A DNA stretch of 64,000 nt. It comes from Haloquadratum walsbyi J07HQW2. GTDB lineage: Archaea; Halobacteriota; Halobacteria; Halobacteriales; Haloferacaceae. The notes under the pieces are model-generated. The model searched no databases. It saw only the letters and a list, made by a program, of their open reading frames with translations, and was not told where the DNA came from. Shown piece by piece: positions 1-64,000 of this stretch (its first letter is position 1; each line of letters starts with the position of its first letter). The position numbers were made by a program, and so were the translations under genes. The stretch covers positions 2,530,129 to 2,594,128 of the forward strand of contig NZ_KE356561.1 of assembly GCF_000415985.1 (NCBI RefSeq), written 5' to 3'.

Positions 1-1
1 T

Positions 2-565
2 TCAGATAAGATCAAACGTGCTGATACTGCCGGCTTTGAGGTTATCAAAGGAAACGGAAGTGATGATTCAGTGCTAGAACAAGCGGGTGTTGATGACGCT
101 GTTGCACTTGGCGGGCTCACCGGCGACCCAAGTATCAATTTCGCCGCTTGTCTGACCGGTAAGCAGCACGGCTGTCGCGTTGCAATGCGTATCAGTGAAG
201 ATTCCAATCCGAATGTGTATGAACGATATGAATCTGACGTTGATGAGGTAATTGATCCGGAGCGGCTTGGAGCTGTGGGCGCTAAAACTGCACTTCTCGG
301 TGGCAATTTCAATGTGCTTGATGAACTTACAGAGGGTCTCAGTTTAACCAGTCTTTCAGTTCCAAACACTGCTCCGATTGTCGGTCAGACAGTAAATGAG
401 ATTGAGCTAGGTGATCACGGGCGAATATATGCACATGGACGGGCGAACGAGCCAATGACGATTCCATTACCGGCTACTACAGTCAAACGCGGTGATCGAC
501 TTGCACTTGTCGTTGAACATGATAATCTTATGAAAGTCCGACAAACGCTGGTAGGGAACAGCTGA
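2..565 (+). CDS. TrkA family potassium-uptake regulatory protein (5' end missing)
   Basis: The reading frame is open from the first bases of the window, so the start lies upstream. The visible 188 residues hold the end of a Rossmann-type TrkA-N (RCK) domain, with GNGSDDSVLEQAGVDDAVA followed by GDPSINFAACL, then a TrkA-C domain near the C-terminus (VGQTVNEIEL, then RGDRLALVVEHDN). Family knowledge: TrkA proteins are cytoplasmic nucleotide-binding subunits that gate Trk/Ktr potassium channels; potassium uptake is central to salt-in osmoadaptation in haloarchaea. The channel subunit is not in view. The gene ends in an AT-rich spacer of about 180 bases before the next gene. The family call is firm; which Trk paralogue it is cannot be told. 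Confidence 0.88.
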   Translation, partial: SDKIKRADTAGFEVIKGNGSDDSVLEQAGVDDAVALGGLTGDPSINFAACLTGKQHGCRVAMRISEDSNPNVYERYESDVDEVIDPERLGAVGAKTALLGGNFNVLDELTEGLSLTSLSVPNTAPIVGQTVNEIELGDHGRIYAHGRANEPMTIPLPATTVKRGDRLALVVEHDNLMKVRQTLVGNS

Positions 566-743
566 ATCCGACGATTCCCACATATCATAAGTGATCTAAC
601 CATTCCTGTTGTCTGTCTTAGCGAGTTGCTAATTTGTAGATGTTATCATACCCAATAGATACTCATACACTTTCTACTAAATTTCAGTATCAACACTGGG
701 TGTGGTCGTTATTTTTCTATTCATGTAGGGTCTATTCAGCAGT

Positions 744-1406
744 ATGAACACGGACTCCTGGAGTGCACTTCTGTCACAAGCAGGTGACGTCGTAAGTAAC
801 TGTGATGACATTGATCGCAGACGAATCAAACAGTTGCTTGATGACACCCGAACAGATAGATTAGCGGACGCTCAATCCGATACTCATCAGCCAGAGTCTG
901 AGCCAAAGATCACTGAGCCAGCCACTGAGCCAGTCCCAACATCTGTTGTCGTTGATGCAGACGTTCTTGTCGCTGATTTCCTCTGTGGAAGCGATACTGA
1001 CGCTCGACAAGCACTCGAAAGTCTTTGGACACATTCATGGATGACACTATTTGGAAGCGATCCACTACTGACCGACGCGGAAGCACTCATTGCAGCACTA
1101 ACCACAGATCAGCTCGCTCGTGAGTGGCGAGTGCACATGACAGAGTGGTGTTCAATTGTAACACATCCCCCCGGCGACCATCCAGCACTGGCAACAGCAT
1201 ACCGAGGCGGTGCTATGCACATCTTATCATTCAATGACCAACTACAGTCAACACAGGTAGGTGCCTCACTTCGCGGACAGCTTCCGGTCAGCGTTCGCGA
1301 GCCAGCGGCCTATACAGCGGTATTTTCACCTGAGCAGTTGTATGATGCTACGTTTGATGACGAGGGCACATACCCTGGTCCCGACCGTGCCTCGCGAATA
1401 GAATAA
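744..1406 (+). CDS. PIN-like domain protein of a haloarchaeal family
   Basis: A 220-residue protein. Residues 1-65 are hydrophilic and low in complexity (repeated E/P/T), followed by a compact domain starting with TSVVVDADVLVADFL. The VVVDADVL stretch resembles the first strand and acidic residue of PIN nucleases. Further acidic positions occur at DPLLTDAEAL and in the C-terminal third (HILSFNDQL). It resembles haloarchaeal PIN-like proteins of unknown role (DUF7384-like, from memory). No partner antitoxin gene is adjacent, so a VapC toxin role is unlikely. It stands alone between the TrkA gene and the convergent rdgB gene. That the gene is real is well supported; the nuclease function is inferred. 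Confidence 0.72.
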   Translation: MNTDSWSALLSQAGDVVSNCDDIDRRRIKQLLDDTRTDRLADAQSDTHQPESEPKITEPATEPVPTSVVVDADVLVADFLCGSDTDARQALESLWTHSWMTLFGSDPLLTDAEALIAALTTDQLAREWRVHMTEWCSIVTHPPGDHPALATAYRGGAMHILSFNDQLQSTQVGASLRGQLPVSVREPAAYTAVFSPEQLYDATFDDEGTYPGPDRASRIE

Positions 1407-1502
1407 TCCTCTGTGTCGACTCACTTAGCGAAACAGACACACTGCAATAGATATTATTGATAATAGTTGGGCGGCAAGCACTGGTGTTGAAAATAAAACC
1501 GT

Positions 1503-1565
1503 TATTGACTCCTGTGAAAACAGGAATCTCAATAGGTGACCTGCCTCGGGGTCAAGCCCTGTAGC
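1503..1565. mobile_element. Solo right-end remnant of IS1341-type elements
   Basis: TTGACTCCTGTGAAAACAGG followed by AATCTCAA is a small hairpin. Its reverse complement matches the right-end pattern GATTCC-hairpin-GGATGTCA seen at 14269-14301, 23416-23448 and 26163-26201. It is followed by CCTCGGGGTCAAGCCC, which resembles half of the right-end hairpins at 44492-44520 and 55841-55861. No transposase sequence is next to it. I read it as overlapping scars of two element ends in the 228-base spacer between convergent genes. Confidence 0.5.
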
Positions 1566-1634
1566 GTTCGCCGTGTCCGCTTGTAAATATTATCTCCAAA
1601 AAAGACTTGATTTTCAGACATGCATATTGATAAA

Positions 1635-2258
1635 TCAGCGTGTCTGGAACCACTCAGCAAACGATTTTAATGCGCGACCACGATGTGAGATATCATTTTT
1701 ATCAGCGGCATCACGCTCAGCTAATGTCATCCCATTGTGTTCGAAAATTGGATCATATCCAAAGCCACCGTCACCTCGAGGAGAAACAATTTGACCGCTT
1801 ACTTCCCCAGTAAACAACTTCACGGGAGGTGCATCACTCCCGATGATTGTATCGGTGTACTCATTAGTTGATGACTCAATCGCCTCCCCATCACAGTATC
1901 CAAGAACGCATCGAAAGGAAGCTGATCTTGGCGCATCAAGTTCGGTTTCAGCAACGCGTTGAATAGTCTCTATACCGAGTGTATTCTCAGCAAACGCGGA
2001 GTACGGACCAGGAAATCCATCAAATCCATCGATAAACAATCCTGCATCATCAACAAGTACCGGCGAACCGGCATATTGATACGCCTCGTGAGCCCCAGTC
2101 GTTGCAATCGGACGGAGTGATGTCGCTTGAATCTCCGTATAATCATATGACAATGATTCGACCACGTCCGAGTCGAGATATGACTGAGCTTCATGCACTT
2201 TCCCACTATTTGTCGTAACGTACCGAAGAGTGTCGCCACTCACAGATCCTGCCACCAT
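1635..2258 (-). CDS. rdgB: XTP/dITP diphosphatase (non-canonical purine NTP pyrophosphatase)
   Basis: HAM1/RdgB family, 207 residues. The N-terminal LRYVTTNSGKVHEAQSYL matches the family's T/S-x-N-x-x-K substrate-binding motif. Further conserved blocks are VLVDDAGLFIDGFDGFPGPY, and near the C-terminus GGFGYDPIFEHNG with SHRGRALKSF. The enzyme hydrolyses XTP, dITP and ITP to monophosphates, keeping deaminated purines out of nucleic acids. The start used gives about ten residues before the conserved strand; a shorter start cannot be excluded. It is the last minus-strand gene before the convergent 744-1406 gene and lies downstream of the small DUF5808 gene and kae1-bud32, an arrangement I recall from other haloarchaea. 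Confidence 0.95.
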   Translation of the reverse strand: MVAGSVSGDTLRYVTTNSGKVHEAQSYLDSDVVESLSYDYTEIQATSLRPIATTGAHEAYQYAGSPVLVDDAGLFIDGFDGFPGPYSAFAENTLGIETIQRVAETELDAPRSASFRCVLGYCDGEAIESSTNEYTDTIIGSDAPPVKLFTGEVSGQIVSPRGDGGFGYDPIFEHNGMTLAERDAADKNDISHRGRALKSFAEWFQTR

Positions 2259-2350
2259 ACGTTAGCTCTCAACTGCATTGATCTCACGCGATGCATCGTT
2301 GTATCCCCCAACTCCTCAACGACTGAATCGATAAGCACCGAGACACACGA

Positions 2351-2614
2351 TTAATCAACGATGACCTCAACAGGGCTGTCGTCCTCAGGTTCATCATTAC
2401 CTTGTTGTTCCTGAAAGAGTAACCCCCCGACAACGAGAAGCGCAATCCACGACCGCCAGTTTGCGAGATTAAGTGTGTATCCAATTCCAAACGGTTTTTC
2501 GACGATCATGCTTGCACCAGGCTGCCAGCGAGCGGCTATTAACCGCCCAAGCGATGGTCGTTCAAAATTATACGGGACGCCGAATATATCTCCCCGTTTC
2601 GTTTCATCGTCCAT
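2351..2614 (-). CDS. DUF5808-type small membrane-associated protein
   Basis: An 87-residue haloarchaeal protein. It contains IFGVPYNFERPSLGRLIAAR and FGIGYTLNLANWRSW, which I recognise as the DUF5808 pattern, followed by one hydrophobic segment (SWIALLVVGGLLF) and a very acidic tail (EPEDDSPVEVIVD). This suggests a small single-span membrane protein with an acidic cytosolic tail. The role is unknown. It sits between kae1-bud32 and rdgB on the same strand, with about 90-125 bases on either side. Confidence 0.8.
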   Translation of the reverse strand: MDDETKRGDIFGVPYNFERPSLGRLIAARWQPGASMIVEKPFGIGYTLNLANWRSWIALLVVGGLLFQEQQGNDEPEDDSPVEVIVD

Positions 2615-2739
2615 ACATGCATCTACGATGGTCGGTCATAAATCGTTTTTCTATCAGCCAGTCGGGACGCAAGCCAACATATGAATGTCATTATGATCGT
2701 ATCTATGTGTAATCGCCACCATCGATACCAATGAGTGAA

Positions 2740-4341
2740 TCATTGATATCGCCCACGGGATTCAATTTCGCCAAGTCTCGATTGGACGGTCGACATTCCC
2801 GTCTCGGCGTATCCGGACTCAAACGCAGTAATGAGTGGGTTAGGATCTGAGGCAGTTCCAGTTATACTCTGGATAAACACATGGAGATCCATGGCGTGGT
2901 CTTCAATATGATCGGTATGGTAACCTAGACCAAAGTCGATCATATAAGTCTGTGCTGGGTCAACACGTATATTCCGCGTTGTCGGGTCACCGTGGACGAA
3001 GCCTGCATCATGTATCTTCCCGAGATGCTGTCCTACCGCTCGACACCGACTCTCGGTGAGTTCTGCTGCGAGGTCAGCATCACCGACATAATCGAATATC
3101 AACGTCCCCGTCATGGGGTCGACATCATAAATAACAGGTGTCGGCACACCAAGACGTCGTGCAGCACTAGTCAATCGCGCCTCTGCCCGTGTACGTTCAG
3201 CACGGAGCTGTCTATCAAGTTTAGGATGCCGGTATGATTTTTCAACACGCCGTTTTATGACACGATCATCCACACGTCTAACCGTTGCTTCTGCTCCTCG
3301 TATTGGTGATTCACTGAGTGTTGTAGGGGTGTGAGTCACTGACGTTTGATTATCTCGCCATTTGACAGTAACTGCATCCGGGCGGAAGTTTGGGTCAACA
3401 GCAGAATTCTCGACTGAGATTGTCTGTCCAGCCTCATGCATTGCTGCACCCAATACAGCAATCATACCCGCATTGTCTCGTAGGAATCGTGGCTCAGGTG
3501 CATGAAATGAGGCACCACGAGCAGCACACATCATTGAGAGCATTTCGCGAAGGCGGTCATTCTGCCCGACTCCTCCGCCGAGCACAAGTTCAGATGTCCC
3601 AGTCAGTGAGAGCGCCCGCTCTGTGACTTCAGTCAGCATTGCAAAGATTGTCTCCTGCAACCCTGTACAAACATCCTCGACGGGAGCCCCATCATCAACA
3701 GCATCTTTTGCAGCCGACATGATGCCTGAAAATGAGAAATCCATTCCCTTAACAACATATGGAAGATCACAGTAGTCCCCATCGGTCGCTGCTGCTTCGA
3801 CTTTCGGTCCACCAGGGTGATCCCATTCAAGATGACGAGTGAATTTATCGATAGCATTCCCAACGCCAGTATCCATCGTCTCACCAAGCACCTGATACTG
3901 ACTACGATGATACCCAAGGAGGTGTGCATTTGCTCCTGAGGCATTCAGACAGACTGGCGTTTCGAACCCAGATTGATAACGACCAATCTCAAGATGTGCA
4001 ATCATATGATTTACGCCGACAAGTGGGACAGACAGCGCCTGCGTGAGTGTTCGAGCGGCGGTTCCAACAACTCGAAGACACGGACCAAGTCCAGGACCAC
4101 GCGAAAATGCCACAGCATCGATTCCAATTGTATTGGTTTCCCCAGAAGTTGCTGCACGATCAAGAATGATTGAGATAACTTCAGGGAGTGCCGTGCTCAT
4201 ATGCTCGGCTGCTTCTCGTGGGTGTAGACCACCGCTATCAGGTTGATATGGATTCGACTCGATTACTATTGTTTCATCACGAGTATCATATATTGCGGCA
4301 CTTGCCGCCCATGCTGTTCCTTCGATTCCAAGAATACGCAT
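2740..4341 (-). CDS. kae1-bud32: Kae1-Bud32 fusion: tRNA N6-threonylcarbamoyladenosine transferase with KEOPS kinase/ATPase
   Basis: A 533-residue fusion. Residues 1-325 are Kae1 (TsaD/OSGEP, ASKHA fold): MRILGIEGTAWAAS, metal-ligand motif NHMIAHLE with His112 and His116, ELVLGGGVGQN, and DNAGMIA at 289-295. Residues 350-533 are the Bud32 small kinase, with HGDPTTRN at 450-457 as catalytic loop and IDFG at 468-471 as metal loop. Together they transfer threonylcarbamoyl to A37 of ANN-decoding tRNAs in the KEOPS complex. The fusion is known in several archaea. The partner Pcc1 is encoded elsewhere in this window (30610-31005). Upstream is rps24e; the spacer between them (4342-4529) lacks the expected S27ae gene. 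Confidence 0.97.
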   Translation of the reverse strand: MRILGIEGTAWAASAAIYDTRDETIVIESNPYQPDSGGLHPREAAEHMSTALPEVISIILDRAATSGETNTIGIDAVAFSRGPGLGPCLRVVGTAARTLTQALSVPLVGVNHMIAHLEIGRYQSGFETPVCLNASGANAHLLGYHRSQYQVLGETMDTGVGNAIDKFTRHLEWDHPGGPKVEAAATDGDYCDLPYVVKGMDFSFSGIMSAAKDAVDDGAPVEDVCTGLQETIFAMLTEVTERALSLTGTSELVLGGGVGQNDRLREMLSMMCAARGASFHAPEPRFLRDNAGMIAVLGAAMHEAGQTISVENSAVDPNFRPDAVTVKWRDNQTSVTHTPTTLSESPIRGAEATVRRVDDRVIKRRVEKSYRHPKLDRQLRAERTRAEARLTSAARRLGVPTPVIYDVDPMTGTLIFDYVGDADLAAELTESRCRAVGQHLGKIHDAGFVHGDPTTRNIRVDPAQTYMIDFGLGYHTDHIEDHAMDLHVFIQSITGTASDPNPLITAFESGYAETGMSTVQSRLGEIESRGRYQ

Positions 4342-4502
4342 AGTGAATGTAATATAATATATGTCGTTGTAGTGGATATCTTAAGCAATATATCCTAAAA
4401 AGGCAGTCATATCTCGACTACTGTCGAAAGATCATCTGTAATTATTGATAGAGCGGACACGTGACATCTAGTATCTGTGAGTACCGATTATGATCGACTA
4501 TT

Positions 4503-4516
4503 GGGCGTTATTGCCC
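4503..4516 (-). terminator. Small hairpin just downstream of rps24e
   Basis: GGGC-GTTATT-GCCC forms a four-pair stem 13 bases past the S24e stop on the minus strand. No strong T-run follows, so it is only a weak terminator or processing-site candidate. Confidence 0.2.
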
Positions 4517-4529
4517 GAATTAACCTCTA

Positions 4530-4847
4530 TCAGGCGCCTTCTGCTGCACTGTCTTCATTCTCTGGTTCAATCTCAATTTTGTTTCGTTCAAGCATATAAT
4601 CCTGCTCAACCTGGCGAGCAGACTGCGGTGATTCATACACTTTTGCATATCCGATTGTTTTCCGCATCCCAAATTTAGTATCAAGTTTGTGCACAACTAC
4701 CTCATCAGAATCTTTATTAATTTTTGCTGCCAGACTGTCACGAACAGATAGCCGAGATGGCGTGGCATCGTCATGCACGATCTCAAATTGAACGTCAGTC
4801 CGGTGTAACATCGAGTTTTCATCTTCAGAGAGAATATCGATTTCCAT
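4530..4847 (-). CDS. rps24e: 30S ribosomal protein S24e
   Basis: 105 residues, normal for archaeal S24e. It begins MEIDILSEDENSMLHRTDVQ and has the family core VRDSLAAKINKDSDEVVV and KFGMRKTIGYAKVYES, then an acidic C-terminal tail typical of halophiles. It is part of the small ribosomal subunit. It lies in the minus-strand operon running aIF2-gamma, PIN protein, Rpo7, Spt4, dephospho-CoA kinase, S24e, a known archaeal gene order. The next gene in that order, S27ae, is not visible in the 188-base spacer before kae1-bud32. Confidence 0.97.
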   Translation of the reverse strand: MEIDILSEDENSMLHRTDVQFEIVHDDATPSRLSVRDSLAAKINKDSDEVVVHKLDTKFGMRKTIGYAKVYESPQSARQVEQDYMLERNKIEIEPENEDSAAEGA

Positions 4848-5103
4848 TGTTAAGTTATCCTATATTCGATTTGAAACGGCTAAAAAGATTTCGAAGCAAT
4901 ACATCGAGTTGTCGATATCTAACTGTTATTACCAACTACGCCCACAATAGCATCAAACGAGAGTGACACGAGCAAATCGAAGCGAGATTAACTATCGACA
5001 GTATATGACACAATCTTATTCATTTATTATATTCGATATACTTCAAAGATATCTGTTGACTGTTATGATAATTAAAATCCAGTGTCTCATCAACGCATTA
5101 AAA

Positions 5104-5664
5104 TTACTCCTCATCGATATTTCGATCGACTGCGAGTCGATCAAATACAGCAGTAGCGTCTCCATCCATACGATTTAGCAGTCTCTCCATTTTTATTTTT
5201 GTCTCAGCAGTCACAGGAATCCGCACCATCCCTTGACCGGGCTGTCCATACACCACCGTTCCCCCGAGTTGTGATATCAGAACAGCTGGAAGCGTTGCGA
5301 GGTCTTCTTCACCTTCTACGACGATTGTCACCGGCTCAGATCTCGATACGGCTGTGTGTAATGCCTCCAATAATGCCGCAGATATCATACCTGGTGGGTT
5401 CTCAATATCAATCCGCTGATTATGTTCTGACAGCACCGTACTGATCGTTTTATCGACAGTTTCACGTTTTGTCTGCCCGTCAATGATAGCTACTGCTGAA
5501 GTGTAATCGACCATCCGGAGGTGATAGGTTACAATATCGCCAACAGCAATAATCGGTTGATCAGCATCGATGAGGAATTCATTAACATCCGTATACACCG
5601 GTCCAAACGGTGACTTGAATTCTTGTCGAAGTGATGATGGAAGTCTAAGAGGCAACTCAGCCAT
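5104..5664 (-). CDS. GTP-dependent dephospho-CoA kinase
   Basis: DUF359-family archaeal dephospho-CoA kinase, about 186 residues from ATG MAELPLRLP. Conserved pieces are IIAVGDIVTYHL, AIIDGQTKRE, NPPGMISAALLEAL and VVEGEEDLATLPAVL, then VVYGQPGQGMV. It catalyses the last step of CoA synthesis using GTP, unlike bacterial CoaE. An upstream TTG in frame at 5679 would overlap the end of spt4 (TTGA) and add five residues. An SD-like AAGGTG lies before the TTG, so that start is possible. Co-transcription with transcription and translation genes is usual for archaea. Two other CoA genes of this pathway lie at 39562-41579. Confidence 0.9.
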   Translation of the reverse strand: MAELPLRLPSSLRQEFKSPFGPVYTDVNEFLIDADQPIIAVGDIVTYHLRMVDYTSAVAIIDGQTKRETVDKTISTVLSEHNQRIDIENPPGMISAALLEALHTAVSRSEPVTIVVEGEEDLATLPAVLISQLGGTVVYGQPGQGMVRIPVTAETKIKMERLLNRMDGDATAVFDRLAVDRNIDEE

Positions 5665-5675
5665 TACTACTAACG

Positions 5676-5873
5676 TCAACGCACCTTCAGCGCGTAACCG
5701 CCAGGTTCTGTGACATTCATCTCCTCAGCAATTGCTGAATCGGTTGGATTCGTGACAACGACGTATCCCGCCCAGTCCTCAGTCAGACTACTTGACCCAC
5801 AGTTCTCACAGGTCTGTGAATCGGCGTGGTTTATATAATGACACTCGCGACATGAAAGGCGGGTTTGTGCCAT
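5676..5873 (-). CDS. spt4: Transcription elongation factor Spt4
   Basis: A 65-residue zinc-ribbon protein with CRECHYINHADSQTCENCG supplying four cysteines, then LTEDWAGYVVVTNPTDSAIA, the Spt5-binding half. It pairs with Spt5 to keep RNA polymerase processive. Its start lies directly against the rpo7 stop, and its stop overlaps a possible TTG start of the kinase gene, so it is translationally embedded in the operon. Confidence 0.96.
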   Translation of the reverse strand: MAQTRLSCRECHYINHADSQTCENCGSSSLTEDWAGYVVVTNPTDSAIAEEMNVTEPGGYALKVR

Positions 5874-6458
5874 TTACTTGCCCTCCGCCCCGGCCTCCGT
5901 CGTGGCAGCGTTCGCCTGTCGGTCCGCCTGTAACCAGCCATGCTTACCAAGACCGGGCTGTTTCGCTGTAAGACCAATCTTCGAATCGCGAGGATTTCGC
6001 TCATCAATACTCTTTGTCACAACCCGAACACGCACAGAGTCACCAACTCCGAGCGTCCGATTTGATTCTGTGGACGCCAGTTGCTGATTCTCACCATCGT
6101 ATGCAAGGTACTCATCAGAAATTTGTGAGACATGCAATAGTCCATCGACAGGACCAATTCCAACAAATGCTCCAAACTCAACAACTTCGACGACTTCTCC
6201 ATCAACGACCTCCTGCATTGCTGGATCGAATGTGATAGCATCGAATTCAGCTTCATAGTATACGCCAGCGCGCCCTGGAAGAACCGTTCCCTCACCAATA
6301 TCAAGCACGCTGATGACGCTTACAACGCTTCCAATGTCTTCATCCATTCGTCCCTCTAATTTATCTTGCAAAAGCCGCTTTACTCGCTGTGGTGTGACAT
6401 CTGCAAGGTGCCGCGGAGGCACTTCGACTGTATCTGTAAGTTGTACCCGTTTATACAT
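5874..6458 (-). CDS. rpo7: DNA-directed RNA polymerase subunit Rpo7 (RpoE')
   Basis: 194 residues. The N-terminal MYKRVQLTDTVEVPPRHL and the following VKRLLQDKLEGRMDEDIGSV are the Rpo7 tip domain. An S1/OB domain occupies about residues 80-165 (VEVVEFGAFVGIGPVDGLLHVSQIS, given here in parts: FGAFVGIGPVDGLLH then VSQISDEYL). Rpo7 pairs with Rpo4 to form the polymerase stalk. The tail is short and hydrophilic. Three bases separate it from the upstream PIN gene, and its stop touches the spt4 start. Confidence 0.96.
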   Translation of the reverse strand: MYKRVQLTDTVEVPPRHLADVTPQRVKRLLQDKLEGRMDEDIGSVVSVISVLDIGEGTVLPGRAGVYYEAEFDAITFDPAMQEVVDGEVVEVVEFGAFVGIGPVDGLLHVSQISDEYLAYDGENQQLASTESNRTLGVGDSVRVRVVTKSIDERNPRDSKIGLTAKQPGLGKHGWLQADRQANAATTEAGAEGK

Positions 6459-6461
6459 ACA

Positions 6462-7091
6462 TTATGGTTCTGTTATCTCCAATGTGTTTCGCCCCCTTAT
6501 ACCGATTACGCGAATGTTACGTTTATGTAATCGATCACGGAGCGGTCTATCTTCCGTAACGACATACTGTTTTGTCGTCGTGTATCCACTTTCAGCCGCC
6601 TTTGTAGTCGCCTTCGCTGCTGATTCTGATTCGGAAAGGTCGATTACGCCTGTGTTGCTATTATCGACTTGAGCGTCGGCTTCCACATCAATTTGCCTGT
6701 CTGCATCTATATTATTATGAACATTCGTATGTGTACCGATATCTTTGTCATCATGCTGCTGCTTCACGGTGCTGTCAACTGTGGCAGTGACATCCCATTC
6801 GTTACTTTGAGCTAATATATCATCAATAGCCGCTAATTCAACAATAGCATCATCGGCGAAATCAGCCTCCGTATTAACGATGGAACACCGGGTAAGCAAG
6901 TCGCTCCCAACGCTCGCGGCCGTTGCTTCAACTCCAGCACCGTCACTGAGACGGTGAAGTTCAACAGCAACGGGACGCGGCACGACTGATATATATCTTT
7001 CCGGAAGAATCCGATCAAGCTCTTCGAAAAGTCGGACATCCCGCTCAACAGGAAGCATTAACGCGTTCGTATCGAGGATTACAGCAATCAT
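6462..7091 (-). CDS. PIN-domain nuclease-like protein with a large hydrophilic insertion
   Basis: 209 residues. The N-terminus AVILDTNALMLPVERDVRLF is the opening strand of FCF1/UTP23-like archaeal PIN proteins, with acidic residue D7. E44 lies in VAVELHRL, D80/D81 in ADDAIVELA, and the last acidic block is VVTEDRPLRDRLHKRNIRV (D181). These are the four expected acidic positions. Between ADDAIVEL and YVVTEDRP, where the family usually has about 12-15 residues, there are about 90. This insert is rich in D, T, N, Q and S and looks disordered. Homologues sit in the same operon next to aIF2-gamma and Rpo7 and are suspected RNA-processing nucleases. The substrate is unknown. Confidence 0.85.
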   Translation of the reverse strand: MIAVILDTNALMLPVERDVRLFEELDRILPERYISVVPRPVAVELHRLSDGAGVEATAASVGSDLLTRCSIVNTEADFADDAIVELAAIDDILAQSNEWDVTATVDSTVKQQHDDKDIGTHTNVHNNIDADRQIDVEADAQVDNSNTGVIDLSESESAAKATTKAAESGYTTTKQYVVTEDRPLRDRLHKRNIRVIGIRGRNTLEITEP

Positions 7092-7268
7092 ATTATCGGT
7101 AATCTCATATTTTATTCATCTTGACGGGTTATACCACGTCCGTACTACATCCGCTCCTGCTGTCGACATACCTGGTTATGTTATGCTATACTGTATTACG
7201 TTCGAGATTTGCGAACTGAATTTAATGACAGTTTCAGATATGATAGCAACAATGAATGGGTATATCAC

Positions 7269-8498
7269 TTATTCAAGCGTCCCAATCCCAATAAGTCGCC
7301 ATCGAGCACCAACGCGACGATTGATTGCAATCTTTGACCCCCTTTCGGCGCAAACCGGTCGTTTAAGAGAAACCTCAGCTTCACCGCTGCGTGCACTCGT
7401 GACCGCTCCGACGGTCGTTGCTGTGCCAACGGTCAACATCAGCGGTTCACCCGTTGAGATTGTCTCGACCTCACCAGCCTCATCACCAACAACCCGATCA
7501 AGCAACTCAACCGTCATTGTGAATGACTCACGCGTCGGTGGCAGTGTCCCTGGCTCACCAACAATCTGTCCAGCGAGGGAATCTCCCTTTGTTAAACTTG
7601 GATCTAGACCGGTGCCAACCCCACACAATCCTCCAGGGGTTACCTCAGAAACGTTTTCGCCGCCTGCCTGTAATGAGCGAATATCTGTTGTAATCGGTTG
7701 CCACTCACTTTGTCCTCCCTCGTCAACTTCGCGCCCCGGGCGTAATTCAATTTCTGTTCCAGTCTCGAGTCGCCCTTGTGACACAGAACCGCCAATAACA
7801 CCACCAGAAAGATTCTCATAGGTTGTCCCTGGACGATTGATATCGAATGAACGGGCAGCATAAAGCCGGGCTGAGGCATCTGCATCGCGATCAGGCGTTG
7901 GGATCTCACGTTCAACAGCGTCAATGAGGAGGTCGATATTGACCGCTTGTTGAGCGCTGACAGGAACGATCGGAGCATCCTCAGCGACTGTTCCCTCGAC
8001 AAATGACTCGATCTGGTCATATGACTCAATTGCACGCTCACGATCAACAAGATCGACTTTATTCTGTGCAATGACGACGTTTTCAATCCCAATAATATCA
8101 AGCGCCATCAGATGTTCTTCGGTCTGGGCTTGTGGCACATCTTCTGTTGCTGAAACGACAAGAACAGCACCATCCATAATTGCTGCTCCAGAGAGCATTG
8201 TCGCCATCAGCGTCTCATGACCTGGTGCATCGACGAATGAAACCGTTCGAAGTGTCTCAGTCGCTTCATCATCAGGACCGGTTTCCTCGACGGTATATCC
8301 CTCTGGTGGGTCGACGTCAGGAACCGAACGGAACGTTGCGTCGGCATAACCAAGTCGGATTGAAATGCCTCGCTTCATTTCTTCTGAGTGCTGATCTGTC
8401 CATGAGCCGGACAATGCTTGAACGAGCGTTGTTTTTCCATGGTCAACATGGCCGACGAGTCCGATGTTCACCTCCGGTTGTTGTATTTGTTGTGTCAC
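7269..8498 (-). CDS. eif2g: Translation initiation factor aIF2 subunit gamma
   Basis: A 409-residue GTPase. G1 GHVDHGKT is at residues 16-23, then switch region [16 protein letters not shown]3 DAPGHE and G4 NKVD. Domains II and III follow, with the conserved ending [14 protein letters not shown]. It binds initiator Met-tRNA and delivers it to the 30S subunit with the alpha subunit (61831-62631). The zinc-knuckle insertion between switch 1 and G3 has no cysteines here ([20 protein letters not shown]), although archaeal homologues usually have several. It heads the large minus-strand operon. Upstream is a decayed TnpB element, whose remains end about 37 bases before this start. Confidence 0.97.
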
Positions 8499-8534
8499 TA
8501 TTGACCTCCTGAAAGTAATCTTGGAATCAATTCA

Positions 8535-9200
8535 CCTTGAGCGACAGATAAAGTTGCTGTTCTCACATCGAAATGCGGCAACACCGGTCTGTGAGCATGC
8601 TATTCTGTAATCGCTGAGCGCTGAGCAAACAAATTTCGGTTTTACAAACAAGGTGGAGTTCCCATCGGCTCTTCGCCTTGTCGTAGACGGTCCTGATCTG
8701 TTGGAGGTTCTCGACGGTGACACCGGGACGAGTCCCGTACTCACAGAGGGTACACTCTACGTTTTCAGGTACTCCTTCTGATTCGTGCCTCTTGAGAGGT
8801 GGACATATTTAATCCTTAGTATGGTGTTTGAGGCTGCCGTAGTCAGGAACTTCGCCCATTTTATGCCAGATTTTCTGGAGTGGTAGTTGACGGGGTCATG
8901 AGACTACATCTTACGAGTCTTCAAGCGCTGTCTGAGAACATTCCAGAGTTTGTTCGCCGGTCACCGTGGCGGTCCAGCGGTTCCATGACCTGATTGTGAT
9001 CGAGGACTCCCGTCTGATGATGCGATGAACTTCTAGCATGCAAAATAATTGTAGAGCCACTAATACTCACCTCTATCATAAATAATCAGCTTAAAAACGT
9101 GGAATATCGGCTTGTGGTACTGACGATTGACTGTAGAGGAGTTGTCGGATTGATCCTGACGCTAACGTGTCGGGTGTTCTCTTTGATTTTGTATAATCTG
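8535..9200 (-). pseudogene. Decayed, internally deleted IS1341-type TnpB element (copy A)
   Basis: Read on the minus strand, 8760-8630 encodes YGTRPGVTVENLQQIRTVYD and KAKSRWELHLVCKTE. This aligns with the corresponding part of the remnants at 12597-14301 (TPGVTIENFEQVRAVYD) and 21822-23448. The left end is recognisable at 9144-9200: reversed, it reads like TATA-ACAAGGAGAA-hairpin-GAATCCGAC of the other copies. No right end is seen, and the catalytic C-terminal half is missing. The total is about 0.67 kb against 1.4-1.7 kb for the longer copies. Frame breaks are present. The remainder of the 8499-9483 spacer holds only AT-rich sequence. Confidence 0.72.
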
Positions 9201-9483
9201 TGACAGCACAGCGTATGAGTGTTAATATCTCTTATAATCGCTGTTTTTATTCTCCTATTCAATGAATCAATATGACGCAAACTTCCATGGTCCAATAGTT
9301 GGCGGCGACGAGCCTGTGAAACCATGTATGTGGTATTGATCTGAGACAGATTGATGCCAAAACAAGCGTGACGACATTAGTGCTTCTGTGGTATCATAAA
9401 TGATACTTCTTATGCTGAACAGTCCAGAGGTAATGCCGAAGTAACTGATATCATCTGGACTTACGTCGATATCGCCAGGACGC

Positions 9484-9633
9484 TTATGCAGCTCTTCGTT
9501 CTTTTGATTTCGGACGGAGGTTACTGTATCCGCATTTCCGACATTCACTTGCGCGCTGTGGATTACGCGCATTACAGCGCATACAAATTTGCTTTTCGAG
9601 CGTTCGTTTTATTGCAGCTTCATTCCTTGCCAT
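9484..9633 (-). CDS. rpl40e: 50S ribosomal protein L40e
   Basis: A 49-residue gene, easily overlooked because of its size. It starts [20 protein letters not shown] and continues [20 protein letters not shown], ending with a basic KSKERRAA tail. The CxxC...CxxC zinc-ribbon ligands are all present (CMRC and CRKC). This matches archaeal L40e over its whole length. It stands alone between the copy A remnant and the thioredoxin gene. The longer overlapping frame in this stretch (9267-9572, another frame of the same strand) is spurious. Confidence 0.95.
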
Positions 9634-9746
9634 ATTGATTTTATTTTATACGTGTGTAAAACAGTTGCGAGGCGCTGACACGGGCTTTTCTGATCACCGA
9701 AAATGAAAATTGACACAGAAGCTAGAATGTAAAAAACCGACTACTC

Positions 9747-10010
9747 TCAGAGTGCTTGCTGGATCGCCGCCTCAATGTCCTCACGTTGAGTGACTCCAAT
9801 AAATCGATCAACAACACCATCGTCGTTTTCTACTACGACTGTTGGAAGTGACCGAACCTCATATTGATTGGCGATATCTTGTTCGTCATCAACATTTATT
9901 TTCTCAAATGCGACTTCCGTGTAATCAGCTTCGAGTTCATCGAGAATTGGATCCTGCGTTTTACATGGACCACACCAGTCAGCATAGAAATCAAGTAACT
10001 TGATACTCAT
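9747..10010 (-). CDS. trxA: Thioredoxin
   Basis: 87 residues from ATG MSIKLLDFYADWCGPC. The active site is WCGPC at about residues 12-16, followed by INVDDEQDIANQYEVRSLPT with the cis-proline (SLPTVVV) and a C-terminal helix. This is a short haloarchaeal thioredoxin, a cytosolic dithiol-disulfide reductase. A longer in-frame start at 10079 adds 23 non-conserved, Cys-rich residues and is unlikely. The upstream region contains two tiny overlapping reading frames (10128-10248). Confidence 0.95.
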   Translation of the reverse strand: MSIKLLDFYADWCGPCKTQDPILDELEADYTEVAFEKINVDDEQDIANQYEVRSLPTVVVENDDGVVDRFIGVTQREDIEAAIQQAL

Positions 10011-10355
10011 CGTATTCAGACAGCAGTAATCATGTATGTCAAATAAACGTTTCCACAGTATCAGTGTTCGAGAGTTCATCAGTTATTATTGACATTTAGC
10101 TAACGACTCGCATATATCACCAGAACTTCACAAGTGTATCCACTCGCCATCAGGGCCATCATAGATGGTCGACAGTAAATACCAATCAGGGGTGATTGAC
10201 ATAATCGAAAATCTCTCTACCAAGCGTGAGCGTGTACTTTCCATACATTTTAGACCCGTTAGACGGTGCTGTATTTGCTAGACTACATCGCACTATGTGA
10301 GTCCACTGTGTATCTTGCATAGACCTGAAGTCACCAGACCTACTGTATATATTAC
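10011..10355. other. 345-base spacer with two tiny overlapping minus-strand frames
   Basis: This spacer has no gene of normal size. On the minus strand, ATG at 10248 opens a 20-codon frame (MYGKYTLTLGREIFDYVNHP) that overlaps a 24-codon frame from ATG at 10202 (MSITPDWYLLSTIYDGPDGE then WIHL). Joined by a frameshift they would read as about 40 residues of ordinary protein composition. They could be a relic gene or coincidence. Confidence 0.3.
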
Positions 10356-11018
10356 ATGGGTAAAGACACGATGCGAGACCGCGTATGGAGAACAGTGCAT
10401 CAATTCAAAAATGGTGATATTAAGCGCGTTGTTGAACCGGTGCGTGAGCAGACTATTGATGGATTCACCAAGCGTGAGGTGGATAACGCCGTTGATGCTT
10501 CAACCCGGACAGTACATGACGTGTTGAAGACAATGGTCCAATACGGTATTCTCACTGAGACAAATCAACGTGTGAGAGTACCCAAAAGCGATGGCAGTAC
10601 TGCTATCCATGGGACAGTAATTTACAGCGTTGAGTCACCCAAACAACCTAATTCAGCGGATAAAACCACTAGTATCGAGACACAGACAGATGACACGGGT
10701 GATACCGCTGAATACAATTCGAATGACATTGAAAGCACATACACCTGTAACGTGTGTGGTGATGGATTTGAGGATAAACACGCACTGACGGAGCATGTGA
10801 AAAATAGTGATAATCACCCTCGGGTGAGCCAGATGGACTCATGCCCGAAGTGTGGAAATGAACAGATACTCGAAGTAAAACGAATAGATGATAACAGCCC
10901 CAATAATAATGAAACGGTCCTCATGGTTGATCATAAGACCGAAATGACAGAAATGGCTGGTGTGAAAACATTAGATATAACGAATTATTGTCTCGTGAGA
11001 GGCGATTATGAGGCATAA
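10356..11018 (+). CDS. HTH and zinc-finger protein of unknown function
   Basis: 220 residues. Residues 5-80 look like a winged-helix domain (VWRTVHQFKNGDIKRVVEPV, then FTKREVDNAVDASTRTVHDV followed by LKTMVQYGILTE). A hydrophilic linker follows, then a C2H2-like finger (YTCNVCGDGFEDKHALTEHV with a distal His in KNSDNH), and a CPKCG half-ribbon with a strand-rich C-terminus. This suggests a DNA-binding regulator, but no target is evident. I do not recognise a named family. It is monocistronic, with about 220 bases before the thioesterase gene. Confidence 0.78.
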   Translation: MGKDTMRDRVWRTVHQFKNGDIKRVVEPVREQTIDGFTKREVDNAVDASTRTVHDVLKTMVQYGILTETNQRVRVPKSDGSTAIHGTVIYSVESPKQPNSADKTTSIETQTDDTGDTAEYNSNDIESTYTCNVCGDGFEDKHALTEHVKNSDNHPRVSQMDSCPKCGNEQILEVKRIDDNSPNNNETVLMVDHKTEMTEMAGVKTLDITNYCLVRGDYEA

Positions 11019-11237
11019 AATATAGCATGGACTGAACGACTGGATCCATACTACACCTACCGATAATTAAAATAAGTATTTCTACCAATTTGGGCTATCT
11101 AACGGTATTTGATTAGAACATCACCCGATAACACACCATATCGTTTCTTTATTTGAAATGGTTATTACACATGAAGAATGGCACTTACTGAATAATATCA
11201 TCCCTAAATTCATTATTCTCAACCCATTTGATAATAC

Positions 11238-11678
11238 GTGGCAGTTTCAGTGCTTGATTCATACGTAGAGTCGACAGAGCGAATTCAACCGGACCAGGCA
11301 AACAACGATGGAAACGTCCACGGTGGGGAGACAGTACGATTGATGGATGAATTGGCAGCAACTGCGGCGATGACTGTTGCGGGGACCACCTGTGTCACAG
11401 CACACATCGGAAGCGTGGATTTCCAGAATCCAATCCCCGTTGGTTATGTCGCGAAACTTTCAGCATACGTATACGAAACCGGTACAAGAAGTATTGGGGT
11501 TCGAGTCACTGTCGAAAGTCGTAATCCACGCGATTCAGAAGTTATCCCAGCGACGTCAGCATGTTTCACGATGGTTGCTGTCAACGAGGATGAAGATGAA
11601 AGCGATTCCGTTGCACTCCCATCAGTTGTTCCACAGACTGACCGCGGTGAGCAACTTGTCAAAACCGTTCCCTGTTAA
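11238..11678 (+). CDS. Acyl-CoA thioesterase (hotdog fold)
   Basis: 146 residues with a GTG start. The core QANNDGNVHGGETVRLMDEL has the N-x-x-G-x-x-x-G-G pattern of BFIT/YciA hotdog thioesterases. VTAHIGSVDFQNPIPVGYVA and the following hydrophobic strand (LSAYVYETGTRSIGVRVTVE) complete the fold. The acidic linker and short tail after FTMVAV are typical of haloarchaeal members. It hydrolyses acyl-CoA; the natural substrate is unknown. No operon partners are adjacent. Confidence 0.92.
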   Translation: MAVSVLDSYVESTERIQPDQANNDGNVHGGETVRLMDELAATAAMTVAGTTCVTAHIGSVDFQNPIPVGYVAKLSAYVYETGTRSIGVRVTVESRNPRDSEVIPATSACFTMVAVNEDEDESDSVALPSVVPQTDRGEQLVKTVPC

Positions 11679-12287
11679 ATAGTCAGTTATGTATACGGTA
11701 TTGACAATGTATTGATGCTGGTAATAGCAATTACTTCCACATATTGCATATCAATATGACGATCACAGTATCTTAGAATTCTCAATAGATCTCTTTCGAA
11801 AACACGAACATGGGATCATTCCGAAGCCTCTCTTTATTAAGCATGAGCTTCACCTTACTAATCTCATTAATATCTCTACTGACTCAATTCGCTATCATCG
11901 ATAATTTAGTTCACAATGATAGACAGAATATGGACTAGCACTGATAATTTTTGAACGTTATTTTATTAATGTATTAATCTTATGAGTTGTCCTGTGTGAT
12001 GCTGAGGCTTCGTAATGAACGCTTATCATCTTTAGAACAAACACGCTTTTACTACCCTGAGTCTGACAACAAATACTAGCATTGTATATGAAACATGAGT
12101 AAGCAACGAAATTCAGCACGTATCTGTCATCTGGAGGCTTAGAGATTGACAAGAGCGTTACTCTGAAATCGTGAAACCAAACATCATTGCAAAACAATAC
12201 TAAGAACAAAATCAAGAATTTGTCATTGAAATCCGGGAGATATAGTAAGTCGAAACATTTAGACACTGAAACAGCGTATCATTACAT
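11679..12287. other. 609-base AT-rich spacer upstream of the Sec61-beta gene
   Basis: No convincing gene. A 42-codon frame at 11810-11938 (+) begins MGSFRSLSLLSMSFTLLISL and is strongly hydrophobic. It could be a single-span small protein, but AT-rich spacers produce such frames by chance. Several long AT tracts occur between 11680 and 11960. Confidence 0.4.
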
Positions 12288-12452
12288 ATGAGCAGTGGCC
12301 AGAATTCTGGAGGATTGATGTCCAGTGCGGGTCTTGTACGATATTTTGACGCTGAAGATCGAAATTCAATACGGATTGATCCAAAGACAGTCGTTGCATT
12401 TGGTGTGCTCTTTGGTGTGGGCGTTCTCGTGCTGAATGCGCTTGCAATCTAA
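12288..12452 (+). CDS. secG: Preprotein translocase subunit Sec61-beta (SecG)
   Basis: A 54-residue gene that is easy to miss. [20 protein letters not shown] is the soluble N-terminus with the archaeal G-L-M-S-S-A-G-L-x-R-(Y/F)-(F/Y) motif. [14 protein letters not shown] leads into a single transmembrane helix ([18 protein letters not shown]). This matches archaeal Sec61-beta over its whole length; with SecY and SecE it forms the membrane translocon. It is monocistronic. About 145 bases downstream begins the left end of a TnpB remnant. Confidence 0.96.
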
Positions 12453-12596
12453 AGATCTACACAGTATATCTGAATGCCACAGCAAATATTAGATTCGTAC
12501 AACTACATTCTGAGTGCCACTACGACCCGTGGTTACGAAATTGCCGCTGAAATTCTCTAGTTAGTACAACGCTGATGAGAACATTTCTTACTCAGT

Positions 12597-14301
12597 TATA
12601 GAATACAAGGAGAAAACCCGCGTCTTCAGGCGCCGGCTGAATCCGACCACTCTACTCTGACACACCCGACTCTCAGTCTCAGTAGCAGGCTTGGATATTC
12701 TATCACTCTCACTCTCGGTCCCAATCACACACGGTTAGCTATGCTACAACTCTAACACGTTATAGAGCGTTCCATGATGCACATCCACCGCACCCATCAA
12801 GCGACAATCCTCAGCCACGGTCACGTAGAAGAGTTGCTTGACTGGCATGGGTGGTCAGCCAGCAAGAGCAAACTCCGGACCGTTCTCAGACGAGACTATA
12901 CTCCGTCTGAAAGCCCGTGAGACGTCGTCTGACGTGGTGATGTCGCTAACTACTATTCCCGCAAAGTATGGATGACACGGGTGAAATACCCAATCACGGA
13001 GAACTGAAAACTAAGTTGAAGACTCATCAAACACACAAGGCAACCGACTGCACAGTCAGTCCAGTCAGCGCGTTCTGGAGGAACTCGCTGAAGTCTTCAA
13101 CTCGTTGTATGGTTCCAACGACCAGCGAGACAATCCACTCAGCTACCGCAAGAAAAACTACTCCGACCACCAGGACAGGGTCGTCGGGTTCACGAAGAAC
13201 ACCCACGGAGCACCGTGACGCGGAAGCAGAATGGCGTCCGCCACGATAAAAAAACCAATCGGGTTCGCCTCTCACGAGGTCGCAGTCACAAGGAGTCCCC
13301 CCGAGCGAGAGAGTACGTTCTCGTTGAGTACGAAACCACGCCCGGCGTCACCATCGAAAATTTCGAACAGGTTCGCGCCGTCTACGACACCTCCAACTCA
13401 AAACGGCAGTGGGAGCTCCACTTCGTTTGTAAAGACGACATTGAGACTCCTGACGCTCCTGGCACCGAGACGACAGGTATCGTATCGACCCCGGTATCTG
13501 TCACTTCGCGGCAGTTTTGTACAGTACCGAGGATGCCAACTCGACCTCTATCCCGGCAACCAGCTGACACAAGACGAGCACTGCTACTACTTCCCATCAG
13601 AAATCGCTATCTGTGACGACAGCAGTAGCGAAGAAGCTACTATCCTTCACAACAAGTGGTCGGAGCGCCGCAGTCATTTCTTCCACAGTCTCGCGACACA
13701 CATCGTTGAGACGTGTATCGAGCGGGGTGTTGGTCGCATTCACATCGGTGAGTTGGAGGGTGAGGGTGTCCGTGAGGACGAGAACGGCACAACGGTGAGT
13801 CAAAGAATTAGGACACACACGGCAATCTTGACCTACACGGACACGAGTGGGCGTTCGACCGCTTCACCTCGATTCTCGGATACAACATAAGGCGAAAGTC
13901 GAAGATATTCAGCTCGGAGAAGTGTCCGAGCGCAACACAAGCAAGACATGACGTGTTGCGTGCGTGGGAGAGAAGACGAAAGTCAACGTATTGAACGCGG
14001 TCTGTATGTCTGCGAGGAGTGTGATGCGGCGTTCAACGCTGACGTGAACGTGAAGGTGAATAGGGCGGAGAACATCCGCCTCGACATCACCGAGCAAAAT
14101 AACTCCGAGTCTGTCCCCGATTCGGGTGGAGAGAGGAGTCCCGGCTCGGCTGGTTGGCACAGCCAGGAGTCTACTTGTACGAGTTGTCCAGGAGATTCCA
14201 ACTGCAGGATCAAGTGGTAGACTGCAAATCGGAATCTCCCGATCCAGCGGGGCGCAGCGGTGCCGTGTGATTCCGGCGCCTGCAGGTGCGAGAGGATGTC
14301 A
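12597..14301 (+). pseudogene. Decayed IS1341-type TnpB element (copy B)
   Basis: The left end is TATAGAATACAAGGAGAA plus hairpin plus GAATCCGAC (12597-12645). The right end is GATTCC plus hairpin plus GAGGATGTCA (14269-14301). Between them TnpB can be followed only by jumping frames: TPGVTIENFEQVRAVYD near 13340, CHFAAVLYSTEDAN near 13500, KWSERRSHFFHSLATHIVET near 13660, and a zinc-ribbon/RuvC tail with ECDAAFNADVN and GAENIR-like residues near 14010-14080. The position of the first RuvC aspartate (normally GVDLGI) reads as TPVS here. Many frameshifts make it non-functional. No TnpA gene is present. The GC is visibly higher than in the flanks. It is closely related to copy C. Confidence 0.85.
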
Positions 14302-14452
14302 GATATCATCGCATTGTATTTATTCATTATCTGAGTCCTGTCCGATACCATCGTTAACATTTATATGATAACTATAGTGAAAATATCACTACCTGCAGAG
14401 CGATACTCGGTTGAACGGACATCTTTTGTCATTGTGCATCTATCGTATATGT

Positions 14453-15070
14453 ATGATTCAAGCTGGTGTTGTTGCAGTACAGGGTGATGTCTCTGAGCAT
14501 GCTGCGGGTATCCGTCGTGCTGGGGAGTCTCATAATGTATCTGTTGAGATTGTTGAGATCAGACAATCTGGTGTTGTTCCTGACTGCGATGTCCTCTTGC
14601 TTCCTGGTGGTGAGTCAACGGCTATTTCACGATTATTAGATCGAGAGGGAATTGATACTGAAATTCAGTCTCATGTTGAAGCTGGAAAGCCGGTTCTTGC
14701 GACATGTGCTGGATTAATCGTTGCTGCCCGCGACGCGAAGGATGACCGTGTTGATACGCTTGATATCATTGATGTCACGGTTGATAGAAATGCATTCGGT
14801 CGACAGATCGATAGCTTTGAAGCACCACTTAATATCGAAGGTCTTGATGAGCCATTCCCAGCTGTGTTTATTCGTGCGCCGGTTGTCGATGCTGTTGGTG
14901 AGGATACGACGGTGCTTGCACGCTGGGATAATCATCCTGTTGCCGTCCAAGATGGTTCGGTCATTGCAACCGCATTTCACCCAGAATTGACACCAGACAG
15001 TCGCATCCATGATCTTGCATTTTTTGCGAATAAAAACAGTAAAATCAACCAAGCGACATCACCCGATTAA
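14453..15070 (+). CDS. pdxT: Pyridoxal 5'-phosphate synthase glutaminase subunit PdxT
   Basis: 205 residues from ATG MIQAGVVAVQGDVSEHAAGI; a start 42 bases earlier adds non-conserved residues. The glutaminase motifs are LLLPGGESTAISRLL, the nucleophile Cys in LATCAGLIVAARD, and the His-x-Glu pair in ATAFHPELTPD. It hydrolyses glutamine and channels ammonia to PdxS for vitamin B6 synthesis. PdxS is not adjacent. The gene lies about 150 bases past the right end of the copy B remnant. Confidence 0.96.
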   Translation: MIQAGVVAVQGDVSEHAAGIRRAGESHNVSVEIVEIRQSGVVPDCDVLLLPGGESTAISRLLDREGIDTEIQSHVEAGKPVLATCAGLIVAARDAKDDRVDTLDIIDVTVDRNAFGRQIDSFEAPLNIEGLDEPFPAVFIRAPVVDAVGEDTTVLARWDNHPVAVQDGSVIATAFHPELTPDSRIHDLAFFANKNSKINQATSPD

Positions 15071-15262
15071 TCAATTACATATCTGTAACTGAGCAGTATG
15101 TCTGTCTCTTCCAACGTCCTCTGAGCGAATATATCCAGATATGACCGTAATATACTAATTAAAATGCTCAAGTTGAGATAGCCGCTAACCAGTAGCTATT
15201 GAATATTCATGAGTTGCATAACATATCGGATGACTCTTTTCACCTGATACGGACAATAAGCT

Positions 15263-15565
15263 ATGACTGATGATGAACTACCAGACGCGGTGTTTAATGA
15301 CCTTTTTTCGACCATTGAGTCTCGACGAGAAACGTTGCCAGATGATTCATACACGACATCGCTTTTGACTCATGATAAGGGAGAGAACGCCGCACTTGAA
15401 AAATTAGGTGAGGAGGCGACTGAAACAATCCTTGCAGCGAAGGACGGTGACTCAGCAGCGATCCAGGCTGAAAGTGCAGATCTTATCTATCATCTTTTTG
15501 TTGTACTTGCCATGGAGGAGATAACGCTTGATGATCTCCGTGAGGAACTTTTAGATCGGTCTTAA
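15263..15565 (+). CDS. hisE: Phosphoribosyl-ATP pyrophosphatase
   Basis: 100 residues. HDKGENAALEKLGEEATETI and ESADLIYHLFVVLAMEEITL are the MazG-like HisE helices with the metal-binding E-E and E-x-x-D residues. This is the second step of histidine synthesis (PR-ATP to PR-AMP). The family also includes HisI fusions, but this one is free-standing, as usual in haloarchaea. It follows pdxT with a 192-base spacer and probably has its own promoter. Confidence 0.96.
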   Translation: MTDDELPDAVFNDLFSTIESRRETLPDDSYTTSLLTHDKGENAALEKLGEEATETILAAKDGDSAAIQAESADLIYHLFVVLAMEEITLDDLREELLDRS

Positions 15566-15675
15566 TATTATGTAATACTATCATTTCAACATTATTTAAC
15601 GCCATCTCCGTTTTTGAGAACCGGTCTATAGTGACGACAGATGATCAACATAGGCACCTTTGGGTTACAATAGTG

Positions 15676-16344
15676 TTAATCGAACGTTACACCAAGGTCA
15701 TGAAGACCTTCATTCTGCTGTGCGACCGTGATCAAAAGTGGGGTCAATGACTCGACCTCAGCAGCATTTGCAACACCTCCAGCATCAAGCGCCCGAAGAC
15801 CATTGATATCTTCAGCGAGGTCAGCGACTGTTTCCTTTGCTGCTGTATCATCGCCTAATAGTAATGTATCAATACCAAGATCCGCATCAAGATTCGCAAG
15901 CCGCCCTGCTGCAAGATTGTGGAACGCGCCAACAATAGGGACTGAATCAGGTGCGGAATCGGCGACAAGTGCCGTGACGCTTCCTGCACTTGGTGGATGA
16001 TAATGAAAACCATCCTCATCGCGTTTTACTCCTGCTGCTGGAGTAACAATGATATCATCTGATGACAGTCCGTCTTCGGCGACAGCAATCGTATCTGCGA
16101 CGTGATACGGGGGAACACACAAGAAAACAATCTTTCCGCGATCAGCTGCCATTCCATTCTCAAACCCCGTGATCTTTGTATCAACACCCCGTGAGTCTAG
16201 CTCGTCAGTATATCTCTCTGCCGCATCATGTGCCTTGTCAGGATCACGAGAGCCAATTACAACATCATGATTCGTATGAAACCCAAAACGAAGTGCAAGA
16301 CCTTCACCAATGTCGCCAGTTCCGCCAAGTAATGCGAGACGCAT
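15676..16344 (-). CDS. npdG: F420H2:NADP+ oxidoreductase (NADPH-dependent F420 reductase)
   Basis: 222 residues. The N-terminal MRLALLGGTGDIGEGLALRF is the Rossmann motif, followed by VIGSRDPDKA, which selects NADP. The middle block VFLCVPPYHVADTI and the later VPIVGAFHNLAAGRLANLDA are typical of Fno. It moves hydride between F420 and NADP(H) in the cytosol. It converges with hisE and lies downstream of the photolyase gene on the same strand, 146 bases away. Confidence 0.95.
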   Translation of the reverse strand: MRLALLGGTGDIGEGLALRFGFHTNHDVVIGSRDPDKAHDAAERYTDELDSRGVDTKITGFENGMAADRGKIVFLCVPPYHVADTIAVAEDGLSSDDIIVTPAAGVKRDEDGFHYHPPSAGSVTALVADSAPDSVPIVGAFHNLAAGRLANLDADLGIDTLLLGDDTAAKETVADLAEDINGLRALDAGGVANAAEVESLTPLLITVAQQNEGLHDLGVTFD

Positions 16345-16489
16345 ACATATACTGCGGTCGGAACTCTAAAAACCATTGTGTGACCGGGGAGGACTGCCGC
16401 CGTTACAGTTTCTCTGCGTTAGCGAGGCAATCAGATTGATTTTGGAAGAACTACCACTTGCGACTGCCTGTTATCTATTCTTATCTAGA

Positions 16490-17881
16490 TCATCGTTTTC
16501 CGAGCGCTTTTTCGAACGTCTGTTGCGCACGCTCGTATCCCTCATTTCTTCCAACAATTGGGTCGGGATAGTCTGGAGCAAATTGTGCACGGTCACCGGG
16601 TGACAGTGTTGGCCACTCAATGATTTTCTCCGTCGGTGCATCACTCAATTCGGGAACATACTCGCGAACAAAGTTTGCTCCATCATCGTATTTTGATAGC
16701 TGACTTACAGGATCAAAGATTCGGACATCAACGGAATCGGTACCAGTTGATGCAATCCACTGCCAACTCCCATGATTTGAAGCATAATCATGATCGATGA
16801 GTTGCTTGGTAAAGTATCGTGCACCGCGACGCCAGTCAACAAGAAGATGCTTTGTTAAGAAACTCGCCACCACTTGTCGGGGACGGTTGTGAATGTAGCC
16901 CTCACGATTGAGTTGTCGCATACCAGCATCAACAAGGGGGTAGCCGGTCCTTCCCATAGCCCATGATTTAAACGCTTCATCATCATCGCGCCATTGTATT
17001 TCGTTTGGAATCGACTTATAATTTGAGACCGCGAGACTCGGATTATGATATAGCAGATGGTAATTCTGTTCGCGCCAAGAGAGTTCATATCTATACTTAT
17101 CGACATTACGTCGCTCATTCCCATGTACAGCCTCATACACTGAAGTTGCAGCATCCCACACTTCACGAATACCAATCATTCCCCCAGAGAGATATGGTGA
17201 CATTCGTGAGACTGCTGTTGTTGGTTCCTCAGCAGCCTCTGCAAGATCATCGCGTGTATCATTATAATCATAAATACCTCTATCACAGAACCGATCAAGG
17301 CGTTCTCGCGCACCCTCGTACCCAGCAGGTGGAAGATCAATCTCGACTGTTGGAACAGGGACCGTCTTTTTATCACTGATCTTAACCAGCGTTTCAGCTC
17401 CTGGTGGGTCATATGCTGACCGTTTTGGCACATCCTCCCAATCATTGTGGAACTGACTATGATTTGGATATGATGTATCAAGTCGGCCAGGGTCGACAAG
17501 CACATGATCTGTTCGCAGATCAAATTCAATCCCGGATTCATCGAGCTTACTCGCGACGCGCTCACGCCGAGACTGTCGCCCCGGTCGGTAGTGTTCATTA
17601 CAGTGTACACCATCAACGTCGTACTCTTCAGCTAACGTCGGAATGATATCGCCTGGGTCGCCAGCACGAACTATAAGATCACTTCCACGCTCACGATATG
17701 CCTCCTTGAGCTGACGGACTGCACGCATCCAGAATGTCTGCTGTCGCGTCCCAATCGCGCCAAATAAATCTGAGTCATATACATACACCGGTAAAACTGA
17801 TCCAGCGTCGGCTCGTGCTGCGGCGGCTAATCCAGCGTTATCTCGGAGCCGAGGATCACGTCGATGCCAAAATAAACGCAT
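16490..17881 (-). CDS. phr2: Deoxyribodipyrimidine photolyase (cryptochrome/photolyase family)
   Basis: 463 residues. The N-terminal Rossmann antenna domain starts MRLFWHRRDPRLRDNAGLAA. The FAD domain carries LSWREQNYHLLYHNP, GRTGYPLVDAGMRQLNREGY, HNRPRQVVASFLTKHLLVDW and SNHGSWQWIASTGTDS. These blocks are those of class I CPD photolyases, which repair UV pyrimidine dimers with blue light, essential in sunlit brines. A cryptochrome-like role cannot be excluded from sequence alone. The end (RAQQTFEKALGKR) is intact. Confidence 0.95.
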   Translation of the reverse strand: MRLFWHRRDPRLRDNAGLAAAARADAGSVLPVYVYDSDLFGAIGTRQQTFWMRAVRQLKEAYRERGSDLIVRAGDPGDIIPTLAEEYDVDGVHCNEHYRPGRQSRRERVASKLDESGIEFDLRTDHVLVDPGRLDTSYPNHSQFHNDWEDVPKRSAYDPPGAETLVKISDKKTVPVPTVEIDLPPAGYEGARERLDRFCDRGIYDYNDTRDDLAEAAEEPTTAVSRMSPYLSGGMIGIREVWDAATSVYEAVHGNERRNVDKYRYELSWREQNYHLLYHNPSLAVSNYKSIPNEIQWRDDDEAFKSWAMGRTGYPLVDAGMRQLNREGYIHNRPRQVVASFLTKHLLVDWRRGARYFTKQLIDHDYASNHGSWQWIASTGTDSVDVRIFDPVSQLSKYDDGANFVREYVPELSDAPTEKIIEWPTLSPGDRAQFAPDYPDPIVGRNEGYERAQQTFEKALGKR

Positions 17882-18086
17882 ATTGTATCTATGTGCTGGA
17901 ACGAATAGTAGCCTTCGGCTGCCGATTCAGATGGACTATCTGAGATATTTCAATTATTCAAATATACACTCACTATCCGTAATGAGTTAGTTTATGGACT
18001 CACTATTTTTAATGATTTCCTGAGAAAATAGCCTTCCCGCCTGCAATCAGCTAACTTTTGCACCATCGCACATATTCTCAGATAGG

Positions 18087-18473
18087 ATGCCATTCACATC
18101 AGATGCACGAAGTGCTGAGCAGCGGGATGCACCATTCTTACTCACTAGTGCCATTATTGGAGTTATTGGGTGTTTACTCGCTGGTGTGACCCCACTGATT
18201 GGTGGTTCATCGACGGCATTTACTGGGAGTATAGTCTCAAGTAGCCTTCTCGGACTTGTGTTTGCAGTCCAAAGTCTCCGATTACTTCGTAGAGATGGTG
18301 TTGTTGCTCTTGCCCCAGCAGTACTGACGACAATCTTTGGTGGATGGTTCATGGCTGCACCGCTACTATACGATGTTGGGTTCATCGCAACAGCTGGTAC
18401 ACAATTTGCTGGACTACTCCTTGCTGCGTTCGGATTGTACCTAACACTGGCACGAATTGCCCCAAGTCGCTGA
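18087..18473 (+). CDS. Four-helix membrane protein of unknown function
   Basis: 128 residues with four hydrophobic segments: LTSAIIGVIGCLLAGVTPLI, the FTGSIVSSSLLGLVFAV region, VVALAPAVLTTIFGGWFMAA, and FAGLLLAAFGLYLTLARIA. There is a short charged N-terminus and no obvious catalytic residues. I recall SPW-repeat-like haloarchaeal membrane proteins of similar shape, but I do not assign it. It lies between divergent phr2 and the convergent ABC permease gene. Confidence 0.78.
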   Translation: MPFTSDARSAEQRDAPFLLTSAIIGVIGCLLAGVTPLIGGSSTAFTGSIVSSSLLGLVFAVQSLRLLRRDGVVALAPAVLTTIFGGWFMAAPLLYDVGFIATAGTQFAGLLLAAFGLYLTLARIAPSR

Positions 18474-18543
18474 CCATACTAGTAGCGAGGCGAACTCCGG
18501 CGGAATCAACAATCATGCAAGAGTTGATTTCGAATATACATGA

Positions 18544-19380
18544 TTAGTAGTCACCAAGCACACCGAGCCGTCTTGCTCGCCGTGTTGCGTAGTGGAAAAC
18601 GACGTACCCACCAGTTAGATACACTCCTGCAATAGCGAATAATACACCGAGTTCAACGATATCAAACTCCCAGAGACGTGTTCCATCAACCATCACTCGC
18701 TGGAGAAGTGCACTCCCATGTGCCAACGGAAGTGCTCGAAGCCATGGAATTGAGAATACAGGTGCCGACACCAGGATGACAAATCCAAACTGGAGAAGCC
18801 CAAGCCATGTTCCGACTCGCTTGTACAGTACAGTGATTCCACCAGCAGCAAACCCAAGTCCTAGCACTGACGCAACACTCGCTGATGCAACTACAACGAC
18901 TGTTACCGGAGGAAACGCAAGTTCGGTTCCTGTCACCAGTAACATCCCGATTAGAATCACTACTGATGTGAGAAATGTCCGAACAAGTTTTGCAATGCCT
19001 TTGAGCAATGCCACAGGAGCAAAGCCGAATGGTGTGGTAACATGTCTCTCTAATGTTCCCCACTGAACTTCACTTCCGATATCATTAGATATCGATGAGT
19101 ACGCACCTGATGAAAGTGTCCACAAGAAGTACCCAACAACGATGCCCTCAATTGAATCACTTAATGCTCGTCCAGCTAGCAACTGTCCCCCATAAAATAA
19201 TACGATGAAGAAGAACAGTGCAACTACAACTCCGCCAATCGCGTTTGCTGGATACCGAACAAATAACAGAAATTCACGAATAAGGACCGCTTTCGCCAGA
19301 TGATAATATGTGGCTGGTTGTGGATCTGACCGATCTGCGTCGTCGTGTTGTGTTGTAGAGAACAGTTGATAATCAGTCAT
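18544..19380 (-). CDS. ABC-2 type transporter permease
   Basis: 278 residues. A hydrophilic N-terminus of about 30 residues precedes six predicted membrane segments: NAIGGVVVALFFFIVLFYGG, the IVVGYFLWTLSSGAYSSI region, then LTSVVILIGMLLVTGTEL, VTVVVVASASVASVLGLGFA, LLQFGFVILVSAPVFSIPW and VLFAIAGVYLTGGYVVFHY. The order and the central GxxxP-like region fit ABC-2 exporters. Its start overlaps the end of the ATPase gene by four bases (ATGA-type coupling at 19377-19380), so they form a two-gene exporter operon. The substrate is unknown. Confidence 0.9.
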   Translation of the reverse strand: MTDYQLFSTTQHDDADRSDPQPATYYHLAKAVLIREFLLFVRYPANAIGGVVVALFFFIVLFYGGQLLAGRALSDSIEGIVVGYFLWTLSSGAYSSISNDIGSEVQWGTLERHVTTPFGFAPVALLKGIAKLVRTFLTSVVILIGMLLVTGTELAFPPVTVVVVASASVASVLGLGFAAGGITVLYKRVGTWLGLLQFGFVILVSAPVFSIPWLRALPLAHGSALLQRVMVDGTRLWEFDIVELGVLFAIAGVYLTGGYVVFHYATRRARRLGVLGDY

Positions 19381-20531
19381 AATTCATGTTCCTGTGATCT
19401 GACTACATCGGTCTCAGCACGGTTGCTACGCTGGCTATTGTCGGTGTGGATCTCACCGTCCGCTGATTGCGCCTCCTTTCGTTCTCTATCAACAGCCTCT
19501 GACTGTCTCTGAGTATTGGCTTGCGATTGGGCACTTGTCAACGCAATCAAAGCCTCCTCAAGTCCTACTTCAACTGTCTGAATATCTTCAATTTCTACCC
19601 CCGATCCCTCCAATATATTAAATAACTCATACAATGAGACCTTTGAGAGTTCAACCTCAATGCGGGGGTCACTATCTATGGTTGCTGTAAGTGCTGTTTC
19701 TTCGATACGTTCACGAAGTTTTGACACAATACTATGTGTCAAATCATTGCTTTTAATTTGGAGTCGTTCGCCTCCAACTGTTTCCACGAGCGTCTCAACA
19801 TCACTGTCAGCAACGATACGCCCATCTGCCATCACAATAACTCGATCACAGACATCTTCGATAACTGCCATATTGTGACTACTGAGGACAACTGTCAGTC
19901 CATCCTCAATCGCAAGTCGTCGTAACTCAGTCCGAAGCGTACGGGACCCCTCAACATCCAATCCAAGTGTCGGTTCATCAAGAAATAGAAGTTCGGCTCC
20001 CCCAGCGAGCACACTTGCGAGAGATACCTTCTGTTTCATACCACGTGATAGCTCTCGAACCGGTGTATCTGCCCATGTGGTGAGATCTAATCGTTCAAGT
20101 AACTGTGCATGCCGAGTAGCGACCGAATCTGGATTAATACCGCTAACTGTTGCGAAGTACCGAAGATTCTCTCGTACTGTGAGCCGCCAGTAGTCATTTC
20201 GAGCCCCCTCAAGCATTGCATCAACATTAGCATATGCTGTTCGTCGGTTATTCTTGACATTAGTGCCGAGCACTCGAATCGCCCCTGTATCTGGAAGAAC
20301 CGTTCCGAGAATAGATTTGATCAAGGTCGTCTTTCCCGCTCCATTTGGTCCAAGTAGCCCGACGATTGAACCCCGTTCAATATTCAAGCTTATATCATTA
20401 ACCGCAGTGACAGCATCGTCTCCACTGCCAAATTGCTTGCTCACGCCGTCGACGACAAGTGCTGGTGAGTCATCATTATCCTGACTTTCTTCAGTCGTCG
20501 TTTCTTGAGGTGTAACCGCACTGCGTCCCAT
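19377..20531 (-). CDS. ABC transporter ATP-binding protein (ABC-2 exporter)
   Basis: 384 residues from ATG MGRSAVTPQETTTEESQDND; earlier in-frame starts add residues without family support. Walker A GPNGAGKTT is at 61-69. The signature region is VRELSRGMKQKVSLASVLAG, Walker B LLFLDEPTLGLD, and the H-loop VVLSSHNMAV. After the ATPase core (about 25-235) comes the usual accessory domain of drug/polymer exporters (ERLQIKSNDLTHSIVSKLRE), then an unusual polar tail of about 50 residues rich in Q, E, R, S and N. It couples to the overlapping permease gene. Confidence 0.94.
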   Translation of the reverse strand: MGRSAVTPQETTTEESQDNDDSPALVVDGVSKQFGSGDDAVTAVNDISLNIERGSIVGLLGPNGAGKTTLIKSILGTVLPDTGAIRVLGTNVKNNRRTAYANVDAMLEGARNDYWRLTVRENLRYFATVSGINPDSVATRHAQLLERLDLTTWADTPVRELSRGMKQKVSLASVLAGGAELLFLDEPTLGLDVEGSRTLRTELRRLAIEDGLTVVLSSHNMAVIEDVCDRVIVMADGRIVADSDVETLVETVGGERLQIKSNDLTHSIVSKLRERIEETALTATIDSDPRIEVELSKVSLYELFNILEGSGVEIEDIQTVEVGLEEALIALTSAQSQANTQRQSEAVDRERKEAQSADGEIHTDNSQRSNRAETDVVRSQEHEL

Positions 20532-20638
20532 TGCAACCACTAAATTCGTCGTACAGATAAACAGCGCGTTACCGCTAGTAGGCAGGTGCCGTTCTGCCGA
20601 TGTGGGGGTAGGGGTATTTTCTGCGTTGCATACAGACA

Positions 20639-21103
20639 ATGCATATGGATCTTGATCGGTTTGCTGCGGATACGCCATCTGATGACGCCCCCGGAGATGG
20701 GAGTGTCTGTGTTGTGGCGACACAACCGGATACATTCAAACGCTGTCGTGATGGACTCTATCCATCACCAAAATCATATGATAGAACGCGTCGGTCATTC
20801 GAGTATCTTGCATTCTACCGGACCGCACCAGTCTCTGCAATCACACATTATGCACGTATTGTAGACCGAGTCGAACAGCGTCGCGGGACTGATGGTCCAA
20901 TGACTACTGACGATTGGAAGACACTCATCGACCCATTTTCAACAGAGCGCGTTGTTATTGTATTTACCTGGGATGAGCTTGTTCCGCTTGAGTCTCCTGT
21001 CGAGAATGATGGACACGGTGTCCGAGGTGCATGGTACTGCTCACTCCATGACGTTCGGGAAGCACCGACATTATCAGCATTGTCTGATCGGTCGGAAACA
21101 TAA
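20639..21103 (+). CDS. Conserved haloarchaeal protein of unknown function
   Basis: 154 residues, or 152 if ATG at 20645 (MDLDRFAADTPS) is used. An acidic soluble protein with a strand-helix pattern: GSVCVVATQPDTFKRCRDGL, then FEYLAFYRTAPVSAITHYAR and ERVVIVFTWDELVPLESPV. No catalytic motif is recognised. It is divergent from the ABC ATPase gene (107 bases apart) and followed by tRNA-Ser. I believe homologues are common in haloarchaea, but that is from memory. Confidence 0.78.
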   Translation: MHMDLDRFAADTPSDDAPGDGSVCVVATQPDTFKRCRDGLYPSPKSYDRTRRSFEYLAFYRTAPVSAITHYARIVDRVEQRRGTDGPMTTDDWKTLIDPFSTERVVIVFTWDELVPLESPVENDGHGVRGAWYCSLHDVREAPTLSALSDRSET

Positions 21104-21157
21104 CCAACTCGACGAAATCGAAACCAATTAACTGTCACATCGAGTAATACTACCCAA

Positions 21158-21242
21158 GCCGAGGTAGCCTAGCCTGGTCAAGGCGGCAGATTCGAAATCT
21201 GCTGTCCGCTCGGACACGTGAGTTCAAATCTCACCCTCGGCG
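21158..21242 (+). tRNA. trnS: tRNA-Ser(CGA)
   Basis: An 85-base class II tRNA. The acceptor stem is GCCGAGG paired with CCTCGGC, with discriminator G. The anticodon stem-loop CAGATTCGAAATCTG contains anticodon CGA. The long variable arm GTCCGCTCGGAC is typical of Ser and Leu tRNAs, and the T-arm is GAGTTCAAATCTC. No CCA is encoded and no intron is seen. It reads UCG serine codons. Confidence 0.96.
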
Positions 21243-21345
21243 TTACACGTGCTCTCTTTATATGATGCTAGCTGTATTAAATCTGCATCGCATGCAAGTT
21301 ACTAATTAGACGTGTACTCTAAGCAACATATAATTAAATATTCAA

Positions 21346-21711
21346 TCACTCAGATTGTTTCATCGAGAGTGTATACTGCTCAGTCTCATCATTATTATCA
21401 TAATCATCGCTCGTAGATATAATTCTCACTTTTGACTCGGGAGTCACCCTCGATTGTGTTTGTCCTCGTGATGATAATGGCGATGGTGTGTATCGTCCAA
21501 GTAGGTATGCATCAATATCGGAGCTATCTGATGGATTTGCTCTTCGAATCCAAACTGTTGCACTACCACGGGTTGCAAGCTCCGCAGCCCACTCTTCTGC
21601 ATCTTCCCGACTGTCGAACTGGTGACGACTTCCCTGATCACGAATGATTTCTCCAACAGAGCCATTCGTTCGCCGTGCAGATGATTTGATATCAACGAGG
21701 AACTTGCTCAC
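21346..21711 (-). CDS. Small haloarchaeal protein of unknown function
   Basis: About 121 residues from GTG at 21711 (reads M-S-K-F-L-V-D-I-K), with an alternative ATG at 21732 that adds MYIYLYI. The conserved-looking core is SVGEIIRDQGSRHQFDSRED followed by AEEWAAELATRGSATVWIRR, a small alpha/beta domain. The C-terminal third is polar and probably disordered. I do not recognise the function. The 3' side faces tRNA-Ser; the 5' side is about 110 bases from the left end of the copy C remnant. Confidence 0.65.
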   Translation of the reverse strand: MSKFLVDIKSSARRTNGSVGEIIRDQGSRHQFDSREDAEEWAAELATRGSATVWIRRANPSDSSDIDAYLLGRYTPSPLSSRGQTQSRVTPESKVRIISTSDDYDNNDETEQYTLSMKQSE

Positions 21712-21821
21712 GATATACAGATAAATATACACAGATGAGTGACTAGTCGCTTATGATGACCATTGATATGACATGGGATCCCCAAAGTCTCCTTATTGAC
21801 ACGAATTAAAATAATTGATAT

Positions 21822-23448
21822 TATAAACAACAAGGAGAATCCCTTGACCCTTCACCGTCATCGTCAGGGTCAGATGAATCCGACCCTACCCTACCTACCC
21901 CACCCACCAGTCGATTGCACGACTGGCTTTGTACCGCCTCAATCCGAGCAGTTAGTCTAGAAGATTACATAACTCATTATACAAGCGGTCCATGACATGA
22001 TGCACATCCACCGAACCGAACCCACCGAGCGACAATCCTCACCCACTCACAAGTGGCTGAGATGCTCGACCAACACGGGCACGGGCACGGCACAGGTGAA
22101 TGCCAGCCAGTAACAACAGCAAACTCTACTCTAGAACGGTCTCAGACCAGACTACACTCCGTCTAAGAGCCCGTGAGACGTCGTCTCACGTGGCGACGTC
22201 GCAAACTAACGCTCCCATGTTGTCAAGTATGGGGTGAACCCGTCGAGATCCCCGACGACTCGGAGTTGAACACTCATCCAGCGCACAAGGGACTGCACAG
22301 TCAGTCCAGTCAGCACGTTCTGGAGAAACTCGCTGAAGTCTTCAATCCGTGGGACGGCTCCAGCGAAGACAGAGACAATCCACCCGGCTACCGCAAGAAA
22401 AACTACTCCGATCACCAGGGTCGTCGCGTCCACGAAGAACATCTACGGAACACCGTGACGTGGAAGCAGAAAGGTATCCGCCACGGCATCAAGAACGGAC
22501 GAGTCGCGCCTCTCAAAACACCGCAATCACAAACAGTCTCCCCGAGTGAGAGAGTAAATCCTCGTCGAGTACGAAACCGCGCCCGGCGTCACCATCGAGA
22601 ACCTCCAACAGGCTCGCGCTGTCTACGACAAGGCTAAAGCACGGTAGGAACTATTGTGTGCAAGCACGAATTGGAAACTCCCGACGCTCCCGGTGCTGAG
22701 ACAGCGGATATCGACCTTGGAATCTGTCACTTCGCTGCCGTTGTGTACAGCACCGAGGACGCCGACCTCTACTCCGGCAATCGTCTGAAACAGCATAGGT
22801 ACGGCTACTACTTCCCGAGAGAGATCGCCACCTGCGACGACTCAGGGGGCGACTCCATCACAAATGGGCGGAGCGTCGAACCCATTTGACTTCTTCCACA
22901 GCCTCTGCAAGCATACTGCTCGACGGTGTATTGAGAAGAGTGGGTCGTATTCACGTCGGTGAGTTGGAGAGTGTCCGAGAGATCAAAACGAAGATGCTGA
23001 GTCGAAGAATTGGGGCAAACACGGCAACCTCGACCTGCATGTGTGTGGGCGTTCGACCGCTTCACGGACATCCTCGAATACAAGGCGAAGATCGAGGGGA
23101 TTGAGCTCGTGGGAAGTGAACGAGAGCGACACGAACAAGACGACAGTCAGCGCGTCGAACGTGGATTGTATGTGTGTGAGTCGTGTGACGCGGCGTTCAA
23201 CGTAAGCGTGGACGGGGCGAGGAACATCCGTCTCACTATCACCGAGGAAAGTAACTCCGAGTCTGTCCCCGATTCGGGTGGAGAGAGGAGTCCCGGCTCG
23301 GCTGGTTGGCACAGCCAGGAGTCTACTTATACGAGTTGTCCATGTGATTCCAACCGCAGGACCAAGTGGTAGCCTGCAAATCATAATATCCCAACTCAGC
23401 GGTGCGACGCCGTGAGATTCCGGAGCCTGTAGGCGTAGAAGGATGTTA
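21822..23448 (+). pseudogene. Decayed IS1341-type TnpB element (copy C)
   Basis: The left end (21822-21886) reads TATAAACAACAAGGAGAAT, hairpin, GAATCCGAC. The right end (23416-23448) is GATTCC, hairpin, GGATGTTA. The TnpB pieces, in shifting frames, are NCTVSPVSTFWRNSLKSS-like near 22300, then ETADIDLGICHFAAVVYSTE near 22700, FFHSLCKHTARR-like near 22890, and a zinc/RuvC tail RVERGLYVCESCDAAFNVSV near 23150. The first RuvC aspartate (DIDLGI) remains, but frameshifts break the gene repeatedly. It is the same subfamily as copy B. The right end lies against the stop codon of leuA/cimA. Confidence 0.85.
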
Positions 23449-23449
23449 A

Positions 23450-25039
23450 TCAATCATCAGCAAGACTCACGTCATCAGCGTCAGCACTCCGTTCAACATC
23501 CGACGATGCCTCATTATTATCGACTGAGAGAAGTCGATCAAGCGCCTCAATCATCGCCTCAACACTACAGCGTGTGATATCAGAGTCAGATGCTGCAACA
23601 GAAACAGTCCGATCGCCACGCGACATTTCAACTTCAACTGTCACCACAGCGTCTGTCCCACCAGTAATTGCATCAACATGATAGGAATCCAACTGTGCAT
23701 CTGCATCTGTACCAAGCGCTGCTCGAACTGCCTCAACAGCAGCATCAACTGGACCACTGCCAGTCCCAGATGCAACACGCTCATTTTCGCCAACACGAAG
23801 TCGAACTGATGCTGTTGGCGTTCCTCCGCCTGAGGCTGCCGTTAGATCCAGGAGTTTAACATGCCGGTCCCGCTCACGCCCTTGAACTTCCTCAGCAATT
23901 GTAAGAAGGTCCGCATCAGTCACACGCTTATCACGGTCTCCAAGCTCCTTGACGCGATCAACGATGGCTGTGATTTCACTTTCAGAAACATCAACACAAT
24001 GTTCATCCAGTGCTGCTTGAACACCCGCGTGACCAGCATGTTTCCCAAGGACGAGGCGCCGCTCACGACCAACAGATGCTGGTGAATACGGCTCATACAT
24101 GGTTTTATCCTTCAGGGTTCCATCCGTGTGGATCCCACTTTCATGTGTGAACGCATTTTCACCGATAACCGCCTTATTTGGCGGAAGGGGTATATCGGTC
24201 GCTTGTGAGACGGTTTGTGCGAGAGAGTATAACTGCTCAAGCGTTGCTGTTTCAATGTCGTAACCATGCGCAAGCGCAATTGCGACCTCCTCAAGTGCAA
24301 CATTTCCAGCTCGTTCACCAATTCCATTGACAGTGCCATGAACGAGGTCAGCCCCAGCAGCAAGACTTACCCATACATTTGTCATCGCAAATCCAAGGTC
24401 ATCGTGTGTATGTGTTGATACAGGTCCAAGCGCTGCAAGTCGAGATACATACTCATATGTCGTTTCAGGAGTAGCATGCCCAACTGTGTCAGCATAACAG
24501 GATCGATTGGCACCAGCATCAAGTGCTTCTTTCATTAGCCTCTCCAGAAACTCGATTTCAGCTCGCGAGCCATCTTCGCCGATGACTTCGACCCAGAGGT
24601 CATGATCTTTTGCATACTCGACCAACTCAGCAGTCGTCGTGATTACTTCTGATCGCGTTGATCCGATCTTTTTTTTAATATGCCGGTCGCTTGCAGGGAC
24701 AACAATCGTTACTCCATCAACGCCACAATCAAGTGCAAGTTCGATATCGGATTTGACACCACGAGCAAAGCTCGTAACGGTTGCATCGAGATCAAGCGCT
24801 GTCACCTGTCGGATTGTTTCTCGTTCACCTTCACCGGTGCAGGCGCTACCAGCTTCAATAAACTCGACGCCCGCTTGATCAAGTTCATGTGCAACCTCGG
24901 CCTTCTGCTCAGGAGTAAGTGAAACCCCAGGTGCTTGCTCACCGTCTCGAAGCGTTGTATCAAGAAGCTGTACTGTATCGTCGGAATCCAAAGCGGATGC
25001 AAGGGGTATGTCGGGGCTACCCCCGAATAAATCGACCAC
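23450..25039 (-). CDS. 2-isopropylmalate synthase / (R)-citramalate synthase family protein
   Basis: 529 residues. The HMGL-like TIM barrel has LLDTTLRDGEQAPGVSLT near residue 25, the metal-binding H-x-H in VSTHTHDDLGFAMTNV, and GTVNGIGERAGNVALEEVAI. After NAFTHESGIHTDG come the linker and the C-terminal LeuA regulatory domain (VRLRVGENERVASGTGSGPV and later). It condenses acetyl-CoA with a 2-oxo acid, making either isopropylmalate (leucine) or citramalate (isoleucine). The sequence alone does not let me choose. No other branched-chain genes are adjacent. The stop codon directly abuts the right end of the copy C remnant. Confidence 0.92.
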   Translation of the reverse strand: MVDLFGGSPDIPLASALDSDDTVQLLDTTLRDGEQAPGVSLTPEQKAEVAHELDQAGVEFIEAGSACTGEGERETIRQVTALDLDATVTSFARGVKSDIELALDCGVDGVTIVVPASDRHIKKKIGSTRSEVITTTAELVEYAKDHDLWVEVIGEDGSRAEIEFLERLMKEALDAGANRSCYADTVGHATPETTYEYVSRLAALGPVSTHTHDDLGFAMTNVWVSLAAGADLVHGTVNGIGERAGNVALEEVAIALAHGYDIETATLEQLYSLAQTVSQATDIPLPPNKAVIGENAFTHESGIHTDGTLKDKTMYEPYSPASVGRERRLVLGKHAGHAGVQAALDEHCVDVSESEITAIVDRVKELGDRDKRVTDADLLTIAEEVQGRERDRHVKLLDLTAASGGGTPTASVRLRVGENERVASGTGSGPVDAAVEAVRAALGTDADAQLDSYHVDAITGGTDAVVTVEVEMSRGDRTVSVAASDSDITRCSVEAMIEALDRLLSVDNNEASSDVERSADADDVSLADD

Positions 25040-25496
25040 GAGTCATATACTCACCTGTGGTATATCTCTTGAACATACTTAAAATATCTGTTTTTTAAAT
25101 ACTCAAGCCGACATACCCACAATCATGCGAGACATTACGGTAGTGACCACCTCTTGACAGATCATATTTCTCAGTGTAAAAAGGTAATTTTCGTGTCGGT
25201 TTCGGAATAAATACATATTATCAACCAATCCAGTGCTTTCCCGTTAGAACCAATAGTGAATTACCCCTCCCTACTCACTCACGGCTTTTTGCCGTTCGTT
25301 CCTTGAGGAAGGGGATTTAGGCTTGTACCTGTTAAATACCGATCGAGAAGTAAATAATATCAAATATATTTAACCATCAAATGAAAATACAATCAACGGA
25401 AATTACGAACATATTGTCATTAGCAAGCAGTGATAATCTATTGAATCTGTTATTAATTGATAGAATGATGCCGTATTTTGCGATGGTCTCAATATA
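25040..25496. other. 457-base spacer upstream of leuA/cimA with an element-end scar
   Basis: No gene is seen. At about 25255-25325 (CCTCCCTACTCACTCACGGC, loop, CCGTTCGTTCCTTGAGGAAG) lies a solo right end. It matches, in the same orientation, the end at 31648-31710 that follows a TnpB C-terminal fragment. The remainder is AT-rich and probably carries the divergent promoters of the two flanking genes. Confidence 0.55.
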
Positions 25497-26168
25497 ATGT
25501 ATACAACCCCAGATGGAACACCTGTCGGCGTTGATGATCCATACGAGCATGCCGACACTTGCGATCATCTGACGGACGACGGTCGATGTCGACTTGCCCT
25601 TTCGCAGAATATCGATAATCCTGAGTTCATCGCAGAACGGCGGGACGATGATTATGCGTGCCTTGCTCATTCATACGACGGCGGAAACAGAACTACTCCC
25701 GCAGAATCTGACAGCGTATCATCGTCTATGGAATCATCAATCCCTGTCAGTGCTTTTCGTGAGTGTACACAGTATCAATCAACGACCGATAACCGCGCCT
25801 GTGTTCGCTGTGGTCTCGAAAATGTTCGCATCGCACACGATACAGATACACAATCGCTTCTTGAAGAACATCACCTCTCATATGGAAGCGACACTGCTGA
25901 CAACTCGGTTATCTCAGATATCGATGAAACTAGTAATGAGAGCATAGAAAAGAGCGCACAAAACGACACAGAAGCAAAGATAGCTTGTAATCATGAAATT
26001 ACAGTTGCAGTATGTCGATGGTGTCATTCCAAAATTCATCAATCATTCGCTCGATTAGATGATGATGCATCACCCGATCCTGAGGCGTTCGCTGCCCGAG
26101 AGCAACGCCGTGCACGTGAGAAACAGGAACTTGGGTTTTCGCCTGCTAATGAAATAGACGACTATTGA
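25497..26168 (+). CDS. Cys/His-rich haloarchaeal protein, HNH-like, unknown function
   Basis: 223 residues. Three metal-ligand-like groups occur: HADTCDHLTDDGRCRLAL plus YACLAHS near the N-terminus; ECTQYQSTTDNRACVRCGLE with EEHHLSY in the middle; and CNHEITVAVCRWCHSKIHQS near residue 180. The last two resemble the split Cys-Cys-His arrangement of HNH-type zinc domains (DUF7097-like, from memory). A polar, low-complexity insert separates them. The stop codon TGA coincides with the first bases of an IS1341 right end (TTGACATCC), so the native C-terminus may have been altered. Confidence 0.72.
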   Translation: MYTTPDGTPVGVDDPYEHADTCDHLTDDGRCRLALSQNIDNPEFIAERRDDDYACLAHSYDGGNRTTPAESDSVSSSMESSIPVSAFRECTQYQSTTDNRACVRCGLENVRIAHDTDTQSLLEEHHLSYGSDTADNSVISDIDETSNESIEKSAQNDTEAKIACNHEITVAVCRWCHSKIHQSFARLDDDASPDPEAFAAREQRRAREKQELGFSPANEIDDY

Positions 26169-26205
26169 CATCCTCCCGCGCCTGAAGACGCGGGAATCCC
26201 ACGCC
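26163..26205 (-). mobile_element. Right end of an IS1341-type element
   Basis: TTGACATCCTCCCGCGCCTG followed by AAGACGCGGGAATCCCAC is a hairpin-bearing end. In reverse complement it matches the right ends of copies B and C. It overlaps the stop codon of the preceding gene. Confidence 0.7.
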
Positions 26206-26975
26206 ACGGGACCGCACCGTTGAGTTGAGTTGAGTTGAGTTGGAAATTGTAGGTTCACAGACTGCCAAACTCACACACTATTCGAATCGGTGTACAGCCG
26301 GGCAAGGCAAGGGACAGTGTGTTGAGAGTGGGAGTGCCAAGCCCAAACCCTCGCCCCGGGACTCTTATCCTCACCCGAGAACGCGTTCCTGTGTTCTGTG
26401 TGCCACAGGAGCGGTGGTCGGTGGTCGGGTTCACCGGACTCACACTCGGAGTTGGAGTCACTTACGGTGATGATTGCTCGTTGTTTGTTAGTTGATTCCC
26501 CGAAGGACAGATCCTGTTTCCAGTCTAGGTGGACACTCACACCCACACCCACACCCACACTCACACTCGAACCCCCAATTGTCGGGTATGCGGCTGCAGT
26601 GGCGTCGTAACCAACGTGCAAACACACTAGCATACGATATCGGAGCAGAACACAGCTCGGAATTTCCCGCTCCCGTCCCCGTCTGACGGCGCGTATCCAC
26701 ACCACGCCACACCGGCAACATCGTGGGATTGCGCCTGTTCAAGTTATAATATATTGTATCAATTTATCATCATTACTCTGCAGATATTACATCTAAACAA
26801 TTGATACTCCGCTGAGATATCGTGCTGTGTCACTCAGCACGGATTCAAGAAAATACCTAAGTTACTGTTGCGGCTTGCTATCGTCTCATATCATATTTGA
26901 CATGTTACCAGCGTATTTGTATAATTTCAAGACCGGGCGCTTTTTGCCCTTCTTTGTTGTATCCATGAGTATCAA
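26206..26975. other. 770-base spacer: GC-rich decayed segment with short tandem repeats
   Basis: 26206-26745 is clearly GC-richer than the surroundings. It contains four TTGAG units at 26220-26239 and a run of ACACCC/ACACTC hexamers at about 26532-26568. Given the right end at 26163-26205, it is probably a badly decayed minus-strand TnpB C-terminal region. I could not align it convincingly to the other copies, and no frame in it is credible as a gene. 26746-26975 is AT-rich and carries the guaA promoter region. Confidence 0.4.
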
Positions 26976-27530
26976 ATGACTCATATCGCTGTTATCGATA
27001 ATCACGGTCAGTTTACGCATCTCGAACAGCGAGCACTTCGTGATCTTGGGGTTGATGTCGACCTTATCGATAACACGACATCGCCTGAGCAACTAATCAA
27101 GACCGCAGATGGGCTTGTTCTCTCTGGTGGTCCTGATATCGATCGTGTCGGTAAGTGTCCGGAATATCTTGATCTTGACCTTCCAATATTGGGTATCTGT
27201 CTTGGCATGCAACTGCTCGCAAGCGAACTTGGTGGATCAGTCGCTGCTGGTGACTACGGTGGTTATGCCGATGTCGATGTCGAGATCGTTGATGACACCG
27301 ACCCGCTTATCGGATCACTTGCTCCAGAAACCCGCGTCTGGGCAAGCCACGCAGATGAAGTTAAATCCGTTCCCGAAGGATTCGAACGAACAGCGAAGTC
27401 AGACGTATGCCGTATTGAAGCAATGAGTAATCCTGATCAGGAACGATATGGCGTCCAGTGGCACCCCGAGGTTGCACATACTGAACGCGGTGAAGAGGTC
27501 TTCAAAAATTTCATCGCTCGATGTCAATAG
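26976..27530 (+). CDS. guaA: GMP synthase glutamine amidotransferase subunit A
   Basis: 184 residues, the stand-alone archaeal GATase subunit of GMP synthase. The motifs are GLVLSGGPDIDR, the nucleophile Cys in ILGICLGMQLLASELGGS, WASHADEV, and the catalytic His-x-Glu in YGVQWHPEVAHTERGEEVF. It delivers ammonia to the synthetase subunit GuaB/GuaAb, which makes GMP from XMP; that subunit is not adjacent. The next gene starts 28 bases downstream on the same strand. Confidence 0.96.
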   Translation: MTHIAVIDNHGQFTHLEQRALRDLGVDVDLIDNTTSPEQLIKTADGLVLSGGPDIDRVGKCPEYLDLDLPILGICLGMQLLASELGGSVAAGDYGGYADVDVEIVDDTDPLIGSLAPETRVWASHADEVKSVPEGFERTAKSDVCRIEAMSNPDQERYGVQWHPEVAHTERGEEVFKNFIARCQ

Positions 27531-27558
27531 CGCATAGTCATATTGGGTATATTTTTCT

Positions 27559-29466
27559 ATGACTACAACACAAAGCGAACTTGCGGATCTTTCGCGGTTC
27601 ATATTTCGTGCTCCACGGTGGTATATCAGTCTTACATTCGCGATTGTCATCGCAGCTACCGTTGGTGTTGCCGCCTTTGATTCTGGTGCGTATGCAACGA
27701 CATGGCGTGGACTCTTTATTTTTGGTCGGGATGCGTGGGAAGGTATATTTTTTATTGGAATTCCAACGGTTGTCGCTGCGTTTGCAACAACTGGTGTTGA
27801 TCGGTTTGTCGGAGGTAAGCTCACGGCAAATCGATCGTCGCTTCTTGCGTTAATTTCTGAGTTAATTGTCGTGACTATCGTTGTGACTGCTGCGGTAATC
27901 TCAGTCGTCACAGGACTTGGTCAACGATTCGTATTTGATGCTCTCATCGTCGCGCTCGCATCTGTATTCGCTTTCCGTCTACTCGTTGTGGTGGCTGTTT
28001 CACGTTCGTCATTAGCGATTGCAGCACTCCCAGCAAGTATCCAAACACTCGTTGCGGCTGTTCTTCTGTTCATATATAGTGGTACCTTACGATATATCTC
28101 ATTTGGTGGACCGCTACTTGATGCATATATGATGCCGTATCTGGCACGTCCCGAGAGAGGTCCGGCGGAGCTATCTGCCATATCCATGGAACACTTTGTC
28201 CTTCTCGGAATTACATCTGCACTCTACGCACTCGCTGTATATGGATTTATCATGATTGTTGATCGCCCGTGGCGCCGTAATCTTGATGTCTCAATGCTTG
28301 ATTTTCTCGGTGGATTCATTGGTCATATTGCAGAAGGCTCACGCGAGCTTGAGGAGTTCTTTCAACAACTCGGTGAGGAAGCATTAGTTCCTGTTTCAGT
28401 GCTTTCGTTCAAAACATCAGATGATACTGAGAAAGCCCGATTTGTCCTTCCAATGATACACCCTGGACCAATGGGTGAAATCGGTGGTGGAAACCTTCCA
28501 AAACGAGTAGCTACGGCAGCTAATGGGCTTGCGTTCCCTCCACATGCAACCGCTGGTCACGATTTTAATCTTGTGACTGAGCGCGAAGTTGATACAATCA
28601 TTGAGGCCGTTGAGACTGCAGCTGACCACATTGAATATACAGCTGAAGCAACCCGGAGTGTCCGAACACATTCCGGAGAAGCCTCGATGCTTGGACAGTG
28701 TATCGGAGATGATGGATTATTAATCTCAACGTATGCACCAGGATTCGCCGATGATGTTGCATATGGCGTCGGTCTGTCAGCATCAGCCGAAGCCCGAACA
28801 ACTGGATTAGATAATGTGATGCTTGTCGACGCACACAATTCTAATAATGGTCTCAATGGTCCTACCCTTGGTCATGTCACCCCTGGTTCAGCTCGTGCAT
28901 TTGATATGATTAATGCGGCTCAACAATGTGGGGATCGTCTTTCCACAGCTGAACAGTATCCGATGGAACTTGGCACTGCATGGACAGAGACGCCATGGAA
29001 TCCAACAGACGGTATCGGACCATTAGGCGTCCGCGTTGCTGTACTGAAAGTTGCTGATAATGAGACCGCATATGTACTTGTTGATGGTAACAACATGGAG
29101 CCTGGTCTTCGTGGTCAGATAGTCGAGACACTTGTCGATGAAGGACCAGTCGACGCTGCGGAGATAATGACAACAGATACGCACATCGTCAATACAATTG
29201 AGGCAGACAATCAGGTCGGCTCGGCGATTGATGATGAGGTATTTATCCAGACACTCTCTGATCTCACTACGGAAGCACGTCGTGATTATGAGACCGTGAC
29301 AGGTGGGATGGCTGTTGAACGCGTATCTGTCACTGTGTTCGGTAATGATCGAACAGAGACACTCGCAAGTCATGCGAATGTTGTTGTTTCAATTGGGGGA
29401 GCATTTGCCGTGACAGTCGCTCTTGCTGCTATTGCTGTTAGCGTAGTTATCTTTCTCTTCGCCTAA
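27559..29466 (+). CDS. DUF2070 family membrane protein
   Basis: 635 residues. The N-terminal 240 contain about seven membrane segments (WYISLTFAIVIAATVGVAAF, IFFIGIPTVVAAFATTGV, LIVVTIVVTAAVISVVTGLG and others). A large soluble domain follows with FVLPMIHPGPMGEIGGGNLP, MLVDAHNSNNGLNG and VLVDGNNMEPGLRGQIVE. A final hydrophobic segment (AFAVTVALAAIAVSVVIFLF) closes the protein. The His/Asp-rich soluble blocks look like a metal-binding enzyme domain, but the family has no established function. It follows guaA closely and may be co-transcribed. Confidence 0.9.
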   Translation: MTTTQSELADLSRFIFRAPRWYISLTFAIVIAATVGVAAFDSGAYATTWRGLFIFGRDAWEGIFFIGIPTVVAAFATTGVDRFVGGKLTANRSSLLALISELIVVTIVVTAAVISVVTGLGQRFVFDALIVALASVFAFRLLVVVAVSRSSLAIAALPASIQTLVAAVLLFIYSGTLRYISFGGPLLDAYMMPYLARPERGPAELSAISMEHFVLLGITSALYALAVYGFIMIVDRPWRRNLDVSMLDFLGGFIGHIAEGSRELEEFFQQLGEEALVPVSVLSFKTSDDTEKARFVLPMIHPGPMGEIGGGNLPKRVATAANGLAFPPHATAGHDFNLVTEREVDTIIEAVETAADHIEYTAEATRSVRTHSGEASMLGQCIGDDGLLISTYAPGFADDVAYGVGLSASAEARTTGLDNVMLVDAHNSNNGLNGPTLGHVTPGSARAFDMINAAQQCGDRLSTAEQYPMELGTAWTETPWNPTDGIGPLGVRVAVLKVADNETAYVLVDGNNMEPGLRGQIVETLVDEGPVDAAEIMTTDTHIVNTIEADNQVGSAIDDEVFIQTLSDLTTEARRDYETVTGGMAVERVSVTVFGNDRTETLASHANVVVSIGGAFAVTVALAAIAVSVVIFLFA

Positions 29467-29574
29467 ACTGTAGTATCAATATCTCAGATTGTGGTCAGCG
29501 GGTTTGTATCAATCCACGAGAAATGACTATTTACTATCTGATATATACTGTGCCTATAGTCGGGTCACTCCCGA

Positions 29575-29829
29575 TTACGTCTCATCAAAGAGTTCATCAA
29601 CAGCGGTCCGTGCGGTTCGCGCAGCCTTATCAGCCACTTTGTCGGCTGGTGGTGAAACGTCATCAGGCACGTTGAGGTAGACATCAACTTCAAGAACACC
29701 AGATTCAAAACTAACGGTAATATCAACATCAGTTACTGTTGATTGTCGATATTCAGCAAAAATAATCCCTTCTGCAGCGTCCGCAGCCGTGTTCACAACA
29801 GTATTGTCGCTTGGTGTCGAGTTTGACAT
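29575..29829 (-). CDS. DUF3194 family protein
   Basis: 84 residues from ATG MSNSTPSDNTVVNTAADAAE; longer starts run into the prefoldin gene and are spurious. VDITVSFESGVLEVDVYLNV and KVADKAARTARTAVDELFDE give a compact alpha/beta fold. Archaeal DUF3194 genes regularly follow prefoldin beta, and here the spacer is 16 bases. The function is unknown; the context suggests a protein-folding or translation-linked role. Confidence 0.88.
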   Translation of the reverse strand: MSNSTPSDNTVVNTAADAAEGIIFAEYRQSTVTDVDITVSFESGVLEVDVYLNVPDDVSPPADKVADKAARTARTAVDELFDET

Positions 29830-29845
29830 GACTGTAGCTTCGCGC

Positions 29846-30235
29846 TTATGCACCAGCGCCGCCAGGACCCATTGGACCACCGCCGCCAGCGCCGCCCTGG
29901 AGCATCTGTTGAAGTTCTTCTTGAAGACTCTCAAATTGGTCACGAACTCGCTCTTCTTGCTTTGTGAGTTGCTCAACACGGATCTCAAGACTATCAACTT
30001 TGTCTGAGAGTTCGTCGTGAGCGGTATCATACTCTGTTTCGACAAGCAATTCGCCAACCTCTCGATACATCATCGTCTCCTCATTAACATCTTCAAGCGC
30101 ATCAAGTGCCGCTTCAGACTCATTCAATGTTGATTCGGCTTGATCTTTCTGGGCTGCCACCTTCTGTGCTGTTTCTTGAAGGTCCTGCAGCTCTTCGAGT
30201 TTCTCTTGTGCTTCTGGTGGCAAATTGCCCTGCAT
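29846..30235 (-). CDS. pfdB: Prefoldin subunit beta
   Basis: 129 residues from [23 protein letters not shown]. Two coiled-coil arms flank the hairpin [20 protein letters not shown] and [20 protein letters not shown], followed by a second coil ([20 protein letters not shown]) and a Gly/Pro-rich tail ([16 protein letters not shown]). Prefoldin holds unfolded proteins and passes them to the thermosome. The upstream in-frame ATG at 30328 is not supported by family length. Confidence 0.96.
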
Positions 30236-30609
30236 AAATTCTATTGGGAGATGCGGACTGAAAAAGACCCGTATTCTCTCCAGACGAACCATACTAATTG
30301 CCGCATGGGCTGTGTCTGAACCTCGCACCCAGAGCTATCGAACACCGTCATATGATCTTCAGTTGGATCAGGTTGAATATCTCAGAAGCTACCCTCAGAT
30401 TGGTTATACAGAATATCTAGTAGTTGCTGACCGCATGAATCTATCACAATATAGTCTTGAATCTAATAGGAATATGGGCGTTGGAGGGCACACAGTATTA
30501 ATGACGACCTGGCAGTGATCATTCACTTCCTACAGAACAATGTGTATGCTTGAGAGTCGAGCAACTGCACAACTCGAACACCCCTGTCTGATTTAAAACC
30601 GAGCAGATG
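30236..30609. other. 374-base spacer between pcc1 and pfdB
   Basis: In many archaea pcc1 and pfdB are close or separated by a Brix-type gene. Here I see no gene in the spacer on either strand, only AT-rich sequence with scattered stop codons. It probably carries the pfdB promoter. Confidence 0.45.
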
Positions 30610-31005
30610 TCACCGGTCAGTATCATGTATCGAACTATCAACACTACCGAGTACCTCTTCTGCAGTTGCAACAAATCGCGTCCACGTATTTACGCCTGCC
30701 CGAAGTGCAATCAAATCTGCCGCGGCGATCCTCACTGTGACCGTTGTGTCATCTTTTTTAACCCGCGCACGAGAGCGCGTATCATCGATTTCACCAACTT
30801 CTTGATCAACAGCTGAACTCACGATCTGTGCGCGCTGCACGTCAGCGTAACGCCATGTCAGTTCCAGTGTATGACGCTGTTGAGTAACACGGTCATCTGT
30901 TTTGTCTGCTATGAGCGATGACTTAATACTGTTGCATGAATCGGCAGACGTTCCATTATGACCACGACCATCAGCAGCATTACTTTTTATATTATCCTCA
31001 TCCAT
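30610..31005 (-). CDS. pcc1: KEOPS complex subunit Pcc1
   Basis: 131 residues from ATG MDEDNIKSNAADGRGHNGTS. The Pcc1 fold occupies about residues 44-125: HTLELTWRYADVQRAQIVSS, then EIDDTRSRARVKKDDTTVTV, AADLIALRAGVNTWTRFVAT and AEEVLG. Pcc1 dimerises and binds Kae1, organising KEOPS for t6A synthesis; Kae1-Bud32 is at 2740-4341. The roughly 43-residue hydrophilic N-terminal extension is longer than usual, since the family is about 80-90 residues. It lies downstream of rpoP in a known archaeal cluster. Confidence 0.88.
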   Translation of the reverse strand: MDEDNIKSNAADGRGHNGTSADSCNSIKSSLIADKTDDRVTQQRHTLELTWRYADVQRAQIVSSAVDQEVGEIDDTRSRARVKKDDTTVTVRIAAADLIALRAGVNTWTRFVATAEEVLGSVDSSIHDTDR

Positions 31006-31150
31006 TCGGATCAATGCCTACGATTATTAATCAGTCTTAGTGATTCAGTTCACTCTATTATGTCTATTTTTAATCGATAACTAACAGGCGAGGGTCACTC
31101 CCTCAAGTTGACTTAAATCATCTGTTTTTTAATTGAATTACTCTATACGA

Positions 31151-31285
31151 TTACTCGACAGGAACTTCTTTGATCTCTGGTGCACGCTCTTTTAGCAAGA
31201 CACGATGCCCACAGAATGGGCATCGAACACCGCCGTACTCTTCAAGTTCGACATCACGCTTACACCGAGAACATTTATAACTCAT
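31151..31285 (-). CDS. rpoP: DNA-directed RNA polymerase subunit P (Rpo12)
   Basis: A 44-residue zinc-ribbon subunit, below usual gene-calling length. It begins [20 protein letters not shown], continues [19 protein letters not shown] and ends EVPVE. All four cysteines of the ribbon are present. It is the homologue of eukaryotic Rpb12 in the polymerase core assembly platform. It lies 14 bases downstream of rpl37ae and upstream of pcc1. Confidence 0.97.
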
Positions 31286-31299
31286 AATAAATCGGTTAT

Positions 31300-31581
31300 C
31301 TAATTATCCTCTTCATCGCCATCGCCTGAAAGTGCAGCACGGATTGAACGCTGCACCTGCTTGCCACCAGGTGTTTCTGGATTGTACGTTCCACCAGTAA
31401 AGAGTTCACCTGTTTCTTCATTCCGCCAGATTCCTGTCCCAACACGAGTGACATCATCGCCATCAACGCTTGCATTACGCATCTCAGATTCAATCTCTTT
31501 GACTCGACGTCGTGCAACACGTCCATAGCGTGCCCCGAACCGACCAGCACTCCCACTCGTTCGTGCATTGTCTTCAGCCAT
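31300..31581 (-). CDS. rpl37ae: 50S ribosomal protein L37Ae without zinc-ribbon cysteines
   Basis: 93 residues from [43 protein letters not shown] and the C-terminal [16 protein letters not shown] identify L37Ae firmly. The middle, where archaeal L37Ae normally has CxxC...CxxC, reads [20 protein letters not shown] followed by [13 protein letters not shown]. Neither Cys pair remains and the first knuckle is shortened. It is expressed with rpoP, which keeps its zinc ligands. An upstream in-frame start adds 20 unsupported residues. Confidence 0.93.
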
Positions 31582-31647
31582 AGTACCATAATGTACTTCA
31601 GCTGTTAGTATAAAGCCTGCGAGACGCGGTCTGGAACCCATTTCTGT

Positions 31648-32045
31648 GAACTATCCCACACCCTACTCACCTGCTGGCGCAGGTTCCTTGAGGGTGGGGC
31701 TTCCTGTTTCGATGACGCGCTTTTCACTCACAACATCGGAAACACCTGATGAAGTGAACAGAGGGAGTGCAGTCTCCACAGGCGTTACAGATTCGGATTG
31801 TCCCAATCCTAGTCCTAGCGTTTCAAAACCACGAGAAAGTATATTAACTGCAACGTTCGTGTCTCTGTCCGTCTCGAATCCACACGCTGGCATGAGTGTT
31901 CTCGCACCCACAACGGCTTATCAGATGCAACACCACACGAAGCACATTCTGCTATCGTGCCAGCAGGTTCAGGTTCGACTTCGACAAAGTGCGTTCCCTC
32001 ACGCTTGCACTTGTATTCGAGACTCCTTGAGGACGGGGGCTTAGC
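31648..32045 (-). pseudogene. C-terminal remnant of an IS1341-type TnpB with its right end (copy E)
   Basis: Read on the minus strand, 32015-31920 encodes EYKCKREGTHFVEVEPEPAG and TIAECASCGVASDKPLWVRE, the TnpB zinc-finger region. After a frameshift, 31884-31663 continues CGFETDRDTNVAVNILSRGF and ends TGSPTLKEPAPAGE, a typical haloarchaeal TnpB terminus with the last RuvC aspartate (RDTN). The right end with its hairpin lies at about 31648-31690. The N-terminal two-thirds are absent. The stretch from 32046 to the DUF2103 stop holds nothing else. Confidence 0.82.
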
Positions 32046-32204
32046 GCCTGAGATCAGCTAAATCTTAGAATAGAGAGCAATAGATGATTTTTATTACCTG
32101 TGAGTCACTCAGATTTATTATCCCTGAATTAATAAAGATTTGTGCGTCATACCGATTTGTGTATAGATCTGATCAACTGAACAACAAACAGCTGTGTTTT
32201 AGAG

Positions 32205-32927
32205 TCACTCACGCAATTCTGCGGTTGTAAGTGCATCATTGAGGTCGTCACGAACGTATTCACCCGTTTCAACATCCATTGCTGTCGTTACTATACGATT
32301 TTCCTGGACGCTCGAACCATCCCGGAGTAATAGTCGAACATTTCCATTATTATCGGCTCGAGTGACCTTCGCGCGGAGACCACTTTGGGATCCTGTTCCA
32401 CCCGCATCGATTGGTCCTGGAATTATCTTTTTCACATGTGGGTGGTCAGCGACGACACTGATTGCCTTGCGCCCAGGTCGACCACCGATAAGCGTCGAAT
32501 GTGTCCCCCCAATCTTCTCACGTGGTGGTGTTTCAACAACTTCAAGCGACCGCTCACCACGCTTATCGAGAACACGCTCAACCGGACGCTCGCCGGCAAC
32601 ACGATAAAATTCATAATGAATCTGTGCACGCGTCTCACGAAGAACATCACGATTTCCGGTTGCAAAGACCGTCTCAGGTCGTTTTCGTCGTATTTCATCT
32701 GCAACTTTCCCGGCGAAATTTCGTAACTCGACAACATGCGCCTCTGAACTTTCCTCAGGGACTGTCGTCACAGTCGTTGTTGCAATTACTGTTTCCTCAC
32801 CAAGCATTGTCACATCTGCTCGGTCACGTTCGAACTCAATGACGACCGTATCGCAGTTGGCGGTGTTACAAACTAAGCAATAATCGCCTGGTCGTTCTAA
32901 GGGCGTTCCACACCGCCGGCAGTCCAT
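32205..32927 (-). CDS. DUF2103 domain zinc-ribbon protein
   Basis: 240 residues. An N-terminal zinc ribbon (MDCRRCGTPLERPGDYCLVC) is followed by RFN-like strands (VATTTVTTVPEESS), an ETVFATGNRDVLRETRAQIH segment, and the DUF2103 core EKIGGTHSTLIGGRPGRKAI with HPHVKKIIPGPIDAGG. It resembles archaeal proteins that may bind nucleic acid near ribosomal genes. The function is unknown. It may once have been directly upstream of rpl37ae; a TnpB remnant now separates them. Confidence 0.88.
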   Translation of the reverse strand: MDCRRCGTPLERPGDYCLVCNTANCDTVVIEFERDRADVTMLGEETVIATTTVTTVPEESSEAHVVELRNFAGKVADEIRRKRPETVFATGNRDVLRETRAQIHYEFYRVAGERPVERVLDKRGERSLEVVETPPREKIGGTHSTLIGGRPGRKAISVVADHPHVKKIIPGPIDAGGTGSQSGLRAKVTRADNNGNVRLLLRDGSSVQENRIVTTAMDVETGEYVRDDLNDALTTAELRE

Positions 32928-33009
32928 ATATGTCTAAGCTGATGCGTAAATAAAAGTACGGTCGTTCATCATCAAACATACTATCCTTGATGGAGTGACA
33001 CACCCGTAA

Positions 33010-34455
33010 TTATAATTTTGCTGGATTTACCTTTAGATACTCCCGAAGAACAGCAGTTGCGTATGCACCAGGCGGAAGTTTAAACTCTAACAGATAGTTT
33101 TCGATATCGTCATAATCTTCACCGGCACGATCAACTCCAATCTTCGTAGATATGTCCGTCTGGAGAGCCATAGCGCGACGTGTTCCTGTTGAATTGAAAG
33201 CTCCTGGACGATCAAAATCGGCTGGAGTGATATCATATTCTGCCAGGACATTTTCTTCGATCTCTCCTGGTGTGTTACTCGCCAGATCGGTTTTCGTTCC
33301 AATTAACGGTGCCGTGACGAATGCCCGTCCACGCTCGCAATGCTGTCGCATAATATCAACACGACGTTCTGTCGCGAGTTGTGTTCGTGTTGGGTCAGCT
33401 CGTTTCACTCCTGTCGGTGAATTCTGATCTTGAAAACAGACAATATCACCGACAACGGGCCGATGAATCGGGATATCCTGTCGTATTCGTTCGCTAATGA
33501 TTCGATTAAATAGATCTGATTGTGCTGCATTAATGAAGAGTTGTTGAAGATTCTCTGGGACTGCCATGAGTGCATGACGCCATGTTTCGGCATCGCTCTC
33601 TATGCTGGCATCGGCTGCATTTAATCGGTGCAGCATTGACCGCTCAAATCGAAGTGCCCCCGGCATTCGCTCAATCGCTTCCTCCCAATCTGGGTTGGCA
33701 CTTCCAGCTTGCTCATCAACAAATTCACGAGCTCGCTGTGTTGCTTTAGGCTCACTCTCAAAAGAGTTAGCAACGTATTGTAATACCGCCTCTCGCCATG
33801 CACCACGAACGACCGCTCGACCAACCCGATGTGTGATTGACCGATGACTACCAAATCGCTGATGACCAAAATAATTCGGGACTGTGATGCTCACTTCATC
33901 AGCTCCCCTGGACAACGGGTCTCGATTCTCCTCACCCTGGCTGTGATTACTGTCCATAGCATGCGTGTGCAACTCAGCAGTTATCGCATCAACAACAGTG
34001 GTGTCTGTCGCATTCCGGACGTGGATCTCAAACCCGTTTCCCCCAAGATCTCCAAACTGAAGTGACCGTCCAATCCGCCCAATGACCTCTACGTCGGCAT
34101 TTGGGATTGAGAAAAGTGCGTTATTTTCCGGATCTATTCGAGCGACCGAAAACAACTGTGTCGTGATTGCGTGCTTATCCTTTGTGCCTGCCCACGAAAT
34201 CCGCTCCCGACTAATTTCAAGATCATTTGATAATCGTTGTGCGAAATCATTCGTATCCCACTCAGAAAGTGTTACCCGAAGTAATACATGTGGATAATCG
34301 CCAGTGGGACTATCAACTGACTCTGGATCAACCGTTTCAAGCTCTTGTACTTGAAAATCTGCTGGGCGAACACGAAGTTGTCCATCTGTCCCATCAGTGT
34401 CACTATAATAATACTCAATTCCGACTGTCTGTTCGCGAGAGGGAGCAGTGCGCAT
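33010..34455 (-). CDS. truD: tRNA pseudouridine(13) synthase TruD
   Basis: 481 residues from ATG MRTAPSREQTVGIEYYYSDT; a start nine codons earlier is possible. The catalytic motif is ERISWAGTKDKHAITTQLFS, with the TruD Asp in GTKDKH. NYFGHQRFGSHRSITHRVGR and PLIGTKTDLASNTPGEIEE are later TruD blocks, and the inserted TRUD domain lies between them. It makes pseudouridine at tRNA position 13 (position 35 in some archaeal tRNA-Tyr). Downstream is the DUF2103 gene (82 bases); upstream is the pth2 gene after a 345-base spacer. Confidence 0.96.
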   Translation of the reverse strand: MRTAPSREQTVGIEYYYSDTDGTDGQLRVRPADFQVQELETVDPESVDSPTGDYPHVLLRVTLSEWDTNDFAQRLSNDLEISRERISWAGTKDKHAITTQLFSVARIDPENNALFSIPNADVEVIGRIGRSLQFGDLGGNGFEIHVRNATDTTVVDAITAELHTHAMDSNHSQGEENRDPLSRGADEVSITVPNYFGHQRFGSHRSITHRVGRAVVRGAWREAVLQYVANSFESEPKATQRAREFVDEQAGSANPDWEEAIERMPGALRFERSMLHRLNAADASIESDAETWRHALMAVPENLQQLFINAAQSDLFNRIISERIRQDIPIHRPVVGDIVCFQDQNSPTGVKRADPTRTQLATERRVDIMRQHCERGRAFVTAPLIGTKTDLASNTPGEIEENVLAEYDITPADFDRPGAFNSTGTRRAMALQTDISTKIGVDRAGEDYDDIENYLLEFKLPPGAYATAVLREYLKVNPAKL

Positions 34456-34800
34456 CGCAAGTAGAACATGATTATGACTCAATCAGCAAGGTCGCTCCGA
34501 TTGATGCTGGTCATATAGAGTGCTTCCTGTCTCAATACCGAGACTAAGTGAGACTGAGACTAGGACTGACGACATGAAACAGCTGAAACATAGCATTCGT
34601 CGATACATTCGGAAATTCTCGTGTCATGTTCTGCTGTGATCAGATATAAAATCAATCACCTGATCAAATAGAACCATATTCATGATCATCATCCATCTGT
34701 TCTAGTGATCATGTATTTTACTGACGACTATCAGCTCAACTACATGCTGTTGTTATAGATACATCATGATAATCGGTTCTGTGTCAATACTTGCATGTAA
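34456..34800. other. 345-base spacer upstream of truD
   Basis: No gene is seen on either strand. The sequence is AT-rich, with a short direct repetition of GAGACTGAGAC-like words around 34540-34565. It probably carries the truD promoter and the pth2 3' end. Confidence 0.4.
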
Positions 34801-35139
34801 TTAATATAAACTGAGATCGCCTGTTATGCGATCGATGTTTTCCTCACTGCCTGGTCCAACTGCAAGACACGTCACTGTGCCCGGTTCGAGTTGTGTATGT
34901 CCTGCGTCACGAATCACGGCGTTTGAAATTCCATCACGCTCAGCCTCATCTGCTAATCGAAACAATTGCTTTTCACTATTGGCTTTGAGTACAATCTTCT
35001 TTTGACCGCCACCTTTCCACTGCTTTTTTGATTTTGAGCTAGTGTCCTCAACAGCAGACAGGGATGCGTGTGCGACCTGTGCAGCAAGCTTTCCCTTTCC
35101 CATTCCCAGATCAGCACGGGCAACAATGGCTTGTTTCAT
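34801..35139 (-). CDS. pth2: Peptidyl-tRNA hydrolase, archaeal type 2
   Basis: 112 residues. [20 protein letters not shown] and [20 protein letters not shown] are the Pth2 N-terminal strand and helix with the catalytic [11 protein letters not shown] region. [20 protein letters not shown] and [19 protein letters not shown] complete it. It releases peptides from stalled peptidyl-tRNA. It is a single-gene unit. Confidence 0.97.
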
Positions 35140-35569
35140 ACATACGCGTCAACCCCACGTGCACATATCGGTTGCTGCTCGAATCAGATCCCATAAGCCA
35201 GTTATCAATTTGACCGATCGGTATACCCAATCAAAAATTAACTCAAGTCTTCAGACTATCCTGACGCTTGAACAATATGGATAAAAACCAGTATCCAACG
35301 GTGCCTAGACAAAGGATTAAATCAGGACCTACTGAACAAAGAGATATGATATTACAACTTGAGTTTAGCGAAGCGATCGAACACACTAATACTCAGATGT
35401 GCTATCGTCAAAAGCACATGAGACAACACAAAATGGTATCTAAACCTGAGTTGATGTCAGTATACTCTGTCATTGACTGTAGAATATCTCCGTCATGTAT
35501 CTCAGATGTGCAGGATTATTTGAATCTTTCTGAAGATAATCTCGATAACTTCCTCTCGGTGGCTCTGAT
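35140..35569. other. 430-base spacer upstream of dcd
   Basis: No well-supported gene. A plus-strand frame (about 35277-35573) would overlap the dcd start by an ATGA junction, but its protein is basic, rich in Met and Gln, and unlike the acidic proteins around it. I treat it as non-coding. Confidence 0.4.
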
Positions 35570-36190
35570 ATGATTCTATCTGATGATGATATCCTCGCTC
35601 GTCTTGAGACGGGAGAACTCGTTGTGGAACCGATTGATGATCTTGACATGCAGGTCCAACCCGCAAGTATCGACCTTCGTCTTGGTGAGGAATTTCTTGA
35701 ATTTCAGCGAACAAACATTTCATGTATTCACCCAAACCGCCAAGAAGAAGTCTCTGAGTATGTCTCTGAGACAATCATCCCAGAAGGTGACGAGTTTATT
35801 CTCCATCCAGGCGACTTTGTCCTTGGGACGACAAAGGAGCGAGTCGACATTCCTCCAGATCTTCTTGCGACTGTAGAAGGTCGGTCATCTCTTGGTCGAC
35901 TTGCAGTCGTAATCCACGCAACAGCCGGTGTCGTTGACCCAGGATACTGTGGGCAGATTACACTTGAACTATCGAACCTTGGAACAGCACCTGTTGCACT
36001 CACACCTGGTATGCGTGTTTCACAACTTGTGTTCACAGAACTTACACAGTCATCTGCTCGTCCATATGGCGCTGCACGTGATTCAAAGTATCAAAACCAA
36101 ACCGGACCACAAGCATCACGAATCGGTGAGGATCCAGAGTTCGACCAAACAGATGATACAGCACACCAACATAATCAAAATACAACCTGA
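35570..36190 (+). CDS. dcd: dCTP deaminase
   Basis: 206 residues. [20 protein letters not shown], then [38 protein letters not shown] and [20 protein letters not shown] followed by GQITLELSN are the trimeric dUTPase/Dcd fold with catalytic Glu in the last block. It deaminates dCTP to dUTP for dTTP synthesis. The start could be coupled to a short upstream frame, but that frame is doubtful. The gene ends 14 bases before the thiamine regulator, suggesting co-transcription. Confidence 0.95.
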
Positions 36191-36204
36191 GGAATCAATA
36201 TAAC

Positions 36205-37155
36205 ATGAAATTCATCGAGGAAATAGTCGTTGAGGAATTCCTTCCGACGTTTCGTTCAATGCTGGCAGAAGATCTTCGCAATCGTGGGTTTACCCAACAT
36301 GAGGTTGCTGAAGCACTTGGTATCAGCCAAAGCGCGGTCTCAAAGTATGCTCACGGCGATATCAGTCGTCGTGATGTCGTTGTAACCGACGAGGATGTCA
36401 AAGCGCTTGTCAACCAGATTGGGACAGGACTCACAGCAGGAGATATGTCACGTGTTCAAGCCCTCATCGAATCTGAAGTGCTAATTCGACGACTCGAGGC
36501 TGGCGGAGTTATCACTCGACTACATGAGGAGTCCATGCCTGAAGTTGCGGAGCACGATGGATACTCCAGGATCCATGATCCGGAGGGTGGTCTTCGGACG
36601 AGCGAACAAATTCGCTCATCGCTTCGGCGTGCACTTCGTCGGCTGACGAATACCACCGGATTTGCTGAGTTCATTCCGAATGTAGGCTCAAACCTTGTTG
36701 CATGTCTTCCAGATGCAACCACTGTCGATGATGTTGCAGGTGTGCCTGGGCGAATATTTGATGTCAAAGGTAACACGACCGTCCCAGGAGATCCAGAGTT
36801 TGGCGTCAGCGAACATGTTGCATCTGTACTACTCACCGCTCGAGCGAATGGATTTGAATTTAATAGTGCAATCAATATCTACTATGATGTAGATATAATT
36901 GAACAGCTCTCTAATGCAGGGTATGATACAGTTGAATTTGATCCCGATGCCGCCGGTGATCCAATCCAAACCGCATTTTCATCGATGGCAAGTAATAATA
37001 TCACTATCAGTGAGACTGAAGCTGAGGCACAGCCCGTTGCTTGCTATCAAACAGGCGGATACGGGATTGAGCCGGTTATATATATTCTAGCGTCAGATAC
37101 TGACACGATTATCGAGATTGTCCAAGAACTTCTTGTACCAAAGACGCGCGGATAA
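36205..37155 (+). CDS. thiR: ThiR-like thiamine-phosphate-responsive transcriptional regulator (HTH plus ThiN domain)
   Basis: 316 residues. An HTH of Cro/Xre type lies near residues 28-55 (GFTQHEVAEALGISQSAVSK then YAHGDIS). A linker follows, and then a ThiN-type domain from about 140: SSLRRALRRLTNTTGFAEFI, PNVGSNLVACLPDATTVDDV, VPGRIFDVKGNT and YQTGGYGIEPVIYILA. In archaea such fusions repress thiamine genes and sense thiamine phosphates with the ThiN domain. The convergent neighbour thi4 is a likely target. It is 14 bases after dcd on the same strand. Confidence 0.85.
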   Translation: MKFIEEIVVEEFLPTFRSMLAEDLRNRGFTQHEVAEALGISQSAVSKYAHGDISRRDVVVTDEDVKALVNQIGTGLTAGDMSRVQALIESEVLIRRLEAGGVITRLHEESMPEVAEHDGYSRIHDPEGGLRTSEQIRSSLRRALRRLTNTTGFAEFIPNVGSNLVACLPDATTVDDVAGVPGRIFDVKGNTTVPGDPEFGVSEHVASVLLTARANGFEFNSAINIYYDVDIIEQLSNAGYDTVEFDPDAAGDPIQTAFSSMASNNITISETEAEAQPVACYQTGGYGIEPVIYILASDTDTIIEIVQELLVPKTRG

Positions 37156-37342
37156 AGACGCCCCTCACGAATTCTTTTCATATCATAGCCAAACTCTGAC
37201 TTTAGATATTCGCCTATTTGACATATCGAAACTATAACTGAAAACAGTTTCAAAACTCACGTGCTTATGAACCGACTAACGGGTCAGTATAAATATGGAC
37301 GACCGTCCCTGGTTCAATTGAAATCAGGGTATGACCGATTAG

Positions 37343-38266
37343 TTAGTCGTCTGCAGGTGCTGCAGGGGTGAAATCAACCGGCGTTGTGTCGCGACCAAGC
37401 TCATCAAGACATGCTTGGGCACCGCGCTTTCCTGAGAGTAACATCGCACCGAATGTTGGTCCCATTCGTGGCAGTCCTTCAACAGTTGCAACAGCCATTC
37501 CGGTAGCAACGACGCCGGGATGAACAACACCAGTGTGTTCGACAACTTGATCCTCAGATCGACTTACCCACATTGAGTCATGACCTGGTGAGTCATGTCC
37601 AGGGGCACCGTATTCATCCTCGGCAGTATTGTCCATTCCAGTATTATGCTCATTTGCATGTTCAATTCCTGGTGCATTCAATACACCACGCTCTGAGAGT
37701 TTTGAAATCACAACAGCATCGTGACCGGTCGAATCAACAACAAGGTCAGATTCAACAGCAACGGGGTCAACACAGGTAAGCTCACGCGGCAGAGCATGCA
37801 CAGGTGTCCAGTTGAGGACAATCCCACCGACGCGATGATTCTCACGCGTGACTACATCTGTGAACTCGGTCATATTCTGCACCTTCGCGCCGGCATCGCA
37901 GGCTGCTTTAATGAGTGCTGAGCAGGCATGTGGACCATCAGCAACGTACAATCCAGACGCCTCATCTGACTTCTCGTATGGAACATCAAGTTCATCAAGT
38001 ACTGACTGTGCAGGGTCTCGAACAGTAACTTTGTTCATCAAGAATCCGCCGAGCCAGAACCCACCACCGAGATAATTATTCTTCTCAACGATTGTTACAT
38101 CAACACCGCGCTCGGCGAGTTCCTTAGCCGTGACAAGCCCTGATGGTCCTCCCCCAACGATAATTACCTCTGTGTCAACGCGATCAATAAATTCACTACC
38201 CCAGTCTTTGGCGATCGCTCGTGTGACTTGTGCTTCACTGACGTCTGCGAATTCATCAAACGACAT
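37343..38266 (-). CDS. thi4: Thiamine thiazole synthase Thi4
   Basis: 307 residues. The FAD/NAD-binding motif [20 protein letters not shown] is at about 33-52, and [14 protein letters not shown] is typical of Thi4. Cys165 lies in the conserved [14 protein letters not shown] block and corresponds to the Cys that donates sulfur in single-turnover (suicidal) Thi4 enzymes, as in Haloferax. C-terminal [21 protein letters not shown] is the glycine-rich end. It makes the ADP-thiazole precursor of thiamine. It converges with the thiR gene. Its start is preceded directly by an inverted repeat. Confidence 0.95.
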
Positions 38267-38279
38267 ATCACCTAGTGAT
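38267..38279 (-). promoter_or_regulatory. Inverted repeat at the thi4 start codon, possible ThiR operator
   Basis: ATCAC-CTA-GTGAT is a perfect five-base inverted repeat immediately upstream of the thi4 ATG (ATG ends at 38266). A TATA-like element (CATATAGAG, minus strand) lies about 45-55 bases upstream of the ATG. The site could be an operator blocking transcription or initiation. Linking it to ThiR is inference from the neighbouring regulator gene. Confidence 0.3.
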
Positions 38280-38388
38280 ATTACTAACTACTAAAATCAT
38301 TCGAAACTACACTCTATATGTGCTCTCAAAAAAGAATATCCGTCGTATAGATACCAAGACGAACGATTTAGGTCCATCCAGGTCAAAT

Positions 38389-38400
38389 AGTATATAATGA
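38389..38400 (+). promoter_or_regulatory. TATA-box promoter of the 38429 gene
   Basis: AGTATATAATGA lies about 30-40 bases before the ATG at 38429. That spacing is consistent with a haloarchaeal promoter giving a leaderless or very short-leader transcript. Confidence 0.4.
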
Positions 38401-38428
38401 CACATTCAGCATCCATTGGTGATTATCT

Positions 38429-39430
38429 ATGAATATGATCGTTGACGGTGAATGGCGGACCGATGCGTATCAAACGACGAATGATGATGGCGAATTCGAT
38501 AGACAAGAGACATCATTCCGCGATGAGATAAGCTCTGACTCAGACGCTAAATTCCCTGCTGAGTCAGGACGATATCATGTATATATATCTCGGGCATGTC
38601 CGTGGGCTCATCGTGTCGCAATGACACGTCAACTATGTGATCTTGAAGATGATATTTCTCTTTCAGTCGTTGAACCCGAGCGATATGAAGACGGGTGGGA
38701 GTTCTCTACAGCGTATCCAGATCCACTGTATGATGCGGAGTATCTTCGCGATATCTATACTCGTGCAGACCCTGAATTCACAGGTCGTGTTACTGTCCCT
38801 GTGCTGTGGGATCGTCAAACACAAACCATTGTGAATAACGAGTCTCGTGAGATCATGCGGATGCTCAATACAGCGTTTGATGGATCGAATGACGTTGCGT
38901 TGTGGCCAGAAGGCTACCGCGAGGAAGTAGATCGGGTTATTGATGAGATATATGACCCAATTAATAACGGCGTTTATCGCGCTGGATTCGCGGATACACA
39001 AGAAGCATATAATGCTGCTGTTGAAGACGTATTTGACGCGCTTGATCACTGGGAAGAAGTGCTTGAAGACCAGCGGTTCCTTGCCGGCAACATGCTTACC
39101 GAAGCCGATCTTGCGATGTTTGTGACGCTAATTAGATTTGATCATGTCTATCATACCCACTTCAAATGTAATCGTCGTGCAATCCATGAATATCCAAATC
39201 TATGGAATTATACCAAAGAGATATATCAACTTCCTGGGATTGAATCAACAGTAAATATTGATCACATAATGCGGCATTATTATGTCAGTCACGATGATGT
39301 GAATCCAAAACGACTTGTCCCGACGGGTCCTGACATTGACTTTAGTACCCCACATAACCGCGACCGTCTGCCAGCGAATCTACCAGACGCGCTGCAGGGT
39401 AATACGACTGCCGCCGTTGCTGACGACTGA
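38429..39430 (+). CDS. Glutathionyl-hydroquinone reductase / Xi-class GST-like protein
   Basis: 333 residues. The thioredoxin-fold N-domain has the Xi-class active site CPWAH, with Cys57 (YISRACPWAHRVAMTRQL). After the cis-Pro strand (RVTVPVLWDRQTQTIVNNES) comes an all-helical domain with LAGNMLTEADLAMFVTLIRF, then HFKCNRRAIHEYPNLWNYTK and the late IDHIMRHYYVSHDDVNP. These match the ECM4/YqjG family, which reduces S-glutathionyl-hydroquinones. Haloarchaea generally use gamma-glutamylcysteine, so the physiological thiol is probably not glutathione. It is monocistronic and divergent from thi4. Confidence 0.92.
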   Translation: MNMIVDGEWRTDAYQTTNDDGEFDRQETSFRDEISSDSDAKFPAESGRYHVYISRACPWAHRVAMTRQLCDLEDDISLSVVEPERYEDGWEFSTAYPDPLYDAEYLRDIYTRADPEFTGRVTVPVLWDRQTQTIVNNESREIMRMLNTAFDGSNDVALWPEGYREEVDRVIDEIYDPINNGVYRAGFADTQEAYNAAVEDVFDALDHWEEVLEDQRFLAGNMLTEADLAMFVTLIRFDHVYHTHFKCNRRAIHEYPNLWNYTKEIYQLPGIESTVNIDHIMRHYYVSHDDVNPKRLVPTGPDIDFSTPHNRDRLPANLPDALQGNTTAAVADD

Positions 39431-39561
39431 GTCCGCATTAGAGAACAATAGTCATTAGACAGGAAATCACTCGATGAGTATATCTAAGATGGGATTCTTG
39501 CTTTATCATTGCATGTTATCCGCCTGATATAGATCATTATCTCAGAAATAATCGATTACAG

Positions 39562-40347
39562 TTACTCTAGTTCACCACGCCGTATTTCTTTTTCTGCACG
39601 CTCACGCGCCTCGTCCGGGTCAAATCTATCAACAACCGCTGTGAGAGCAATATTATTAGCCTGTTTTAGTTCTACTGCGTGTGCAGTGATATTTGGGACT
39701 GCTCGAAGCACATTGTCGATAATCGGGACTGTTGCAGCAACTGCTGACCGTGAGAGTGGATTAAGATCAATGACAATCTCGTGCTTTCCGACCGCGTCAA
39801 GTGCAGCGGCTCGATCACCATCTTCAAGCGGCACTAACACAACATCTGCAGCACCAATTCCATCCGAATCAACAGTCGCACGCTCATGATCAAGACCCGG
39901 AATTTGACCATCAGCTTTCAATCCCCTGACCGTTTCTGCGCCGTGGTCGTGGAGATGATCGGCAATCGCTTTCATGCGCTCCTCTGTCCGATTAAATAAA
40001 TTCACCTCGATATCTGCGTTAACCATCTTAGCAAGCTCGACAATTGCTTCCGGAACAAGCGCAGCAACATTCCCATTCACTGAAATAACAGGATGTTCCG
40101 CATCAAGAAGTAACGCCGCCGCCGCTCGTGCAGCCTCATCTGCGGACGCGATCGTCCTTTCACCGAGTAAATAGTCAAATGCCTCACCGCGACCCTCTGC
40201 AATGAGACCCTGTGTGCTCGTAATTCCAGCGTTAACACCTTCTTCGATTCGATGCCGGGTTATGAGTGATTGATATCGCGGATGACTCTGTGGCATATCG
40301 GTATCACCTTGTTTCCCCGGACTTTCCGTCGATGAAGAATCATTCAT
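39562..40347 (-). CDS. 4-phosphopantoate--beta-alanine ligase
   Basis: 261 residues, or about 243 if MPQSHPRYQSL is the start. HPRYQSLITRHRIEEGVNAG, then PVISVNGNVAALVPEAIVEL, ADIEVNLFNRTEERMKAIAD and VIDLNPLSRSAVAATVPIID are the hallmark blocks of the archaeal phosphopantothenate synthetase (PPS, formerly DUF137). It ligates beta-alanine to 4-phosphopantoate in CoA synthesis. It follows the pantoate kinase gene on the same strand after a 326-base spacer. Confidence 0.95.
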   Translation of the reverse strand: MNDSSSTESPGKQGDTDMPQSHPRYQSLITRHRIEEGVNAGITSTQGLIAEGRGEAFDYLLGERTIASADEAARAAAALLLDAEHPVISVNGNVAALVPEAIVELAKMVNADIEVNLFNRTEERMKAIADHLHDHGAETVRGLKADGQIPGLDHERATVDSDGIGAADVVLVPLEDGDRAAALDAVGKHEIVIDLNPLSRSAVAATVPIIDNVLRAVPNITAHAVELKQANNIALTAVVDRFDPDEARERAEKEIRRGELE

Positions 40348-40673
40348 AACTACCGTATCATCACCTGAGTGATACTAGCGGTCATACGATATTGCCGATT
40401 CACTCTCACGCCAGTTATCATATAGCGCCTGTAATTGACCCGAAGTAAAAATAGGTTGGTTTAGATTATCTCTTACAATTCAATATGAGTAAATCTCGGA
40501 GGGATGAGAAGGTCAAATTCACCAATCTCGTCAAATAACCAGTCAGTGCGAGTCCAACTGGATTAGTTCTAAGCTGTGATATGTGAGACTTGTCACATCT
40601 TCAGCTGGTGTAAACACCTTTGTGAAAATTGATGTTCAGTGGCGTAATTTCTGTGTCTTCAGTCGCGTCGCGA
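40348..40673. other. 326-base spacer between the pantoate kinase and phosphopantoate ligase genes
   Basis: No gene is seen. A GC-balanced stretch near 40500-40670 contains only short frames. It probably contains a separate promoter for the ligase gene. Confidence 0.4.
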
Positions 40674-41579
40674 TTAAGAGTGTTCGACTGACTGTGGATT
40701 GCACTGATCATCGGTCCGATTGCGTTCCTGTTGTTGTATACTTACCCCGCCGCTGTGAGTCTGACAAACTACTGGATCATAGCCTGCAGTAGAGAGATCA
40801 TCATCAAAAGCAAAAACAGTGTTTCCAAGCATAGCCATTGCCGCATCACCACCTGCTGTTTGGACATCTGAAATCACTGCTTGCACTTCAGGCGTCAACA
40901 ACTCCGCATCGACACTAAATTGATGTGCGAGTGTCATGAACTGACTTGCCGTTGGCGTTGATTGAAGCGTGTCCAGCGCCTGCTCGCCTGCGGTCGTTAG
41001 TGCATCTGTATCGCCATTTAGAACAGATTCTGTTGAGACCGTTCCGAACGAACAGTATTCCACCCGTGGTGTAGCCGTAATCCCATCGAGCTGCCCGACA
41101 TGTGGTGCTCCCGGCTCCACCCGGATTGGAAATCCTCCTCGAGCCTGCGCAACAACATCTCCAAGTCCGGTTCCTGCACGCACCTCTGCGCAGTGAGCAG
41201 CTGTAACGAGTTCGCTCTCTACTCGCGTGTTCATTTCATTTGCGATAATATTGCCTCCAAACGCAACACCAAGTGTCATTGCACCTGAGACACCGAATCC
41301 AGCACCGAGTGGTAATGCTGTCTGTGCATTAACGCAGATGTCATCTAAATCAAGCATTTCGATTATCGTATCAACAGCTTCGATAGATATCGACTCACCA
41401 TTGAGTCTAACCCCTGGATTAACTGTTTGTCCACGACATACCTGTAGTTCGACGCCAGTTGATATGGTGAGACCAGCTCCTCGCGACCCAGTCGTGACAG
41501 GGTCATCTGTGTGATGTGCGGTAAAGAACCCAGTAATATGCCCTGGGACGAACACTGTCGCTTCGCGAGTAGCTGTCAT
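40674..41579 (-). CDS. Pantoate kinase (GHMP kinase family)
   Basis: 301 residues. ATVFVPGHITGFFTAHHTDD is the N-terminal substrate strand. The GHMP phosphate loop is ALPLGAGFGVSGAMTLGVAF, and GTGLGDVVAQARGGFPIR is the third motif. Archaeal pantoate kinase phosphorylates pantoate before beta-alanine ligation, the reverse order of bacteria. The last 20 residues are polar and poorly conserved. The aspS stop lies directly next to its ATG (41580/41579), indicating translational coupling. Confidence 0.94.
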   Translation of the reverse strand: MTATREATVFVPGHITGFFTAHHTDDPVTTGSRGAGLTISTGVELQVCRGQTVNPGVRLNGESISIEAVDTIIEMLDLDDICVNAQTALPLGAGFGVSGAMTLGVAFGGNIIANEMNTRVESELVTAAHCAEVRAGTGLGDVVAQARGGFPIRVEPGAPHVGQLDGITATPRVEYCSFGTVSTESVLNGDTDALTTAGEQALDTLQSTPTASQFMTLAHQFSVDAELLTPEVQAVISDVQTAGGDAAMAMLGNTVFAFDDDLSTAGYDPVVCQTHSGGVSIQQQERNRTDDQCNPQSVEHS

Positions 41580-42884
41580 CTACGGGCTCAGTCGTTGTCG
41601 GTCTCTTGGGAAGATAACCGCCTCACGGATGTTTTCAAGCCCAAGCATCGTCATTACAAGCCGCTCACCACCGAGCCCCCATCCTGCATGCGGTGGCATT
41701 CCGTATTTGAACATCTTGGTGTAATAGTTGAACTGCTCAGGATCAAGACCTTGCTGTTCAAACCCCTTAACAAGGTGTTCATATCGGTGTTCACGCTGTC
41801 CACCGGAGACAAGCTCCATTTGTGGATGCATCATATCAAATCCTGTTGAGAGTGTTTCATCATCATCATGATCTTTGATATAAAATGGCTTAATTTCAGA
41901 TGGCCAGTCAGTGATGAAATAATGTGTGCCGACGTCTGCGCCGAGCGCTCGTTCACCATCAGTTGGAAGATCATCACCCCAGAGTAATTGCTCATCAAGC
42001 TTACCCGTCGCATTAATTCGTTCAATCGCTTCTTGATATGTAATTCGCGGGAATGCCTCATCAGGAGCATCAAATTCATCGATGAGTCCAAGCGTCTCTA
42101 ATTCGCTTACACAGTTTTCAGCAACTCCTTCATAAGCGGCTGTGACAACATACTCACACGCATCCATTGCTTCCGTATGATTAATGAACGCTGACTCGAA
42201 GTCAATTGATGTTGCCTCATTGAGATGTCGAGGTGTATTGTGTTCCTCGGCACGAAAAATTGGTCCAACCTCAAAGACACGTTCAAGCCCTGATCCAATC
42301 ATTAGCTGCTTGAACAACTGCGGTGACTGATTCATGAATGCTTCTTCGCCGAAGTATGTAATTGGGAATAGCTCAGTTCCACCTTCAGTCCCAGTTGCAA
42401 CAATCTTCGGCGTATTGATTTCCGTGCATCCAAGATCACGGAACGCACCGCGAATCGCACGAAGCACTTCAGAGCGAATCTGGAATATGGCTTTTACCTC
42501 CTCTTTTCGCAAGTCAAGAGTCCGATTATCAAGTCGAGTTGAAATATCAGCATCAACCTTTCCTGATGGGTCAAGCGGTAGTTCGGTATCAGCAGAAGCG
42601 AGAACCTCAAGTGCCGTTGGCACAATCTCAACATCAGTTGGTGCCCGCGGTTCTTCATCGGCTATACCAGTGATGCTGATTACACTTTCTCGAGGGACGT
42701 CAAGCCCTGTCTGGACAATCTTGTCATCCATCTCATCTTTTTCAAACTTAACTTGAATCTTCCCGCTTCGATCACGGAGAATCAAGAAGGCAATCCCCCC
42801 CAGATCGCGGATTTCATGAACCCACCCGGCAATCGTGACCTCGTCATCGGGGGTAACCTCAGCTGTAAGCGTTCTATCCTGCAT
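41580..42884 (-). CDS. aspS: Aspartate--tRNA(Asp/Asn) ligase
   Basis: 434 residues, the archaeal short form. An OB-fold anticodon domain comes first ([20 protein letters not shown]). Class II motifs follow: motif 2 [20 protein letters not shown], motif 3 [35 protein letters not shown] and the late [14 protein letters not shown] are typical. In haloarchaea this enzyme is usually non-discriminating and makes Asp-tRNA(Asn), which the GatCAB amidotransferase converts; gatB is at 48782-50266. It heads the operon with pantoate kinase and the ligase. Confidence 0.96.
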
Positions 42885-42931
42885 ACATTGTCGTTCTAGG
42901 TCCTATTCTTAAAAATAGTCGATTCTTGACT

Positions 42932-42972
42932 TCCTCCCCGCCCTGAAGGACAGGGCTTTCTCCTCTATCCTC
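42932..42972 (-). mobile_element. Right end of an IS1341-type element
   Basis: TTGACTTCCTCCCCGCCCTG followed by AAGGACAGGGCTTTCTCC is a hairpin end in minus orientation, matching the class of haloarchaeal TnpB right ends. No transposase body of that orientation follows; a foreign gene tail does. Confidence 0.7.
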
Positions 42973-42984
42973 CGTAACTGCTCG

Positions 42985-43116
42985 TACTACTACGATTACC
43001 AGTATGAAGTCCCCCCAGGGTCACGTGCTGAGATCCCTCATGTACTGACAGAGTTTACGGATTACGAGGCGAGTGGTTCGGGGCTTGTCACCGACGATAT
43101 TGAATTTCGATTTTGA
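42985..43116 (+). pseudogene. Gene tail trapped between two element ends (unknown family)
   Basis: An open frame of about 44 codons ends with TGA at 43114-43116, seven bases before the left end of copy D. It reads CSYYYDYQYEVPPGSRAEIP, then HVLTEFTDYEASGSGLVTDD and IEFRF. The composition is that of a real acidic haloarchaeal protein C-terminus, and it is not TnpB. There is no start codon or body. I infer that a gene was cut off by the transposon end at 42932-42972 or by deletion between elements. Confidence 0.5.
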
Positions 43117-43122
43117 TGTAGT

Positions 43123-44524
43123 TTATAGAGTACAAGGAGAATGCCCCGGGGCTTGACCCCGGGTTGAATCCGACAACCCATACTGCAAACCATTACATCA
43201 ACATATCTCTGATTAATAGACAGCGATGTAGTAGTCACCGTTACCCTGCATACCCGACACAAGAGCTAGTGGCTGAACTGGACTCTCATATCGACGTTCA
43301 TCGCCAAGCGTACAACTACACCCTGTACGAGTACGACAACGACAACGACAACGACAACGTGGACGCCGCCGACATCGGCTCTACGTACAACCACCACCAC
43401 TCCCGACTTTCCGACTGGAAAGACGGCTATCCCGTTCCTGTTCCTGTCTTCTCAGAGGCAGGGGTCCACTCGAAAGCTCTGAACCGGACCATCACACGGT
43501 TCTACCAGAATCTCACTGGACTCTGACTCTCCGAGCAGAAGCAAACCCGACGCAAGCTCAACTGGAAGTCGAAGTCACTGCGGGAGTTCCAGAGTCTGAC
43601 GTATTCGCAGTCTGGCTTCGAACTCAAACACACAACTCCGAGTGGCCGACACGCGACACTACACTCTGGCTCTCGACAATCGGAGATATCCCGATCCGCC
43701 ACCATCGCGAGATCCCCGACGAAGCAGCTCCCAAGGAACTCACCGTAAAGAAGAAACCGACCGGCGAGTGGTTCGTCTCGCTCGCTCTCGAAACCGACGA
43801 CGCCGACCTGACCGAGGAACCCCACGTCCACGTGGACTTACTGGACACGGGCAATAGCGTCGGTATTGACCTCGGTATCTTGAATTACAGTCACACATCG
43901 GATGGCAAGACCGTGGACTGGCTTGATCTTGAAGACGAGTCCGAACGACTCCAGCACGAGCACCGCAAGCTCTCACGGAAACAGAAGGGTCGAACAACTA
44001 CGAGAAACAACGTCGGGAGGTGGCAACGGTCAAGCGTCACATCAAGCGAAAAGTGTTGGACTACCAACACAAGACTACGACGTGGCTCGTCCGCAAGTCC
44101 GACGCTGTGTTCGTGAAGGGGATGGGATGTTAGAGCAGTCGCATAACGCTCGGAACAAGCAGACTGCGGCATGGCGTCAGTTCAGTTCATCACACTCCTC
44201 GAGTTGAACATAAAGGTGATCTGTACGACTGTCACGTCGTTCAAATTGAACCACGCGGGACAACCAAAGAGTGTGCATCGTGCGGTGTCGAGACGGCGAA
44301 ACCCATCTGGGTCAGGGAACATTCGTGTCCGAGCTGTGGGTTTGAGTGTGATTGTGAGTTGAACGCGGCGATGAATGTCCTACAACGCGGCTTTGTTGAG
44401 TGAGGGCTGGGATGACCCGAAGATACGCCCGTGGAGACTGCGCTCCCTGCGGACACCACTTGTGTGTCCGCAAACGCGTCGTAGAAACAGGAAGCCTCGG
44501 AGTCGGGGCTTGACCCCGAGGCGA
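43123..44524 (+). pseudogene. Decayed IS1341-type TnpB element of a second subfamily (copy D)
   Basis: The left end is TATAGAGTACAAGGAGAA plus a GC hairpin plus GAATCCGAC. The N-terminal HTH region is open (TQELVAELDSHIDVHRQAYN near 43280). GNSVGIDLGILNYSHTSDGK near 43850 carries the first RuvC aspartate. The C-terminal zinc finger and last RuvC part are at 44260-44400 (CASCGVETAKPIWVREHSCP-like, then ECDCELNAAMNVLQRGF). Frameshifts near 43526, 43640 and 44110 break it. A (GACAAC)4 tract lies at 43335-43358. The right-end hairpin (44492-44520) ends five bases before the GGGP synthase stop codon. Confidence 0.85.
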
Positions 44525-44525
44525 T

Positions 44526-45245
44526 TCAGGTCTCAGTATCTTTGTGTACATCTTTGACACCAGCAACAGTTTCGCTGACAGCATCAACCCCCTCGTCATG
44601 GAGTAAATCCCCGACAACTATTGTATCAGCATGGGCACCCATCTCATATGCAGCGTCATAACTACCAATTCCGCCGCCATAAAATAATGTTGACTCATCA
44701 ACTGCTGCGGCTGCTGCTGCGACTTTTTCGGGGTCGCCAAATGTTCCGGAATACTCAATATAGATAATCTCCTGACCAAATAACCGCTCAGCGACGGTTG
44801 CAAACGCGGCAACATCGTCTGCCGTCTGGTCAGTATTTGCTTTAGTTACTTCAGCAACAGACGCCTCAGGGTTCAAGACAATATATGCTTCTGTTGCTGT
44901 TCGCTCCCAATCGAGTGGACCGTCAATTCGAACCCACTCTTTGTGCGCTCCGGCTACCCAGAACGCCGACTCGGCGTTAAATACTGTTGGCACAAGGTAC
45001 CCATCGAGTGCATCTGATTCGACGACGACCGCTGGATTTGACGGCTCTTGATACAGCGGCATATCATATCGCGAGCATGCGTTGACTACTTCTTGCATTT
45101 TTTCTGTTGTGATGTCGAGCGTGCCGCCAATTTCAATCGCATCAGTTCCTGTCTGACACACATCTTCGAATGTTTCACCCTCGACGAGCGGTTTATCTGG
45201 GTCCACTTTAAGTATATGATCCCATTCTGTCCAAGGCCCATTCAT
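44526..45245 (-). CDS. Geranylgeranylglyceryl phosphate synthase
   Basis: 239 residues, a TIM barrel starting [80 protein letters not shown] and [20 protein letters not shown] with [13 protein letters not shown] are PcrB/GGGPS blocks. It forms the first ether bond of archaeal membrane lipids from geranylgeranyl-PP and glycerol-1-phosphate. In the gene order kept in many haloarchaea topA lies nearby, as here. The copy D right end touches its stop codon but the protein looks complete. Confidence 0.95.
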
Positions 45246-45603
45246 TGCAGATACCTCTCCCGGGGCATAGATAAAAATGACGCGGAAAACGGTAGTGAAC
45301 TGTCTTTATTCAACCCTATTCGCATGTCATTTCCTAAACCGTAAGCAATAGATGACTAGCAAAATGTTCAGTAAAAAATCAAGAGACTCGTTATTCAGGA
45401 ATTCAATGTCTATCTTAGGCGGTTTGACGGGAGATCATCCATATTATTGATTTCTCGAATTATTAACCCGCTGGCTCGTTATTTGAGTATCGACACTGTA
45501 CGCTGATGTTGATTTGATATTAATACATATGAGGTGTATATACCTCCATGGTATCACGACCCTCGGAAGTATTATTAGGCGTATCACCGTACATACGTTT
45601 ACA
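45246..45603. other. 358-base spacer between GGGPS and cspA
   Basis: No gene is seen. It should contain the divergent promoters. On the plus strand the cspA start at 45604 is preceded by ATACGTTTACA, possibly part of its promoter; in-frame starts upstream have no family support. Confidence 0.4.
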
Positions 45604-45798
45604 ATGGCAGAAGGTAAGGTTGATTTTTTCAACGATACAGGCGGTTACGGTTTCATTTCGACTGAGGATGCGGACGATGATGTTTTCTTTCACATGGAAG
45701 ATGTCGGCGGTCCAGACCTCGAGGAAGGACAGGAAGTTGAGTTTGAGATTGAGCAGTCCGACAAGGGACCACGCGCAGCAAATCTCATTCGCGACTAA
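45604..45798 (+). CDS. cspA: Cold-shock domain protein CspA
   Basis: 64 residues from ATG MAEGKVDFFNDTGGYGFIST. Both RNA-binding motifs are visible: GGYGFIST (RNP1) and DVFFHMED (RNP2), ending KGPRAANLIRD. It binds single-stranded nucleic acid and acts as an RNA chaperone. A longer upstream start at 45514 adds 30 unrelated residues. It is monocistronic. Confidence 0.96.
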   Translation: MAEGKVDFFNDTGGYGFISTEDADDDVFFHMEDVGGPDLEEGQEVEFEIEQSDKGPRAANLIRD

Positions 45799-46044
45799 TC
45801 GGTCACGCACGACCTAATCTAAAATAACCTACTATAGCTGTCTTCATCTATAGTTGGTCTAATACACTGATATATTAGTATTAGTGTCTTTTTTGAAGCG
45901 TTCACACCGCTAGCAGTGCATATCTGATAATAGATTCCAACCGCATTCAATCGTATATGCACATTCGTTTTTGACTACCAATCTCAGTTACTAACCTCAA
46001 TATCTATTCACATCAAGACTCATCACCCAGCCACCGAGTGCCGG

Positions 46045-48618
46045 TCAGTCTGCGGCTGATTGCCATTTTCGTAGTCGATCCACACTCACACCATCGACGC
46101 GGTTGGCAAGCGTATCTGGCTCTGCTGATTTGAGTGCATCAACAGTATCAACGCCAGCATCTTTCAGCTTTTCAGCTGTCTTTTCACCGATCCCGTGAAC
46201 GCTCTCAAGCGTTGAACTGTCGGCTTGATTAGATTGATACTCCCGATAATTACAGATTGGACAGCCAAGTTCCCAAGCACCATCCTCAGTATCTTCCTCC
46301 GTATCGCTCTGTGTTGTGTCGTTTTCTTCAATAATCTGTAATGCAGGTAACTCGTGTTCATCACATATTTCATCTGCGACGTGAATCTCCCCCTGCCGTG
46401 GAAGAGGTAATGAATACTCACAGTCTGGATATCGGGTGCACCCGACAAGTCGTGACCCAGACCGCAGCTGTTTGATAGCGAGCTCACCATCAGCATGTAC
46501 GCCGCACTCTGGGCATGCGCCAATCACACGATCAGCTTGCTCATCTGCTGCTTCAGCCTCACATAGTGGACAGCCATGAACAAAACTACGTTTCCCAGCG
46601 AGCATCTTTATCTCGTTGAGTTTGTGCTCGTCACAGGTCGTTTCAAGAATATGTGGCTTTCCAGTCGATGGTAACGGCAGTGTATACTCACAATCAGGAT
46701 AACTATCACATCCGATGAAGTGTGACCCTCCCTGACTTTTCCGGGTAAGAAGATCGCCTCCACAATCAGGACATGGTCCAAGCGTCTTATCTGCCTTCAT
46801 CGATTTCCGGAGGTGATCACCAATGTCGGCATTTGTGTCGATTAACCCCTCAAAGACGTCTGTGAGCATCGCACGTGATTCAGAAGTCACTGACTCAAGT
46901 GTCTCTTCACCCTCTGCGATTGCCTGCATATCTGTCTCTAACTGAGCTGTCATTTCCTCACTAACAATTAACCCTGCAAACTCTTCAGCAGCCTCAACAA
47001 CAGCATGTGCGAGTTGTGTCGGTCGTGGTGGGTCGCTTTCGATATATTCCCGATTATATAGCTTTTCGATGACGTTGTGTCGACTTGATTTTGTTCCAAT
47101 ACCCATTGATTCCATTGTCTCGATGAGTCGAGACTGACCATACCGTCGCGGCGGTTGAGTTTGCTTTGCCTCCATTCTTTCATCAGTTAACTGAAGTGTT
47201 TCACCCTCTTCTACATCTGGCACAAGTGACTCAGTTGCGCTTGAGTATGGATACACTGCGTGATACCCTGGATCCAGTAACCGTCGTCCATTTGATTTCA
47301 GTGAATGACTGTCACCTGCGGTCACAACAACACGCAGGTGTTCCCATGTTGCTGAGTTGGATACAGTTGCAAGGAAATGTCTGACGACGAGCTCATACAC
47401 TTCCCACTCATCATCACCCAGCTCTGACGGACGAGGCAGTTCGTCGGTCGGATGGATTGGTGGATGATCAGTTGTCTCCTCATCACCGGTTGTTGGCGAC
47501 AAGACTTCTTGTTCAAGAACATGATCCGCGTCCGCTCCGAATTGAGCTCCATTTGTGAGCGCCGCTACCAGCTCTTCAGGATCAAGATCATCCGGATAAA
47601 CAGTGTTGTCTGTTCGCGGATATGTGATATATCCTGCTGTATACAATTCCTCTGCAATATCCATCGCCCGCTGTGCAGCATATCCGATCGACCCCGCTGC
47701 ACTAATAAACTGCGTTGTATTAAACGGCGCTGGCGGGTCATCGACTCGTGTCCGCCGTTTCACCGACTCAACGTCGACAACAGAAACTGATTCTAGTGTT
47801 TCGAACACTTCCGCCGCGGTTGATTCTTCAGTAATTCGTTCGGCTTCAGTCCCATCATCTGCGTGGTAGAAATACTGCGCCTCAAACCCTGTTATCGCAT
47901 CATCTGTGTCTGTCTCAACCGGCTGGTCCGCTGATGTGAGATTAACAAATAATTCCCAATAGTCGTCAGGATCAAATGCCTGAATGTCGCGTTCACGATC
48001 AACAATCAATTTCAGCGTTGGTCCTTGAACCCGACCGACAGAAATGAAGTCATTGCCAAGCTGCCCCGCTGAGAGGGATAGATACCGTGTTAATGCGGCT
48101 CCCCACATGAGATCAATTATCTGTCGAGCCTCACCTGCTGCTGCAAGGTTGAAATCTAGCTCGTCTGGGTCTTCGAAGGCTTTCGTGACTGATTCTTCGG
48201 TGATTGATGAAAACCGGACACGATCGATTGGAGTCGACTCATTCACTCCACGAGCAAGCTCATATGCTTCTTTTCCAATCAATTCACCCTCTCGATCGTA
48301 GTCAGTCGCAATGATGACACGACGTGCCCGTCGAGCGAGTGTTTTCAACATGCTAACGATATTCTGCTTTGTTGGATTTTTTTCAATCGGTGCATCAATG
48401 AGCTCAACGGGTTCAACATCCCGCCAATCGCTATATTCTTGTGGGAAATCAACAGCAACGACATGTCCGGACAGACCGATGCAACGCTTTCCACCCCACT
48501 GATAAACATTAACGCCTTGTTTACGATCTGCTGTTGCTGACCCCCCACTTAGAATATCAGCAATCCGCCGTGCAGCGTTATCCTTCTCGGTGATAATGAG
48601 TTCTGGCCCCTGGCTCAT
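46045..48618 (-). CDS. topA: DNA topoisomerase I (type IA)
   Basis: 857 residues. The TOPRIM domain is LIITEKDNAARRIADILSGG to ATDYDREGELIGKEAYE near residue 105. The active-site tyrosine lies in the GYITYPRTDNTVYPDDL block near 330. At least three C-terminal zinc fingers occur (CPDCGG with CDSYPDC; CPLC with CPECG; CTRYPDC), then CPICNY. A helix-hairpin-helix ending follows (ESVHGIGEKTAEKLKDAGVD). It relaxes negative supercoils by single-strand passage. The minus-strand neighbour gatB is 163 bases upstream. Confidence 0.96.
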   Translation of the reverse strand: MSQGPELIITEKDNAARRIADILSGGSATADRKQGVNVYQWGGKRCIGLSGHVVAVDFPQEYSDWRDVEPVELIDAPIEKNPTKQNIVSMLKTLARRARRVIIATDYDREGELIGKEAYELARGVNESTPIDRVRFSSITEESVTKAFEDPDELDFNLAAAGEARQIIDLMWGAALTRYLSLSAGQLGNDFISVGRVQGPTLKLIVDRERDIQAFDPDDYWELFVNLTSADQPVETDTDDAITGFEAQYFYHADDGTEAERITEESTAAEVFETLESVSVVDVESVKRRTRVDDPPAPFNTTQFISAAGSIGYAAQRAMDIAEELYTAGYITYPRTDNTVYPDDLDPEELVAALTNGAQFGADADHVLEQEVLSPTTGDEETTDHPPIHPTDELPRPSELGDDEWEVYELVVRHFLATVSNSATWEHLRVVVTAGDSHSLKSNGRRLLDPGYHAVYPYSSATESLVPDVEEGETLQLTDERMEAKQTQPPRRYGQSRLIETMESMGIGTKSSRHNVIEKLYNREYIESDPPRPTQLAHAVVEAAEEFAGLIVSEEMTAQLETDMQAIAEGEETLESVTSESRAMLTDVFEGLIDTNADIGDHLRKSMKADKTLGPCPDCGGDLLTRKSQGGSHFIGCDSYPDCEYTLPLPSTGKPHILETTCDEHKLNEIKMLAGKRSFVHGCPLCEAEAADEQADRVIGACPECGVHADGELAIKQLRSGSRLVGCTRYPDCEYSLPLPRQGEIHVADEICDEHELPALQIIEENDTTQSDTEEDTEDGAWELGCPICNYREYQSNQADSSTLESVHGIGEKTAEKLKDAGVDTVDALKSAEPDTLANRVDGVSVDRLRKWQSAAD

Positions 48619-48781
48619 CGTAATACAAAAAAGTACGATAAACGATAGCCTAAACCTTTCGTGAATTCACCCTGAGGCAGTCGGCTTGATACTCTGTACG
48701 GAAAAGGCGGCTAAATCGACGGACGACAACCCTATTCTCAAAACTACAGGATTGTATGACTTTCAATAACTGTTGACAATA

Positions 48782-50266
48782 TCACTCTTCAAGCCGCTCA
48801 CGAAGTAATGTATTCACATCACTTGGATCAGCACTGCCACCTGTTTTTTGCATTACTTGTCCGACAAGGAAATTAACCGCACCATTCTCGCCAGCATGAT
48901 AGTCCTCAATGGCGTCAGGATTTTCATCAAGCGCATCAGTGACCGCTGTGACGACCGCATCTTCGTCTACTCTACCAAGTCCCTCAGACTCGATTACTGC
49001 CTCAGGTGTGAGTTCCTCATCAAGCATCCGCCGAAGAACGACCTCTTCTGCATTTTTTGTGGTAATATCTCCGGTATCGACTAATTCGATTAGATACGTA
49101 AACTCTTCAAACCGATCGTCGATATCCGAAACCGACATGTCACGATAATTGAGTTCACCAAGGAGATTATCAGCCACCCATGTTGCTGCTAATGCGGGAT
49201 CAAATTGCTCGGCGACATTCTCAAAGAAATCTGCAACGGCTTTCGTTGATGTGAGCTTTGCGGCAGATTCAGTGTCTAACGCATATTCCTCACGAAACCG
49301 CTCGCGACGGGCATCAGGGAGTTCTGGGATTGAGACTGTATCTTTCCAATCAGCAACTGCCAATGGCGGAAGGTCAGACTCTGGGAAGTATCGGTAGTCT
49401 TTCTCTGCCTCTTTGGAACGCATTGAGACAGTGATTCCACGACTTTCATCCCAATGCCGTGTCTCTTGCTCAATTGCTCGCCCTCGTTCGACAGCATTTC
49501 GCTGCCGCGTTACTTCATATGCGAGTGCTTTTTCAGCGCCTTTATGACTTGAAATATTCTTTACTTCTGTTCGATTTGCCGACTCAAGTGCTGATGGGGT
49601 AATTGATCCATCATCGACCTCTTCAGTGGGAATCAATGAAATGTTTGCATCGACCCGAAGGGATCCATCTTCTGTTGGGTCAAAAATCCCCAAATACTCT
49701 AAGACTTCTTCAAGTTTACTAAGAAATGCTCGTGTTTCTGCTGGACTTCGAAAGTCTGGTTCGGTGACAATTTCCATCAGTGGTGTTCCTGCTCGATTGT
49801 AATCGACGAGTGTGTATTCAGCGGTATCAATATTCCCGCCTTGATGAGTAAGACTACCCGGATCTTCCTCAAGATGTGCTCGCCGGATAGCAACCTCTCG
49901 GCGGTCACCTTCGACTGTTATTGAGAGTTGTCCATCAGCGCAAATCGGAGCATCATATTGTGAAATCTGGAAATTTTTCGTAAGATCAGGATAATAGTAG
50001 TTCTTTCGATGAAACTGTGTTTCTTCTGCAATATCTGCATTGAGAGCTTTCCCGACCTTCACTGCTGATTTAACGGCAGCCTCGTTTAATACTGGCAATG
50101 CACCTGGTAATCCAAGACAGACAGGACATGTTCGCGTGTTCGGCTCGGTAGTATTACTCCGGGTCGAACAACCACAGAAAATCTTCGTATCAGTCTCAAG
50201 TTGAACATGAACTTCTAATCCAATAACAGCAGTAAAATCGCGCTGAACGAGCGCTTTCGCAGTCAT
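48782..50266 (-). CDS. gatB: Asp-tRNA(Asn)/Glu-tRNA(Gln) amidotransferase subunit B
   Basis: 494 residues. The N-terminal FTAVIGLEVHVQLETDTKIF has the GatB signature. The zinc site CGCSTRSNTTEPNTRTCPVC is followed by LGLPGALPVLNEAAV. RAHLEEDPGSLTHQG and YTLVDYNRAGTPLMEIVTEP are kinase-domain motifs, and the YqeY-like tail domain runs from about residue 380 (NLLGELNYRDMSVSDI). It activates the misacylated tRNA for amidation, complementing the AspRS here. GatA and GatC are not adjacent. Confidence 0.96.
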   Translation of the reverse strand: MTAKALVQRDFTAVIGLEVHVQLETDTKIFCGCSTRSNTTEPNTRTCPVCLGLPGALPVLNEAAVKSAVKVGKALNADIAEETQFHRKNYYYPDLTKNFQISQYDAPICADGQLSITVEGDRREVAIRRAHLEEDPGSLTHQGGNIDTAEYTLVDYNRAGTPLMEIVTEPDFRSPAETRAFLSKLEEVLEYLGIFDPTEDGSLRVDANISLIPTEEVDDGSITPSALESANRTEVKNISSHKGAEKALAYEVTRQRNAVERGRAIEQETRHWDESRGITVSMRSKEAEKDYRYFPESDLPPLAVADWKDTVSIPELPDARRERFREEYALDTESAAKLTSTKAVADFFENVAEQFDPALAATWVADNLLGELNYRDMSVSDIDDRFEEFTYLIELVDTGDITTKNAEEVVLRRMLDEELTPEAVIESEGLGRVDEDAVVTAVTDALDENPDAIEDYHAGENGAVNFLVGQVMQKTGGSADPSDVNTLLRERLEE

Positions 50267-50738
50267 TATACTTTATTCAACACAGTATGGCTAAAGACTA
50301 ACGGGACGAATTATCTATAGATTGCGAGACAAGTAGCCTGGAAATTATTTCTGAGGTGATTGACGCCAACTCAACCTGAGCAATGTTATTATTGCAGTTA
50401 TTATATGTGCATAAAACCGAAGCTATTCACACTAATACTGTAGAACAGCATAATTGAGTTATGATATTTTAAAGGCAATTAATGCAGGTGCAGTGCCCAA
50501 TTCAACTCAGTATCCTTGTCGACATGGTCGATAATAATATGAACCTCGTTTTGATGGAACTCCCCCGACCTGTGTCGTCATTATATATTTATTACACATA
50601 ATGCGATTAGTTAATATTAGAGTATCACACGCATTGGCCTAGTTACTCTCAAATGCTAATCATACTGCACGTGAATATATCAAAGTACGTTGAAATGTCT
50701 GACATACGTTTATATATCCCGACACGAGTGATAGTAGC
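50267..50738. other. 472-base AT-rich spacer before the SMC operon
   Basis: No gene is seen on either strand. A good TATA box (TTTATATATC, 50709-50718) lies about 25 bases before the ATG at 50739, the spacing expected of a leaderless transcript. The remainder shows only AT tracts. Confidence 0.5.
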
Positions 50739-51077
50739 ATGAGTAATCGGCTAGAAGAACTAGAGTCACAAGTTACGGAGCTACAGGCGGCTGTAAATGG
50801 ATTGACTGAAGAGCTTGTTGAGACGAAAGAACGGCTACGTCTGATTGAAAATAACACCGAGATTGATCTTTCAGCCGGGAGCCGTTCGATTGGTCATGAA
50901 TCAGAATCCGATGCTGGAGCGGACGAATCTGTGCAACCACAACAGGCTGAAACTAGGACCACAGCAGATGCATCATCTCAGGAAACGTCCCAAAATGAAG
51001 CAAAGAGCAACACAGCGGCTGATACTGACGGAAATGACGGTGAGTCTGCGGGTGATTCGGATATCATTATTGCATAG
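50739..51077 (+). CDS. Coiled-coil protein with acidic disordered tail, upstream of smc
   Basis: 112 residues. Residues 1-42 form a heptad coiled coil (MSNRLEELESQVTELQAAVN then GLTEELVETKERLRLIENN). The remainder is acidic and low in complexity (S, E, D, T, A, Q). It resembles the haloarchaeal DUF7518 proteins found next to smc (from memory). It is 129 bases ahead of smc and probably co-transcribed. A role with SMC is suggested only by context. Confidence 0.75.
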   Translation: MSNRLEELESQVTELQAAVNGLTEELVETKERLRLIENNTEIDLSAGSRSIGHESESDAGADESVQPQQAETRTTADASSQETSQNEAKSNTAADTDGNDGESAGDSDIIIA

Positions 51078-51206
51078 TAATATTCCCAGAACGGCAATCA
51101 GACACGCGATATTATATAACTGTGCCCGGTGTCGAATTATGAAATGGATATGAAATATTCATCGCTACGATGCTTCTCGTAATTATATACTCATTTTTCT
51201 CATTAT

Positions 51207-54200
51207 ATGCATATTAAAAAACTCGTTCTTGATAATTTCAAGAGCTTTGGTCGTACAACAGAGATTCCATTCTATGAGGATTTCACCGTCGTTACTGGAC
51301 CGAATGGGTCTGGAAAATCAAATATTATTGATGCTGTCCTCTTTGCGCTTGGCCTCGCTCGGACTCGTGGTATTCGCGCCGAGAAGCTGACTGATCTTAT
51401 ATACAATCCCGGACACGCTGACACAGACACAGGCGGACCCAACTCATCAGGTAGTCCACTTGAGGCAACAGTCACAGTTGTTCTTGATAATAGTGCAGGG
51501 ACGATTAATCGCACACAGATCGTCAATGCTGCTGGCAGCGAATCGATAGGAGATGTTGATGAGATCCGTGTTAAGCGTCGTATTAAGCAGACTGAAACGA
51601 ACTACTATTCATACTACTACCTCAACGGTCGATCATGTAATCTATCTGATATTCAGGATCTCATTGCACAGGCTGGTATTACTCCCGAGGGATATAATGT
51701 GGTCATGCAAGGCGATGTTACTGAAATTATCAATATGACGCCACAGCAGCGCCGAAGTATTATTGATGAGATAGCTGGGGTTGCTGAATTTGATGCAAAA
51801 CGCGATGATGCATTTGAGGAGCTTGCTGCTGTTGAAGATCGAATTGAGGAAGCAGATCTCCGTATTGAGGAAAAACAGACGCGGCTTACACAACTTGAGG
51901 ATGAACGTGAGACCGCGCTCAAATACCAATCACTTCGTGATGAGCGCGACGAGTATGAAAATTATCTCAAAGCAGCAGAACTTGAATCAAAACGCACAGA
52001 TCGGAGTGAAACGGCTGAGAAAGCTGATGAAGTCAGTGCTGATCTAACAGAGGCAGAGGAGACGCTCTCCCAGCGCAATCAACATGTCTCTCGGCTCACT
52101 GCTGAGCTCGATGCACTTACAGCAGAAATTGAACGCAAAGGTGAAGATGAACAACTTGCTCTCAAATCTGAGATTGAAGAAATAAAAGGTGCGATTGGAC
52201 GACGTCAAAACGACATTGAGATAGCAGAAGAACGAATTACAGACGCAGAAAGTACCCGGCGAGACGCTTTCGTCCAACTTGATAGAAAGCAAGAACAAAT
52301 TGAGGAGCTTAATACAGAAATACGCTCAATAAAAGTTGAAAAAGCATCAATTACCACAGAAATCGAATCGCTTGAAAATGATCTTGCCGGTGTTGAAACC
52401 AAAATTGAAAATGTTGATGCTGCATACGATGAGCAAAAACGCGAACTTGAAGAAGCAACCGATCGACTCAACGAACTGAAGACGAAACAAAGCGATGCTC
52501 AGCGTCGGAAAGACCGACTACTCGATGAAACACGACGACGAGCAAGTGACATTGCTGATGCGAAAGAACAACTAACGACACTCCGTGAAGAACTTCCGAC
52601 ATTGCAAGCAACGCAGTCTGATCTTTACTCGGAAGTTGATATCGCCGAAAAGAATGAATCAACCATTAAGGATGCCGTTTCAGAGCTTCAAAATAAACGA
52701 TCAAAGCTGAAAGGCGAACTTGATACAATTCGGTCGAACATTCAATCGAAGCAATCCGAATATGCAACCCTTGAGGGACATGCAAGCGAAGATAATGATA
52801 CATCATGGCCCCGCGCGGTTACAACGATTCTAAATGCTGACCGTACCGGCGTTCACGGTACTGTTGGACAACTTGGCTCTGTTGAGAAACAGTATGCGAC
52901 TGCATGTGAAACAGCCGCAGGCGGACGGCTTGCACATGTTGTCGTTGATACAGATACGATTGGCTCTGACTGTATTGATTATCTAAAATCTCGAAACGCT
53001 GGTCGTGCTACATTTCTCCCGATTACAAAAATGGATGACCGTGGGCTTCCACAACAGCCAGATCGTCAAGGCGTGATTGATTTTGCACAGAATCTGGTCA
53101 GTTACGATGACACATATACGCCAATTTTTTCATACGTTCTCGGGTCGACGCTCATTGTCGAGACAATGGAGACAGCCCGCGGACTCATGGGTGAATATCG
53201 AATGGTTACGCTTGATGGCGATCTTGTCGAGCGTTCCGGGGCGATGACAGGTGGGTCCGGTGGTGGATCACGATATTCATTTTCAACCTCTGGTGGTGGT
53301 CGATTAGAGCGACTGGCAGAGGAGATCGAAGTACTCGAAGACCAGCGTCAGGAGTATCAATCAAAGATTCGCACTGTCGACGAAGATATATCAGACGCTC
53401 GCGAGCGGGCAGCGAGTGCCCGCGAGCGTGTTCGCGAACTTAAATCTAGAATTGACACTACTGAAACAGAGATTGAGGAAACGAAAACAGAGATTGAACA
53501 GGCTGAAAGTCGCGTTGCCAGTCTTCGCGAGGAGCGTGCAGAAACTGATGAGACAATGCAGTCAGTCGATGATGAAATCAATCGTCTCAGCGATGAAATT
53601 ACAACAACAGAAGAGGAAATAAAAACGATTGAGAAGGAACTTGAGGAATCACCAGTTCCTGAACTTACTGCTGAGGCGGATGAGCTACGGACAGCAATTG
53701 ATGATGCAGAATCTCAGATTAATGATCTTGACGCCCGTCAGAACGAACTTGAGTTAGAACGACAGTACGCAAACGAAGCAGTTGATGAACTTAACGAGCA
53801 AATAGAGATAGCACAGACAAAGAAAGCGGATGCACAGGATGCGATTACAACTGCTCAGGAAGATATTGAGACACACAACACAACACTTGAAGAGAAGCGT
53901 GCAGCTGTTGATGAACTTGAAGATGAACTTGTCTCGTTGAAATCTGATCGTTCTGATCTCCAGGCAGCAGTCGATGCCGCGAAAATCCGGCGTGAGTCGG
54001 CGCGTGATACTGTTGATAACTTGTCGGCGAAACTATCATCACTTCGCAATGCAATCGACCGGCTTGAGTGGGAAATAGACGAACTTGAGGGTGAAGTCGG
54101 AGCATACGATTCTGCGGAGATCCCAGATTATGATACAGTTGAGAATAACATTGATCGTCTCAGTGAGAAGATGGATTCACTTGAACCCGTGAATATGCTC

Positions 54201-54806
54201 GCGATTGATGAGTACGATGATGTTGAATCAGAAGTTGATGAGTTAATCTCACGGCGTGATATCCTTGTTGAGGAACGCGAGGCAATTGAGGAACGAATTA
54301 ATCGATTTGAGTCAGAAAAACGCGAGACATTCATGAATTCATTCACCGCAATCAATCAGAACTTCACTGAGATTTTTGAGCGGCTTTCGGATGGCACCGG
54401 TGAACTCCATCTTGAGAATCAAGATGATCCCTTTGATGATGGATTAACTATGAAAGCTCAACCAGGAGATAAGCCAATTCAGCGGCTAAACGCCATGTCT
54501 GGTGGTGAAAAGTCACTCACAGCACTTGCATTTATATTCGCAATTCAACGACATAATCCAGCACCATTTTATGCACTCGATGAGATTGATGCTTTCCTTG
54601 ATGCTGCAAACGCTGAGCGTGTTGGAGAGATGGTTGATGATCTTGCCGCAGATGCACAGTTCGTCGTTGTTTCACATCGTTCAGCCTTGCTTGAACGCTC
54701 TGAGCGTGCCATTGGTGTAACGATGCAAGGAAATAATATTAGTGCTGTAACCGGGATTCAGTTAGAAGGCGACGATGGGTCACCGGAGGCGCCCGCGGAT
54801 GACTAA
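51207..54806 (+). CDS. smc: Chromosome segregation ATPase SMC
   Basis: 1199 residues. Walker A GPNGSGKS is at residues 31-38. Two long coiled coils flank the hinge at about residues 520-660 (GVHGTVGQLGSVEKQYATAC then AGGRLAHVVVDTDT, and GSTLIVETMETARGLMGEYR with the Gly-rich MTGGSGGG). The C-terminal head carries the signature RLNAMSGGEKSLTALAFIFA and Walker B PFYALDEIDAFLDAANAERV. It dimerises at the hinge and organises chromosomal DNA. Its last codons overlap the scpA start, so SMC and its kleisin are co-translated. Confidence 0.97.
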   Translation: MHIKKLVLDNFKSFGRTTEIPFYEDFTVVTGPNGSGKSNIIDAVLFALGLARTRGIRAEKLTDLIYNPGHADTDTGGPNSSGSPLEATVTVVLDNSAGTINRTQIVNAAGSESIGDVDEIRVKRRIKQTETNYYSYYYLNGRSCNLSDIQDLIAQAGITPEGYNVVMQGDVTEIINMTPQQRRSIIDEIAGVAEFDAKRDDAFEELAAVEDRIEEADLRIEEKQTRLTQLEDERETALKYQSLRDERDEYENYLKAAELESKRTDRSETAEKADEVSADLTEAEETLSQRNQHVSRLTAELDALTAEIERKGEDEQLALKSEIEEIKGAIGRRQNDIEIAEERITDAESTRRDAFVQLDRKQEQIEELNTEIRSIKVEKASITTEIESLENDLAGVETKIENVDAAYDEQKRELEEATDRLNELKTKQSDAQRRKDRLLDETRRRASDIADAKEQLTTLREELPTLQATQSDLYSEVDIAEKNESTIKDAVSELQNKRSKLKGELDTIRSNIQSKQSEYATLEGHASEDNDTSWPRAVTTILNADRTGVHGTVGQLGSVEKQYATACETAAGGRLAHVVVDTDTIGSDCIDYLKSRNAGRATFLPITKMDDRGLPQQPDRQGVIDFAQNLVSYDDTYTPIFSYVLGSTLIVETMETARGLMGEYRMVTLDGDLVERSGAMTGGSGGGSRYSFSTSGGGRLERLAEEIEVLEDQRQEYQSKIRTVDEDISDARERAASARERVRELKSRIDTTETEIEETKTEIEQAESRVASLREERAETDETMQSVDDEINRLSDEITTTEEEIKTIEKELEESPVPELTAEADELRTAIDDAESQINDLDARQNELELERQYANEAVDELNEQIEIAQTKKADAQDAITTAQEDIETHNTTLEEKRAAVDELEDELVSLKSDRSDLQAAVDAAKIRRESARDTVDNLSAKLSSLRNAIDRLEWEIDELEGEVGAYDSAEIPDYDTVENNIDRLSEKMDSLEPVNMLAIDEYDDVESEVDELISRRDILVEEREAIEERINRFESEKRETFMNSFTAINQNFTEIFERLSDGTGELHLENQDDPFDDGLTMKAQPGDKPIQRLNAMSGGEKSLTALAFIFAIQRHNPAPFYALDEIDAFLDAANAERVGEMVDDLAADAQFVVVSHRSALLERSERAIGVTMQGNNISAVTGIQLEGDDGSPEAPADD

Positions 54807-55767
54807 TATGAAATCGGACTCTCATTCTGAGAAATCAAAACATACAGGTACAGATCATACGCAGTCTCACCCTGATCAGGAAGCTCCTAAGGACCCAGAC
54901 ACAACTGAGCCTGTTGAAGTTCTCGTTCAATTGGCTGAGGAAGGCGAAATTGACCCTTGGGAGATTGATGTTGTTGATGCAACCGACGCGTTTCTTGACC
55001 GACTTGATAAAACGGATCTTCGTACGTCCGGGCGAGCGTTATTTTATGCAGCGGTTCTCCTCCGTATGAAGAGTGAAGCACTTATTGAATCCGATGACTC
55101 GACGGATGATCCACCTGAGCCTGAACCGTGGGAAGTTGCACTTGAGACAGGGACCAGACCGATGGATGAACTTCAAAGTGCAGATATAGCTCCCATGACA
55201 GGTGACTCGGAATCAAATTCGGACTCTGATTCGAGCCCTGCTGTTGATCCGGTAAACGCCCTTGAGGCTGAAATGGACCGACGATTAGAGCGGAAAAAGG
55301 CCCGTGGATCGCCAGAAACACTTGATGAACTTGTTCGGGAACTTCGTGAGGCTGAGCGAGAATCATGGTGGAAACGATGTCGAGAATATGATACCTCAGA
55401 CTCCCCGTCAGGATATCAACGCGGAACACAAACACTTGATTACCATACAGCGGATAACTTTCGTGCTGCAGCAGAACCTACAGCTGCCGATGTCACCGAT
55501 ACTGCACATGGTGAAGATATTGAAACAGAGATCGAAACGGTGTATTCAGCGCTAACAGAGCAGTACGAAAAGGGCCGTATTGAGGTGTTATACGCTGAGG
55601 TTGCTGATATTGCGTCAACACCTGTGACAACGTATCTTGCGTTGTTGTTTCTCTCACATCGTGACAAGGTTGTTCTTGAACAAACTGACCTATTTGATGA
55701 TCTCTGGATACAGACACCGAATGTGAACGCCGAATCGTCCCTAACAGCTGTTGCAGACGACGATTGA
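54799..55767 (+). CDS. scpA: Segregation and condensation protein A (ScpA kleisin)
   Basis: 322 residues from the ATG that overlaps the smc stop (ATGACTAA); a second ATG lies nine bases on. VEVLVQLAEEGEIDPWEIDV and LRTSGRALFYAAVLLRMKSE are the N-terminal SMC-neck-binding helices. A long acidic linker follows, and the C-terminal winged helix is YEKGRIEVLYAEVADIASTP with FLSHRDKVVLEQTDLFDDLW. As kleisin it bridges the two SMC heads. No scpB gene is adjacent. Confidence 0.93.
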   Translation: MTNMKSDSHSEKSKHTGTDHTQSHPDQEAPKDPDTTEPVEVLVQLAEEGEIDPWEIDVVDATDAFLDRLDKTDLRTSGRALFYAAVLLRMKSEALIESDDSTDDPPEPEPWEVALETGTRPMDELQSADIAPMTGDSESNSDSDSSPAVDPVNALEAEMDRRLERKKARGSPETLDELVRELREAERESWWKRCREYDTSDSPSGYQRGTQTLDYHTADNFRAAAEPTAADVTDTAHGEDIETEIETVYSALTEQYEKGRIEVLYAEVADIASTPVTTYLALLFLSHRDKVVLEQTDLFDDLWIQTPNVNAESSLTAVADDD

Positions 55768-55830
55768 TTTTGTTTTATATAAGTATTTTTTGATCCATTT
55801 TATAATAACCTTTTACCTACTAATCTGTGG

Positions 55831-55866
55831 GAATAAGAAGCCTCGGGGCTTGCCCCCGAGGTTGTT
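55831..55866 (+). mobile_element. Solo right end of copy-D-type elements
   Basis: AATAAGAAGCCTCGGGGCTT then GCCCCCGAGGTTG is a hairpin closely matching the right end of copy D (GAAGCCTCGG...CCCCGAGG). No transposase sequence is nearby. It lies between the convergent scpA and MTA phosphorylase genes. Confidence 0.65.
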
Positions 55867-55956
55867 CACCACTTTCGTATAGTCATGACGACTGTGCAAT
55901 GCGGCAATTCAGTAAAGAGCCAACAGAATCAATTATCGGAACTAGTCAAATATGAA

Positions 55957-56850
55957 TTAATCTGTTTTTTCGGCATTAGTAGTATCTTCACTCATATACT
56001 CACCAATAAGTGGATCGAGATCCTCAAGCGTTGATTCAGGAATAGCTGCTTTTGATGTATTGATTGTTCCTGCGAGCGAGCTATGACAGGCACATGTGTG
56101 TTTAGCTGGAATCGCATCAATAGTTGCTGTGAGAACTGATTTGATTGCTTTTTGATTTCGTTCAGCATTCGATAACACTTCCTCAAGTGTGACTTCAGTA
56201 TCTTCTTTCCAGACATCGTAGTCGGTCACGCCAGCAATTGTCGCATACGCAAGTTCAGCTTCACGAGCCAGTTTCGCTTCCGGAATTGTTGTCATTCCAA
56301 TGATATCCCATCCTTGTGATCGATAAAATGCGCTCTCTGCACGTGTTGAAAATTGTGGTCCCTCAATACAGACATACGTTCCATCGTTGACAATATCGAC
56401 ATCCTCAGCAGTGCTTTTCATTCCTGCATCAGCGATAATTGACCGAAGCTCTGTGCAATATGGAGTGGCGAACTGTTGATGTGCCACAATTCCATCAGTG
56501 AAAAACGTCGCTGTGCGATGTTTTGTTCGATCATAGATTTGATCAGGAATGACAAGCATCCGGGGTGAGATTTCCTCTCGAAGGCTTCCCACAGCATTTG
56601 AGGCAATTACATGGGTCACACCTGCTTGTTTCAGTGCAAATATATTTGCGCGGTATGGAACCGTCGTCGGTGAGTATTCATGCGACGTTCCATGTCGTGG
56701 AAGAAACACAATCTCACGACCTGTTTCATCGACTTCACCGACAGTCAGTGGTGCTGCTGGCTCGCCGAATGGTGTTTCGACGTCTACTGTGCGTGTATTT
56801 TTTAATCCGAGCGATTGATAGATCCCGCTTCCACCTATGAATCCAATCAT
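55957..56850 (-). CDS. mtnP: S-methyl-5'-thioadenosine phosphorylase
   Basis: 297 residues from ATG MIGFIGGSGIYQSLGLKNTR; two residues longer with the upstream ATG. VFLPRHGTSHEYSPTTVPYR, VIASNAVGSLREEISPRMLV, then CIEGPQFSTRAESAFYRSQG and IIGMTTIPEAKLAREAELAY are PNP/MTAP motifs. It phosphorolyses methylthioadenosine in methionine salvage. It converges with scpA; upstream lies the AEC transporter gene after about 175 bases. Confidence 0.95.
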   Translation of the reverse strand: MIGFIGGSGIYQSLGLKNTRTVDVETPFGEPAAPLTVGEVDETGREIVFLPRHGTSHEYSPTTVPYRANIFALKQAGVTHVIASNAVGSLREEISPRMLVIPDQIYDRTKHRTATFFTDGIVAHQQFATPYCTELRSIIADAGMKSTAEDVDIVNDGTYVCIEGPQFSTRAESAFYRSQGWDIIGMTTIPEAKLAREAELAYATIAGVTDYDVWKEDTEVTLEEVLSNAERNQKAIKSVLTATIDAIPAKHTCACHSSLAGTINTSKAAIPESTLEDLDPLIGEYMSEDTTNAEKTD

Positions 56851-57025
56851 GGTCATATACGCCCATTACTCCGCTATCAGCAAGCCATTATTGGTATTTA
56901 TAGTAGTATTGATATAAACTCCACAGTGATATATATTGAATAACTCACGTTGACAATGATGAGTGGAGCTAGCCCATCTGAACACGTAGGTCTGTTCTTG
57001 ATATCTCAAGACATTGGATCCTATA

Positions 57026-57982
57026 TCAAAGGACAACTCCAGATTTCAGAATTGCAATAACAACTGTCAATATCGGTATAGAAACAACTGTTGAGACGAA
57101 AACTGCGGCCGAGACAAACTCTGCTACTGGAACTCCAGCGACATCGCCAGAGCCAAACTCAGCAACAAGAATTATTGGCGTAATTGCTGATGGCATCGCA
57201 GATTCAAGAACAAATGTCTTTGCAACAACCGGGTCATTGAACCCGATCATAACCGCAACACCAAATCCAATAATCGGAGCAATGACCATCTTCAATCCAA
57301 CGCCAAGTCCAACGGCTGACAGCGTTGATCCGATATCTGTCTGTGCTAATCGAATTCCAACAACTAATAACATCAACGGAATCGACGCATCACCGACCAA
57401 CTTTATTGTTACCATCACAGTCGTGTCTGCTGCAGGCACAACTTGTAGTCCTCGCGCGAGCAGCGCAACAACGACTGCATACACAAGTGGAACAGTAAAC
57501 ACGCGTTTAATCCCTGCAAGACGATTACTTCTCCCACCACGCGATGCAATGTATACACCGAGTGTGTAGAGAAGAACGCCCTGCACGGAGAGATATATAG
57601 CCGCTGTTGCTCGTCCTGTCGAACCGAAGGCAAAGTTTGAGACAGGAATTCCATAATTTCCGGAATTTGGAAACGCAGCTATTAGCATGAGTGCTGCAAC
57701 TGCTGTTTCGCTCTTATTGAGTGTCCGTCCGATTCCGGCAGCGACACCTATTACAAGAAGGTGGTAGACAATAACCGCAACACCTGTTCGAAGAAGTGTT
57801 GATTGAGCTAGCGTTGTTGTTGCAAGGCTGTAGAAAACAAGTGCAGGTGCAAGAATGTAAACAATAACAGTATTAAGTGCGGCTGTATCGATTGATCGCC
57901 ACCGTCCAAGCAAGTATCCAACACCCCCAACACTGACGATTGGTAAAATTGCCGTTGCGAAGACAGAAATAAGTGAAACCAC
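57026..57982 (-). CDS. AEC family (auxin efflux carrier-like) transporter
   Basis: 318 residues with about ten membrane segments, five before and five after the central loop. Examples are ILPIVSVGGVGYLLGRW, TVIVYILAPALVFYSLATTT, AFPNSGNYGIPVSNFAFG and PLMLLVVGIRLAQTDIGSTL, plus the PSAITPIILVAEFGSG motif typical of AEC proteins. The substrate is unknown; the family moves organic acids and auxin-like compounds. Its start is 12 bases from the stop of the phosphoribosyltransferase gene, so both are likely one operon. Confidence 0.9.
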   Translation of the reverse strand: MVSLISVFATAILPIVSVGGVGYLLGRWRSIDTAALNTVIVYILAPALVFYSLATTTLAQSTLLRTGVAVIVYHLLVIGVAAGIGRTLNKSETAVAALMLIAAFPNSGNYGIPVSNFAFGSTGRATAAIYLSVQGVLLYTLGVYIASRGGRSNRLAGIKRVFTVPLVYAVVVALLARGLQVVPAADTTVMVTIKLVGDASIPLMLLVVGIRLAQTDIGSTLSAVGLGVGLKMVIAPIIGFGVAVMIGFNDPVVAKTFVLESAMPSAITPIILVAEFGSGDVAGVPVAEFVSAAVFVSTVVSIPILTVVIAILKSGVVL

Positions 57983-57994
57983 GTTAGCTGCTGG

Positions 57995-58759
57995 TCATAC
58001 TCCAACCTCATCGGTTTCAAGCATTCGCCAAGTCGGCTGTGACAGCGCAGTATTCTCGTCTATTGATCCGTCTGCGCTAGTTTTAGTTTTCCCAACTGCT
58101 TCGACATATCCACGACGTTGCATCTCGTCAAGGACTTCCCTCATTCGATCAGGCTGTGCAATCTCCATTCCGATTCGCTCGACCGAATGATACTCTTTGA
58201 GTCCTTCCCGAAGGTCTGGGATTGTGAATGTCTCTGCATCGGTCTTTTTCATGACGCCAGCAAGGAGATCAGTCATATCTTCGATAAAGTTCCACGGATA
58301 TACAATCCACGTCCACGTATCAAGTTGCTCGCCAATAAAATCCGGCTCAAATGAACTTGTCTGGAGTAGCTGTAATGTGGCTGTTCGCACATTGTCGGGG
58401 TCTCGATTGTTAACGTACTCATGTGCCCGCTCAATCGACCCACCCGTATCAGCGATGTCATCAATAATAAGTACATCTTTCCCTGCAACACTTCCTTCAG
58501 GCATTGGATATCTAATCTCTGGTTTGTCTGTCGTCTGTGCAGTTCCAACATAATGTTCCATTTTCAAACTCGTCAAATCATCAAGCCCAAGAAAATCACA
58601 GAGACATCGTCCAGCAAACCACCCTCCGCGAGCAAGTGCAACAACGACATCAGGGTCAAATGCATCAGCCCGGATTTGGTCACTCACGTCACGACATAGA
58701 TCATAGATGTACCCCCAATTTGTAATTGTGCAGTTGAATTGATCTGGCAGGTTGCTCAT
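57995..58759 (-). CDS. Phosphoribosyltransferase with C-terminal winged helix
   Basis: 254 residues from ATG MSNLPDQFNCTITNWGYIYD; the longer frame upstream is unsupported. DPDVVVALARGGWFAGRCLC then DFLGLDDLTSLKMEHYVGTA are substrate blocks. The PRPP loop is KDVLIIDDIADTGGSIERA. A C-terminal HTH-like region runs from about 175 (HSVERIGMEIAQPDRMREVL and DEMQRRGYVEAVGK). Probably a purine or xanthine salvage enzyme, or a regulator like PurR. It is co-directional with the AEC transporter, suggesting base or nucleoside uptake, which is inference. Confidence 0.9.
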   Translation of the reverse strand: MSNLPDQFNCTITNWGYIYDLCRDVSDQIRADAFDPDVVVALARGGWFAGRCLCDFLGLDDLTSLKMEHYVGTAQTTDKPEIRYPMPEGSVAGKDVLIIDDIADTGGSIERAHEYVNNRDPDNVRTATLQLLQTSSFEPDFIGEQLDTWTWIVYPWNFIEDMTDLLAGVMKKTDAETFTIPDLREGLKEYHSVERIGMEIAQPDRMREVLDEMQRRGYVEAVGKTKTSADGSIDENTALSQPTWRMLETDEVGV

Positions 58760-58955
58760 ATCGGCACGTGGACGGTCTCGTGTATATTGATAACGGATTT
58801 CTCGACAAATTTGATCCGATGTAATGCTTACAGGCTGGGTCTTCGTCCTCAAGCAGCGAATGGAACACAGTGAAGTGAGCGAGTAGGTCTGGGTAGTTCA
58901 ATTGACTATCTCGAACACTGCGTTTTTTGACCATTCAATTTGACTACTAATTAGA

Positions 58956-59900
58956 ATGGATTCATGTCGTGCGCTTCTTGTTGATGCATTTAGCACCGAC
59001 TCACATGCGGGCAATCCTGCTGGGGTCATTCCAGATGCCGACGGGCTGAGTGATACTCAACAGCAGGCAATTGCGGCTGAGCTTAGTGCCAGTGAGACTG
59101 CATTTATCACCGAATCAGCAGTTGCTGAGAGGCAGCTTCGATATTTCTCACCCACATCAGAAGTAGACCTCTGTGGTCATGCCACAATCGCTGCACATGC
59201 ATATCTCGATTCGACCGACGAAATTGCTGCTGGCACACACACTATTGAGACAAATGTCGGCGTGATCGAAATTACAATTGATGATGATGGGACCGTTTGG
59301 ATGGTACAGCAATCACCAACTGTTAATCCGATTCCTCTTGGGTACAATGATGCTGCTGATGCACTTGGCATTGATGACGCCGCGCTCCGTGATATCGGCG
59401 ATGATCTTCCAATCGCTGTTGCTTCGACCGGTCTCCCATTTATTATGATTCCGGTCAATTTCCTCGAGCATATTAGTAATGTGAACCCGGACGCTGCGGC
59501 TATTGATACACTTGCAAGGTCGTATGACGCTGCTGGCGTATACATATTCAGTTTCGATACACTTGAATCAGGATCAACACTCCATGCTCGTGCGTTTGTT
59601 CCAACGCTTGGTATTACCGAGGATCCTGTCACTGGGACCGCTGCCGGTGCGTGTACAGCATATCTTGATACATTCAATGCATTTGATGCATTTCCGTCAA
59701 CCATACGGTGTGAGCAGGGACACTTCTGTGACCGTCCAGGATATATCCGCACACAGTTACTTCAATCCGAACAGCAAGAAGATGGGTCCGATACCCCGCC
59801 GACTCAACGCCGTGTCCGTGTCGGTGGTCATGCTGTTATCACACTTGATGGAACAATCACAATTCCGGAGATAGAGGATACTGATATTCTTGAACCGTAA
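58956..59900 (+). CDS. PhzF family isomerase
   Basis: 314 residues. LLVDAFSTDSHAGNPAGVIP, LSASETAFITES with Glu47 as the likely catalytic residue, and VDLCGHATIAAHAYLDS are PhzF motifs. The second half mirrors the first (diaminopimelate-epimerase fold), with GITEDPVTGTAAGACTAYLD and HAVITLDGTITIP. Members isomerise small hydroxylated acids; the substrate here is unknown. It diverges from the phosphoribosyltransferase gene. Confidence 0.93.
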   Translation: MDSCRALLVDAFSTDSHAGNPAGVIPDADGLSDTQQQAIAAELSASETAFITESAVAERQLRYFSPTSEVDLCGHATIAAHAYLDSTDEIAAGTHTIETNVGVIEITIDDDGTVWMVQQSPTVNPIPLGYNDAADALGIDDAALRDIGDDLPIAVASTGLPFIMIPVNFLEHISNVNPDAAAIDTLARSYDAAGVYIFSFDTLESGSTLHARAFVPTLGITEDPVTGTAAGACTAYLDTFNAFDAFPSTIRCEQGHFCDRPGYIRTQLLQSEQQEDGSDTPPTQRRVRVGGHAVITLDGTITIPEIEDTDILEP

Positions 59901-60129
59901 CTACTCGTTTAGCTCTCTCTCGATATGAGTACATGGGAGTCTCGAACACCGGAATGTCATGATCGATATGTCATCTCATGGGGTGCTCGCGGCTGGCATC
60001 CACAGACCTGCTGTTGAACTACAAGACGGCGCAGCGTAATCAACTCCTACTGCGATGTTAGCAATTCTCCGGTGTGTCCGTGTGCTTACGGCTATAAAGA
60101 AGCCCCGCCGATTGGATCTATTTGAATAA
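59901..60129. other. 229-base spacer with a weak transposon-end trace
   Basis: No gene is seen. AAGAAGCCCCGCC at about 60098-60110 resembles the start of copy-D-type right ends (AAGAAGCCTCGGGG) but lacks the second hairpin arm. It is a weak scar at best. Confidence 0.3.
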
Positions 60130-60606
60130 TCACTCAGTTACTCGCATTGCCCGAATCGAAAGTTCACCACACACATAACTAACGTGATCACTATCTGTAT
60201 CGCTTACCAGCAACACTTCATCAATCGTCCAATCCCAATCTGCGGAAAGCAACTCACGATAGGCAAGCAGTTCACCAACAGTCCCGATAGATGATGTTCC
60301 TGATTCAAAGCCAACAATCATGACTGTCTCCTCGGCAAAATGGTCGCGCTCGCGCAATGCATCGAACATATCGGATTTATTAACACCAACACGCTCATCA
60401 TCTCGATTAAATGCGTATGCTGTTCCAGTGTGATCTGGGTATACTTCTGGTAGCTCCTGTGACCGTGAGGTGAGACAGACGGCATCAGCAGTTGCATATG
60501 TATCATCATCGCCAACTGAGAGTCCTACTGGGATATCAATCCACCACTTACCTGACGGTGACGCATCTGAGCGGATAAACGCCTCTCGAAGCTGATTTGA
60601 CTCCAT
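60130..60606 (-). CDS. Conserved haloarchaeal protein of unknown function
   Basis: About 158 residues from ATG MESNQLREAFIRSDASPSGK. WWIDIPVGLSVGDDDTYATA, DAVCLTSRSQELPEVYPDHT and MIVGFESGTSSIGTVGELLA form a compact alpha/beta domain with buried hydrophobic strands. Near the C-terminus DEVLLVSDTDSDHVSYVCG resembles a nucleotide- or nuclease-like strand with acidic residues. No family is recognised. It is the last gene downstream of the PAC2 operon, 152 bases away. Confidence 0.8.
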   Translation of the reverse strand: MESNQLREAFIRSDASPSGKWWIDIPVGLSVGDDDTYATADAVCLTSRSQELPEVYPDHTGTAYAFNRDDERVGVNKSDMFDALRERDHFAEETVMIVGFESGTSSIGTVGELLAYRELLSADWDWTIDEVLLVSDTDSDHVSYVCGELSIRAMRVTE

Positions 60607-60688
60607 CTTCACACGAGTTCATGGTATCAGAGCAAATATACTGCCCGCTAGTCTTCTGTCCGTAGCAATAAAGTATAGTATATATCAG

Positions 60689-60733
60689 TTCGTGACGCGA
60701 CAATATTAATTATTACTGGCAAATCGTCACGAA
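60689..60733. repeat. Inverted repeat between the 60130-60606 gene and the PAC2 gene
   Basis: TTCGTGACG at 60689-60697 and CGTCACGAA at 60725-60733 form a perfect nine-base inverted repeat with a 27-base AT-rich spacer. It lies 83-127 bases upstream of the downstream gene's ATG and just past the PAC2 stop. It could be an operator or a transcript 3' structure. Confidence 0.35.
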
Positions 60734-60758
60734 TCGACAGTCGGGTTCAGGAAACTGA

Positions 60759-61517
60759 CTATCCAATGTAGCGAAGGTCATCATCAGCCGGCATTCCCTG
60801 TTGCTGTCCTTGCATTTGTTGTATCTTTTCGACGACCTCTTTCATCTCCTCCGCGCGCTCTTCAAGAGACTCATATCCAACTTCAAATCCAACAACGGTT
60901 TCGAGTACCTCCAAGACAGCTTGTGCGCTTGTTGGGTCAACTAAGTACCCACTTGTCTCGCCCATCAAGCATGCTGCTGATAGTCCACGTCGCTCACCTA
61001 ACCCGAGTAATAACCCGCTAACACCAATAATACCGCCTGCTGGTTCACCCTCACGAAACTCAACACCAGCGTCATCCAACGGGTCAATTCCAGCGTCAGT
61101 GGCAACCGCTCCGAGCACGTCCGGCTCTTCAACGAGTTCACCCGTCGGGACACCTCCAAGTGCATATACCGACTTAACACCCATATCTTCAGCAATATCT
61201 AAGAAGGTATCAGTAAGATGATAATGACCACCATGCGATTGCGCTTGATGATCTCCCGTCAGAATAAGAAGGTCCTGTCCATCGGCGGACACAGCATAGA
61301 ACGATGCATGAGCTAATTCTGTGATACCATTATCATCAACGGTTACCTGCGGTGGAAATTCATCAGCGTACACTCGGGTGAGTTCCTCTGAGTCAAACTC
61401 TTCAATCAGATGTTCAACAGCGAGTTTCCCAACATGACCCACGCCTGGTAACCCCTCGACAAGCACTGGGTCGCGAAGCATTGCGTCCCCGACTGTCTCA
61501 ATCTCAATATCCTCCAT
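60759..61517 (-). CDS. Proteasome assembly chaperone (PAC2) family protein
   Basis: 252 residues from ATG MEDIEIETVGDAMLRDPVLV, preceded by GTGAGG as a binding site. A longer frame upstream overlaps nop10 and is unlikely. LVEGLPGVGHVGKLAVEHLI, LILTGDHQAQSHGGHYHLTD, VYALGGVPTGELVEEPDVLG, then GGIIGVSGLLLGLGERRGLS and LMGETSGYLVDPTSAQAVLE are the PbaA/PbaB/PAC2 blocks. A coiled tail with Q/M/G follows. It may assist proteasome assembly. It follows nop10 after four bases. Confidence 0.9.
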   Translation of the reverse strand: MEDIEIETVGDAMLRDPVLVEGLPGVGHVGKLAVEHLIEEFDSEELTRVYADEFPPQVTVDDNGITELAHASFYAVSADGQDLLILTGDHQAQSHGGHYHLTDTFLDIAEDMGVKSVYALGGVPTGELVEEPDVLGAVATDAGIDPLDDAGVEFREGEPAGGIIGVSGLLLGLGERRGLSAACLMGETSGYLVDPTSAQAVLEVLETVVGFEVGYESLEERAEEMKEVVEKIQQMQGQQQGMPADDDLRYIG

Positions 61518-61521
61518 GTCC

Positions 61522-61704
61522 TCACTGGCGGACGCGCTGTTTAAGAGCGCGTCGGTACTCACCATGTGCGTCTGTTGGGTCAAATGGCGCTGGTGCAGTA
61601 TTTTCTGTTGATGCGTCACATCTCGGACAGTTATCAGCGAGCGTATACACCGGTTGTTCGTGATTTTCTTTCCAACGTGTGCATACGTTAATATCAGATT
61701 TCAT
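61522..61704 (-). CDS. nop10: Ribosome biogenesis protein Nop10
   Basis: 60 residues. MKSDINVCTRWKENHEQPVY then TLADNCPRCDASTENTAPAP and FDPTDAHGEYRRALKQRVRQ. The zinc-knuckle cysteines (VCTRW region and CPRC) and the Y-x-L and R-R-x-L-K segments match archaeal Nop10. It is a component of H/ACA RNPs that guide pseudouridylation of rRNA. It lies between aIF2-alpha and PAC2, a conserved order. Confidence 0.95.
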   Translation of the reverse strand: MKSDINVCTRWKENHEQPVYTLADNCPRCDASTENTAPAPFDPTDAHGEYRRALKQRVRQ

Positions 61705-61830
61705 CTATTATACTCTCCTTATGATACTGAATAATCAGTATGTATGTTACCTATGGTCATTGGATGCAGTTTAAAAAATATATATCCAGGGTACTTCAGC
61801 TAGGTATCCCTTACGGCTAGGGTACGTTAT

Positions 61831-62631
61831 CTACTCCTCATCAGAGCGTCGTTCACGATGATATTCTGTAGTTCCACCATCGGTAAGTGCAGTCTGTGCG
61901 CGACCAGCAGCCTCCTCAAGCGCACCCTCCGCTGTCTTATAATCCGGAGCTTCAACGCGAATTCGGTATTCTGGCGCCCCAACATAAGTAACGTCTAGGT
62001 CAATCTCATCGCCAACGGTCTGTGAGTCACCCTCTGCAGCTTGAAGTGCAGATTGCACCTCATCAACTCCATTACCAACTGGACATTCAAGATCAACGTA
62101 GCCAGTGACTGTCACGTACGGAACAGAGACATTTTGACGTGCAGTCTCAACAATTGCAGCAATCTCCTCATTATCGAGTTCAACGCCGTCTAATGCTTCA
62201 GTTCCGTGGATCGCTGCCTGCTCGAAGCTTGTATATAGACTTTCAAATTCAGCAAGCAACGCGTTTGCAACAGCAGTGTATCGTTCATCATCGATATCCT
62301 CACCGAACGCAATTTCCATCCAGTTATCGGCTTTTTGCTCGTTTTTCCACTCCTGGATTGTTTCTTTACGCTGATGATCATTGACATCTTTTACAGAGAG
62401 ATCAATCTGTTGTGCACTCTCATCAACCTCAAGTACTTTTGCAACGACCGTCTGCCCTTCACGTACATGATCACGGACATTTTTGATCCATCCGCTTGCG
62501 ACTTCGCTAATATGACAGAGCCCACGTTTGTCCGCATACTCTTCAAGATCAACAAAGACACCGAAATCTGCAATCTCATCGACTTCCCCGACGACAAGTT
62601 CCCCAGACTCAGGCCATCCAGTATACTTCAT
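61831..62631 (-). CDS. eif2a: Translation initiation factor aIF2 subunit alpha
   Basis: 266 residues. S1 domain first ([20 protein letters not shown] then [40 protein letters not shown]), then the helical domain and the C-terminal alpha/beta domain ([40 protein letters not shown]). It forms aIF2 with the gamma subunit (7269-8498). It is downstream of S27e and L44e with a 95-base spacer. Confidence 0.96.
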
Positions 62632-62726
62632 ATCTAAATATAGATGTCTAGGCGTTTATTTGTATTCGTTTTCGTGTCTATCTTCCGTTACAACCGTTTA
62701 CTTGATTGGATACGGTTTAAGAAAAA

Positions 62727-62954
62727 TTATGAATCTGCGTCAGCGGCGCCATCATCTACACGCGCAATTGCGTTTTCAGCCGAGCGCCGTTCAACGGTCT
62801 CAATCACTTCGCCATTGAATTCGGCGTCACCACCTGTCGGTGTTGCGAGCGTTGTCCCACACACGGCACAGTTGACAACGGTTGATGCCTTTCCAAAGAT
62901 AACTTGCTCATTGTTGCAGTCTGGACACTGCAGTTGATAGAAATTTCCTGCCAT
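62727..62954 (-). CDS. rps27e: 30S ribosomal protein S27e
   Basis: 75 residues. FYQLQCPDCNNEQVIFGKAS then TVVNCAVCGTTLATPTGGDA hold the CxxC...CxxC zinc site. The C-terminal part (EVIETVERRSAENAIARVDD) is acidic. It lies three bases after the L44e stop and is co-transcribed. Confidence 0.96.
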   Translation of the reverse strand: MAGNFYQLQCPDCNNEQVIFGKASTVVNCAVCGTTLATPTGGDAEFNGEVIETVERRSAENAIARVDDGAADADS

Positions 62955-62957
62955 TGC

Positions 62958-63239
62958 TTACTCCTGAAATCGTAGACGACCAGCACGCCATCCTTCTCTC
63001 ATATGCGCTTTTCCACAGTCTGAGCAGATATATTTCAAATGTGTCTTTTTTGTTGGTTTATCGCCACCAGGAACCTTTGAGAACTTTCCGGCATTTCCAA
63101 TTGTTGATTTTCCACGACGCGTCTGTCGTGCATTCCATTTCATACCAGTCGAACGACCTGTTCGAACCTTCTCAACTTCATGTTCATGATGAGTATCACA
63201 ATGTGGACAATATGTGTTGAATCGGCGTGGCATTTCCAT
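62958..63239 (-). CDS. rpl44e: 50S ribosomal protein L44e
   Basis: 93 residues. [20 protein letters not shown] then [20 protein letters not shown] and [20 protein letters not shown]. Both CxxC pairs are present (CPHC and CSDC), and the end [17 protein letters not shown] is typical. It lies near the E-site of the large subunit. It heads the L44e-S27e-aIF2alpha-Nop10-PAC2 operon. It is divergent from the HAH_0734-type gene. Confidence 0.97.
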
Positions 63240-63358
63240 AAGTATCTACCTTATCTTTAGAATGCTATCACCAGTTAAAACCCGTTTGGTTCGCTCTGAG
63301 CCGGTGCGATTGGATTATCTCCGAAGCCGTTAAGCCCTGAGTTTGCTAACGAGAGAAT

Positions 63359-63616
63359 ATGAAGAAACTCATTATTCGGGGAAATCTGGGTATTCACCGC
63401 GGGGCAGAACTCAAAGTTGACGGTGAGGAAGTTGTTTGTTTTGCGATTGATAAACAAGGGGATTATCATGGACCTAGTAGACCACAACTGTGGTGCACTG
63501 TCGGCACTGAGGACGAACGCGAGACGTTTGAGAAGCGACAATACGTCCCACACTTTCTTGATGTCGTTGCTGTTGATGCAGAAGCGATTACTGTACTTTC
63601 TGAACCAGACACATGA
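63359..63616 (+). CDS. HAH_0734 family protein (unknown function)
   Basis: 85 residues. MKKLIIRGNLGIHRGAELKV then EVVCFAIDKQGDYHG, PQLWCTVGTEDERETFEKRQ and YVPHFLDVVAVDAEAITVLS match a small haloarchaeal family that I recall under the name HAH_0734. It looks like a small beta-barrel. Two cysteines (VVCFAI and LWCTV) are present. The function is unknown. It is always a stand-alone gene as far as I recall; here it diverges from the L44e operon. Confidence 0.85.
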   Translation: MKKLIIRGNLGIHRGAELKVDGEEVVCFAIDKQGDYHGPSRPQLWCTVGTEDERETFEKRQYVPHFLDVVAVDAEAITVLSEPDT

Positions 63617-63620
63617 CACG

Positions 63621-64000
63621 TCAAGACGAAATCTCTGATTGGTCAACAGCATAAATAGTGACATTCCCCGAGCGATGTGCGACAGACACACAATTCATTG
63701 TGAACGATATATCATCATACCGGGCGTGTTCGCTCGGTCCGACCCAAATATAGGTAATATTGTATTTATTGAATAGTGCAATCCGAGTGGATGCGTTTGC
63801 GGTATACATTGAGTCGACATCGGCGACACGATCGCGGTAAACAGCCCGTCCACGGTATCCAACTTCATGACTCCACCCGGCGACAGTTGGTACACCCGTG
63901 AGGCTTGCAGCTGGGTTGGCATTCCAACTATATGTTGCTCGTGATCGCGAGTCATCATGATATCGCGTTGTTCCAGGCGCTTCCAGTAATATTGGCTGTC
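63621..64000 (-). CDS. DUF2298-type multi-pass membrane protein, C-terminal part
   Basis: The reading frame is open to the window edge, so the N-terminus is missing. The visible 125 residues read QPILLEAPGTTRYHDDSRSR, then ATYSWNANPAASLTGVPTVA, GWSHEVGYRGRAVYRDRVAD and later NITYIWVGPSEHARYDDISF. These resemble the soluble C-terminal domain of DUF2298 (YYY-domain) proteins, suspected membrane glycosyltransferase-like enzymes. It converges with the HAH_0734-type gene; their stops are a few bases apart. Confidence 0.8.
   Translation of the reverse strand, partial: QPILLEAPGTTRYHDDSRSRATYSWNANPAASLTGVPTVAGWSHEVGYRGRAVYRDRVADVDSMYTANASTRIALFNKYNITYIWVGPSEHARYDDISFTMNCVSVAHRSGNVTIYAVDQSEISS

Follow-up and report, generated by a model that had tools for sequence, protein, structure and literature searches.

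A cysteine-free ribosomal protein eL43 in Haloquadratum walsbyi belongs to an allele class common in Halobacteria that may have spread by exchange of its ribbon segment

The eL43 (L37Ae) protein of Haloquadratum walsbyi J07HQW2 has lost every ligand of its zinc ribbon, and it belongs to a cysteine-free class that is the majority state among the Halobacteria sampled, in such a way that its condition is ordinary for haloarchaea. The reading that we prefer, with a probability of around 0.78, is that this protein is the sole functional eL43 of the cell, and that the cysteine-free allele class arose once and was spread by recombination events about the size of the ribbon. The loss itself is thus true and largely ordinary, and the parts that deserve the attention of specialists are the apparent recurrent swapping of ribbons and a parallel loss of the zinc site in eL24.

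Results

The eL43 gene and its surroundings

The gene was analyzed within a stretch of 64,000 nucleotides of the genome, hereafter the window. It occupies positions 31300-31581 (minus strand), with an ATG start codon at 31581 and a stop codon at 31302-31300, and encodes a protein of 93 amino acids with no Cys and no His; the longest frame opens at 31641, but the comparison with relatives favours the ATG at 31581. The original prediction had described the ribbon region as lacking Cys and His, and the sequence that it quoted is present as written. The family assignment is supported by the Pfam profile PF01780, which scored 75 bits (cut-off 21.9), with residues 7-83 aligned on positions 3-83 of the 85 in the profile. 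The only NCBI models matched were the equivalogs TIGR00280 and NF003058, both below their cut-offs (69.9 versus 95.8, and 81.7 versus 87), which are rules for naming and not biological definitions. The C2-C2 zinc ribbon customary in eL43 is missing, and the segment that takes its place (31402-31479, minus strand, residues 35-60) is 78 nt long, versus 90 nt in the cysteine-bearing class. An AlphaFold model of the protein was poor, and we draw no structural claim from it because its mean pLDDT was 48; the top rank in a Foldseek search with this model was the L37Ae of Haloarcula.

The gene lies in its orthologous genome place, directly before rpoP (31151-31285, minus strand), which keeps both CxxC pairs and is followed in the cluster by the gene for the KEOPS subunit Pcc1 (30610-31014, minus strand). 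An rpoP-like frame was found downstream of eL43 in all the 115 loci tested, 63 of 63 cysteine-free and 52 of 52 cysteine-bearing. Upstream of eL43, around 80 nt from its start, a frame at 31663-31911 (minus strand) resembles by eye the C terminus of a transposon TnpB/OrfB protein, with a weak match to PF07282 below the cut-off (17.2 versus 26.3 bits). A fragment at 44134-44403 (plus strand) matches the same profile, that of the TnpB-type zinc ribbon, clearly (Cas12f1-like TNB, 56.9 bits), and a similar-looking frame at 13891-14220 (plus strand) had no Pfam match.

The zinc sites of other proteins encoded in the window were compared. Two CxxC pairs are kept in rpoP and in each of eL40 (9484-9645), eL42 (L44e; 62958-63245) and eS27 (62727-62957), all three on the minus strand, confirming what had been predicted for these four proteins. 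The CxxC pairs of eL37 are also kept in this genome. For eS31 (S27ae), the PF01599 profile gave no match either in this genome or in the Haloferax volcanii control, so that the model may be too strict or eS31 divergent.

A single eL43 in the genome

A profile search of the genome, which is a single contig of 3.59 Mb with an estimated completeness of 98.8%, returned one eL43 match. The original prediction had proposed as an option that a second, zinc-bearing paralogue existed elsewhere, the copy in the window being then secondary, and had suggested looking for it; at the sensitivity of this search that option is refuted, and we consider it practically discarded.

The same question was extended to the 391 genomes of Halobacteria, among which none was found with full-length eL43 of both types. 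Ten genomes with two matches were searched again and showed no second eL43 of the opposite type: the additional matches above the cut-off were short pieces, mostly from the middle of the profile, and that of G223 corresponded to a duplicated contig end. In G119 the second match was of full length (L074, 26.7 bits); it reads CDECGSMMKAEDGLWECGSCG, which by eye resembles the zinc ribbon of a transcription factor S and not an eL43. Plasmid records gave no eL43 match, and two of the 391 genomes, the drafts G331 and G348 (94 and 97% completeness), had none either.

Two discrete classes of eL43

Among the 389 genomes of Halobacteria with a match, 266 fall by score in the cysteine-free class and 123 in the cysteine-bearing class, with scores of 85.7 bits or less in the first and from 105.9 to 123.6 bits in the second, and no best score in between. 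The original prediction had presented the protein as exceptional, while stating that it would be unremarkable if most Halobacteria were alike in this respect, and had proposed a comparison across haloarchaea. This comparison showed that the cysteine-free form is the usual one in most Halobacteria, and the exceptional character does not hold because of these 266 genomes and because the feature was already described in 2021 (PMC8305020).

The sequences that were read agree with the classes defined by score. All 94 cysteine-bearing loci (62 inside and 32 outside Halobacteria) have two CxxC pairs, and in 84 of them the spacing from IE to F[TA]GG is 33 residues, the other 10, all from outside Halobacteria, not fitting this text pattern. 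In the cysteine-free class this spacing is 29 residues in 184 of 184 loci (two sets, of 75 and 109), numbers that count loci and not independent genomes because the collections overlap, the named loci being moreover the best 80 of 369 and biased to near relatives (Haloquadratum, Haloferax, Halorubrum, Halogeometricum, Halobellus and others). The classes are thus discrete, with a cysteine-free ribbon four residues shorter, whose signature is close to VDGDxVxRxGTGIWxNEETGE, with deviations in some genomes. The identical spacing in all 184 loci argues that the absence of cysteines is due neither to chance nor to sequencing errors.

The distribution by family (codes f1 to f11) is uneven. In f1, the family of the window's genome, a single member (G259) is cysteine-bearing among 133 with a match, and in f4 two are (G239 and G266); families f2, f5, f6, f10 and f11 belong entirely to the high-score, cysteine-bearing class, and f3, f7, f8 and f9 are mixed. 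Wherever the two align, the eL43 of locus L155 has the same residues as the Haloarcula chain, and from sequence we infer that genus g29 is Haloarcula.

Outside Halobacteria, a sample of the phylum with 196 genomes, 163 of them non-Halobacteria, gave an eL43 match in 156 of these 163 and none in seven. Two CxxC pairs were present in the 32 of 32 loci that were read, the others being judged by score alone, and the low scores include those of family f18 (E to 4.1e-28), genus g98 and the truncated protein of G533. In genus g98, three of whose six eL43 were read (L120, L121 and L122), the zinc cysteines are kept and it is the N-terminal motif that is degenerate, with AAKFRASAGL or AARFGARCGL instead of AGRFGxRYG.

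Class changes and a probable exchange of the ribbon

The classes were placed on a tree built with a quick method from the Kae1-Bud32 of 123 genomes (78 cysteine-free and 45 cysteine-bearing). At least 13 class changes are needed on this tree, and 8 when branches with support below 95 are collapsed, versus a mean of 22 and a minimum of 17 in 200 shuffles of the labels on the collapsed tree. The classes alternate within families and also within three genera, g41, g47 and g65. G259 is placed inside f1, with a group support of 88, a position that suggests a regain of the zinc site in its eL43.

One way to account for these changes is a large number of independent losses of the zinc site, the ribbon converging each time on the same zinc-free solution. 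The number of switches, at least 8, would agree with it, and the several distinct C- types of bacterial S4 in PMC3087516 indicate that repeated loss may be feasible in principle. Against this, the same shortening by four residues is found in every cysteine-free locus read, the cysteine-free loci printed share closely similar VDGD...NEETGE sequences, and the 389 genomes show no intermediate score, all of which makes convergence improbable.

The DNA of the gene was then compared by segments between members of opposite classes from the three mixed genera (25 pairs). The ends of the gene were similar, with a mean identity of 0.875 (lowest 0.684) at the N-end and of 0.873 (lowest 0.806) at the C-end, values that come from short segments (57, 78-90 and 72 nt) and that are near the means of 0.88-0.93 found for the ends between members of the same class. 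In the ten opposite-class pairs listed, the identity of the ribbon was 53-63%, the lowest within the gene, and rpoP and the gene ends matched. The contrast between matching ends and rpoP, on one side, and a differing ribbon of around 80 nt, on the other, suggests that intragenic recombination has replaced one variant by the other.

These matching ends within genera also bear on the possibility that an ancestral duplication produced a zinc and a zinc-free eL43, one of which was kept in each lineage. Bacterial paralogues of ribosomal proteins may indeed differ in their zinc-binding cysteines, according to PMC3353972, but the two classes share the rpoP-like frame behind them as well as their ends, and the full-length pair was absent from the 391 genomes, in such a way that we regard duplication as disfavoured and very improbable.

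When the gene ends were combined with rpoP for 34 chosen rows, the resulting tree rejected a single cysteine-free clade (p-AU 0.011). The eight rows of genus g41 were all together (support 85/86), as were five of the six rows of g47, with both classes among them (support 94/90); g47 and g65 were not single clades, and the cysteine-free G238, of g65, appeared weakly beside the cysteine-free genus g80. The position of G238 would also fit the transfer of a longer stretch, up to the whole gene, and the gene order common to both classes would permit replacement across a long homologous stretch. Such a transfer fits badly with the grouping of both classes in g41 and g47 and with the match of the gene ends across classes, so that we hold it as unlikely, though less so than convergence.

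Within f9, the ribbon of g78 is only 0.72 and 0.77 identical to two ribbons of g47, versus 0.86 in the flanks, and a ribbon of g47 (f9) is 0.94 identical to one of g41 (f8), versus 0.83 in the flanks. Both classes, however, conserve third codon positions better in the ribbon than in the flanks (0.610 versus 0.499 in the cysteine-free and 0.561 versus 0.495 in the cysteine-bearing), so that highly similar ribbons from different families argue only weakly for a recent transfer. For the same reason, and because the highest value of all, 0.95, corresponds to an f1-f4 pair, individual donor assignments are unsafe, and the evidence on donors is weak.

A second zinc site lost, in eL24

The eL24 of the same genome (G000:C1:1369867-1370058, locus L424:3868-4059, minus strand) keeps one of its four zinc cysteines and reads CDFSG...HFKDSKAE. 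The claim that the loss in eL43 is not part of a general one was therefore right in part: it stands for rpoP, eL40, eL42 and eS27, but not for eL24. The zinc site is likewise missing in the eL24 of PDB entry 9l94 (9l94_M; CDYSG...HFKNSKAE) and of Natrinema thermotolerans (CDYTG...HFVDSKAE), and it is retained in that of Haloarcula (CDYCG...HFCSSKCE). In this comparison of four sequences, with N. thermotolerans placed by its group rather than by its own eL43, the site is absent from the 3 of 3 proteins from groups with mostly cysteine-free eL43, and kept in the 1 of 1 from a cysteine-bearing group. A literature search showed nothing on a loss of the zinc site of eL24 among the 15 results listed of 151. 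In N. thermotolerans (CP031304.1, L425), a replicon of 987 kb that is registered as a plasmid carries eL8 (L7ae), eS28, eL24 and ndk.

Discussion

The protein encoded in the window would be the only eL43 of the cell, functional and a member of the cysteine-free allele class. In the aligned sequences, VDGD stands near where the first CxxC knuckle would be and NEETGE where the second would be, within a ribbon shortened by four residues, and both could plausibly act as tight turns that close the beta ribbon without the metal. This small ribbon would then fold on the 23S rRNA in a metal-free form, as the sequence and the presence of the same class in solved ribosomes lead us to think. The proposal of a ribosome that is zinc-independent at the eL43 site thus gains support, as the only eL43 of the genome lacks the ligands and a homologous cysteine-free eL43 (9l94_R) is part of solved entries. 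The class probably had a single origin in Halobacteria, and its spread, with occasional reversal, may have occurred by homologous recombination over roughly 80-100 nt inside the gene, which would leave its ends and the neighbouring rpoP unchanged.

A more ambitious proposal, for which we see somewhat less than an even chance, is that the zinc and zinc-free ribbons of around 80 nt in this essential ribosomal gene are alleles swapped in both directions by homologous recombination, including a regain of zinc by G259 in f1 and possibly by genus g76 in f4, and that the states of eL43 and eL24 may be coupled in a zinc-sparing 50S subunit. If the exchange below the level of the gene is true, a core ribosomal protein has alternated many times between zinc and zinc-free forms without the help of a paralogue, and such alternation would be a natural experiment on the purpose of zinc in eL43. 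The loss of a second zinc site of the 50S subunit in the same lineages points to zinc economy or to an adaptation of the large subunit to salt.

The cysteine-free eL43 of haloarchaea is a known and documented lineage feature, as the heterogeneity of its zinc-finger motif was described in section 3.8(c) of PMC8305020, with HVO_0654 as example and with yeast work cited for the importance of the motif. According to this paper, the motif is absent in Haloferacales, very rare in Natrialbales and kept in all Halobacteriales. HVO_0654 and the eL43 of Haloferacales are the same protein with the same loss as that of the window. Our data differ in that cysteine-free members also appear in f3, f7, f8 and f9 and a cysteine-bearing one (G259) inside f1, although our family codes do not correspond one-to-one with the orders of the paper; what goes beyond it are the discrete, alternating classes with a probable exchange of the ribbon, and the loss in eL24. 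On this exchange, and on 9l94, no literature was found among the top-ranked results of a search in which most subscription journals and preprints lie outside the coverage.

Regarding structures, a cysteine-free homologue is present as a chain in eight PDB entries (9l94 and others), and 9l94_R, to which its depositors gave the name eL43, can be aligned with residues 1-88 of the protein in the window; by eye, it is close to the eL43 of Haloferax mucosum (L203). The L37Ae of Haloarcula marismortui (3cpw_Y and 3cc2_Z) aligns through its ends and core over residues 6-87, whereas its ribbon contains CPNC...CSYC and is four residues longer.

A published precedent is bacterial S4, for which PMC3087516 describes zinc (C+) and non-zinc (C-) forms and their horizontal exchange, and mentions a salt bridge proposed as substitute of the zinc finger in one C- type. 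As is proposed here for eL43, zinc and zinc-free forms of one ribosomal protein are shared horizontally. In contrast, both forms of S4 coexist in 26 of 660 genomes according to the same paper, whereas the genome of the window, with its single eL43, carries no such pair, no genome was seen with both forms of eL43, and the exchange of eL43 appears to be confined to its ribbon.
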